A stretch of 40,090 nucleotides of DNA from Candidatus Cloacimonadota bacterium. GTDB taxonomy: Bacteria > Cloacimonadota > Cloacimonadia > Cloacimonadales > Cloacimonadaceae. The translations under genes and the position numbers were made by a program. Below, in pieces: positions 1 through 40,090 of the stretch. The stretch covers positions 1 through 40,090 of the forward strand of contig JAQWBI010000016.1 of NCBI GenBank assembly GCA_028706475.1. Reading direction: 5' to 3'. Position 1 is the first letter of the stretch, and every line of letters starts with the position of its first letter. The notes under the pieces are model-generated. The model did not search any database. It saw only the letters and a list, made by a program, of their open reading frames with translations, and was not told where the DNA came from.

Positions 1-60
1 GATATCGAAGAGATGGATAAATCCATATCTGCTCTAAAAGGGTATCGCAAAGCTGGATAA
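1..60 (+). CDS. 3' end of an unrecognised protein (partial at window edge)
   Basis: Frame 1 is open from the first base to a TAA at 58-60 and reads as 19 residues ending MDKSISALKGYRKAG, a hydrophilic tail that could be the C-terminus of a real protein. The family cannot be told from so little. The stop overlaps an ATG (TAATG at 58-62), which is the arrangement of coupled operon genes and supports a genuine gene end. The rest of the gene lies upstream of the window. Confidence 0.3.
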   Translation, partial: DIEEMDKSISALKGYRKAG

Positions 61-134
61 TGACATACGAACTATTTCTCGCTAGCGACACTCCATTTTC
101 CAAGCACTTAGGTGTAGGAAAGATTAGTCACTAA
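60..134 (+). pseudogene. Short coupled ORF, possibly the truncated start of a gene
   Basis: An ATG overlapping the preceding stop opens a 24-residue frame beginning MTYELFLASDTPFSKHLGVG and ending at TAA 132-134. It is too short to assign. A related stretch recurs downstream: bases 97-129 and 320-351 share CAAGCACTT and GGAAAGATTAGT, and the second copy reads in another frame as ALGLLGKISKLQSQYPE before a stop. That suggests remnants of duplicated or degraded coding sequence rather than an intact gene. It could also be chance. Confidence 0.15.
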
Positions 135-226
135 CTTGAATCGCTTAAATAGGAAACTGGCGTTGCTTTCTACCAGATTTGATTTTTGACTTGACTGATT
201 TGGGCTATTCTCAGTTAATTCATCTT

Positions 227-287
227 AACACCTCGTTTTTGCTAGTTGCGTAATAGCTAATGCAACAATAATATACGAGGTGTTTTT
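227..287 (+). terminator. Large hairpin with T-tail, possible terminator
   Basis: AACACCTCGT (227-236) and ACGAGGTGTT (275-284) form a perfect 10-bp stem, and the right arm runs into a T-tract (283-287). The 38-nt loop holds a second small inverted repeat, GTTGC 245-249 with GCAAC 262-266. A Rho-independent terminator for genes left of the window is the simplest reading. The loop is unusually long for a terminator, so a structured RNA or mobile-element remnant is possible. Confidence 0.4.
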
Positions 288-495
288 GTTAAGGACTATT
301 TTTAGCTATTTTACTGCCTCTCAAGCACTTGGACTACTGGGAAAGATTAGTAAACTCCAATCTCAATATCCAGAATAAATATTCTACGTTCAGAGTAATC
401 TCATGTCAAGCTTGGTGTGCAAATTTCCGTATTGCCACAACTACCGAAGGATCTTTTGAATCCTTCTTCTCTTTGCCTTTGTTCGATCCAGTGTT

Positions 496-561
496 GAAGC
501 AGATATCAAGCTGTTATCATCCTGTGCTCACCCGATGATAACCCGATAATATCAGGTTCAA
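496..561 (+). repeat. Dispersed palindromic repeat, copy A
   Basis: This is one of four copies of a 65-66 bp element that I aligned by eye in this window (others at 9600-9664, 19964-20029 and 30744-30808). It starts GAAGCAGATATCAAGCTGTT and keeps the core GTGCTCACCCGATGATAACC. The right end (ATATCAGGTT) has drifted from the ATATCTGCTT of copies B and C. The two halves are near-complementary, so transcripts could fold into a long hairpin. Confidence 0.75.
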
Positions 562-678
562 GTATAGATAACCAGAAGAGGAATGAAGCTCTTGAACCGT
601 TCTGCATAAGTATCTTCCAAATTTGAGTTTGGCAACCTAATAGCAAAACGACATTCATGCCTTGACGAGTCAGTGGAC

Positions 679-1566
679 TTATTTCAACAATAGATCCCAC
701 ACAATCAACGGGATACTGCCCGCATATTCATAAGGTGCCTTTATCTCCATCCCCATTGCCTCTATGATGATCTTGCCCCTCACGTTATATTTTACTTCAC
801 CCTTGAACACCCCTTTCAAAGCCCCAAATGCAGATTTGAGACTGGAAAGCTCAAAGACCATGCTACCTTCTTTATAAAAAACATGCTCATCATAGCTCAA
901 TTGGTTCTTCAGATTTCCGGTTCCCACCTTCTTTCCATCGATGAATATTTCCGCCGGAAAACCCTTCAGATTGAAGCTGAAGCCATAGGGATTGAGCAGA
1001 ATAAAATCAGCTTTCAGTATGGATTTGCCCAGTCCATAATCGTCCACATAAGTTCGAGTGAGCTTAAACATATCCTGACCGCTGGCTTTCAGGCTGGGAA
1101 TCACTTTCATCAAGTGCTCCTTCACCGGTAGGCTAAAAGATTCCTCAAAGTCAAATTCCTTTGAGATCCCCATAGCTCTACCCTCGCCATGAGCAGACAC
1201 AATGAAGAGCAGATCGTGATTGATGCTGCTTACCATAGCGATCATGGGACGTGTCTGAATGCGCAAGTCAAAATCCAGATTAATGCTCTTTTTAGCAGGT
1301 AGGTCCAGCTCTTTACCCAGGCTCGCCATGCCCACCCGTTCCCGGTTTTGATCCAACAGATTCAGTTTCAAGCGCTTTATGCGAATTGAATAAGAATTCG
1401 GATTCTTTACGATGAGAGACACACGTAAGTCACTGTGATCCACTGAGATGGACATCACTCTTAGATCCTGAATCTTTACAATCTCCGGAGTCTTGAAAAC
1501 AAAGCGGCAAGAGCTGAACAGCAAGCTCAGCAGAATCAAACCTAACGCCCTGTAGCACTTCATCAT
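679..1566 (-). CDS. LEA14-like (water-stress/WHy domain) lipoprotein
   Basis: This encodes a predicted lipoprotein of 295 residues. The N-terminus (MMKCYRALGLILLSLLFSSC) is a short charged region, a hydrophobic core and a lipobox-like FSSC, so the mature protein is probably anchored at an outer or inner membrane through Cys20. Two similar beta-rich segments follow: about 25-135, with KNPNSYSIRIKRLKLNLL, and about 165-290, with LNPYGFSFNLKGFPAEIFIDG. The NPN-x-Y-x-I pattern is typical of LEA14/WHy domains, which fold as immunoglobulin-like sandwiches. The start chosen is the ATG at 1566; it overlaps the asparagine synthase stop by one base (TAATG), so translation is probably coupled, and an ATG one codon later is equally possible. 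A longer reading frame upstream is only overlap with the neighbour. The biological role is unknown; a periplasmic envelope or stress function is an inference. Confidence 0.75.
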   Translation of the reverse strand: MMKCYRALGLILLSLLFSSCRFVFKTPEIVKIQDLRVMSISVDHSDLRVSLIVKNPNSYSIRIKRLKLNLLDQNRERVGMASLGKELDLPAKKSINLDFDLRIQTRPMIAMVSSINHDLLFIVSAHGEGRAMGISKEFDFEESFSLPVKEHLMKVIPSLKASGQDMFKLTRTYVDDYGLGKSILKADFILLNPYGFSFNLKGFPAEIFIDGKKVGTGNLKNQLSYDEHVFYKEGSMVFELSSLKSAFGALKGVFKGEVKYNVRGKIIIEAMGMEIKAPYEYAGSIPLIVWDLLLK

Positions 1567-3533
1567 TACTCTCCAAACACTCTGAACCACAATTCCAGGG
1601 AGATTATATTGAACAGCATTTCCGCATCGCGGGAATTTCCCTGAAGATACCCGCGCCAGCGATTGTGAATATCTGCCAGATTCCAGATGCCGCGACGCCG
1701 AAACTCCGGACTGTAGAGGATGTCTTCCACAAAGCCTTTCAGTGGTCCCCTGAACCAATTGTTGTAGAATGGGCTCCCAAAGATGCCTTTATCCTTCCGA
1801 GAAGAGATTTCTCTGGGGACGCACTCCTTTAGCGCCTTGCGATGCAGTATCTTTCGATATGGGGGTTGAATCTTGTAAGAAGCCGGCAAACTGAAGACAA
1901 ACTCCACCAGGTTGTGATCCAGGAAAGGCGTTCTGCTTTCCACACTGTGTCCCATACTCATACGGTCTTCGAAATGTAATAACGTTTGCAAGGAAGTTGT
2001 GTGCATCATATTGTACAAGAAATTTGCCAGGCGGGAGGCGGGAATATTGCCGATACGTCGCAGCATTTTCCCTCCGGCTTCGTACTTGGCTTCATCCACA
2101 AAGTCCCGATGGAACGGTTCAAACCGATAATAGCGGGATTCCAGGTCATAAAGAGTGGATTCCGGCATGAAAGTACTCATTAGGATCTTGCCGAAGTCTC
2201 CCATTGCCTTCATCGGATTTTTGCTGATAAAATGCCCGATTTCCCTGCCAAAGCTATGCAATCTAAACTGTCTCAGTTGATCTGCAAAATAGCGGTATGA
2301 GGCATGACGGTATCCCCCGGATATTTCGTCTGAACCTTGCCCCGACAGCAGCACTTTTATGCCTTCCTGATGGGTCTTTTGCATCAGAGCATACTGACTT
2401 ACAAAACCTGAGGAAACCGGCAGATCGTTCAGCCATATTGCATGGTTCCACCAGGCAATGGCATCATCAGAATGGGGCGATATATAATTGGTCTGCACTC
2501 CGGTATGGGCAGCGATAATTTCGATATATGACCGTTCATCAAAGAGAGGATCTTCATCGTAATATACAGAAAATGTGCGCAATTGGTAGGGCAACATGCG
2601 GGAGGCAGAACACACAATAGCGCTGGAATCCATCCCTCCGGATAGAGAAGCTCCCACCGGAACATCGCTGCGCAATTGAAGTTTCAGGCTACTCAAAAAA
2701 AGATCATGATACTGTTCCTTGGCTTCGTCGAATCTCAATCTGCTCCTCTCAAACTTGGCGATATCCAGATGGTAATACTCTTTGATCAGGATGTTTCCCT
2801 GCTCTACAATCAGATTATGCCCGGGTTTTAGCACATGAATATCGTGCCAATAGGTCTCGTCATCATACACTAGCAAAGAATTGACCTTCATGCTGCGCCA
2901 GATCATGGCATTGTTCAAGTCCCGTTTGATGGGGCTTTGTAGCAGTTGCTTCATCTCGGAGCCCCAATAGAGCATATCACCTACCCGGCTGTAATAGAAC
3001 GGTTTGATACCAAAACGGTCGCGGCTCATGAACAGCCGTTGACAACGAAGATCCCAGATGCTGAATGCCCACATTCCGATCAATCTGTGCACGCATTCAT
3101 CTCCCCAGGCATGATATGCTTTGATTATCACTTCGGTATCGCTATGGCTGAAGAAGTTGTATCCTTTGCTCTGCAATTCGGCCCTCAAGTGCATGTGATT
3201 GTAGATTTCTCCATTAAAGATGATAGCCAGATCCAATTCCTCGTCATACATAGGTTGATGTCCGCTTTCATGCAACTCAAGTGTGGGCAAGCGCCTGAAG
3301 CCAAAGCCCAATTGTGCAATGCTCTCCCCAGCGCATTCACTCATGTGTTCTTTCACTTCCGCGCTACTGTCTTTTCCACAATACGCCATTACGCGCTTGT
3401 GGGAGATATCAAACAAGAGATAACCTTCATCATCGGGGCCACGATGAACTATCTGCCCCGTCATGATTTTTAGAATATTGTAATCAATTGGCTGTTTGTT
3501 GCTTACGCTTACTATTCCTGCTATTCCGCACAT
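1566..3533 (-). CDS. asnB: Asparagine synthase (glutamine-hydrolysing)
   Basis: This ATP-dependent enzyme moves the amide of glutamine to aspartate, making asparagine and glutamate in the cytoplasm. The class II amidotransferase domain begins MCGIAGIV, and Cys2 becomes the N-terminal nucleophile, which fixes the start at 3533 rather than at the ATG three codons upstream. An AAGGAG about 10 nt before this ATG agrees. HRGPD (30-34) and NGEIYN (107-112) are glutaminase signatures, and SGGMDSS (298-304) is the pyrophosphate loop of the synthetase domain. At 655 residues it is about 100 longer than E. coli AsnB, partly from an insertion near residues 45-75. Such long forms are common in Bacteroidetes-like genomes, and some act in surface-sugar amidation, so a role on a glycan or peptide instead of free aspartate is not excluded. 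It is followed without a gap by the lipoprotein gene. Confidence 0.9.
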   Translation of the reverse strand: MCGIAGIVSVSNKQPIDYNILKIMTGQIVHRGPDDEGYLLFDISHKRVMAYCGKDSSAEVKEHMSECAGESIAQLGFGFRRLPTLELHESGHQPMYDEELDLAIIFNGEIYNHMHLRAELQSKGYNFFSHSDTEVIIKAYHAWGDECVHRLIGMWAFSIWDLRCQRLFMSRDRFGIKPFYYSRVGDMLYWGSEMKQLLQSPIKRDLNNAMIWRSMKVNSLLVYDDETYWHDIHVLKPGHNLIVEQGNILIKEYYHLDIAKFERSRLRFDEAKEQYHDLFLSSLKLQLRSDVPVGASLSGGMDSSAIVCSASRMLPYQLRTFSVYYDEDPLFDERSYIEIIAAHTGVQTNYISPHSDDAIAWWNHAIWLNDLPVSSGFVSQYALMQKTHQEGIKVLLSGQGSDEISGGYRHASYRYFADQLRQFRLHSFGREIGHFISKNPMKAMGDFGKILMSTFMPESTLYDLESRYYRFEPFHRDFVDEAKYEAGGKMLRRIGNIPASRLANFLYNMMHTTSLQTLLHFEDRMSMGHSVESRTPFLDHNLVEFVFSLPASYKIQPPYRKILHRKALKECVPREISSRKDKGIFGSPFYNNWFRGPLKGFVEDILYSPEFRRRGIWNLADIHNRWRGYLQGNSRDAEMLFNIISLELWFRVFGE

Positions 3534-3672
3534 TCTTGTCATACTCCTTGTTCATAAAGCCCAAAAGCTTGGGGATAGGGAAAAAGTCAATACAAATTGT
3601 GACTCCGATACCAATTCTGCAATGTACTATACATACATCACCGCGATGAAGATATCAAAGGATAAACCTCTC

Positions 3673-4314
3673 TTAGGAACTCCCCCAGGATTTCATCAAA
3701 CCCACTATCTGTGTCGGATTATCCACCAGATAGTCAGGATCCCTGCCCGCCAGCAAGTCCGTAGTATGAAAACCCCAGCTAACGGAGATAATACGCAGGC
3801 CACTTTTACGGGCAGCTACGATATCGCGGATCTCATCTCCCACATAGATCAGTTTGTTCTTACTCAAAGCGTGCTTCCTGATCTGTTTCTTGATGCTATT
3901 ATGCTTGTTCAAAATCCCGGATGTGCCCTCGACCCAATTGAAGTAGTTCAACTTGTGCTGCTCCAGGAAATGTCTCAGGTTTTCTGAGCTGTTGGAGCTC
4001 AATAGAGCCATCTCACAACCCATAGACCTCAGTTCTTCCAGCATTTCCCGAATGCCCTCATAAGGCTCCAATTCATGTACCAGATGCCGATACTCGACCA
4101 AGGCCATAGAAATCAGGCGGGGTATTTTGTAAATTGGGATTCTCAGATATCTGATCGCTTGGGGAATGGTCATGCTGCGTATCTTGGTAAAGTCTTCATC
4201 ATTCATCTGCTTCAGACCAAAGCGGGGAGCCACTATATGTGCTATCTTCAACAACAGATGGATGGAATCCGCAATCGTGCCGTCAAAATCGAAGAGCAGA
4301 AAAGGAGGCTTCAT
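3673..4314 (-). CDS. HAD-superfamily hydrolase, phosphoglycolate-phosphatase-like
   Basis: This is a 213-residue cytoplasmic phosphatase of the HAD superfamily. Motif I is DFDGT (9-13), with the nucleophilic Asp9 and general acid Asp11. Motif II is the serine in LLSSNSSE (about 108-115). The conserved lysine and motif IV fall in KNKLIYVGDEIRDI (about 155-170). The helical cap inserted after motif I resembles Gph/PgmB-type enzymes, but the substrate cannot be read from the sequence. Its ATG overlaps the rsmI stop (ATGA, 4 nt), so the two are co-translated. The downstream 139 nt to asnB show no strong terminator. Confidence 0.85.
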   Translation of the reverse strand: MKPPFLLFDFDGTIADSIHLLLKIAHIVAPRFGLKQMNDEDFTKIRSMTIPQAIRYLRIPIYKIPRLISMALVEYRHLVHELEPYEGIREMLEELRSMGCEMALLSSNSSENLRHFLEQHKLNYFNWVEGTSGILNKHNSIKKQIRKHALSKNKLIYVGDEIRDIVAARKSGLRIISVSWGFHTTDLLAGRDPDYLVDNPTQIVGLMKSWGSS

Positions 4315-5138
4315 TTGCGCTGCTCCAGGACATATTGATAAGCCCTTTTTTTGCTGATTCCAAATCGCTGCGCCAGTTCAGCGGCCAATTCCCGGCTCTT
4401 TTTGTCGCCTGATTCAGCGATCATTTGTGCTGCCAATGCATTGGGAAATTCTATCTCTACTTCATCCGGGCCGTCGATCACGATTACAAACTCGCCTTTT
4501 TCTGTGATTTCGTAATCGGCCAGGATTGTTTCTATAGTGCCGCGTATACACTCTTCGTGCAGCTTGGATATCTCCCGCGCAATCGTAATCCTGCGGGAAG
4601 GAAAATGGCGCGCCATATCTTCCAAACATGCCTTTAGGTGGTGTACGCTTTCATACACAATACTGGGGTAAGGGTAGGCAGCAATCTGCATCAATACAGC
4701 TTCGCGATCCTTGTTTTTTGCGGGTAAAAACCCGATGAATTGAAACGCGGATGTACTGAATCCGGAGATGCTCAACGCAGGCACAAAAGCAGTGGCTCCG
4801 GGCAGAGCCTGAACCGGTAAGTTCCTCTTAACCGCTTCTGCCACTAGCCTTTGAGCTGGGTCGGATATTGCCGGAGAGCCGGCGTCTGAGACTACTGCGA
4901 GATCTTCCCCCCGCTCCAAATGCTCAAATAACGCTTGTTCTCTTTTACGCTCGTTGAATTTATGAAAGCTGATAAGCTGGGGAACTGGTATTTCGTATTG
5001 AGACAGCAAAAAAGCCGTCTTGCGCGTGTCTTCACAGGCAATCAGGCTTACCTTCTTCAGGGTATCAAGCGCTCTTAGGGTGATATCTCCGAGGTTACCA
5101 ATCGGAACCGGTATTAGATATATCACCCCTATGCGCAT
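4311..5138 (-). CDS. rsmI: 16S rRNA (cytidine-1402-2'-O)-methyltransferase RsmI
   Basis: This S-adenosylmethionine-dependent enzyme 2'-O-methylates C1402 in the decoding centre of 16S rRNA. It has 275 residues, the usual size. Family hallmarks are clear: PVPIGNLGDITLRAL near the N-terminus, ACEDTRKT, VVSDAGSPAISDP, and PGATAFVPALSISGF, all typical of the tetrapyrrole-methylase fold. The start is uncertain by a few codons, because no good ribosome-binding site precedes the ATG at 5138 and a GTG at 5126 would also give a family-like N-terminus. It follows kbl by 11 nt and overlaps the HAD gene by 4 nt, so the three form an operon. Confidence 0.93.
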   Translation of the reverse strand: MRIGVIYLIPVPIGNLGDITLRALDTLKKVSLIACEDTRKTAFLLSQYEIPVPQLISFHKFNERKREQALFEHLERGEDLAVVSDAGSPAISDPAQRLVAEAVKRNLPVQALPGATAFVPALSISGFSTSAFQFIGFLPAKNKDREAVLMQIAAYPYPSIVYESVHHLKACLEDMARHFPSRRITIAREISKLHEECIRGTIETILADYEITEKGEFVIVIDGPDEVEIEFPNALAAQMIAESGDKKSRELAAELAQRFGISKKRAYQYVLEQRK

Positions 5139-5149
5139 ATACTAGTCTG

Positions 5150-6343
5150 TTACTTTATGAGTTCCAGTTCTTTACCGATCTTGATGAAAGCGGCAATGGT
5201 TTTATCCAGATCTTCGCGGCTATGAGCGGCGGAGAGTTGTACCCGGATACGGGCTTTACCTTTTGGTACTACAGGATATACGAAGCCAATCACATACACG
5301 CCTTCTTTCAACAGCATATCAGCCATCTTGATGGCCAACGGAGCGTCATATAGCATCACCGGTACGATAGCGGTATTACCGGGAACGATGTCAAAACCGG
5401 CTTCGATCATCTTGCTGCGGAAGTACTTGGCATTGTCCCAAACCTTGTCTCTCAGTTCGGTGGAAGTACTCAATATATCCAAAACTTTCAACGTGGCGCC
5501 TACAATAGCCGGAGCCAATGTATTTGAGAAAAGGTAGGGTCGGCTGCGCTGACGCAGCAGTTCGATGATTTCTTTACGGCCGCTGGTGCATCCGCCGTTT
5601 CCGCCACCCATGGCTTTACCAAAGGTTGTGGTAATGATATCCACTCTGTCTTGCACTCCAAACTGCTCTGGAGTACCGCGTCCGGTTTTACCGATGTAGC
5701 CGGTGGCATGGCTGTCATCAACCATCACGAGGGCGTCATATTTGTCTGCTAGATCGCATATTTCGTCCAGCTTAGCCATGTCCCCATCCATGGAGAATAC
5801 TCCGTCGGTGCAGATCAGGCGATACTTCATGTCCTGAGAATCTTTCAAAGCGTCTTCAAGCTCTTGCATATTGGAGTGTTTATAACGAAAGCGCTTGGCC
5901 TTACACAGGCGCACGCCATCGATAATAGAGGCATGATTCAGTTCGTCCGATATCAAAGCGCTGTCTTCGCCCAAAAGAGGCTCAAATACACCGCCGTTGG
6001 CATCAAAACACGCTGCATAGAGGATTGTGTCTTCTGTGCCTAAAAACTTTCTTACAGCATTTTCAAGATCTTTGTGAATCTGCTGAGTTCCGCAGATAAA
6101 GCGTACTGAAGCAAGACCATAGCCCCAAGTATTCATGATCTCCTGAGAGCCTTTGATTACTTCGGGATGGTTGCCCAATCCCAAATAGTTGTTTGCGCAA
6201 AAATTCAACGCACTTACGCCGCCTTTAACGCCAATCTTGGCATCTTGAGGAGTAGTAAGGATGCGTTCATGTTTGTAAAGTCCCTGTTCCTTGAGTTCTG
6301 CAAAAAGTGTTTGCAGGTCGGTTTTCATCTTGTTGTAAGCCAT
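5150..6343 (-). CDS. kbl: Glycine C-acetyltransferase (2-amino-3-ketobutyrate CoA ligase)
   Basis: This PLP enzyme cleaves 2-amino-3-ketobutyrate with CoA to glycine and acetyl-CoA, the second step of threonine catabolism through threonine dehydrogenase. It has 397 residues, within one of E. coli Kbl. It belongs to the alpha-oxoamine synthase family: [16 protein letters not shown] near the N-terminus, [10 protein letters not shown] with the cofactor-contacting Asp and His, and [14 protein letters not shown] with the Schiff-base lysine. An AAGGAAG at 6349-6355 lies five bases before the ATG and supports this start over a Met at codon 6. It heads the minus-strand operon with rsmI. The family overlaps with serine palmitoyltransferase and BioF, but the whole-length match favours Kbl. 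It suits an amino-acid-fermenting lifestyle. Confidence 0.92.
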
Positions 6344-6591
6344 TGGTTCTTCCTTGTATAATGGATTGTTTATTTAGGGGGCATGTTTTCATCAAGCTGA
6401 AATAAGTCAATAGAAATGTGCTTTTTCGCCAAGACAATGACTGAGATACAAAACCCCTTATTCCATGCATTCTCAACACCCAATGGTGTATTTCGTTTGC
6501 TACTAAACACTATTCGGGATAATAATATAACTACAAGCTGGAATGGAACTTGCTTTATCTTCTATTATCAACTTTGTTTCTGGGAGGTCCG

Positions 6592-9534
6592 ATGCGTATT
6601 GTGCTTTTAGGATTACTTCTCTTTGCCCTGATAACTCCGATTATGGGGCAAACAGGGGGGGAAGTAATTGAGGATTTCGAGAGTGGTATTGTACAGTTGG
6701 ATTCCTGGCTCGATGAAGACCTGCAGCCCTCCGCTTGGATACTGGATACTCAAAACACTCATGCTTCATCCCAATATTCCTTGAAATTGACTGGTAACAC
6801 CTGGAAACAACAATCAATCACGCCATTTCCCACTCAACACAATACAGTAATCGAATTCTGGGCATACCACATCTCTCAGGGTACAGTACGCGGTTTGGGA
6901 TTTTCCGATGGGGAAAACCAACTTTTCTACAGCATCGACGGCAGCCGAATCCTGGATCTGGAGCAATGGGTACCAGTGTATCAAGGCTCAAAGCCAAGTG
7001 GAAGCTGGAACCATTATTGCCTGCCTTTGGGCTCCGATTGGGAGAGCTTTTTTGGCTATTTTCCCCAAATCACTTCCATCATCTATGTGAACGATCTGGA
7101 TCAAAACCCTACAAACTCAGTATGGTTCGATAGCCTGATAAACATCAGCGACACTCTGCCCATAGCCCCGCAAGTAAGCATTTCTACGAATATTCCAGCA
7201 AAGATCAATCATCGTTATGTAGGCATCCAGTTTTCTGCCCAAATCATCGATCCGGATAGCGATGTTTTCAGCTATTATTGGAGCTTCGGCGATTCTCTTT
7301 ACAGCAACGAAGCATCTCCTTATCACGTGTTTGATGTTCTCGATGCCCATCAGTACACAGTGAACCTGATCGTGACTGACGATACAGGGAAACGAGGCTT
7401 TGCTGCTACTCAGATCAACCCTGATCCAGGTCCCAGTTCCCTGCCCTTGACGTTAAACTTTGTGGGCGATGTGATGCTCGCCAGGCGCTATGACTCGCAG
7501 ATTATCCCCTATTATGGCATAGACTATATTTTCTCTCCTACCTACTCCATGCTGGGCGGAGCTGCGGACGTATCAATCGCCAATCTGGAAGTGGTGCTAG
7601 CCAATACCGGCAGTCCTCATCCCACAAAATCAGTGGTTTACCGCGGCAATCCGAGTAACATGCAAGGTTTAGTCGTAGCAGGCATAGAAAACGTGTGCCT
7701 GGCAAACAACCATACGCTGGACTACGGTCTGCCGGCATTGAACCAAACCAGAGCTTTATTGGAAGCAAACGGCATCGGCTTCAGCGGAGCAGGCGCAAAT
7801 TCCTACGAAGCCTACCTTCCCTCATTTATCCATCAAAAAGGCATCAGCATCGCACTCTTGCGCAGCAGCGACCGCACCGGCCAATACAACAATGCCCAGC
7901 CCTATCTGCATGCTGGATTTGACAAAGAAGGCTTTGCTTATATGACCCCTTATTACAATGCTTTGCAAATACAAGCAGTGGATGGTATTGCAGATCTCAA
8001 GATTATCGAGATGCATAGCGGCAGCGAGTATTCCACCTGTCCTGGAGAAGATTATGGCAAAAGCAATCCTTTTCTTGGAGATATTCAGGATGAAGATTAT
8101 TCCTATCGCAGCGATGTGCCGCGCCAATGGGATCGCGAGATTCGTCAAAGTGCAATCGACAACGGAGCGGATCTGGTAATAGTACATCACCCCCACATCG
8201 TGCATGGTATGGAGCTTTACAACGGTAAAGTGATCGCACATTCTTTGGGCAATTTCGTTTTTGATCTGGATTATCCCGAATGTATGAACTCCGCAATATT
8301 GTACGTTGACGCTTATCCGGACGGATTCAAGAATCACTACCTAAGGCCTGTATTTATTGATGGGTACATCCCGAAACCCGCCACTGGGCAGCTAGGCATC
8401 CACATCCTGGATTACATCGCCATGAAAAGCCGAGAACTGGACACAATTGTAGTAGTGGACAAAGAAGAACTGAAAGCATCCGTTCCCTTGGTTCCCGAAG
8501 CTCTGAACGCAGTTTCTCACACTTTCTTGCTGGACACACCTCTGGTACATCGTGAAGGGGGTTCTCAGTACACTGCTCCTCACAAACTCCCCAGATACGG
8601 CAGTATCAGTTCTGTGGATTATCCGGGACCGGCGCAAGACACTCAAATACGCTTGGGCAGAGAGCTGGTATGGTTTGGAGATTTTGAGGATGCGGGATGT
8701 AACCTGTGGGATGTGGCAGAATACTCCGATATCGCCATGGATGGAGCCCGCAGCGCCTCTTTCTCCGGTACCACCACCAGCGCTCAAACTGCCACAATCT
8801 CGCAAAAGATGAAGATATACGACCCCTTAAAAAGCTTCACTTTGCATGGCTGGATATTCACCCAAAATGCCCAAAGTGCAAACATCACTGTTCGCTTTTA
8901 CAATAACCGGACGGCATACTCTCCCATCCACAGCGAAGACATCACTACGAACGTTAGCGGAAATATGCCCTGGAAATACTTCTATAAAGACCTCGTAGTA
9001 CCTGCCAACGCATGGTATTTTGACATTCGGCTCAGTTTTACCGGAACCGGGAATAGCCGCTCCAAAGCTTGGTTTGACAACGTTGGCCTCATCCAATGGG
9101 AGGACTGGTTGCCTCATGAACAGACTCAGATAATGTATCCCAACGACTTCTATTGGTTCCAGCTCCGGACAGCTGAAGGGGTCAAATCAATAAGCTGCAA
9201 CATTTTAGAAACATCGCTATCCCCTGCTCGTGAGAGACACGGCAATTCTAATCCTCCATCGGCTTTGCCAGTTACCGTGTATCCCAATCCCTTCAGAGCA
9301 GAAACCACCATCTGTATCGAAACCACCGCCAAAAGTCCAATCTCCGTGAAAATCTACAATATCAAAGGCCAGCTGGTTCGCAGTCTTCAAGATGATGTCC
9401 CCGGTTACTCAAAACACAGCTTGACCTGGGACAGTAAGGATAGCAATGGCCAAAGCGTAGCCTCCGGATTGTATTTCTTCAAAGTCCGGTGCGGAGAGCG
9501 TGTAAGCATGCGGAAAGCGATATTGTTGAAATAG
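6592..9534 (+). CDS. Exported CapA-family phosphoesterase with PKD and C-terminal sorting domain
   Basis: This is a 980-residue secreted protein. Residues 1-20 (MRIVLLGLLLFALITPIMGQ) form a signal peptide, and a GGGAGG at 6582-6587 fixes the ATG at 6592. Residues 25-180 look like a beta-sandwich carbohydrate-binding module. Residues 190-275 are PKD-like (YYWSFGDS, HQYTVNLIVTDDTG). Residues 286-610 form a CapA/PgsA metallophosphatase-like domain with FVGDVMLAR, IANLEVVL, NNHTLDYG and HSLGNFVFD. Residues 690-845 form a second beta-sandwich (FGDFEDAG to AWFDNVGLI). Residues 890-980 carry VYPNPF, KIYNIKGQLVR and SGLYFFKV, the type IX secretion/FlgD-Ig tail that directs proteins to the cell surface. 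CapA proteins are linked to poly-gamma-glutamate and capsule metabolism, but in this exported form the substrate is unknown. The gene is divergent from kbl and stands alone. Confidence 0.85.
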   Translation: MRIVLLGLLLFALITPIMGQTGGEVIEDFESGIVQLDSWLDEDLQPSAWILDTQNTHASSQYSLKLTGNTWKQQSITPFPTQHNTVIEFWAYHISQGTVRGLGFSDGENQLFYSIDGSRILDLEQWVPVYQGSKPSGSWNHYCLPLGSDWESFFGYFPQITSIIYVNDLDQNPTNSVWFDSLINISDTLPIAPQVSISTNIPAKINHRYVGIQFSAQIIDPDSDVFSYYWSFGDSLYSNEASPYHVFDVLDAHQYTVNLIVTDDTGKRGFAATQINPDPGPSSLPLTLNFVGDVMLARRYDSQIIPYYGIDYIFSPTYSMLGGAADVSIANLEVVLANTGSPHPTKSVVYRGNPSNMQGLVVAGIENVCLANNHTLDYGLPALNQTRALLEANGIGFSGAGANSYEAYLPSFIHQKGISIALLRSSDRTGQYNNAQPYLHAGFDKEGFAYMTPYYNALQIQAVDGIADLKIIEMHSGSEYSTCPGEDYGKSNPFLGDIQDEDYSYRSDVPRQWDREIRQSAIDNGADLVIVHHPHIVHGMELYNGKVIAHSLGNFVFDLDYPECMNSAILYVDAYPDGFKNHYLRPVFIDGYIPKPATGQLGIHILDYIAMKSRELDTIVVVDKEELKASVPLVPEALNAVSHTFLLDTPLVHREGGSQYTAPHKLPRYGSISSVDYPGPAQDTQIRLGRELVWFGDFEDAGCNLWDVAEYSDIAMDGARSASFSGTTTSAQTATISQKMKIYDPLKSFTLHGWIFTQNAQSANITVRFYNNRTAYSPIHSEDITTNVSGNMPWKYFYKDLVVPANAWYFDIRLSFTGTGNSRSKAWFDNVGLIQWEDWLPHEQTQIMYPNDFYWFQLRTAEGVKSISCNILETSLSPARERHGNSNPPSALPVTVYPNPFRAETTICIETTAKSPISVKIYNIKGQLVRSLQDDVPGYSKHSLTWDSKDSNGQSVASGLYFFKVRCGERVSMRKAILLK

Positions 9535-9599
9535 TTGCACACTCACAATCCCGGAGCATGCAGACTGCTTATCTCATCACCTCAGAATCAGCGAGATGT

Positions 9600-9664
9600 G
9601 AAGCAGATATAAACGCATCATCATCGAGTGCTGACAGCATGAAAACACCTTGATATCCCCTTCA
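9600..9664 (+). repeat. Dispersed palindromic repeat, diverged copy D
   Basis: The 65 bases starting GAAGCAGATATAAACGCATC align without gaps to the consensus of copies A, B and C, and I count about 47 of 65 identities by hand. The central GAGTGCTGAC and the right-hand TTGATATC are preserved. It lies between the end of the CapA gene and the acyl-CoA dehydrogenase promoter region. It is the most decayed copy, so confidence is lower. Confidence 0.5.
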
Positions 9665-9760
9665 GCACTAACCAAACCTGACAGCAGAACCTTTCAGGAG
9701 GCTTATGCAGGACATACCACGCACTAAATTGCTACAAACAAGGCGCAGATCATTTTGGGC

Positions 9761-9828
9761 TTGACATATAATGCCATTTTACTGGATGATACTCAGAACC
9801 CAACAGTTAATAATTACAGGAGATACAC
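9761..9828 (+). promoter_or_regulatory. Possible promoter and leader of the acyl-CoA dehydrogenase operon
   Basis: TTGACA (9761-9766) is followed at once by TATAAT (9767-9772). The two cannot serve as one promoter with normal spacing. Either TATAAT is the -10 with a weak -35 further upstream, or TTGACA is the -35 with a poor -10 near GATGAT (9785-9790). AGGAGA at 9818-9823 is a good ribosome-binding site for the ATG at 9829. Confidence 0.35.
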
Positions 9829-10974
9829 ATGGAATACTTTTTGACTGATGACCAATTGGAAATGCAGGAAATTGCCCGCAGAATTGCCAACGAAAAGATG
9901 AAACCCCTTTCCGAGCATTATGATCAGGAAGGGATATTCCCTTGGGATATAGTGGAAATAATGCGTCAGAGCGACCTCTTTGCCATTCTGATCCCGGAAG
10001 ATTATGACGGCATCAGCGGCAAGGTTATGGATCTCGCCGTTGTCACCGAAGAGCTTTGCGCAGTAGATGCAGGTATTGCGCTGGCATTCGGAGCCACCGG
10101 ATTGGGTATGTATCCCATACTCATCGCTGGGAGTGAAGAGCAAAAGAAGAAATATCTGCCCATCATTGCCGCAGGAGAACAGCTTGCAGCGTTTGCGCTT
10201 ACAGAAGCCAACGCCGGTAGTGACGCCGGAGCCATCGAAACCACTGCCCGCAAAGAGGGAGATTATTATATCCTGAACGGTACCAAACAATGGATCACAA
10301 ATGGCGGCGAAGCGGGCATTTACACTGTATTTGCCATGACGGACAAGAATAAAGGTGCCAGAGGTTGTTCCTGCTTCATAGTAGAGAAAGATACCCCCGG
10401 CTTTACTTTCGGTAAAAAAGAAAACAAAATGGGTATCCGTGCCAGTGCTACTCGAGAACTTATCTTCGAAGACTGCAAAGTTCCTGCGGAAAACCTGCTG
10501 GGTCGCGAAGGCACCGGATTTATCACAGCAATGAAGGTGTTCGACAAATCCCGCCCCATGGTTGGTTCACAGGCCGTCGGCGTTGCCCGCGGAGCCTTTG
10601 AAGCTGCTGCCCGTTATTCCAAAGAACGCCAACAGTTTGGCAAACCTATCTCCAGCTTCCAAGCCATTCAGTTTATGCTGGCAGATATGGCCACTCAAAT
10701 CGAAGCAGCGCGCGCTTTAGTGTTTCAAACCGCAAAGATGGTGGATGCCGGCATCAAAAACTACTCCAAAGAAAGCGCTATGTGCAAATACTTTGCCAGC
10801 GATGTGGCAATGAAGGTGACCACCGACGCCGTTCAAATCCTGGGTGGATATGGCTACATGAAAGAGTATCCAGTGGAAAAAATGATGCGCGACGCCAAAA
10901 TCCTGCAAATCTACGAAGGAACAAACCAGATTCAACGCGGAATCGTGGCCTCAAACATCCTCAAAGAGTTCTGA
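9829..10974 (+). CDS. Short-chain acyl-CoA dehydrogenase (butyryl-CoA dehydrogenase-like)
   Basis: This FAD enzyme oxidises, or in fermenters reduces, the alpha-beta bond of short acyl-CoAs. It has 381 residues, normal for the family. The N-terminal helical domain is followed by the FAD-contacting AFALTEANAGSDAGA and WITNGG segments (about 125-160), then the C-terminal helical domain with RQQFGKPISSFQAIQFMLADM. The catalytic base is the glutamate of QIYEGTNQIQRG near residue 365, the position used by short-chain, butyryl-CoA and glutaryl-type enzymes. No electron-transfer flavoprotein genes are next to it, so its partner must lie elsewhere. It starts an operon: the next ATG lies two bases past its stop. 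Confidence 0.93.
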   Translation: MEYFLTDDQLEMQEIARRIANEKMKPLSEHYDQEGIFPWDIVEIMRQSDLFAILIPEDYDGISGKVMDLAVVTEELCAVDAGIALAFGATGLGMYPILIAGSEEQKKKYLPIIAAGEQLAAFALTEANAGSDAGAIETTARKEGDYYILNGTKQWITNGGEAGIYTVFAMTDKNKGARGCSCFIVEKDTPGFTFGKKENKMGIRASATRELIFEDCKVPAENLLGREGTGFITAMKVFDKSRPMVGSQAVGVARGAFEAAARYSKERQQFGKPISSFQAIQFMLADMATQIEAARALVFQTAKMVDAGIKNYSKESAMCKYFASDVAMKVTTDAVQILGGYGYMKEYPVEKMMRDAKILQIYEGTNQIQRGIVASNILKEF

Positions 10975-10976
10975 TA

Positions 10977-11312
10977 ATGCACGAGTGGATTGAAGAGCTG
11001 CCCGTGGCGATCACTGTTTGCGACACAAACGCCATCATAACTGAAATGAATGAAAAAGCAGCACTTACAAACGCTGCTCATGGCGGCAAAGAGCTCATTG
11101 GACACAGTCTGTACAATTGCCATCAGCCACGCAGTATCGAAATCATACGGCATATGCTGGCCACAGGTGAGCCCAATACATATACCATAGACAAAGCCGG
11201 TCAGAAGAAACTAATCCATCAACAACCCTGGTACAAGGACGGCAAAATTGCGGGATTGGTGGAGTTTTCCATAGTACTGCCCGCCGAAATGCCGCATTAC
11301 ATACGTGGCTAA
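10977..11312 (+). CDS. Single-domain PAS protein
   Basis: This 111-residue protein is essentially one PAS domain with no visible output domain. It begins MHEWIEELPVAITVCDTNAI, then EMNEKAA, GGKELIGHSLYNCHQP (about 35-53) and the closing strands KLIHQQPWYKDGKIAGLVEF. The NCHQP element resembles the DUF438-associated/PAS_10-type PAS found alone in clostridia. The ATG at 10977 lies two bases after the dehydrogenase stop, so it is translationally coupled. The ligand (heme, flavin, fatty acid or none) is not evident. A sensory or protein-interaction role is inferred. Confidence 0.8.
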   Translation: MHEWIEELPVAITVCDTNAIITEMNEKAALTNAAHGGKELIGHSLYNCHQPRSIEIIRHMLATGEPNTYTIDKAGQKKLIHQQPWYKDGKIAGLVEFSIVLPAEMPHYIRG

Positions 11313-11835
11313 GATACTGATCCATACTTGCTGTGCGCCCTGCCTTATAGCGCCCTACAAACAACTGCAAAAGGCAGGGCATCAGCCAGCGGCTTTTTGG
11401 TTCAATCCCAATATCCATCCGCTTTTAGAGTATCAGAGGCGGCGCAATTGTCTGCGTGAATTTGCTGCCAATGAAGGCTTTCCACTCTATGAGCAGGATG
11501 ATTACGGTTTGGTGGATTTTCTGCAACACACCCTGGACAGAATTGATGAACGCTGTGAATACTGTTACTCCACGCGCTTAGAAGCCTGCGCTCAACGTGC
11601 GGCAAAGGAATCTTATCAGGCTTTTAGCACTACCCTCCTTTACAGCCGCTATCAGAAGCACGATCGCATCATCGAAATCTGTGAGGAATTGGCGCTGCGC
11701 TATCATTTGAGCTTTTTTTATGAAGACTGGCGTAAGCTCTGGCAGGACGGCATCAGATTGTCCAAAGAAGCCGGAATGTACCGTCAGCAATATTGCGGTT
11801 GCATATTTAGCGAGAAGGATCGATATAGTGAGTAA
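11305..11835 (+). CDS. queH: Epoxyqueuosine reductase QueH
   Basis: This reductase carries out the last step of queuosine biosynthesis, converting epoxyqueuosine in tRNA to queuosine; QueH is the non-cobalamin alternative to QueG. The 176-residue length and cysteine pattern fit: HTCCAPC (about 7-13), RCEYCY (about 82-87) and QQYCGC near the C-terminus, which bind an iron-sulfur cluster and metal. The start is the GTG at 11305, overlapping the PAS gene by 8 nt; the reading MAKILIHTCCAPC agrees with the family N-terminus. No other queuosine gene is in the window, so its placement with an acyl-CoA dehydrogenase and a PAS protein is not explained by pathway. Confidence 0.9.
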   Translation: MAKILIHTCCAPCLIAPYKQLQKAGHQPAAFWFNPNIHPLLEYQRRRNCLREFAANEGFPLYEQDDYGLVDFLQHTLDRIDERCEYCYSTRLEACAQRAAKESYQAFSTTLLYSRYQKHDRIIEICEELALRYHLSFFYEDWRKLWQDGIRLSKEAGMYRQQYCGCIFSEKDRYSE

Positions 11836-12760
11836 ATACGAAGAGATTAATCTGGATGAAATGAGAGTATATTCCGTGACAGATCGTTTTAGCAAAGTTG
11901 ACCTTTCGCTGTTCGCGCAGAAAGGGGCGGTAAACACTGCTACATTGTTGGAATGCCTGCCGCAAGTCCTCAGTGCCAAGGATATCAAGGAACTGGTGGC
12001 GTCCTGCCGAACAGCCAAAGCCAAAGGTAAAGCTATCATAATCGGAATGGGCGGTCACGTAATCAAATGCGGTCTTGCCCCTCTCATCATAGAATTGATG
12101 GAAGCCGGCTATGTGTCTGCCATAGCAGTGAACGGTTCGGTCGTTATTCACGATTTTGAGATCGCTTTTTGGGGTGCAACATCTGAAGATGTATCCGAGT
12201 CTTTGGCAGATGGTTCATTCGGACTTGCCTTTGAGACATGTCACAACATCAACAGCTGCATCACAAAAGCATCGGAAGAGGGCTTGGGCTTTGGTGAAGC
12301 CATCGGTGCAGAGATACTGAAGAATGCACCGAATGCTGAGATATCCTTGCTGGGAATGGCATATAAACACGGAGTACCTGTAACTGTGCATGTGGCGGTC
12401 GGTACAGACATAATCCATCAAACTCCCTGCGCGGATGGCAAGGCTATCGGGGATTGCTCTTTGAGGGATTTCAGGATTCTGGCACAGAGGATCTGCGGAC
12501 TGCACGACGGAGGTGTGTATCTGAATTTCGGCTCTGCTGTTATCCTGCCCGAAGTGTTCCTGAAAGCGCTGAATACCGCTCGCAATATCCACGGCGAAGT
12601 ACGCAATTTCAGTACCGCAGTGTTCGATATGAACCGGCATTACCGGGCAATGGTGAATGTGGTGCAACGCCCTGTGGAAACTGGCGGAAAAGGGTATTAC
12701 TTTGTCGGTCAGCACGAGCTTTTACTACCGATCTTGATTAAGTCCATTTTGTATAGCTGA
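11828..12760 (+). CDS. Conserved protein of unknown function, Rossmann-like appearance
   Basis: I do not recognise a named family for these 310 residues. Striking stretches are AIIIGMGGHVIKCGLAPLI (about 66-84), AVNGSVVIHDFEIAFWGATS (about 103-122), VTVHVAVGTDIIHQTP and NFGSAVILPEVFLKALN. The glycine-rich segments at strand ends suggest an alpha/beta nucleotide-binding fold, and the general look recalls deoxyhypusine-synthase-like NAD-binding proteins, but that is only an impression. The chosen start is the GTG at 11828, inside queH with an 8-nt overlap, preceded by AGAAGGA at 11813-11819. A longer frame starting at 11720 is overlap with queH. There is no transmembrane or signal segment. It ends the operon. 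Confidence 0.7.
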   Translation: MSKYEEINLDEMRVYSVTDRFSKVDLSLFAQKGAVNTATLLECLPQVLSAKDIKELVASCRTAKAKGKAIIIGMGGHVIKCGLAPLIIELMEAGYVSAIAVNGSVVIHDFEIAFWGATSEDVSESLADGSFGLAFETCHNINSCITKASEEGLGFGEAIGAEILKNAPNAEISLLGMAYKHGVPVTVHVAVGTDIIHQTPCADGKAIGDCSLRDFRILAQRICGLHDGGVYLNFGSAVILPEVFLKALNTARNIHGEVRNFSTAVFDMNRHYRAMVNVVQRPVETGGKGYYFVGQHELLLPILIKSILYS

Positions 12761-13090
12761 TCCCGGGATTCCCATCTTCCAATGTCATCCATAGAGGCTA
12801 TATTTACGTGTTCTGCGAACCAGCATGATATATTGGTAGCTCATTGAGAGCCTTGCTGAAGATGGTTTACGATCCCAATGAGTTCGATTCGAAGCATAGC
12901 ATATCCCGTCTTCTGAAGATAGCGAGACTGTTGCCTACGTAATTCTTCCTTGATACGAGAGAAGAATAGATAAGAGACTGCAAGAATTTGTGCTAATATC
13001 AGCAAAAAAATCCCTTGCCTATTCTAAGTAGACTAGAAAAGTGGTACAAAAATAAATCGGGCTTTGTTCTCGAAGCCTGTGGGAGAGTGA
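12761..13090. other. Intergenic region before the Rnf operon
   Basis: There is no intact gene here. One plus-strand frame at 12829-12942 is open for 37 codons and reads LRALLKMVYDPNEFDSKHSI and on to ARLLPT. A second frame around 12950-13030 reads RRIDKRLQEFVLISAKKSL. Both have a protein-like composition and could be pieces of a decayed gene, perhaps a transposase, but I cannot assign them. No convincing promoter stands out; the Rnf promoter must lie here or further upstream. GGGAGAG just before 13091 is the rnfC ribosome-binding site. Confidence 0.4.
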
Positions 13091-14410
13091 ATGCGACTAA
13101 AAACCTTTCCTGGGGGTATCCACCCTCACGATCAAAAGCATTATTCGAAAGACGCAACCATCCTAAAGTTTCCCACCCCCAATCGTGTGATCATTCACCT
13201 GTCTCAACACATCGGATCTCCATCCGCTCCCATTGTGGAAGTGGGTGATTCAGTATTGAAGGGGCAGATAATCGCCGAAGCAACCGGCTTTGTTTCACTT
13301 ACTCAACACGCTTCCATCAGTGGTAAAGTAAGTAAGATCGGGAATTTCATGCATCCCACAGGCATCATGTCCACCGCCATCGAAATCACCTCCGACGGGA
13401 TGGATCGAATGATTGATTTGCACGATGATGAGAATTTCATGGAGCTCTCAGTCGATGTCATGAAAGAACGCATCACTGCTGCCGGTATCTGCGGTATGGG
13501 AGGAGCCGGCTTCCCCAGCCACGTAAAGTTAACTCCACCTGCTGATAAGCCCATCGATGTGGCGATTCTGAACGGAGTGGAGTGCGAGCCCTACCTCACC
13601 AGTGACTATCGCCTGATGCTGGAGCGCGCTGAAGACATCATTCACGGTCTGAAAGTGATCATGAAAGTAACAGGTGCCAAAAAAGGGATGATCGGTATAG
13701 AAGCTAATAAACCGGATGCCATTGCTCTGATGCAAAAGCTTTGTGCAAAACACCCAAACCTGGAAGTGGTAGGCCTCAAACTACAATATCCCCAAGGAGC
13801 GGAGAAACAACTGATCTTTGCCGCTACCGGACGCAAAGTACCTGCCGGAGGACTGCCCATGACAGTTGGAGTAGTTGTACAAAACGTCGGTACTGCAGTT
13901 GCCATTTATGAAGCCGTCCGCTATGCAAAACCCCTCATTGAGCGTGTGATCAGCGTTACTGGCTCCATTGTAAAGAAGCCACAGAATTTCCTTGCCCCCA
14001 TTGGTACCATATATAGCGATTTGCTGCAAGCCTGTGATGGCACTACAACTCCCGTCGCAAAAGCTATCTCCGGTGGCCCCATGATGGGCTTTGCCTTGCC
14101 TTCTCTGGATGCAGTCATGACCAAGGGAAGCAGCGGATTGGTGTTAATGAACCAGCAGGAAGCCCGATCCCTGAAAGAACACACCTGCTTGCGCTGCGCC
14201 CGTTGCGTGGACATCTGCCCCATGAATCTGATGCCTTCCCTGATTGCCAACGCTGTAAAGTATCAGGATCTGGATGCTGCAGTAAAAGCAGGGCTGAATG
14301 ACTGCATCAAATGCGGTAGCTGCGCCTACGTGTGCCCCGCCCATATTCGTCTGGTTCAATGGATCGACACAGGCAAGATTCGTTACGCTGAAGCTCAAAG
14401 GAAAAAGTGA
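13091..14410 (+). CDS. rnfC: Rnf complex subunit RnfC (NADH-binding, 4Fe-4S)
   Basis: This is the peripheral cytoplasmic subunit of the Rnf ferredoxin:NAD+ oxidoreductase, which takes electrons to or from NAD(H). It has 439 residues, the size of clostridial RnfC and much shorter than E. coli RsxC. It opens with FPGGIHPHDQK, followed by a biotinyl-like/SLBB-type region, a Rossmann NADH/FMN domain with GMGGAGFPSHVK (about 135-146) and NGVECEPYLTSDYRL. It ends with two [4Fe-4S] motifs, CLRCARCVDICP and CIKCGSCAYVCP (about 365-420). It is first in the six-gene rnfCDGEAB operon, overlapping or touching rnfD. Confidence 0.95.
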   Translation: MRLKTFPGGIHPHDQKHYSKDATILKFPTPNRVIIHLSQHIGSPSAPIVEVGDSVLKGQIIAEATGFVSLTQHASISGKVSKIGNFMHPTGIMSTAIEITSDGMDRMIDLHDDENFMELSVDVMKERITAAGICGMGGAGFPSHVKLTPPADKPIDVAILNGVECEPYLTSDYRLMLERAEDIIHGLKVIMKVTGAKKGMIGIEANKPDAIALMQKLCAKHPNLEVVGLKLQYPQGAEKQLIFAATGRKVPAGGLPMTVGVVVQNVGTAVAIYEAVRYAKPLIERVISVTGSIVKKPQNFLAPIGTIYSDLLQACDGTTTPVAKAISGGPMMGFALPSLDAVMTKGSSGLVLMNQQEARSLKEHTCLRCARCVDICPMNLMPSLIANAVKYQDLDAAVKAGLNDCIKCGSCAYVCPAHIRLVQWIDTGKIRYAEAQRKK

Positions 14411-14412
14411 TT

Positions 14413-15519
14413 ATGAATAGCAATGATAAACTGATCGTCTCCCCCGCTCCCCATGTTCACGACAGAAGCTCGGTGAAGTATGTGATGTGGAATGTGGTGT
14501 TGGCCTTGGTTCCAGCGCTGATATTTGCCACATATTTCTGGGGAGCCAGAGCCCTCTTGCTCAGCCTCACCGGTGCCGTTACTGCTGTAGTGTGTGAAGC
14601 TGTCATTCAGAAACTGCGCAAGGTACCTGTCACTGTCCACGATGGCTCTGCTTTTCTCACGGGATTGCTGCTGGCCTTCAATATTCATGCCGGAGCGCCC
14701 ATCTGGCTGCCGATCGTTGGTGCAGTCTTTGCCATCGCCATCGGAAAGCAAGTCTTTGGCGGATTGGGAAATAACCCAGTTAACCCAGCTCTGTTGGGTC
14801 GTGCTTTCCTGCTTGCCAGTTGGCCTACTCAGATGACAGCCGGATGGGTAGCAGTAAAGAACTCGGCCATGAGCGGCCTGAACGACCTCACCCGGATTGC
14901 CGACAACCTTGCTGAGCTTTCTCCTAAAGCCTATGAATTGGTAACCTCAGCCACTCCTCTGCATGTAGCAAAGACTCTGCGTGATACCAGCTTTGTCTCC
15001 GAGATCAATGCCCAAGCCGGTGGTATCGACCTGGGCAGCAGGATCTTTAGCAGCCTTACCGAGATGGAAACCCTGAAGAGTCTGTTTTGGGGCAATATCG
15101 GTGGCTGCATCGGCGAAGTGTCTGTCTTTGCTCTTCTGCTCGGAGCTGCATACCTGCTCTACAAAAACATCATTGAATGGCGCATCCCTCTCTTCTATAT
15201 AGGTACCGTCTTCGTTCTCAGCTTTATCTTTGGCGGTATCCCCGGAAGCGGAGTATCGGTAATGCTGCCCTTCTTCCACATTTTTTCCGGTGGTTTGATG
15301 CTTGGCGCATTCTTTATGGCAACGGATTATACAACCTCGCCACTTACCAAAAAGGGTAGAATCATATATGGCATAGGTTGCGGACTGCTGACCATCATCA
15401 TCCGCCTCGTGGGTGGATATCCTGAGGGAGTAAGTTACAGTATTCTATTGATGAACGTGTTTACGCCTCTCATCGATATGCTCACTATGCCAAAGCCTTT
15501 TGGGAGGGTGAAGAAATGA
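14413..15519 (+). CDS. rnfD: Rnf complex membrane subunit RnfD
   Basis: This integral membrane subunit of Rnf carries a covalently bound FMN and takes part in ion translocation. It has about 368 residues with multiple hydrophobic helices. VTSATPLHVAKTL (about 176-188) holds the threonine to which FMN is attached in RnfD/NqrB proteins. GNNPVNPALLGRAFLLASWP is the conserved NPA segment. I chose the ATG at 14413, because AAGGA at about 14398-14402 is well spaced for it. A GTG at 14407 overlapping the rnfC stop is the alternative and adds two residues. The end overlaps rnfG by 4 nt. Confidence 0.94.
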   Translation: MNSNDKLIVSPAPHVHDRSSVKYVMWNVVLALVPALIFATYFWGARALLLSLTGAVTAVVCEAVIQKLRKVPVTVHDGSAFLTGLLLAFNIHAGAPIWLPIVGAVFAIAIGKQVFGGLGNNPVNPALLGRAFLLASWPTQMTAGWVAVKNSAMSGLNDLTRIADNLAELSPKAYELVTSATPLHVAKTLRDTSFVSEINAQAGGIDLGSRIFSSLTEMETLKSLFWGNIGGCIGEVSVFALLLGAAYLLYKNIIEWRIPLFYIGTVFVLSFIFGGIPGSGVSVMLPFFHIFSGGLMLGAFFMATDYTTSPLTKKGRIIYGIGCGLLTIIIRLVGGYPEGVSYSILLMNVFTPLIDMLTMPKPFGRVKK

Positions 15520-16064
15520 AGTACTATATCAAACTGTCCCTGATCCTTCTGGCCTTTTGCGTAGTTGCCAGCGGTATTCTGGCCTATGTGAACGGCCTTA
15601 CCGCTCCGGTGATTGCCGCACGAAAAGCTCAGACCGAGATCGACACGCGCCAAGCCCTGATTCCCGGAGCAGAATTCACTGAAGCACAAACTGCCGATGG
15701 AGCACAGTATTTCATAGCTTATGATCCTGCCACACAAGATACTTTAGGCTACACCTTCATCTCCGCTGAAACCGGATATTCCAGCACCGTGAAGACTATG
15801 GTTGGTATGGATAAAGATTTCAAGGTACTTGCCATCAAAGTGCTTGATCATGCTGAAACCCCTGGACTGGGCGCAAATTGCACCAGCGAGAGTTTCACCG
15901 GTCAGTTTTCCGGGTTAACTGTGGATCAGCTCAAAGTAGATAAAGATGGTGGAGCTGTTGTATCGCTGTCCGGTGCTACCATCACCTCCAGATGTATAGC
16001 AAATTCGATCCGCACTAGGATAACTGCAGTACAAAGCGATATAAATGCCGGAGGCGCAGAATGA
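15516..16064 (+). CDS. rnfG: Rnf complex subunit RnfG (FMN-binding)
   Basis: This subunit has a single N-terminal membrane helix (residues about 5-25) and a periplasmic FMN domain. The SGATIT motif at 152-157 fits the flavin-transferase recognition sequence, and Thr155 is the expected site of the phosphoester-linked FMN. The length of 182 residues is typical. HAETPGLGANC (112-122) is also conserved in RnfG/NqrC. Its ATGA overlaps rnfD by 4 nt, and its end overlaps rnfE by 4 nt. An ApbE-type flavin transferase is needed for maturation and is not seen in this window. Confidence 0.94.
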   Translation: MKYYIKLSLILLAFCVVASGILAYVNGLTAPVIAARKAQTEIDTRQALIPGAEFTEAQTADGAQYFIAYDPATQDTLGYTFISAETGYSSTVKTMVGMDKDFKVLAIKVLDHAETPGLGANCTSESFTGQFSGLTVDQLKVDKDGGAVVSLSGATITSRCIANSIRTRITAVQSDINAGGAE

Positions 16065-16651
16065 ACTTTATTAAAGAACTAACCAAAGGTATTATCAAAG
16101 AGAATCCCATCTTTGTAATAGTATTGGGCATGTGCCCCACTCTTGCCGTTTCCACTTCGGTGCAAAACGCCCTGGGTATGGGTCTTGCCGCCACATTTGT
16201 GCTAATCTGCTCAAACATCATGATTTCTCTGATCAAGAATATCACTCCGCCCAGCATCCGCATCCCGATCTATGTAGTGGTGATTGCCGCCTTCGTATCG
16301 ATCGTGGATATGGTGATGTCGGCTTATATTCCCGCTCTGCACAAAAGTCTGGGAATCTTCATTCCCCTCATCGTGGTAAATTGCATCATCCTTGGCCGTG
16401 CGGAAGCTTTTGCAAATAGAAACACAGTGATCATGAGCATAGCTGATGCCATCGGTATGGGGCTGGGTTTCACCCTTTCTCTCAGCGTGGTAGCAACCAT
16501 CCGGGAAATCCTGGGTGCCGGCACCTGGCTGGGTATCAAGGTCACCCCGCAAACCTATGATCCGATGCTGATGGCGATCCTGGCTCCCGGAGCTTTTATC
16601 ACTCTGGGCTTCTTGATGGCGCTGATTAACATGTTGAAGGAGAAGAAATAA
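16061..16651 (+). CDS. rnfE: Rnf complex membrane subunit RnfE
   Basis: This is a six-helix-type integral membrane subunit paralogous to RnfA; together they form the central core of Rnf. It has 196 residues, starting MNFIKELTKGIIKENPIFVI, then LGMCPTLAVSTSVQNALGMG, whose conserved Cys lies in the half-membrane helix that holds the shared intramembrane iron cluster. IPLIVVNCIILGRAEAFANR gives the second conserved cysteine. It is coupled on both sides: a 4-nt overlap with rnfG and a 1-nt overlap with rnfA. Confidence 0.95.
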   Translation: MNFIKELTKGIIKENPIFVIVLGMCPTLAVSTSVQNALGMGLAATFVLICSNIMISLIKNITPPSIRIPIYVVVIAAFVSIVDMVMSAYIPALHKSLGIFIPLIVVNCIILGRAEAFANRNTVIMSIADAIGMGLGFTLSLSVVATIREILGAGTWLGIKVTPQTYDPMLMAILAPGAFITLGFLMALINMLKEKK

Positions 16652-17259
16652 TGGGATACTTTGGTGAACTATTCGTGATGGCGATGACCGCCATCTTCAT
16701 CCAGAATTTCGTACTCTCCCGTTTCCTGGGACTTTGCCCCTACCTCGGAGTATCCAAAAAGCTTGATTCCGCAATGGGTATGGGCATGGCGGTAATCTTC
16801 GTAATGACGCTTGCCAGTGCGTTTACATTCCTGATCAATGTGTATTTGTTATTGCCCTACGGATTGAGCTATCTGCAAACCATAGCTTTCATCCTTACCA
16901 TTGCTGCGCTGGTTCAGTTTGTGGAAATGGTGATCCAGAAGAATGCTCCGGCACTGTACAAATCCTTGGGAGTGTATCTGCCTCTGATCACAACCAATTG
17001 CGCCGTTTTGGGCGTTGCTATTATCAATACCCAGGCTTTTCGCAGTGATGGCGTCACTCCTTACAACTTCTTGGATAGTACCTTAAACGGCTTCTTCAGC
17101 GGAGTGGGCTTCACCTTTGTGCTGCTGGCAATGGCAGGTATCCGCCAGCGTTTGGAAAAAGTGGAATTGCCCAAAGCCATGCGAGGCATGCCCATCGCTC
17201 TAATATTGGCAGGCACAATGGCTCTGGCGTTCTACGGCTTCATGGGCTTCAACATCTAA
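16651..17259 (+). CDS. rnfA: Rnf complex membrane subunit RnfA
   Basis: This is the partner of RnfE in the membrane core, with 202 residues and six predicted helices. The characteristic N-terminal half includes QNFVLSRFLGLCPYLGVSKK, and ITTNCAVLGVAIIN carries the second conserved cysteine that helps hold the intramembrane iron-sulfur cluster. The gene starts at the last base of the rnfE stop (TAATG), so it is coupled. The following AAGGAGG belongs to rnfB. Confidence 0.95.
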   Translation: MGYFGELFVMAMTAIFIQNFVLSRFLGLCPYLGVSKKLDSAMGMGMAVIFVMTLASAFTFLINVYLLLPYGLSYLQTIAFILTIAALVQFVEMVIQKNAPALYKSLGVYLPLITTNCAVLGVAIINTQAFRSDGVTPYNFLDSTLNGFFSGVGFTFVLLAMAGIRQRLEKVELPKAMRGMPIALILAGTMALAFYGFMGFNI

Positions 17260-17268
17260 GGAGGAAAT

Positions 17269-18291
17269 GTGACTTTTATATTATTACAATCTGCCTCCAT
17301 GTTCACTACCATAGGAATACCGGTAATAATAATCGGCGCTCTGGGGCTGGTTTTCGGCCTTATCCTCGCCTTCGCATCCAAAGTCTTTGAAGTGAAGATC
17401 GATCCCCGCGTAGAAGAAGTGCTCTCTACCCTGCCCGGCGCCAATTGCGGCGCTTGCGGAGCGGCAGGATGCGCAGGTTACGCAGAACGCATCGTAAATG
17501 AAGGCGAAGCCGTGAATAAATGCGCCCCTGGCGGTATGGAAGTGGCGGCTCAGATCGCAAAGATAATGGGACAGGATACTGGAGCGATGGAACAGAAAGT
17601 AGCCGTAATTCATTGCAGCTGCGGTGGCTATAACAACACCAGCTGGAAATACAACTACGAAGGTGTGGAATCCTGCAAGTCTGCTGCAAACATCGCTGGC
17701 GGGCCCAATAGCTGCAGCTGGGGTTGTATGGGCTTAAATGACTGCATGAAAGCTTGCTTGTTTGATGCGATTTCCATCGATGCCAATGGAATGCGGGTGA
17801 TAGACTACTCCAAATGTACGGGTTGCGGTGCCTGCGTGAAAGCATGCCCTCGCAATCTCATCACGCTTGTTCCCATCAATCGCACAGTATTCATCAAATG
17901 CTCCTCCAAAGAAAAGGGGCCGGACGCTAAAGCAGTGTGCGGCAGCTCTCATCCCTGCATCGGTTGTGGCATCTGCTCCCGCAAATGCCCTGTTCAAGCC
18001 ATTACGGTAGAAAACAACCTGGCGCGCATCGATTATGATAAGTGCATCAATTGCGGCCTCTGCGCCACAGTCTGCCCCTCTAAGACTATCCTGGATCTCA
18101 TGGCGGGACAACGCAAAAAAGCAGATATCAATCCGGAACTATGCATCGGCTGCACTATCTGCGCTAAGGTCTGCCCAGTTCAAGCCATAAACGGTGAATT
18201 GAAACAGGTTCATGCGGTGGATAAGGATAAATGTATCGGCTGCGAACAGTGTGTAGCCAAATGCCCCAAAAAGGCTATTCAAATGGTGTAA
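17269..18291 (+). CDS. rnfB: Rnf complex subunit RnfB, multi-cluster form
   Basis: This is the ferredoxin-facing electron entry subunit. A single N-terminal helix (about 12-35) anchors it. The RnfB signature CGACGAAGCAGYA (60-72) plus Cys85 binds one [4Fe-4S] cluster. A second cysteine set lies at 149, 153, 159 and 163. Five regular CxxCxxCxxxCP motifs follow at 183-193, 230-240, 259-269, 292-302 and 322-332. At 340 residues it is far longer than E. coli RsxB (about 190) and carries several more clusters, as do some anaerobe RnfB proteins. The start is the GTG at 17269 behind AAGGAGG (17258-17264); the ATG two bases earlier would stop at once. It closes the operon and is followed by a terminator. 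Confidence 0.94.
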   Translation: MTFILLQSASMFTTIGIPVIIIGALGLVFGLILAFASKVFEVKIDPRVEEVLSTLPGANCGACGAAGCAGYAERIVNEGEAVNKCAPGGMEVAAQIAKIMGQDTGAMEQKVAVIHCSCGGYNNTSWKYNYEGVESCKSAANIAGGPNSCSWGCMGLNDCMKACLFDAISIDANGMRVIDYSKCTGCGACVKACPRNLITLVPINRTVFIKCSSKEKGPDAKAVCGSSHPCIGCGICSRKCPVQAITVENNLARIDYDKCINCGLCATVCPSKTILDLMAGQRKKADINPELCIGCTICAKVCPVQAINGELKQVHAVDKDKCIGCEQCVAKCPKKAIQMV

Positions 18292-18316
18292 AAATATCTG
18301 TGATAAACCATTAAGC

Positions 18317-18348
18317 CCCGGATCACTTGTTGTTCCGGGTTCTTTTTG
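18317..18348 (+). terminator. Rho-independent terminator of the Rnf operon
   Basis: CCCGGA (18317-18322) pairs with TCCGGG (18334-18339) across an 11-nt loop, and the stem is followed by TTCTTTTT (18340-18347). It lies 26 nt after the rnfB stop and fits the end of the rnfCDGEAB transcript. Confidence 0.75.
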
Positions 18349-18575
18349 TATCCTGCTGCAGGAGCCATTTGAATCAATATCGTGCCCCTCTTGGTGGAGG
18401 GGCACGGGATTTTGACTTAGGAGGTTGCTCATCGTGGGTTCTTCATCCACGTTTATCGGCAGGGGATACCGATAAGGAGTCTTATATATACAGAGCAAAC
18501 TTCAGGCTAAAACGTGATTTTATGTATATCCATATTTTACAGATTGTTAGCAATACGCACTATAGCCCCCTTATC

Positions 18576-18605
18576 TGGAATTGTGGAAATCATTCCACAA
18601 TTCCA
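18576..18605. repeat. Perfect 13-bp inverted repeat with 4-nt loop
   Basis: TGGAATTGTGGAA (18576-18588) is followed by ATCA and then its exact reverse complement TTCCACAATTCCA (18593-18605). No T-tract follows on either side, so it is not a standard terminator. It could be an operator, a structured RNA element or the remnant of a mobile-element end. Confidence 0.8.
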
Positions 18606-18803
18606 CCGATTATGGCAGTTGTCTTTTCGATATCTGATACGATTCCAATCCGGCTCTCCAAGTTTTGCATTGCGGATGGCAATGTTCCAAGACACTTTAT
18701 CTCATTATCCTTGACGATACCGGGGAATCTCTTGACAGAAACCAAGATAAATAAATCTTGTAAAGAAATTTGTGGATCAAGAATCCGTGTATTATTGGAC
18801 TGT

Positions 18804-19790
18804 ATGATGACTAGTATTCTGAAACGAACATATCTGGTAACCGGTGGTGCGGGCTTTATCGGTTCTCATCTTTGCGAAGCCTTATTGGAGCAAGGCGGAG
18901 AAGTGATCTGCCTGGACAATTTATGTGATTTCTACGATCCTGATATCAAGCTGGCAAATCTGCGAAATATGCTATCTCAGCCGAATTTCAGCTTTATCAA
19001 AGCCGATATCCGGGATGCCCAAGCACTGAATCATATATTCTCCTTCAATAATATCGATATGTTGATCCATATAGCGGCCATGGCAGGAGTTCGCCCCTCA
19101 ATCCAAAATCCGGATTTGTACTATGACGTAAACCTCATGGGAACGCTGCGACTCTTGGAAATGTGCCGCGCTTATGGCGTAAACAAGCTTGTTTTTGCGT
19201 CTTCCTCGTCAGTGTACGGAAACAACCGGGTACCCTTCTCGGAAAGTGACCCGGTGGACAATCCCATTTCTCCCTACGCCGCAAGCAAAAAAGCAGCGGA
19301 ATTGATGTGTCATACATGGCATTATCTCCACGATATCTCCACTATTTGTCTTAGGTTTTTCACAGTTTATGGTCCGCGCCAGCGCCCGGATTTGGCGATT
19401 CACAAGTTTGCCCGGGATATATTGGCTGATAGAGCTATCACCATGTTCGGATCTGGCTCCAGCGCAAGAGATTATACTTATGTGGACGATATTATTCAGG
19501 GTGTAATAAAAGCTATTGAACGCTTGGAAGATTCCAGCGAAAAGCTGTATGAGATATACAATTTGGGCAATTCCAGCCCTATCACTCTGCAGGATATGAT
19601 TAAGAGATTGGAGCATGCTTTGGGAAAGAAAGCGAAGATTCGCTGTAAGGACATGCAGCCAGGTGATGTCGAGTGTACCTATGCTGATATCAGCAAAGCA
19701 GAAGAAGCTTTACATTACAAGCCCCAAACCGAATTTGAGGAGGGTTTGGCGAAATTTTGCTCCTGGCTGATGCAAAACACTAAGGATTGA
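18804..19790 (+). CDS. NAD-dependent sugar epimerase, UDP-glucuronate 4-epimerase-like
   Basis: This is an extended short-chain dehydrogenase of 328 residues that interconverts nucleotide sugars. The NAD-binding TGGAGFIGSH lies at about 13-22, VFASSSSVYG carries the catalytic serine, and SPYAASKKAAE carries the YxxxK pair. FFTVYGPRQRPDLAIHKF and SARDYTYVDDIIQG follow the pattern of UDP-glucuronate/UDP-galacturonate epimerases. The start is taken at the ATG of 18804 (another ATG follows directly). A frame running upstream to 18327 crosses the hairpin region and is not supported. The ribosome-binding site is poor. It probably supplies a sugar to the surface glycan made by the minus-strand operon downstream, though it faces that operon convergently. 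Confidence 0.88.
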   Translation: MMTSILKRTYLVTGGAGFIGSHLCEALLEQGGEVICLDNLCDFYDPDIKLANLRNMLSQPNFSFIKADIRDAQALNHIFSFNNIDMLIHIAAMAGVRPSIQNPDLYYDVNLMGTLRLLEMCRAYGVNKLVFASSSSVYGNNRVPFSESDPVDNPISPYAASKKAAELMCHTWHYLHDISTICLRFFTVYGPRQRPDLAIHKFARDILADRAITMFGSGSSARDYTYVDDIIQGVIKAIERLEDSSEKLYEIYNLGNSSPITLQDMIKRLEHALGKKAKIRCKDMQPGDVECTYADISKAEEALHYKPQTEFEEGLAKFCSWLMQNTKD

Positions 19791-19963
19791 GGGAGTTGGC
19801 TTCCTCTTAGCATTGATACGCAAGCACCATCTGTCCGCCACAAATGCCGACTGCTGGTTGAATACTCCACTTCGTTCCGCTGTAGAACTGTGCCGCAGAG
19901 GTGCGATGATCACTTATCAAATCCCCATGATCTGCGATATCTCCGTGCTATTCAAGCAGTGCC

Positions 19964-20029
19964 GAAGCTGATATAAAGGCGTTATAATCCAGTGCTCACT
20001 CGATAATAACCCGATGATATCTGCTTTAA
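19964..20029 (+). repeat. Dispersed palindromic repeat, copy B
   Basis: This copy starts GAAGCTGATATAAAGGCGTT, continues with CCAGTGCTCACTCG and ends GATGATATCTGCTTTAA. It is close to copies A and C over its whole length. GAAGC.GATAT at the left pairs with ATATCTGCTT at the right, and the inner TTATAATC pairs with GATAATAA, giving a long hairpin with one internal bulge. Its location between two convergent gene ends is compatible with a terminator-like use. Confidence 0.75.
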
Positions 20030-20143
20030 AACAGGGCAATTGCGAAAGGTAAAACGCTTCTGTCTGTAGAGCAAAAGTACTCGCTTTCACTCGTAGTCAA
20101 ATGAATGGGGAGGGAGGCTCTTAGTTCGGAGTTGTCTTGTGTT

Positions 20144-20290
20144 GCAGTGCTGCAGTTGACGGCGCTACGCACCGTTGAATACTTGCTTGCGCTCGTTTTC
20201 AAGTAAAAGATGAAGAAATGAATGCTGAATAATGGTGGTGCCGCACCTAAGCCTGGAGAGCGCCGCTACAAAATCTGCGTAATCTGCGTG
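20144..20290 (+). repeat. Second intergenic repeat type, copy 1
   Basis: Two blocks recur in the same order at 30617-30714. The first is GCAGTGCTGCAGTTGACGG, extending to CTACG (20144-20169), which differs from its partner mainly by transitions. The second is the tandem ATCTGCGTAATCTGCGTG (20273-20290). The spacing between the blocks differs between the two copies (127 and 79 nt start to start). Confidence 0.5.
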
Positions 20291-20294
20291 AAAC

Positions 20295-21062
20295 TCAAAC
20301 GAATGCACTCCGCTTCGTCCGCGGTTGTACAGTATATTTATCGATGATGGATCGAATCACCCAACTTGCCGCCATCATGCCCATAATCGCCGGCATATAA
20401 CTGATGGAACCAATCGTCTGCCGCTGTCTGCCTCGCTCAATTATCAGTTCATCACTGCTTTCCACATCGTCCAGCGTATCCAGGGCAAGCTCCGAGGAAT
20501 ACACACAGGGAAAGTCCAGCTTCACTCCTCTGCGGCGCAGAAACTTACGGACTCTGCGCGCAAGGGGACAATTGTAGCTTTTACTGATCTTGTCCAAGTG
20601 GATTTGGGAGGGATCCAGCCTGTTTCCGGCACCCATCACCGAGATGAAGCGCCTACCGTTTCTTGCGAGATATTCCAGGAGCCCGATCTTGGGGCCCAGA
20701 CTATCGATGGCATCGATCACAAAATCCGCATCCCTGGTTAGCTCATTTCTGTTTTCCGCATCCAGAAAGACCTGATGGCTGGTAACTTTCGCCTCTGCGT
20801 TGATCTCCAGAATGCGCTCTTGCATCAGTCCAGTCTTAGGCTTACTGATGCTGGATAGGGTGGCGAGCAATTGACGATTCAGGTTACTGGGACTCACAGT
20901 ATCAAAATCGATTAGAATAAATTGCCCGATGCCTGCTCTGGCCAAGGCTTCAACAGCATAAGACCCTACTCCGCCCAGACCGGCAATACATACCGTGTTG
21001 CACGCCAAGCTCTTTAGGGCGTCTGTGCCTACCAGCAGTTCGGTTCTGGAAAAATCCGTCAT
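20295..21062 (-). CDS. tcdA: tRNA threonylcarbamoyladenosine dehydratase (TcdA-like)
   Basis: This E1-like ThiF-fold enzyme cyclises the N6-threonylcarbamoyl group of A37 in ANN-decoding tRNAs with ATP. The 255-residue length matches the family. VCIAGLGGVGSYAVEALARAG (about 25-45) is the nucleotide-binding loop, then LIDFDTVSPSNLNRQL, DFVIDAIDSLGPK and the late VYSSE. The start is the ATG at 21062, overlapping tatD by 4 nt (ATGA). It is the last gene of the ten-gene minus-strand operon. Its function is unrelated to glycan synthesis, so it and tatD are probably housekeeping passengers. Confidence 0.88.
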   Translation of the reverse strand: MTDFSRTELLVGTDALKSLACNTVCIAGLGGVGSYAVEALARAGIGQFILIDFDTVSPSNLNRQLLATLSSISKPKTGLMQERILEINAEAKVTSHQVFLDAENRNELTRDADFVIDAIDSLGPKIGLLEYLARNGRRFISVMGAGNRLDPSQIHLDKISKSYNCPLARRVRKFLRRRGVKLDFPCVYSSELALDTLDDVESSDELIIERGRQRQTIGSISYMPAIMGMMAASWVIRSIIDKYTVQPRTKRSAFV

Positions 21063-21802
21063 AAGTCATATCCGGTAAGGCGCTTACAGTTTATCGCCTG
21101 CTCTTTTGTTAGTGTATCCACCGGAATCCCGGAGAGTTCTGCGCTGCGAGCAATAACGTTCTTAAGCCTCAATAGCGGATTATGCTCTCCCTCCTGCACA
21201 TAATAGCGGGTGATGTCAGTCTCAAAAAGGTAGCGCCCACTATCCAGCATCGCCTTCAGCAGCATGCGTTTATCCTCTCTTAAGATGCGTTCGCTGATTG
21301 TGAAATAACAATCCAGCTTCAAGAAGCTCTGAAAGGCTTCCACACTACCAGCATAGCCATGCATCAGATAACGTAAGGGATAGCGGCTCAGGATGTTATA
21401 GGCTTCCTGCTGATGCCCAACGATGTGCAGTACCACCGGAAGACTGTATGAACGGGCAAGCTCAAGCTGCCGGATAAAAGTATCCTGCATCTCCTGTTTA
21501 TCCGGATTGTTCCTGTCCAGCCCGATCTCCCCTATTGCCCACACCAGTTTCTCCTCGCATAGCCTGCGCAAGTCTGCTAGTTCCAGATCACATTCATCGA
21601 AAGAGGGATGGATTCCCGCACTATAACGCAGACAAATTCCCTTTTGATCCCGGTTTTGTGCATAATACTCCAGATCCTCTTTGCAAAGTGCTGAGGAAAG
21701 ATAGTGGCTGATGCCTTGCGACAGTGATTCTTCAAGTAGCGGCTTTAGCGGCATCATCTGCGAGAGGTTTGCCAGATGACAATGGGCATCACACAGCATC
21801 AT
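21059..21802 (-). CDS. TatD-family metal-dependent hydrolase
   Basis: This is an amidohydrolase-fold protein of 247 residues. DAHCHLANL (about 4-12) carries the HxH metal ligands, AIGEIGLDR the glutamate, VVLHIVGHQQEA and LMHGYAGS the two later histidines, and FETDITRYYV the final aspartate, in the order expected for TatD DNases. It is slightly shorter and more divergent than E. coli TatD. A role in DNA repair or RNA quality control is known for the family but not shown here. ATG ATG at 21802/21799 offers two starts; the first gives the 4-nt overlap with the upstream gene. Confidence 0.85.
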   Translation of the reverse strand: MMLCDAHCHLANLSQMMPLKPLLEESLSQGISHYLSSALCKEDLEYYAQNRDQKGICLRYSAGIHPSFDECDLELADLRRLCEEKLVWAIGEIGLDRNNPDKQEMQDTFIRQLELARSYSLPVVLHIVGHQQEAYNILSRYPLRYLMHGYAGSVEAFQSFLKLDCYFTISERILREDKRMLLKAMLDSGRYLFETDITRYYVQEGEHNPLLRLKNVIARSAELSGIPVDTLTKEQAINCKRLTGYDL

Positions 21803-22815
21803 AGCTTCAATTCCGGTAATAGTTTTGTGATCTGCCCTGCCGCGCGCTCTCCCGCTTTACCATCCAGAGCATCAAAGAAGATGGCGTTTGCTTTCTGCCT
21901 CTGTATGGAATGCTCTCCTGGGTGCTCCAACACGCGCTTTATGGCACCTTCCAGCTCTCCAAACCGCTCTATCTGGATGCTGATATCAGAAATGATGTCA
22001 TACACTTCCGGCACCGAACGGCGCGCTACGGGCAGCCTCCAGCTTACCATTGGTTTATCTAGAGCGCATATCTCGGCGATGATGGAGGATGTATCTACAA
22101 TACAGGCATCGGCTTCTGCAATATACTGCAGGGGACTTTCCTCAATATATCGGATTCCTTTGAGTTCCCGCAAACGTTTGATGTAGTCAGGATTTGTCCA
22201 TGGATGCACGCTCACGGCTATATCGTATCTATCCACCAGCTCCTGCAGGTGGTCTATCCAAAGTTCAATCCCGCTCATGCCGCTGCTGTCGTAAGTTGCG
22301 GTAAATAGCAGTTTTGGTTTTGCTTCAGCTACTTTTGTCACTGGTTTTGGCGGCAGATAGGGATCCAGCTTGGGATATCCGCCCACAGCTCCGCAACGCA
22401 CTCCAATCTCCACGGCATTGTCCAGATCCTTCTGCGAGCTGAACATATAGAGGCTAAAGGGCAAATAGTTTTTTGCCGAAGTACGGCGTTTGAAATGATA
22501 CGCACCATGCATCATGCCGATCTTGATCACGCGGGAACACGGAAATTTGTGTGCGGAAACCCGACACATGATCACGGCTTTGGGGAACACAGGCAATCTA
22601 CGCACCAATATGCCACTACTCTTCAGGTATTTGAACGTATCAGCTTTATCGGTAACGATAGGGATGGGCTTGAGGTATTTCTGCACCGGTTGCCAGATCT
22701 CCAAATCCACCGGAGTGTGACAATAAAACACAGTCTCTCTGCGCTTTCTCAGCAGGTTCAATAGCTGCCATGCCGCACTGTAAATAGGTTTGAGTAGATA
22801 ATACGAAAATACCAT
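21799..22815 (-). CDS. CDP-glycerol glycerophosphotransferase-like protein (GT-B fold)
   Basis: This 338-residue protein resembles the TagB/TagF family, which transfers glycerol-phosphate (or ribitol-phosphate) from its CDP form to a lipid-linked sugar. The evidence is IGMMHGAYHFKRRT in the N-terminal half (the family's conserved HG), GYPKLDPYLPP, and the C-terminal DTSSIIAEICALDKPMVSW, which corresponds to the family's DYSSxxFDxxxxxKP motif. The N-terminus (FSYYLLKPIYSAAWQLLNLL) may sit at the membrane surface. It starts on the last base of the ATP-grasp stop. In a Gram-negative-type LPS operon this suggests a phosphodiester decoration rather than teichoic acid. Related polyprenyl-phosphate-linked glycan transferases are an alternative. 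Confidence 0.7.
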   Translation of the reverse strand: MVFSYYLLKPIYSAAWQLLNLLRKRRETVFYCHTPVDLEIWQPVQKYLKPIPIVTDKADTFKYLKSSGILVRRLPVFPKAVIMCRVSAHKFPCSRVIKIGMMHGAYHFKRRTSAKNYLPFSLYMFSSQKDLDNAVEIGVRCGAVGGYPKLDPYLPPKPVTKVAEAKPKLLFTATYDSSGMSGIELWIDHLQELVDRYDIAVSVHPWTNPDYIKRLRELKGIRYIEESPLQYIAEADACIVDTSSIIAEICALDKPMVSWRLPVARRSVPEVYDIISDISIQIERFGELEGAIKRVLEHPGEHSIQRQKANAIFFDALDGKAGERAAGQITKLLPELKL

Positions 22816-23852
22816 TATTGCAGATACCAGGCAATGCTGCGAGCCATGTGCTGTTCAAACATAGCATCGTTGTTTTTGAATACCCATTCTCCATCGCTAA
22901 AAGTATAGTAACCTTTGCCTCTTACGATGATGTTTATCCCAAAATGCTGAGCTTGAAATTCAAAAAGATACAGGTTGCCGGCATCGTCCTCGCCCAAATC
23001 TACAGCGAGGAAGGGTGAATTGAAAGTTTCAAAGAGTTTTTTTGCTGCAGTCAAGGCCGGCTCGGGTTTCGATATCGTAAAATCGAAGAGCTTGGTTCCG
23101 CTGGCTCTGAAATCTCCTTCCCTAGTGTGGCGCTTGCTAATGAAGTATTTGTCTCCCAATACTATCACCCGGTAGTCAAAATTGAGGCCGGGGACAAACT
23201 GCTGCAAAATAAAGGGTATCTCTTTACTAATGTAATCAGCATAGCACAGAGCATCCTTATATACATCGTAGCCGGGGTAGCCTGGAAACTGTTTGTTTTT
23301 GCGTAGATGCTTCCGCCGCCAGAAATCCAGCTTTTGTATCGCCCCCGGATGCTTTTCGTGCTTATCAAGCTGTTTATACACATCTTCTTTGCTATGCACC
23401 AGCGCTACTCCCGTTCCGTTTGATCCAGTTAAGGTCTTAAATACCATGGGAAAACTCAAATTGAAATAATCCATCTCTCGTTTGGAACTGAAATAGTAGT
23501 AATCCAGGCTATGAATATCCAGCTTCTGCTTCAAAAGCTCCTGCCAGCCTTTGTTTTCATGACACAGAAATAGCTCCAGCGGAGGTAACAGCCTGTTTCC
23601 CCTGGCTTGCAGATACAACAGGCAATCGCGGATGTAATACCGTAGATTGTCCCGATGGCTAAAAGTATAATAGATATCCTGGTTTTGGGGTGAGATATTG
23701 CCGTTTATCACTTCATGAAAGCCGTGTATATGCACCTGAAATCCGCATTTGTGCAATTCATCGATGAATAGCTTAGTTTCTATGCTCATCCAGGGCTTGC
23801 GGGTCTGTCCGATAAAGTCGTCGTAACCGGTTAGAACATATAGATCCTTCAT
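22815..23852 (-). CDS. ATP-grasp ligase in the glycan operon
   Basis: This 345-residue ATP-grasp protein probably joins an amine to an activated carboxylate. FPMVFKTLTGSNGTGVALV (about 130-150) is the ATP-binding lysine and small loop. FILQQFVPGLNFDYRVIVLG, KRHTREGDFRASG and FLAVDLGEDDAGNLYLFEFQ are the metal- and phosphate-binding segments in RimK-like order. The N-terminal 100 residues are distinct and contain no known domain I can name. It overlaps both neighbours (GT9 by 4 nt, glycerophosphotransferase-like by 1 nt), so it probably acts on the same product, for example adding an amino acid to a uronic acid. The substrate is an inference. Confidence 0.75.
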   Translation of the reverse strand: MKDLYVLTGYDDFIGQTRKPWMSIETKLFIDELHKCGFQVHIHGFHEVINGNISPQNQDIYYTFSHRDNLRYYIRDCLLYLQARGNRLLPPLELFLCHENKGWQELLKQKLDIHSLDYYYFSSKREMDYFNLSFPMVFKTLTGSNGTGVALVHSKEDVYKQLDKHEKHPGAIQKLDFWRRKHLRKNKQFPGYPGYDVYKDALCYADYISKEIPFILQQFVPGLNFDYRVIVLGDKYFISKRHTREGDFRASGTKLFDFTISKPEPALTAAKKLFETFNSPFLAVDLGEDDAGNLYLFEFQAQHFGINIIVRGKGYYTFSDGEWVFKNNDAMFEQHMARSIAWYLQ

Positions 23853-24847
23853 GCAAAGCTATCCTCTATGTAGTTTAAAACATCCGTGTAATGTATCCTG
23901 CGCATGCAATCGTGGTGCTTCAAAGGACATTTCTGCGGGCCATGACTGCTGCAGGGACGGCACTGAATATCCACTTCAAACACCTTGTCTTTTGGTCCAA
24001 AAGGAAAATATCCAAAGCGCTGTACCGTAGGTCCAAAAAAGGCAGTAACTCTGGTCTTCATGGCATTGGCTATGTGCAGAGCGCCGCTGTCGTTGCAGAT
24101 CAGCATTTTGCAGCGCGAGAGTATCGCTGCACTTTGCAACAGATTGGTTTTGCCAGCCAGGATCAAAGCGTCCGGGCATTCTTTTTTGATTATCTCACAC
24201 TTCGGTAGGTCTTCCGGAGCGCCAATCAAAACGATGCTAAAGCCCCTGTCCATCAATGCCGCGGCAAGCGATGCGTAATACTCCACCGGCCAGCATTTGG
24301 TAGCCCACACCGAACCGGGCGCCATGGCGATGATCGGATTCCCCTCCAAAACCATCAGCAAATCCTCAGCCAGTTCCTGATCCTGCGTTGAAGGGAAGAG
24401 CTCGGTCTGAACAGAAAATTCCCTTTCGCTCAATAGTTTCATCAACTCCAGGTTCTTACGCGCTTTGTGAATCCCTTTGGGATGCATTGTCTTGAGCGTA
24501 AGCAGCCAGGGCATTGTTCCCCTGTCGAAGCCCACTCTCTGCGGAATACCTGCCAGATATAGCAGCAGATGCGTTCTGCCCGAGCTATGTGGAGATATCG
24601 CCAGGTCAAAATGCCGGGCTTTCAGGATTTGAACTACTTGCATCATGCTCTTCAGAGGGTATTTGCGTTTGGGATAGCTGATCACATTGTGCAGATGGGG
24701 GTTGTTTTGCAAAAGCTTAGCCGCTCCGGGCACCACCAGGGCATCAATTTCCGCATCGGGATACAGCTCCCGGACTGCTCGGATCAACGGAGTTATCAAA
24801 ATCACATCGCCGATAAAGGCGGTTTGCACTATCAAAATTCTCTTCAT
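23849..24847 (-). CDS. Glycosyltransferase family 9 (LPS heptosyltransferase-like)
   Basis: This GT-B enzyme of 332 residues resembles WaaC/WaaF heptosyltransferases that build the LPS inner core on the cytoplasmic face. It begins MKRILIVQTAFIGDVILITP, the usual N-terminus. MAPGSVWATKCWPVEYYASL (about 160-180), NDSGALHIANAMKTRVTAFFG (about 245-265) and the cysteine-rich CRPCSSHGPQKCPLKHHDC near the C-terminus are all family features. Whether it transfers heptose or another sugar cannot be told. It overlaps the GT4 and ATP-grasp genes by 4 nt each. Confidence 0.88.
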   Translation of the reverse strand: MKRILIVQTAFIGDVILITPLIRAVRELYPDAEIDALVVPGAAKLLQNNPHLHNVISYPKRKYPLKSMMQVVQILKARHFDLAISPHSSGRTHLLLYLAGIPQRVGFDRGTMPWLLTLKTMHPKGIHKARKNLELMKLLSEREFSVQTELFPSTQDQELAEDLLMVLEGNPIIAMAPGSVWATKCWPVEYYASLAAALMDRGFSIVLIGAPEDLPKCEIIKKECPDALILAGKTNLLQSAAILSRCKMLICNDSGALHIANAMKTRVTAFFGPTVQRFGYFPFGPKDKVFEVDIQCRPCSSHGPQKCPLKHHDCMRRIHYTDVLNYIEDSFA

Positions 24848-25938
24848 AACAGTTCTTTATACAAATCCAGATTTCTCTGTGTCATCTGCTCTTTGCTAAA
24901 CTGCTGTACCCGTTTCAGTGCAGCTTCACCCAGCTTTTGCCGCAGAGATGCATCCTCCGCCAGCGTCAAAATCGCCTCTGCCAGAGCATCAGGATTGCGC
25001 TTCTCCACCAACATTCCACTGATGCCATGCTCTATCATCTCCGGGATACCGCCTGCTCTGGTGCCGATCACCGGTAAACCAACACTCATGGCGTCCAACA
25101 CCGAAGTGCCCAAACCTTCTTTTTTGGATGCCAGCACAAAGATGTCAAATGCTTTCAGAAAGCCGCCTACACTCTTTTGAGAACCCGCAAAGCAAATCTT
25201 TTCACTTATCCCCAGCTCTTGTGCCAAGTCCTGCATGGCTTGCAGCCTTTCACCAGTTCCTACCGCCATAAAGTGTAGCTTGGGATTTTTAGCGAGCGCT
25301 ATTGCCGCAGCTTGGATTAAATTCGGATAATCCTTGTGAAACACAAATGCGGCTATAGTGCCTATCAATACGCTATCTTCCGGTATCTGCCAATGCGCTC
25401 TGAAGCCTGGTGATACCTGATCCTTATCGAAACGCGTGACATCCACTCCGCTATGGATGAGGCGGATTTTGTCCGGCGTCACGCCATCTTTCAGCAACAC
25501 ATTACGGATGTTATCAGAGATCGCCACTACAGCATTGGTGAATCTACCCCTATACTTCAGCCGGGAGAGGAAATTCTTTGATAGTGCAAAATCCACTCTG
25601 CGCGCTGCTACAATTTTTAATGAAGGAACAAAGAGCTTTGCCATTATACCCCAGCCCAAAGCGTGTGCGCTGTGTAAATGCAGAATGTTGAATCGCTTTG
25701 CCCTGGCATAACGTGCCAGCAGAAATGCCGCCAGTGGATCCAGCTCTCCCCTAAAGGGCAAGGGCTTCACCGGCAGATGTTCCCGCCTAAGCCGATGCTG
25801 CATTTCAGATCCCCTCCGGCACACTAAATCACTTTTGATACCCAACCGGCACAGACCTTCATGCAGATAAAAGGCCTGTTGCTGACCTCCCCGCCAACCG
25901 CGTTCGGTATCTACATGCAATACCCTAATTTCTTTCAT
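24844..25938 (-). CDS. Glycosyltransferase family 4
   Basis: This is a GT-B retaining glycosyltransferase of 364 residues. The N-terminal half opens MKEIRVLHVDTERGWRGGQQ with a typical acceptor-side loop, and LHLHSAHALGWGIMAKL follows. The donor side has GTIAAFVFHKDYPNLIQA and SKKEGLGTSVLDAMSVGLPV, then GTRAGGIPEMI, with the E-x7-E signature. The start is the ATG at 25938, which overlaps the upstream GT2 stop by 4 nt; an extra 14-codon extension upstream would lie within that gene. Donor and acceptor are unknown; core or O-glycan assembly is inferred from context. Confidence 0.88.
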   Translation of the reverse strand: MKEIRVLHVDTERGWRGGQQQAFYLHEGLCRLGIKSDLVCRRGSEMQHRLRREHLPVKPLPFRGELDPLAAFLLARYARAKRFNILHLHSAHALGWGIMAKLFVPSLKIVAARRVDFALSKNFLSRLKYRGRFTNAVVAISDNIRNVLLKDGVTPDKIRLIHSGVDVTRFDKDQVSPGFRAHWQIPEDSVLIGTIAAFVFHKDYPNLIQAAAIALAKNPKLHFMAVGTGERLQAMQDLAQELGISEKICFAGSQKSVGGFLKAFDIFVLASKKEGLGTSVLDAMSVGLPVIGTRAGGIPEMIEHGISGMLVEKRNPDALAEAILTLAEDASLRQKLGEAALKRVQQFSKEQMTQRNLDLYKELL

Positions 25939-26645
25939 CGGTGATACTTGTGCCATATACCCCAGGCGGAGTTTTTGCATAGCAGATAGCCAGGATAGCC
26001 ATCCAGAAAACCAAGCTGAAGAATATACATCTTTATAAACTTGTGTGCTGCCCTCAGTCCGGCAAAGACGGAGCTTTCCGGGAGCACCTGTGCCAATGCG
26101 CTATAATGTCGCATTTTCTCAAAATGGCTTTCTACCGTAGGATATGTATAGTGATGCATCAGAAAACGGCAAGTATCTTTTACCTGGCTTACGCGAATCC
26201 CTTCGTGCACCTGCAGATCGTTGAAGCCACCATATTTTCGGTTAAACAACCGCAAGGGAGCATCCTTCTGCCAGCCGCAATAGCGGATCGATCGGCCCAG
26301 ATAGTAACTAAGGCGCTTGATATGCCAGGCCTTGCCTTCAAAATCCCGCTCACGAAGGGCAATCAATTCCTCCTGTAGACTGGGACTCAAGCGTTCATCG
26401 GCATCTATGGATAGTATCCAATCGTTACTTGCCATACTAACTGCCTGCCCCTTGGCCTTGCCAAAGCCTTCCCAGGTTTCCAACCGCTCCACTCTTGCCC
26501 CCATAGCCTCTGCTCTGGCGATAGTATCGTCCTTGCTGCCGGTATCCAACACAACTATCTCATCCACCCAGGCAATGCTCTTCAGGCAATCCTCGATATT
26601 CGCACTTTCATTTTTAGTGATCAGCACAGCAGAGAGCTTTTGCAT
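25935..26645 (-). CDS. Glycosyltransferase family 2, WaaE/KdtX-like
   Basis: This is a GT-A fold transferase of 236 residues. LSAVLITKNESANIEDCLKS (4-23) and DEIVVLDTGSKDDT form the nucleotide-sugar site, and ILSIDADERLSP (about 83-94) carries the DxD. The short form and the later GGFNDLQVHEGI resemble WaaE/KdtX-type beta-1,4-glucosyltransferases of LPS core. Three bases separate it from the upstream GT2, and it overlaps the downstream GT4 by 4 nt. Confidence 0.87.
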   Translation of the reverse strand: MQKLSAVLITKNESANIEDCLKSIAWVDEIVVLDTGSKDDTIARAEAMGARVERLETWEGFGKAKGQAVSMASNDWILSIDADERLSPSLQEELIALRERDFEGKAWHIKRLSYYLGRSIRYCGWQKDAPLRLFNRKYGGFNDLQVHEGIRVSQVKDTCRFLMHHYTYPTVESHFEKMRHYSALAQVLPESSVFAGLRAAHKFIKMYILQLGFLDGYPGYLLCKNSAWGIWHKYHR

Positions 26646-26648
26646 AAG

Positions 26649-27518
26649 CTAGTCCCCCATATCCACTAAAAGGTCATCCCGACGGGCGTCTAACCCCATA
26701 TCGCAATAGAACGATGTCTTTGTGATGAGATCCGCCTTCTTTCTGGCATGATTCCTATTGCGCCGCTCGCCTTCTGTGTGATAAGGCTCGTGATACAAGT
26801 GCAATGGAAAGTGATCCTTTACGAAGTTATAACCCACCCGGCCGCTTGCTTTCAGCCTTTTACCCAGGTTATCATCCTCATTTCCCCAACCCACAAAGCT
26901 TTCATCAAATCCATTTACCCTTTGGTAATCTGGCAAATGCATTGCCGAGACTCCGCTGCGAAGCTTTACCCCTTTGCAATAGGGCAACCCAAGAGACTGC
27001 GTGATATAATAGAAATAGTCTTTGCGCCATTGCTGCCGGATCTTTCGGTATTGCTCTGTTGAGACCAGATCTTTAAATGATCTGCGGGTAAGGTCTTGCT
27101 GCAGCAATGCCTCAGTCTGCTTCTTGCTAAGGCGCACGGGGTATCCGCTTAGGAAGCGCCCCTCCTTCAGTGACTGCAAAATGCTCTCCAGATACTTTGG
27201 GGGAATCACGATATCCTGATCCAGAAATACTATGATGTCGCCGCTGCATACGGAAACACCGTTGTTGCGTACCCGCGCTGCTCTGAAATCCTGATGTTCC
27301 TGCCGCACATAACGTGTCTTACCGCTAAATTTCTCCCGAAATTCTCTCAGAATCGGCAGCGGATCTTCCTCGGAGCCATCATCGCTCAACACCACTTCAT
27401 ATGGCATCCGGCTCTGCCACAATATGGATTGCAGGCATTTTCGCAACAGGTTCAAACGGTTATATACTGTGATAACAATGCTTATCCTGTCTTTCTGAAT
27501 GCCGTCAACTGCTTTCAT
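26649..27518 (-). CDS. Glycosyltransferase family 2 with GT7-like C-terminal motif
   Basis: This is a 289-residue GT-A transferase. SIVITVYNRLNLLRKCLQSI (about 13-32) and VVLSDDGSEED bind the donor, and IIVFLDQDIVIPP (about 93-105) is the metal-binding region. FDESFVGWGNEDDNLGKRL (about 208-226) is the WGxEDDDL-type motif seen in chondroitin-type polymerases and beta-1,4-galactosyltransferases. It probably adds galactose, N-acetylgalactosamine or a similar sugar; this is an inference. It overlaps the upstream gene by 4 nt. Confidence 0.86.
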   Translation of the reverse strand: MKAVDGIQKDRISIVITVYNRLNLLRKCLQSILWQSRMPYEVVLSDDGSEEDPLPILREFREKFSGKTRYVRQEHQDFRAARVRNNGVSVCSGDIIVFLDQDIVIPPKYLESILQSLKEGRFLSGYPVRLSKKQTEALLQQDLTRRSFKDLVSTEQYRKIRQQWRKDYFYYITQSLGLPYCKGVKLRSGVSAMHLPDYQRVNGFDESFVGWGNEDDNLGKRLKASGRVGYNFVKDHFPLHLYHEPYHTEGERRNRNHARKKADLITKTSFYCDMGLDARRDDLLVDMGD

Positions 27519-28450
27519 CGCTTTAGCTCAATGTAGTTCTTGAAAGTACCAATGGGCCCGGTAATCTTTTCCAGCAGCGACAGCAAGCGAATGCCAAGAC
27601 GCTCGTGTTTATGCGGCTTTCTGCCGGGATGGGGCTTACCGCTGCTCTGCAGTTTATCGGCCCAATCGAAACGGGAGATCATGTCTTTCATCACTTCCGG
27701 ATGAGTCTCTGTGAATATTGCCAGACGATCCAAAGGCCCATAGTCAAAATAATCCGGCACCGAAGCATAGTAGTTCTCTGCCCTGGCTTTGCCCCAATGC
27801 ACGCTGTCCAGCGCCCGGCGTTTATTCTGCATCAGATGCGGCGGCCGTACCCAGCCATAATGGTAAATGTATGCATCCACGCTTGCTACTTTCAGCTTGC
27901 GGGTTCCGGTTTCCTGACGCGGATTGTCGTAGTGTTCGAACCAGCGGAAAGATTGCGCGCTTTGGTACGAATGAATATTGGGCAGATTCCGTACGATGCG
28001 TATCTCCCAGGGATACCAGCCGTGACCACTGTGATAATGCCGATAATCGCCCCAAAAATGCCGGTATTTGAAGAGCAAGCCTTCCACTTCCGTATCATGC
28101 AAAAGCTCTTCACAGCGGGCTTTGATAGCAGGCAGATACTTTTCGTGCACCACTTCGTCTGCTTGCACATAGAACAGCCAGTCGCCGCAGCACTCCTTCA
28201 TCGCGATATCGGTTTGATAGCTGTTGATCATTCCGCGATGGCAGTACTTTTCTTCCCACACAGTATCGATGATGCGGATCTTGGGATCTCTGATGGCAGC
28301 CACCAATTCTCGTGTGTGATCGTCCTCATCTCCTTTACCGATCGCAATCACAAATTCATCGCAGATGGGCAATATCGAGCGGATGGCTTCCACGGTAGGG
28401 TAATACAGCTTTTCGCCGTTTCGTACAAAGGAAAAACCGCTAATCTTCAT
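27515..28450 (-). CDS. Glycosyltransferase family 2-like protein
   Basis: This 311-residue protein begins MKISGFSFVRNGEKLYYPTV, followed by DEFVIAIGKGDEDDH (about 31-45) and WLFYVQADEVVHEKYL (about 90-105), where ADE takes the place of the usual DxD. It is tryptophan- and tyrosine-rich in the middle (FWGDYRHYHSGHGWYPWEIR). The start at 28450 is backed by AAAGGAG 8-14 bases upstream; longer frames to 28582 lie inside the ABC-transporter gene. It follows that gene by 10 nt. The sugar is unknown. Confidence 0.82.
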   Translation of the reverse strand: MKISGFSFVRNGEKLYYPTVEAIRSILPICDEFVIAIGKGDEDDHTRELVAAIRDPKIRIIDTVWEEKYCHRGMINSYQTDIAMKECCGDWLFYVQADEVVHEKYLPAIKARCEELLHDTEVEGLLFKYRHFWGDYRHYHSGHGWYPWEIRIVRNLPNIHSYQSAQSFRWFEHYDNPRQETGTRKLKVASVDAYIYHYGWVRPPHLMQNKRRALDSVHWGKARAENYYASVPDYFDYGPLDRLAIFTETHPEVMKDMISRFDWADKLQSSGKPHPGRKPHKHERLGIRLLSLLEKITGPIGTFKNYIELKR

Positions 28451-28460
28451 GGCTGCTCCT

Positions 28461-30383
28461 TTAGCTATTAAATTGTAGATTGTACAGGGTCTGATATCTC
28501 TCGCAACGCTGCAAAAGCTCTTCATGACTGCCGCTGTCGATGATGTTGCCGCCTTCCAGCACCACAATCTTATCCGCCGCAAGGATGGTGGAAAGCCGAT
28601 GTGCGATCAGGATCACAGTGCGGTTTTTGGTGGCTTCATCAATGGCATCTTGCACCATGCGTTCACTCTCCGTATCCAATGCGCTGGTAGCTTCATCGAA
28701 GATCAATATGGGCGGATTTCCCACGATGGCACGGGCTATGCAAAGCCTCTGCCTTTGTCCTCCGGAGAGGTTCAAACCCTTTATATCCAGCATCTGATCG
28801 TAGCTGTCAGGGAAAGTCTCGATGAATTCATCCGCGTGAGCGATCCTGGCAGCGCTGCGGATTTCAGCATCGCTAAGCTCTTTTTTGCTGCCATAAGAAA
28901 TGTTTTCCCGCACCGTCTTGGTAAAGAGCACACTATCCTGGGTCACCACGCCAAAGAGATTGCGCAGGTCGTCCAGCTTGATGTGGCGGATATCGATGCC
29001 GTCCAGCAGGATTTGCCCCTCTTTCACTTCGTAGAGCCGGTTGATCAGGTTTGTTACGGTGGTCTTCCCGCCTCCGCTGGCACCCACAAAGGCAATTTTC
29101 TTACCCTTGGGTATCTCCAGATTCAAGCCCTTGATCACCGGTTTGCCTGGTTTGTACCAAAAGCTGACCTCACGAAACTCGATGGAGCGCGTGAAATCGG
29201 TCTTGCTAACGGCGTGTTCATCGTCCTGAATATTGGATTCCTGATTGAGTACCAGGGCGATGCGATCCAGGGAAACCGTGGCTTTCTTGATCTCGGTGTA
29301 GAGCTGAGTGATGCTCTTCATGGGGTGCAACATGGAAAACACAGCAAAGAGAAAGGCAGTAAAATCTCCCAGGGAAAAATCCCCCGCGGGATCCAGGATC
29401 ATACCACCGCCGATGATCACCACCACTACTCCGGTAATGGCGGAATTCAGCTCCGAAAGCGGCACGTTCATTGCGCTGTAGAGTTGTGCTTTTTGCCACA
29501 GCTTCTGATGCTTGTTATTGATCCTGCAAAACTCCCGGTACTCCTCGTCCTCCCGGCGAAATGCCTTCACGATTTTGATGCTGTTCAACACTTCTTCCAC
29601 GGCACTGAACATCGCTGAAATCTGGTTTTGAATGCGGCGGGAGTATTTCTTGATCTTTTTTCCCAAAAACCCGATGGTGAAAGTGAGTAGCGGCACTACC
29701 AGGATGCTATAGGCAAACAACTTGGGATTCAGATAGATAGCTATATACATATAGACTACTACAGTACTGAGATCGCGAATGCTGTTGAAGGTGGCAAAAA
29801 TGAACTGATTGGAGACTATCTCCACGTCGTTCACCATGCGTACGATGGCATCCCCCACTTGATTTTTGCTGTAGAACTCCAGGCTTTGATTCAGATAACG
29901 CCTGAACATGTGCCCACGCATATCCCGGATCGTTCTGCCGCGCAACAATACAAAGAAGCCGCGATTGGCAAAGTATGCCAGATTCTTCAATATGATGACG
30001 ATGACTATGGATATGCAGAGCAAATACAACAGAGACAATGAATCGCTGTACAACATCACTTCTTTCAGATCTTCCCACAGGGGTGCAAGCTCCGATAATG
30101 AAGATATCTGCAGGATTGAACCCTGTGTAGCCATGTAGTCCGATAGCGCTACCTTGATCGCGCCAATTATCTGCGGTGCATCATGGTAAATAAGCTCAGG
30201 TTTGTTTGGATTGAACACAAAGTCGAAAAGGGGAATGAGTGCTGTGATGCTGACGCCGCTGAACAAGGCATACAGAGCCATGAATACCAGTCCGGCAAGG
30301 ATGTAGGGCCAATAGCGGAACATCATCCTATAGAGCAGGATCAGGTTTCCGCTTCGTTTTCCGCTGTGTTCTTTCTTATCCAT
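28461..30383 (-). CDS. MsbA-like ABC exporter (fused TMD and NBD)
   Basis: This is a half-size ABC exporter of 640 residues that would flip a lipid-linked substrate such as lipid A-core across the inner membrane. Six hydrophobic helices fill residues about 20-340, with a large extracytoplasmic insertion after helix 1 (roughly 55-115, including MATQGSILQISSLSELAPLW). The ATPase domain has GASGGGKTTVTNLI (Walker A, about 422-435), LNLSGGQRQRLCIARA (signature) and ILIFDEATSALD (Walker B). I start it at the ATG of 30383, because the upstream extension would run through a terminator hairpin (30395-30417). Only a weak GGTG serves as ribosome-binding site. It heads the ten-gene glycan operon. The narrow-sense name msbA is not certain. 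Confidence 0.87.
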   Translation of the reverse strand: MDKKEHSGKRSGNLILLYRMMFRYWPYILAGLVFMALYALFSGVSITALIPLFDFVFNPNKPELIYHDAPQIIGAIKVALSDYMATQGSILQISSLSELAPLWEDLKEVMLYSDSLSLLYLLCISIVIVIILKNLAYFANRGFFVLLRGRTIRDMRGHMFRRYLNQSLEFYSKNQVGDAIVRMVNDVEIVSNQFIFATFNSIRDLSTVVVYMYIAIYLNPKLFAYSILVVPLLTFTIGFLGKKIKKYSRRIQNQISAMFSAVEEVLNSIKIVKAFRREDEEYREFCRINNKHQKLWQKAQLYSAMNVPLSELNSAITGVVVVIIGGGMILDPAGDFSLGDFTAFLFAVFSMLHPMKSITQLYTEIKKATVSLDRIALVLNQESNIQDDEHAVSKTDFTRSIEFREVSFWYKPGKPVIKGLNLEIPKGKKIAFVGASGGGKTTVTNLINRLYEVKEGQILLDGIDIRHIKLDDLRNLFGVVTQDSVLFTKTVRENISYGSKKELSDAEIRSAARIAHADEFIETFPDSYDQMLDIKGLNLSGGQRQRLCIARAIVGNPPILIFDEATSALDTESERMVQDAIDEATKNRTVILIAHRLSTILAADKIVVLEGGNIIDSGSHEELLQRCERYQTLYNLQFNS

Positions 30384-30394
30384 ATTGCACCAAT

Positions 30395-30417
30395 AAAAAA
30401 AGCCAGCAAATGCTGGC
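30395..30417 (-). terminator. Terminator of tRNA-Arg, in front of the glycan operon
   Basis: On the minus strand GCCAGCA (30417-30411) pairs with TGCTGGC (30408-30402) around a two-base centre, so 6 bp plus a 4-nt loop in practice. Seven T follow (30401-30395). It lies 12 nt after the tRNA 3' end and 11 nt before the ABC-exporter ATG. Confidence 0.8.
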
Positions 30418-30429
30418 AAGAGAAAAAAG

Positions 30430-30506
30430 TGGCACGCCCTAAGGGAGTCGAACCCCTAACCTTCTGATCCGTAGTCAGATGCTCTATCCAATTGAGCTAA
30501 GGGCGC
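30430..30506 (-). tRNA. tRNA-Arg (anticodon ACG)
   Basis: The minus strand folds as a standard cloverleaf. The acceptor arm is GCGCCCT with AGGGCGT (a G-U at position 1-72), the D-arm contains AGCTCAATTGGATAGAGC, and the anticodon stem TCTGA/TCAGA encloses loop CTACGGA with anticodon ACG. The T-arm is AGGGGTTCGACTCCC. Discriminator G and an encoded CCA (30432-30430) complete it. Anticodon ACG is normally modified to ICG by TadA to read CGU, CGC and CGA. Confidence 0.97.
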
Positions 30507-30512
30507 ACATCG

Positions 30513-30548
30513 TTTTATCATCATTTCCCATGCTGCCTTTTCTGTCAA
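30513..30548 (-). promoter_or_regulatory. Likely promoter of tRNA-Arg
   Basis: On the minus strand TTGACA (30548-30543) and AATGAT (30525-30520) are separated by 17 bp, which places a start near 30513, just before the tRNA 5' end at 30506. The -35 is perfect and the -10 is moderate. A second TTGACA at 30578-30573 has no suitable -10. Confidence 0.5.
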
Positions 30549-30616
30549 TAAAAAAATGGTCGTGAATGGCTTTGTCAAGGTTCAAATTGGTTATATACTC
30601 GCTATTTATGGGTACT

Positions 30617-30714
30617 GCAGTGTTGCAGTTGGTGGTACTGCGATGAGAATTCGATCCGTCTCCTTCACCCCTCAATAATCTGTGTAAATCAGTTTGATCT
30701 GCGCAATCTGCGTG
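30617..30714 (+). repeat. Second intergenic repeat type, copy 2
   Basis: The block GCAGTGTTGCAGTTGGTGG, extending to CTGCG (30617-30642), matches 20144-20169 with only a few differences, nearly all transitions. The block GATCTGCGCAATCTGCGTG (30696-30714) matches the tandem ATCTGCG repeat at 20271-20290. A further variant, AATCTGTGTAAATCAG, lies at 30677-30692. Confidence 0.5.
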
Positions 30715-30743
30715 CCATTCACCCTTCATACATTAAGCAGAGA

Positions 30744-30808
30744 TAAAGCAGATATCATCGGGTTATCATCGAGTGACCACTGCTTTATAACAGCTTTATA
30801 TCTGCTTC
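30744..30808 (-). repeat. Dispersed palindromic repeat, copy C (inverted)
   Basis: Read on the minus strand it begins GAAGCAGATATAAAGCTGTT, has CAGTGGTCACTCGATGATAA in the centre and ends GATGATATCTGCTTTA. It is the copy with the best-preserved ends: AAGCAGATAT and ATATCTGCTT are exact complements. It lies about 200 bp upstream of the cas promoter and about 240 bp upstream of the tRNA gene. Confidence 0.75.
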
Positions 30809-31003
30809 AAATCTCCTTCAGTAACAGGGGAAGGAGATTGTGCCATAGAGAGTTGCTTTGCTTCTGATGACCGTTTTGGGTTAGTGCGAAAGATATTGAT
30901 CAATGCAGGGCAGACAGTGGAAAATAATAGCCCAATGTATTCCAACTGTGGATATATTTCAACAGAAAAAAGGTTCAATTGTGGACTTGAACACTTTTTG
31001 TGC

Positions 31004-31042
31004 TTGACACCCATACAATAGTGTTACAATTATGTTATTGTA
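31004..31042 (+). promoter_or_regulatory. Putative cas operon promoter with overlapping inverted repeat
   Basis: TTGACA (31004-31009) and TACAAT (31025-31030) form a promoter-like pair with a short 15-bp spacer. Around the -10, TACAATA (31014-31020) and TATTGTA (31036-31042) are exact inverted repeats 15 bp apart, a layout expected for a dimeric repressor site. Cas6 starts 62 nt after the right half-site. Confidence 0.45.
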
Positions 31043-31103
31043 TTCTATAAGAGCAAAATCGTTGGTAGTTTGCACCCACAAAAAAAGAAAGAGGAGATGT
31101 TCT

Positions 31104-31808
31104 ATGATTACAGTGGAATATGTGTTGGTGGCATTCACGGATCTTGAACTGAAAGCCTTCGATATCCCCAAGTTACGCGGATATTTCACCCATAAATATG
31201 CAGATGATTCCATCTTTCACAATCATCCTGAACCTGGCGAGAGCGCTTATAGGTATCCTGGTATTCAATATAGGATATACAAGGGCCATCCTGCTTTGAT
31301 CGGAATCGGAGAGGGAGTAAATTCCCTGAAAAGGATAATCCTGGATAACCATAATATCAGGATTGGGAATAGCTACATGCCAGCAAACGAGATTTTGGTG
31401 GATATCCGCCAAGAAGAATTCGGCCAATGTGAGGACATGCAATCCTACCGGTTTCTCTCTCCCTGGATGGCTTTGAACCAGGAGAACTACAGGGAATATA
31501 TCAAGACCACCACCATCGACCAAAATGCCCGCTTACTAAAGATCCTGCGTGGCAATCTGCTCACCATTTCCAAGGCTTTCTCGTACACTGTTCCGGATAT
31601 GGATGCCGTAGAAGTGGAAGGCTCGTTCAATACTGTATCCCGCAATTTTCATAACATCCCCATGCATTGTTTTACGGGAAGATTTTCCATGAACTTCAAA
31701 ATACCGGACTACTTGGCTTTGGGTAAACAAGTGGCACGAGGTTTTGGAGTATTGGTGTCTGCCACTCACATTAGCACATCATTCAATTCGTCTCAACAAC
31801 CATCTTAG
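31104..31808 (+). CDS. cas6: Cas6 CRISPR RNA endoribonuclease
   Basis: This enzyme would cut the long CRISPR transcript within each repeat, leaving an 8-nt repeat tag on the crRNA. It has 234 residues in a RAMP/ferredoxin-like layout and ends with the glycine-rich GKQVARGFGVLV loop typical of Cas6. Histidines at about 30, 39 and 41 (FTHKY, FHNHPEPG) are candidates for catalysis. The first residues MITVEYVLVAFTDLELKAFD and the GAGGAG (31091-31096) before the ATG support this start. Its assignment rests on the C-terminal loop, size and its place at the head of a type I-B operon, since Cas6 sequences vary widely. Confidence 0.83.
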   Translation: MITVEYVLVAFTDLELKAFDIPKLRGYFTHKYADDSIFHNHPEPGESAYRYPGIQYRIYKGHPALIGIGEGVNSLKRIILDNHNIRIGNSYMPANEILVDIRQEEFGQCEDMQSYRFLSPWMALNQENYREYIKTTTIDQNARLLKILRGNLLTISKAFSYTVPDMDAVEVEGSFNTVSRNFHNIPMHCFTGRFSMNFKIPDYLALGKQVARGFGVLVSATHISTSFNSSQQPS

Positions 31809-31823
31809 GAATAAGGAGCGGCT

Positions 31824-33890
31824 ATGATCTCTATATATCGATTACTTGGTAACAACCGAATGCTTATTGAGGGATTCTATGATATGGATCCCTCAGAGCA
31901 AAAGCTTTATATTATCCGTCAATTTTGTGCAGATGATAGCTCTTTCCATAATAAAAAGAAAGATCTGCAAATGTATGGTAGATTGATTCGTATGAATTTA
32001 GATACACAAAACAAAGCGATCTCGTTTGTTCAAGATAATGAGATAAGTCCTGGAACATGCACCAAAAAGCTGATCTTCAGAAATTATTCATCAAATGATC
32101 CCAATATATATGGGTCTCATATCGGTTACAAATCAATTTTTTCTTTTGCTTTGATGGAGTACATAGAGAAGAATCGTAGTGAAATAAAATGGAGCTATCC
32201 GGAACAAGTTGATGAATGTTTAGATTATCTTCAGAATATCGGTCAACGCTTTTTTATACGTGATACAATCGGTATAAGACCACAGTATATACTACTTCCG
32301 AAAGAATTACAAGCCGATTTCCCCTATCCTGATCCTATTCAGGAAGTTACAGACGATGTTACCCCTGCGAAGGAAATAGTAAAAGAAAAAAAGAAACTGA
32401 GAGCAGAATATAATAAAGCATTAGAGAAATACTTCGAAAAGAGCTTAGCTCATATTGTCGGGGAAAGACCAGCATATGCATTGAGTATAGATGGGAAACT
32501 GATACATGAAATCGAGAAGATCAGGTCTTGCTATATCGATGTCTTGTACTATTATATGGTAGATAAGAAATTCCCGGATTCAAAAGAGCTTAGACATTGT
32601 CCTCTATGTTCAGCAGACAAATATCTGGCCAGTGATATTGCCCTAAAGCAAAAGTTCTATGGTATTTCTAATAAACCCTTCTTTGACAACATGAAAGAAA
32701 AACGTAGTTTTACTGCTTTTACAGCGTGCAAGGATTGTTATCACCAGGTCACGGTTGGCACCAGTTTTGCCTCTTCTTCCTTGAACACATATCTGATAAA
32801 TCTTCGCTGTCTGGTTCTTCCGGAATTGAAATACCAGGCAAACAGTAAGGATCACACACAAGAAATTGATCCCGAGCAAATCAAAGTAATCCCCAGATTG
32901 TTAAAAAAACAGAACAATCAAGACCGCAGACGCAATCTTGCGATATTAAGAAATCTGCAGGATCGCTTCAACAATTTCTCTCTCTTTTTCTATTATGAGC
33001 CCAGTCCTACCAGTCAGGAGTTTATCGTCAACCGTTTGATCAAGAATATTAGCCTACCCTCTTTGATTGAAAAGTACGAGAATCTCTGTAGTATATCCTT
33101 GGAAAACAAGCTGCATGAATTATTCGATGAGAGTTTCAGTATGTCCTTTGAGGACTTGAAATTCATGATTTACCCCTCTAAACAGTCAAGACCCAATATG
33201 AAACCAGCAGACTTCCAGAAGATTAACAGGAGCATGCTTACACTTTTGTCTTCTTATCTATACTCTCAACCCATAAACATGATTAAACTCTTAAAAGGCT
33301 TTGTGAATGTCTTTCATGGTAAGATCCAGAATTCAAACATTTCTATCTATCGCTTGGATTTGTCTCCCTATATAATGAGTCTTTATATGAAGCATCTCGA
33401 TAACTTTAAGCTATTGAAAGGAATAAGAAAAATGGAGGAAAAAGTTATGACAACTACTCTGCAAAACCAAGAATTGCTCGAGTATTTCAAGAATCATCCT
33501 CATGTGTATGAGGAAAACTACTTTGCTCAGGGTTTATTTATATTGGGCTGGTACCTGAATGAGCTGGAGTATGCACAAAAGCAAAAGGGAATAAACCGCA
33601 CTGCGGTTCATAAGCTAAACTTGAGGGGTATTCCAGTACAGAAAGTAAAATCGATTTCAACAGTTATTGATGATCTGCGTCTGGTTTGGGAAGTATGGTC
33701 AGATCCTGTGCTAGATGCCTACTATCGAGAATGCTTATGTGAGTCGGATATGAATATGCCACCTGAAGAAGTGGTATTCCATATCCTTAGCGGCCGCTCC
33801 TATCGCAAGTATATAGGATTGTTAAAAGGCAAAGAAAAGAAAGAAATTCAAGACAACAACGATACCGAAATGGAGGCACAAAATGATTAA
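31824..33890 (+). CDS. cas8b: Cas8b large subunit of the type I-B Cascade (TM1802/Csh1 family)
   Basis: This is the large effector subunit, expected to recognise the PAM and stabilise the R-loop. It has 688 residues. A zinc-ribbon-like pair, CPLC (about 259-262) and CKDC (about 301-304), is typical of TM1802-type Cas8b. The sequence is lysine-, asparagine- and isoleucine-rich, and the DNA looks more AT-rich than the glycan or Rnf operons. The start at 31824 follows AAGGAG at about 31812-31817. It overlaps cas7 by 8 nt. The subtype call depends on the neighbours (Csh2-like Cas7, Cas5h) as much as on this protein. Confidence 0.85.
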   Translation: MISIYRLLGNNRMLIEGFYDMDPSEQKLYIIRQFCADDSSFHNKKKDLQMYGRLIRMNLDTQNKAISFVQDNEISPGTCTKKLIFRNYSSNDPNIYGSHIGYKSIFSFALMEYIEKNRSEIKWSYPEQVDECLDYLQNIGQRFFIRDTIGIRPQYILLPKELQADFPYPDPIQEVTDDVTPAKEIVKEKKKLRAEYNKALEKYFEKSLAHIVGERPAYALSIDGKLIHEIEKIRSCYIDVLYYYMVDKKFPDSKELRHCPLCSADKYLASDIALKQKFYGISNKPFFDNMKEKRSFTAFTACKDCYHQVTVGTSFASSSLNTYLINLRCLVLPELKYQANSKDHTQEIDPEQIKVIPRLLKKQNNQDRRRNLAILRNLQDRFNNFSLFFYYEPSPTSQEFIVNRLIKNISLPSLIEKYENLCSISLENKLHELFDESFSMSFEDLKFMIYPSKQSRPNMKPADFQKINRSMLTLLSSYLYSQPINMIKLLKGFVNVFHGKIQNSNISIYRLDLSPYIMSLYMKHLDNFKLLKGIRKMEEKVMTTTLQNQELLEYFKNHPHVYEENYFAQGLFILGWYLNELEYAQKQKGINRTAVHKLNLRGIPVQKVKSISTVIDDLRLVWEVWSDPVLDAYYRECLCESDMNMPPEEVVFHILSGRSYRKYIGLLKGKEKKEIQDNNDTEMEAQND

Positions 33891-34746
33891 GAACAATTCT
33901 GAGATCCTATTTCTCTACGATGCTCTGATGTGTAATCCCAATGGTGATATGGATGATGAGAACAAACCTCGTATGGATTACGATACTTCTACAAATCTGG
34001 TATCTGATGTCCGCTTGAAGCGTTACATCAGAGATTACCTGGAAACAGCCAAAGGCAAGGAAATCTTCGTTACAGCTAATGCTAAAGATGCCAAAGAAAG
34101 AAATGAACAGATTAAGAAACAGAAACTACTTCATACCGACCTAATAGACGTGAGATTGTTCGGTGCTGTAACAGCTGAAGATAAGCGCGACGAAGGGCAT
34201 TATACAGGTCCAGTTCAGTTTAATTGGGGATATTCACTCAATCCAGTTGAACTGATAGATAGTAGCACCATTACTTCAAGTTTCTCATCCGGAAAGGGTA
34301 TCGGTAAAGACTATCGTGTTCAATATTCACTAATTGCATTTTCGGGAAGTGTGAACGCAAATGCCTCTGAAAAAACAAAACTCACTGATGATGATATTTT
34401 GCTGCTGGATGAATCTATCATAAAAGCTATTCCTTTGGCTAGAACCAGATCCAAGACTGGGCAGTATCCCCGACTGTACCTTCGCATAGAACTTATAGAT
34501 AATCAGAGTTTCTTAAAAGACTTGCGTCCTATGCTAAAGATTGGACTCTCTAAAGTAAACGACTTGCGTCTTATTCGTAAAACGGAAGACTTCACTATAG
34601 ATATCGATCAATTAGTGGATTATCTGAGCAGTAACAAATCAAAAGTCAAGGCAATTCACTATTTTAAGGATGATCAACTGGAGATTACCGGCTTCGAAAG
34701 AATCTTTATCGATCCAAACTGGAAACACGAGTTATCCCTTCTTTGA
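33883..34746 (+). CDS. cas7: Cas7 backbone subunit (Csh2-like), type I-B
   Basis: This RAMP protein polymerises along the crRNA to form the Cascade backbone. It has 287 residues. The Csh2/DevR hallmark lies near the start: ALMCNPNGDMDDENKPRMD (about 14-32), followed by VSDVRLKRYIRDYL. GPVQFNWGYSLNPVEL and RTRSKTGQYPRLYLRIEL are further Cas7 segments. The ATG lies inside the end of cas8b (8-nt overlap). Several copies per complex would be needed, so higher translation than cas8b is expected. Confidence 0.93.
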   Translation: MIKNNSEILFLYDALMCNPNGDMDDENKPRMDYDTSTNLVSDVRLKRYIRDYLETAKGKEIFVTANAKDAKERNEQIKKQKLLHTDLIDVRLFGAVTAEDKRDEGHYTGPVQFNWGYSLNPVELIDSSTITSSFSSGKGIGKDYRVQYSLIAFSGSVNANASEKTKLTDDDILLLDESIIKAIPLARTRSKTGQYPRLYLRIELIDNQSFLKDLRPMLKIGLSKVNDLRLIRKTEDFTIDIDQLVDYLSSNKSKVKAIHYFKDDQLEITGFERIFIDPNWKHELSLL

Positions 34747-34758
34747 CAGGGGGATAAG

Positions 34759-35535
34759 ATGGAATACAACAATAGATTTGATACTATCTTGGAACTTCAG
34801 CTAAGTGGCCCATTAGCGCACTTTCGCAAGTTCTATACAAACGCATCTTCCTTAACATATAGCATCCCTCCCAGGACTGTTGTTTGTGGCTTATTAGCAT
34901 CAATATTGCAAAAAAAAAGAGATTCATATTATAAGCTGATGAGTTCTAAGAACTTGGGTTTGGCAATATCAATAGCACCGGGATCAAGCTTTAAAAAGCA
35001 ATTCTACACCATGAATTACGTAAGATATGATACGGGGATAAACGACGTTTCCGATCATAAACAATGCCGAATGGAGCTATTGATGCCACGGGATGGGAAA
35101 GAATTGGCCTGGATTTTGTATGTGGCCTTCAAAAAGGGGGAACATACAGAATTGGACTCTATTGAGAACAGAATTATCAATAAAGATTTGGGCTATGATA
35201 TTTATCTGGGCCAGAGGCAATTCCGTGCCGGGATAAATCACGTCCGGACTTATCAAGATAAAGATATCCACGCTGTTCCGGAATCCCGTTACCTTGATTC
35301 CGCAGTAGAAAGAGAACAGATCAAGAGTATTGATACTGATTCCCTGATCATCAATATTGAACGTATGCCATTAGAACAGACAACAGAGGATTATGGTAAA
35401 AATAAATCTGTTATCAGGCGTTCTATCCGATTTGGTGATGTGTTTATGGAAGCAAGCGGAAAGCGCCTTACGGGTATGTTTTGTAATGTATTGGAACTAA
35501 ATAACGAAACACGAACAAGGATATCCATGTTGTAA
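34759..35535 (+). CDS. cas5: Cas5 crRNA-tag-binding subunit (Cas5h-like)
   Basis: This RAMP-fold subunit caps the 5' end of the crRNA in Cascade. It has 258 residues. The Cas5 N-terminus is clear: ILELQLSGPLAHFRKFYTNA (about 11-30), then TYSIPPRTVVCGLLASIL (about 33-50). These match the Hmari-subtype Cas5 pattern. Its GGGGGATAAG ribosome-binding region lies directly before the ATG. The stop overlaps the cas3 start (TAATG). Confidence 0.92.
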   Translation: MEYNNRFDTILELQLSGPLAHFRKFYTNASSLTYSIPPRTVVCGLLASILQKKRDSYYKLMSSKNLGLAISIAPGSSFKKQFYTMNYVRYDTGINDVSDHKQCRMELLMPRDGKELAWILYVAFKKGEHTELDSIENRIINKDLGYDIYLGQRQFRAGINHVRTYQDKDIHAVPESRYLDSAVEREQIKSIDTDSLIINIERMPLEQTTEDYGKNKSVIRRSIRFGDVFMEASGKRLTGMFCNVLELNNETRTRISML

Positions 35536-37919
35536 TGCTGATATCACACCCTGCCTCAAAAGATAATCAACGAAAGCCTTTGCATGAACATCTGGAAAAT
35601 GTTGCTATAGGTTGTAGAATCCGCATTCAAAGGCTTTCACTTTTTACCAGGGCAATAGACAAGGATACTTTAAGTAAACTGGCCTTCATTACTGGCCTCA
35701 TGCACGACATCGGTAAGGCAAGTAAAGCATTTCAAAAACATGTAAGAGGAGGAAATAGCTCCGCATACACAAAGCACAGCCTTGTATCTGCACTTATTTT
35801 GTACGAAGTATTATCAATGGATACCAGTTTAGGAGAATATTCCTTACTAGCCTTTAAGGCCGTTCAAAGGCATCATGGTAATCTTAGTTCGTATGGATCG
35901 GAAAACCTGAGAGACGGAGTACTATTGAACACTACTTTGGCTATCTTTCATGACGTTCAGGAACAGATTATTGCAAACGAAGATATGCAATCCTTTTTGA
36001 ACAATCATGGTATCGTAATGCCCAATCTGGACAAATCCAAGATCAAAACACTATTATTCAGACTTGAGGATTTTGGACCACTTGATGATGCTGAAGATGC
36101 CATAGAGCGATTCTTGATTCAGAATCTTTTATTCTCCGTATTGATTGACGCGGACAAACACGATGCTGCTCGTATTGAGCAGGAAATCGACATCAACCTG
36201 AAGGCAGATATATCTTTCTCTCCACAAAACTACTTAAGCAGTCTCAATCCCGGTACTGGTGAATTGAACTCAATTCGGAGTAAACTGCTGAATGCTGCTG
36301 CAGATGTTATGGATATTGAGACTAAGCGATTTGCTCTGAGCGCTCCGACAGGTAGTGGGAAAACTCTGGCTTGTATGTCGTTTACCGATGCATTACAAAA
36401 AGCTTCCAAACATAGAAGGCGAGTGATCTATTGTTTACCTTATACTTCCATTATCGATCAGAATTTTGATGAGGTAGAAAATGTCTTAAGCCATAATGGA
36501 AATGATGCCAAGAATCCGGATATACTGCTGAAACACCATCATTTGGTTGATTTTTCCAGAGAACGCAAGGATGAAGACTATGATTTGCATGCTTATCTAA
36601 ACGATAATCTGATAGCCAATTCATGGAACTCAGCATGTATTGTCTCAACTTTCGTACAACTGTTTCATTCCCTAATAGGTTCAAGAAACTCATTGGTTCG
36701 CAAGCTTCATAATATTGTGAATTCCATAATCCTGCTGGATGAGGTTCAAAGCCTGCCTCCAAAGTATTATCCGCTTCTGCGTTGTTTCTTTAAAGTACTT
36801 ACAGAGCGATTTGATACTATAATTCTCTCTTGTACTGCCACTCAGCCCTTTATCTTTGAACCTGGCACATTTCATGAATTGAGCCCTTCAAGAATTTTCG
36901 AATCGAGTGTGTTCAATAGAGTAAGTTTACAGATATGTACGAATCCTCAAACCCTTGGAGAATTTGCTCAATCTCTAGACTTATCCAATGTTTCCAGCGC
37001 CTTATTTGTCATGAACACAAAACAATCAGCCATAGACCTATATAACATACTGAAACAGCGCTTCAGCGATAAATATCAAGTATATTGCCTTACAACTCTC
37101 AACATACCATATTGCAGATTAAAACGAATCCAGAAGGTCCGAACAAATCTGAAAAACGGAAAAAGAGTGATATTGGTATCTACTCAACTTGTAGAGGCTG
37201 GGGTCGATCTGAGCTTTCAGCGAGTATATAGAGATATAGGTCCGCTTGACTCCATCATTCAAGTAGCCGGCAGATGCAATCGGCATGGAGAATTCGGTGA
37301 ACTGGGGGGAGTAATGCAAGTAGTAAGTCTGCACAAAGATGGGAAAAAATACAACGCCAATGTATATGATAACTACCTGCTACAAAAGACCGATGAAGCT
37401 ATATCTGATAGAAAGCAGATTGAAAGTAATCAATTTGCCGATATTATCCAAGAATACTACCGAAGTATACAATTCGGTGCAGAATCTCAAGCTATCATGA
37501 AAGCAATTGGAGAACTTAATTACGATCAAAGTAGACGCAACCAGCTGTCAATAAATGAATTTCGACTGATACAGGATCAGTATAATACTGTATCCTTATA
37601 CATCTTACTTAATGAAGAAGCACAGCAGACTATGGAAGAATTAATATCGGCCAAAGAGATTCTAGATCAAACCAATATAGGAGATGAAGCAATATCCCAC
37701 GCCCGTCTTGCGATGAAAAAATGCTATCATTTCTTGAGCAAATATCAGCTAAACCTAAGTGAATCAGACATAAAGAACTACAGTATTCAAAACTCATACT
37801 TTAACAAATTTAAAGATAAAGTGTATTACATCCCGTTAGTAGATATAGAAAAAGCATATAACTGCGAAACGGGATTTTTGAAGGTACCCTTGGAATCAGG
37901 TTCAGTGATGGCATTATAG
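35535..37919 (+). CDS. cas3: Cas3 HD nuclease-helicase
   Basis: This is the effector nuclease-helicase recruited by Cascade to unwind and degrade target DNA. It has 794 residues with the HD domain first: HEHLENVA (about 17-24), GLMHDIGKASKAFQKH (about 52-67), KHSLVSAL and VQRHHGNL hold the metal-binding histidines and aspartate. The superfamily 2 helicase follows, with SAPTGSGKTLACMSF (Walker A, about 268-282) and ILLDEVQSLP (about 400-409), where DEVQ replaces DExD/H as in many Cas3 proteins. STQLVEAGVDLSF and IIQVAGRCNRHGE (about 548-590) are motifs V and VI. It appears intact. It touches cas1 without a gap. Confidence 0.95.
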   Translation: MLISHPASKDNQRKPLHEHLENVAIGCRIRIQRLSLFTRAIDKDTLSKLAFITGLMHDIGKASKAFQKHVRGGNSSAYTKHSLVSALILYEVLSMDTSLGEYSLLAFKAVQRHHGNLSSYGSENLRDGVLLNTTLAIFHDVQEQIIANEDMQSFLNNHGIVMPNLDKSKIKTLLFRLEDFGPLDDAEDAIERFLIQNLLFSVLIDADKHDAARIEQEIDINLKADISFSPQNYLSSLNPGTGELNSIRSKLLNAAADVMDIETKRFALSAPTGSGKTLACMSFTDALQKASKHRRRVIYCLPYTSIIDQNFDEVENVLSHNGNDAKNPDILLKHHHLVDFSRERKDEDYDLHAYLNDNLIANSWNSACIVSTFVQLFHSLIGSRNSLVRKLHNIVNSIILLDEVQSLPPKYYPLLRCFFKVLTERFDTIILSCTATQPFIFEPGTFHELSPSRIFESSVFNRVSLQICTNPQTLGEFAQSLDLSNVSSALFVMNTKQSAIDLYNILKQRFSDKYQVYCLTTLNIPYCRLKRIQKVRTNLKNGKRVILVSTQLVEAGVDLSFQRVYRDIGPLDSIIQVAGRCNRHGEFGELGGVMQVVSLHKDGKKYNANVYDNYLLQKTDEAISDRKQIESNQFADIIQEYYRSIQFGAESQAIMKAIGELNYDQSRRNQLSINEFRLIQDQYNTVSLYILLNEEAQQTMEELISAKEILDQTNIGDEAISHARLAMKKCYHFLSKYQLNLSESDIKNYSIQNSYFNKFKDKVYYIPLVDIEKAYNCETGFLKVPLESGSVMAL

Positions 37920-38984
37920 ATGGAACTTCACCTAAATACATACGGCTCTGCTTTACGTAAAAAAGATGACATGTTTGAAGTATTCGTCAACGATAAAAAG
38001 CTGAAAGTAGCGCCGCAGAAAATAAGTAGCATAGTGATTTCCAATGCCGTGCAGATCAGCTCGGACGCAATACAATTGGCAATGGATCACAATATTGACG
38101 TGGTGATGCTGGATCAATATGGCAATCCTTATGCCAGGGTATGGTTTCCCAAAATTGGCAGCACGGTACTGATTCGCAGGCGCCAATTGGAAATGCTCTC
38201 TGATGCTGTGGGCTTAGATTTCATAAAACGCTGGATTTGTCTGAAGATAATGAATCAATACCGATTTGTAAAAACTCTATTCTCAAAAAGGAACTGGATC
38301 TCCGAAGAAGATAATCAAAGAATGGAACTGATGCGGAATTATGCGGTTTCCATTTTCAATGCTGATGGCAATCTGGAAGAGCTATCACCGTTAATTATGG
38401 GCTTGGAGGGAAGCGCATCGAGAGTGTATTTTTCTTTGTTAGCAATGATGCTACCAGATCCATGGAAGTTTTCAGGAAGAAGTTCAAGGCCTGCTAAAGA
38501 TGCTTTCAACGCCTTTTTGAACTATGCCTACGGAATTCTGTATTCCAAAACGGAAAAGGCATTGGTGATAGCGGGCTTGGATCCCTACATTGGTTTGTTG
38601 CACAGCGATAACTACAACAAGAAGAGCTTTGTCTTCGACTTCATCGAAAACTACAGAATCCTTGCCGATGAACCTGTGTTTTACATGTTTACCAGAAGTA
38701 AGTGCAAACCCGAATATCTGGAATCCGTGTACAAAGGAGTAGCCCTTAGTACAGAAGGGAAAAAATTCTTCGCTCCATATTTTTTGGAGTACCTCGATCA
38801 GATTATCCGATACAGAAATAAAAACCGAAAACAGATAGATATGATCCAAACTGATGCTCATGCTTTTGCAAACTTCCTGATCGGGAAAAAAGATAACTAT
38901 CTGGAAGCATCTGTGTGCCGAAAGTTTGAGAACTTCATTAATCCACATACCGGTGATGTGTCTAGCGAGGAGGAGGATTGTTAA
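37920..38984 (+). CDS. cas1: Cas1 integrase
   Basis: This metal-dependent DNA integrase inserts new spacers at the leader-proximal repeat. It has 354 residues. The catalytic set is in place: Glu163 in LIMGLEGSASRVY, His228 in GLDPYIGLLHSDNYNKKS, and Asp240/Glu243 in FVFDFIENYR. The N-terminal beta domain (about 1-85) precedes the helical catalytic domain. Its ATG directly follows the cas3 stop. It overlaps cas2 by 7 nt. Confidence 0.96.
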   Translation: MELHLNTYGSALRKKDDMFEVFVNDKKLKVAPQKISSIVISNAVQISSDAIQLAMDHNIDVVMLDQYGNPYARVWFPKIGSTVLIRRRQLEMLSDAVGLDFIKRWICLKIMNQYRFVKTLFSKRNWISEEDNQRMELMRNYAVSIFNADGNLEELSPLIMGLEGSASRVYFSLLAMMLPDPWKFSGRSSRPAKDAFNAFLNYAYGILYSKTEKALVIAGLDPYIGLLHSDNYNKKSFVFDFIENYRILADEPVFYMFTRSKCKPEYLESVYKGVALSTEGKKFFAPYFLEYLDQIIRYRNKNRKQIDMIQTDAHAFANFLIGKKDNYLEASVCRKFENFINPHTGDVSSEEEDC

Positions 38985-39268
38985 CCTGGGTAATGTACGA
39001 CATTGTGAAAGACAAAGCCAGGAATAAAGTGGTTAAATGCTGTGAAAGAGCAGGAATCTACCGGGTTCAATACTCAGTATGGTTGGGAGAAATGAATAAA
39101 ACTCAGATCAAAGAACTAAGCAGCATGATCGAAGACCTATTAAATCCCGATCAAGACAAAGTATATATTTTCCCCATGTGCCGAGAAGATTTCAACGCCT
39201 GCATTTTACTGGGTCAAGCCTTTGAACGAAAACTAATTACCGATGAGATCAAAGCTCTCTTTACCTGA
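38978..39268 (+). CDS. cas2: Cas2 adaptation protein
   Basis: This is the structural partner of Cas1 in spacer acquisition. It has 96 residues with a ferredoxin-like fold. The first strand LTWVMYDIVKDKARNKV (2-18) carries the conserved Asp8 of the YDI motif, and IYRVQYSVWLGEMN follows. The start is a TTG at 38978 within the end of cas1, preceded by a purine-rich GAGGAGGAGG run. An ATG at 38993 would cut off the first strand. TTG use is unusual among the genes here and may keep Cas2 levels low. Confidence 0.93.
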   Translation: MLTWVMYDIVKDKARNKVVKCCERAGIYRVQYSVWLGEMNKTQIKELSSMIEDLLNPDQDKVYIFPMCREDFNACILLGQAFERKLITDEIKALFT

Positions 39269-39271
39269 CTT

Positions 39272-39859
39272 ATGGATTTTCAATACATTACACCTTCTGA
39301 AGTTATGGAGTATATGTACTGCCCAAGGTTTTTGTACTACATGAATGTACTAGGGATAGATCAGCATGAACATCGGAGACACCTTGTCAATAAAGGAAGA
39401 GACATTCATAAGTTGAAACTGGTGCAGAATAAAGACTATATCCGGTCACGCATTGGAATAGAAGAGAAGCTTGCCGATGTATATATGAGCTCTCAGAATC
39501 TACGTCTAGTGGGAAAAGTAGATGAAGTGCTGCTTTTGAAGAATGGTTTTGCTGCACCCTTAGATTATAAATGGGCTTCTTGGGAAAATAGGATATATAA
39601 AACCCTGAAGATGCAACAAACCTTGTATTCATTGTTGATCGAAGAACACTTTGGCAAAAGAGTAAATATGGCTTACATTGTCTATGTCAGATCAAAAAAT
39701 CATCTGCAGCCATTAGAGATATCTGATGCCATGAAACAATATGCTTTACACGTATTGGATAAGATATTTGACATTATCCACAAAGGTAGGTATCCAAGTG
39801 TTCGTAGTAATAAACGAAAATGTGAGGATTGTACCTATCGGAATCTATGCGATTTCTGA
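39272..39859 (+). CDS. cas4: Cas4 RecB-like nuclease
   Basis: This Fe-S exonuclease trims prespacers and helps select PAM orientation. It has 195 residues. Cys17 (MYCPRF) and the C-terminal Cys184, Cys187 and Cys193 (CEDCTYRNLC) are placed to hold a [4Fe-4S] cluster. The RecB nuclease residues appear as His46, GKVDE (81-85, Asp84), LDYKW (97-101, Asp98 and Lys100) and QQTLYSLL. It starts three bases after cas2. In most type I-B loci cas4 precedes cas1; here it is the last gene, nearest the array. Confidence 0.94.
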   Translation: MDFQYITPSEVMEYMYCPRFLYYMNVLGIDQHEHRRHLVNKGRDIHKLKLVQNKDYIRSRIGIEEKLADVYMSSQNLRLVGKVDEVLLLKNGFAAPLDYKWASWENRIYKTLKMQQTLYSLLIEEHFGKRVNMAYIVYVRSKNHLQPLEISDAMKQYALHVLDKIFDIIHKGRYPSVRSNKRKCEDCTYRNLCDF

Positions 39860-40052
39860 TGGGTTCCTGACCGATAATTATTGACAATTTGCTAGAGATA
39901 ATGATCTTTGCTTTTATATAGAGTGATCCCCCAGTGTCTGAAATGATGAAATCTAGGAGAATTACATCGATTTCATCGCCTATATGCTAGTTATCCTAGT
40001 CTGGACTGGAGTCCTAAGCTATTATTCCATTGTAGATTAGACCCAAGCCAGG
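39860..40052 (+). promoter_or_regulatory. Putative CRISPR leader
   Basis: This 193-nt AT-rich stretch between cas4 and the presumed first repeat contains no gene. It has TTGACA at 39881-39886 without a well-spaced -10, TTGCTA (39889-39894) with TTTATA (39913-39918) at 18 bp as an alternative promoter, and a 9-bp inverted repeat GATGAAATC/GATTTCATC (39945-39953 and 39969-39977). A smaller dyad, GGACT-GG-AGTCC, lies near 40000. Position and content fit a leader. The call depends on the array being real. Confidence 0.5.
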
Positions 40053-40090
40053 GTATTTATCCATCAATCCATCAAACCAAGGGTTGAAAC
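40053..40090 (+). CRISPR. Presumed first repeat of a CRISPR array cut by the window end
   Basis: The final 30-38 bases end in CATCAAACCAAGGGTTGAAAC, so the last 8 nt GTTGAAAC have the form of the 5' tag seen on type I-B crRNAs. The interior AAACCAAGGGTTGAAAC resembles common I-B repeats of the AAAACAAGGATTGAAAC kind. With a single copy the left boundary cannot be set; 40053 and 40061 (a 30-nt repeat) are both plausible. Its place about 200 nt after cas4, on the strand of the cas genes, supports the call. The array itself lies outside the window. Confidence 0.55.

Follow-up and report, generated by a model that had tools for sequence, protein, structure and literature searches.

We propose that the GSU2086 family, represented by a 310-residue protein in the window (the whole stretch of DNA analysed here, 40,090 nucleotides of a Candidatus Cloacimonadota contig), probably provides a non-homologous, NAD-dependent replacement for the ADP-heptose 6-epimerase HldD. 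The gene is real, conserved and assigned to a family; heptose 6-epimerisation as its function is a proposal that we make with moderate confidence. In the reaction that we infer, bound NAD+ would oxidise the seven-carbon sugar to a ketone at C6; once the opposite face of the oxidised sugar is presented, the NADH so formed would reduce the ketone and give the L-glycero form for the LPS inner core. The substrate may be ADP-heptose or an earlier heptose phosphate. HldD (TIGR02197), the ADP-glyceromanno-heptose 6-epimerase, has the same role as that proposed for the GSU2086 protein, and genomes rarely carry both. HldD belongs to the SDR proteins and its sequence also matches GalE, whereas the GSU2086 protein has a DHS-like fold; no SDR or HldD match to the window protein was found up to an E value of 1 in Pfam or NCBIfam. 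HldD is described as an NAD+-dependent C6 epimerase that acts in the step after ADP-D,D-heptose (PMC10948575). If our proposal is correct, it fills a missing heptose epimerase step in Geobacter relatives, Acidobacteriota, Poribacteria and Cloacimonadota, and gives a function to a family so far named only after a Geobacter locus.

The gene (11828-12760, + strand, GTG start) is the last of four that all lie on the + strand. It follows genes for an acyl-CoA dehydrogenase (9829-10974; over the Pfam cut-offs of PF00441, PF02770 and PF02771, Acyl-CoA_dh 1, M and N, and at 453 bits under the cut-off of 640 of NCBIfam NF042972), a PAS-only protein (10977-11312; PF08448, PAS_4, 27.3 bits, cut-off 23.1) and the epoxyqueuosine reductase QueH (11305-11835, GTG start; PF02677, 190 bits). 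Their spacing is as a preliminary description of this DNA had claimed, with a 2-nt gap between the dehydrogenase and PAS genes and 8-nt overlaps between the PAS gene and queH and between queH and the 310-residue ORF. The same description called the last protein unassigned, which holds for its function and not for its family: it matches the NCBIfam model NF052581, 'GSU2086 family protein', with 391.1 bits (cut-off 250, E 3.9e-117) over nearly its full length, residues 7-305 of 310 aligning to profile positions 2-300 of 301. Since NF052581 comes without a function, the protein is known by family, not by function. Pfam gave sub-threshold matches only, the best being ArgZ-like_C_2nd at 22.9 bits (cut-off 27). 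The window's genome has a single copy of the gene and groups with Cloacimonadota, the nearest relatives, 73% identical, being Cloacimonadota MAGs. Two copies each were seen in five genomes (G155, G352, G409, G450 and G510) of another phylum, that of the relative locus L070 (Terriglobia), which we refer to as the G155 phylum.

The close spacing of the four genes had suggested a functional unit with queH, the PAS gene and the dehydrogenase gene. This did not hold up: the dehydrogenase-queH pair stands without the GSU2086 gene, and elsewhere that gene is found at heptose and LPS loci. In the window's phylum, the GSU2086-family gene was found in 77 of 124 genomes at E <= 1e-3 (74 over the cut-off), and QueH in 101 of the 124, many of them without a GSU2086-family gene. 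The preliminary description had called for a survey of the queH pairing. In this phylum, 68 genomes have both genes, and queH immediately precedes the GSU2086 gene in 41 of them; the count is 36 of 37 for the window's own family (f1), but 0/17 for family f10 and 0/8 for family f13, where 5 of the 8 have queH on the same contig at a greater distance upstream. Counts of directly upstream neighbours are minima because some called ORF starts are over-trimmed and spurious ORFs are present, and each neighbouring gene cluster was named from a single representative. The dehydrogenase and queH genes are adjacent or separated by a short gap in all nine loci examined that lack the GSU2086 gene (L193-L201, from 9 of 30 such genomes). 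The persistence of this pair and the family-dependent order suggest that the pairing reflects lineage gene order, with the GSU2086 gene as an optional insert, and the coupling to queH, PAS and dehydrogenase genes is probably incidental. Acyl-CoA dehydrogenase and queH genes form a conserved pair in these Cloacimonadota loci.

These data also bear on whether the GSU2086 protein is a queuosine-related enzyme coupled to QueH, or to Tgt in family f10. The 41 genomes with queH directly upstream favour such a role, as do 8 loci of another Cloacimonadota group in which a tgt-type gene precedes the GSU2086 gene (one representative was named by Pfam, and repeats of one genome are possible). Two queuosine genes as alternate neighbours are an odd coincidence. 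However, the many genomes with QueH and no GSU2086 gene, the dehydrogenase-queH pair in its absence, and the frequent location of the gene at heptose or LPS loci outside the window's phylum make a queuosine function very unlikely. More generally, the QueH distribution, the queH-position survey and the persistence of the pair lend no support to a queuosine, regulatory or fatty-acid pathway shared with the window neighbours. The ORFs after queH in three of the loci that lack the GSU2086 gene (L199-L201), 61-64% alike, were also considered; a weak match was found in L199 only and was dismissed as chance. By eye, all three resemble panB.

The window protein was aligned with sequences from 53 of 80 relative loci, 46-74% identical to it (alignment A1, 54 sequences); some relative loci and phylum genomes are possibly one genome sampled twice. 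Fifty-three columns of A1 are invariant. The three glycine-rich segments singled out in the preliminary description are all present, and since many of their positions show little or no variation across the 54 sequences, we consider them genuine signatures and not chance. In GMGGHVIKCG (residues 73-82; 12044-12073, + strand), G75, H77, V78, K80 and G82 are invariant. The same applies to N102, G103, H108, D109 and E111 in NGSVVIHDFE (residues 102-111; 12131-12160, + strand), and to G235, S236, V238, P241, E242 and F244 in the family signature NFGSAVILPEVF (residues 233-244; 12524-12559, + strand). The family profile aligns the GGHVIKCG and HD.E segments to ArgZ, AgrE and 3c2q. The first segment falls in the stretch aligned to the Rossmann domain of ArgZ/AgrE (6juy/3c2q), and HD.E is common to ArgZ, AgrE and 3c2q in the alignment.

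The AlphaFold model of the protein (pLDDT 94.8, pTM 0.93) agrees with the earlier guess of an alpha/beta nucleotide-binding fold of the DHS-like NAD-binding type. Searches with Foldseek and VIA-align matched most of the model length to DHS-fold structures, with VIA-align Z scores of 19.0-21.2. Deoxyhypusine synthase 8put_A shares the fold with Z 21.2, 276 aligned residues and an rmsd of 3.9, and differs in sequence (PF01916, 8put, 1dhs), with 13% identity to the window protein. AgrE 6lrf_B (Z 20.2) and 3c2q_A (Z 19.0) likewise have their fold in common with it. The fold suggests that the GSU2086 protein binds NAD. DHS and AgrE-type enzymes of this fold oxidise a substrate with NAD and then re-reduce it, acting on amines with one NAD and in a redox-neutral manner. 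This is the same logic as that of a redox epimerase. The DHS-like fold is known for polyamine and amino-acid chemistry, and our proposal, if true, would add a sugar epimerase to it.

Could the GSU2086 protein instead be a true deoxyhypusine synthase, homospermidine synthase or ornithine cyclodeaminase? The fold match at Z 19-21 and the weak family scores point in this direction, but those scores fall far short of what NCBIfam requires for the functional DHS-fold families. On the deoxyhypusine synthase models the window protein scored 18.9 against 304.25 bits (TIGR00321) and 21.8 against 27 bits (PF01916), on the homospermidine synthase model 15.2 against 450 bits, and on the AgrE/ArgZ models 21.2 against 410.8 bits (TIGR00300) and 22.9 against 27 bits (PF21570). 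PF21570 is passed by GSU2086 relatives in L079, L204 and L205, with 27.7, 30 and 30.3 bits. About 60-120 residues align by sequence to the C-terminal ornithine cyclodeaminase domain of AgrE/ArgZ (6lrf/6juy), whose genomic setting differs. The catalytic lysine of human deoxyhypusine synthase is K329; judged from the A1 columns only, no lysine is invariant among residues 251-310 of the window protein. Together with the linkage to heptose operons described below, the scores make it extremely unlikely that the protein is one of these known enzymes. The TIGR00300 model carries the label 'nickel-pincer nucleotide-dependent'.

The linkage to heptose operons is clearest in the class of G126 (L080, Malonomonas rubra). 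There 71 of 82 genomes have the GSU2086 gene and hldE on one strand and no more than 5.5 kb apart (counted among the HldE matches listed, which cover 82 of the 86 genomes with both genes); 10 of the other 11 have the two genes on different contigs, and in G240 they are far apart. Among 13 loci of this kind (those of 16 chosen that had a called ORF), five have gmhA directly upstream and hldE downstream (L050, L056, L059, L061 and L077), and four of the five also have gmhB. In L054, hldE is six places off, and no hldE is in view in L074. The cluster representatives were confirmed on curated models (gmhA, TIGR00441; hldE adenylyltransferase, TIGR02199; gmhB, TIGR00213). WaaP/Kdo-type kinases are near the gene in some loci, and 30 of 41 loci in Poribacteria have an O-antigen-ligase-type gene, named by Pfam from one representative, immediately ahead of it. 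A natural fusion in Latescibacterota (L079:9992-11419) joins a GSU2086 domain to a TIGR02199 heptose-1-phosphate adenylyltransferase domain (192 bits, cut-off 181.5), and this fusion ORF sits behind an ORF of the gmhB cluster. The canonical operons thus carry the GSU2086 gene together with genes for GmhA, HldE and GmhB, which lead from sedoheptulose 7-phosphate to ADP-D,D-heptose. As the operons reach ADP-D,D-heptose, the genomes mostly lack HldD and the DHS-type NAD logic suits an epimerase, replacement of HldD is the simplest reading. Since the canonical operons contain both GmhA and GmhB, we put aside the idea that one of these is what is replaced.

The family is named after a gene of Geobacter sulfurreducens. 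GSU2086 (NF052581) lies between hldE and gmhA in that organism; the window gene differs in lying behind queH. In a Tn-seq study of G. sulfurreducens on electrodes, the values for insertions in hldE (GSU2085), GSU2086 and gmhA (GSU2087) were -3.1, -3.2 and -3.7 (PMC5585712, Table 1), like values to which polar effects inside one operon may contribute. GSU2086 is described there as a 'hypothetical cytoplasmic protein in sugar biosynthesis operon' (PMC5585712). The epimerase role, if true, would help explain the importance of GSU2086 in electrode growth. Among the matches listed from the open-licence PMC literature, no title or abstract opening proposes a heptose-epimerase role for the GSU2086 family.

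The distribution of HldD across genomes provided further insights. Of the 124 genomes in the window's phylum, 77 have GSU2086 and 17 HldD over the cut-off, and none has both; counted by genus (n=50), the numbers are 27, 14 and 0 (p 8.7e-7). The G126 class (194 genomes) has GSU2086 in 88, HldD in 63 (62 over the cut-off and one fragment under it) and both in 7, against 28.6 expected. In the G155 phylum (199 genomes), GSU2086 is found in 62 (61 over the cut-off), HldD in 50 and both in 2, against 15.6 expected. When the three groups are combined in a stratified analysis of 517 genomes, both are found in 9 against 54.7 expected (z -9.7). All of these counts and tests leave kinship uncorrected. 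The two occur together in these 9 genomes of the three groups, and besides them in G146.

The avoidance is specific to HldD, and HldE is not avoided. HldE is over the cut-off in 110 of the 124 genomes of the window's phylum and is present in 86 of the 88 GSU2086 carriers of the G126 class. Among 39 carriers from several phyla (39 of 40 loci, L026 being left out, in partial overlap with the three groups), HldE was found in 36 at E <= 1e-45 (33 over the cut-off) and HldD in 2. In the window's genome, the GSU2086 gene is on contig C16 and hldE on C17; the heptose kinase and adenylyltransferase are split genes there, on another contig than the GSU2086 gene. Genomes without HldE have neither enzyme in 27 of 33 cases in the G126 class, but in only 6 of 14 in the window's phylum. 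Conversely, and against our proposal, 24 of 110 HldE-positive genomes in the window's phylum and 23 of 161 in the G126 class have neither GSU2086 nor HldD. These include the rather complete genomes G018, G019, G020 and G023, three of which (G018, G019 and G023) are at least 95% complete. Such genomes fit a dispensable tailoring step, with D,D-heptose used as such, and could equally hide a third epimerase.

We also considered whether kinship could account for the exclusion. A tree of HldE was built from 68 genomes of the G126 class (26 of 79 with GSU2086 only, 27 of 52 with HldD only, 7 of 7 with both and 8 of 23 with neither), by a quick method without bootstrap and with long rows flagged. Among rows with just one of the two, GSU2086 and HldD are exchanged at least six times, and 12 changes are needed for the GSU2086 gene and 9 for HldD. 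When labels were shuffled, the rows never clustered as well as the real GSU2086-only and HldD-only rows. In a strict independent-pairs test on well-supported branches of the 68-row tree, 2.2 pairs were opposite, 0.1 the same and 5.8 without a difference, which is not significant (median p 0.5). The switches in the tree therefore support repeated exchange, while the correlation is not proven free of ancestry.

A different explanation for the missing HldD is that an SDR enzyme does its work, the GSU2086 protein serving the envelope in some unrelated way. The window's genome has no HldD over the TIGR02197 cut-off, and its best match to that model lies in the window itself (18834-19775, 139.6 bits, cut-off 274.6), within an SDR protein (18327-19790, + strand). 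Proteins of this type that score weakly on TIGR02197 are present in 76 of the 77 GSU2086 carriers in the window's phylum. But the window SDR protein fits the GalE model better (217 bits, again short of the cut-off), and among the matches listed, weak SDR matches are present in HldD genomes too. In addition, the HldD-model scores in this phylum are bimodal, at least 388 or at most 158 bits among the matches listed. A stand-in of the SDR type is therefore unlikely.

It is possible, although doubtful, that the GSU2086 protein acts at a different step of the heptose pathway and converts heptose, in a phosphate or ADP form, to another sugar, HldD being unneeded because the inner core holds that sugar. 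The linkage, fusion and HldD-avoidance data would look the same, and two divergent plasmid clusters suggest other sugars. One, in a Solidesulfovibrio plasmid (L204:6456-9537), has a nucleotidyltransferase-kinase fusion in the order opposite to HldE, followed by GSU2086 and an overlapping SIS isomerase; it lies among sialic-acid-type genes, near a pseF-annotated gene, and its HldE-like kinase and GmhA-like isomerase are divergent and under the cut-offs. The other, in a Chloroflexota plasmid (L205:5700-10402), encodes an oxidoreductase, a HAD hydrolase, GSU2086, an HldE-kinase-like PfkB protein and a GmhA-like isomerase, with a sugar ABC transporter ahead; the kinase-like, isomerase-like and HAD proteins are all under the HldE/GmhA cut-offs. 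No adenylyltransferase was found among six L205 proteins scanned or among the annotated names, which counts against our proposal; the substrate of the GSU2086 protein there may be a sugar phosphate or a different sugar. Against a different step, the remaining genes of the canonical operons are those of the ADP-beta-heptose route, as judged from representatives, the epimerase being the absent one, and the sharp avoidance of HldD is most simply explained by a shared function. Replacement of HldD hence remains our preferred reading. A broader and more speculative idea is that this widespread DHS-fold family sets heptose C6 stereochemistry in a way that has nothing in common with HldD, perhaps acting on sugar phosphates ahead of nucleotide activation, and travels with kinase and isomerase modules on plasmids and viral-classed contigs, outside the canonical LPS pathways.

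Eight loci with GSU2086 were found on viral contigs, and HldE-type genes are nearby in two of them (L209 and L213). In L209, a contig classed as viral, the GSU2086 gene overlaps an adenylyltransferase gene on one side and a heptose kinase gene on the other; both neighbours are just under the HldE-type cut-offs (177 against 181.5 bits and 306.6 against 345 bits, respectively). The viral-classed L213 (4616-9221) has a heptose-kinase-like gene, a caspase-type peptidase gene, a partial GSU2086-like ORF and a heptose-adenylyltransferase-like gene. On an IMG/VR contig (L212:452-2847), a lambda-type phage portal gene comes immediately after a GSU2086-like gene, and the viral-classed contigs L210 and L211 also carry a GSU2086-like stretch. 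A tblastn search of 50,697 phage records gave no GSU2086 match.

Elsewhere in the window, a tRNA-Arg gene (anticodon acg; 30430-30506, - strand) is the sole Rfam match at gathering level. About 330 nt downstream of the GSU2086 gene, a run of close or overlapping genes (13091-16651, + strand) presumably encodes an Rnf complex, from its resemblance by eye. Genes of the same clusters also follow in the Cloacimonadota relatives L001-L005.
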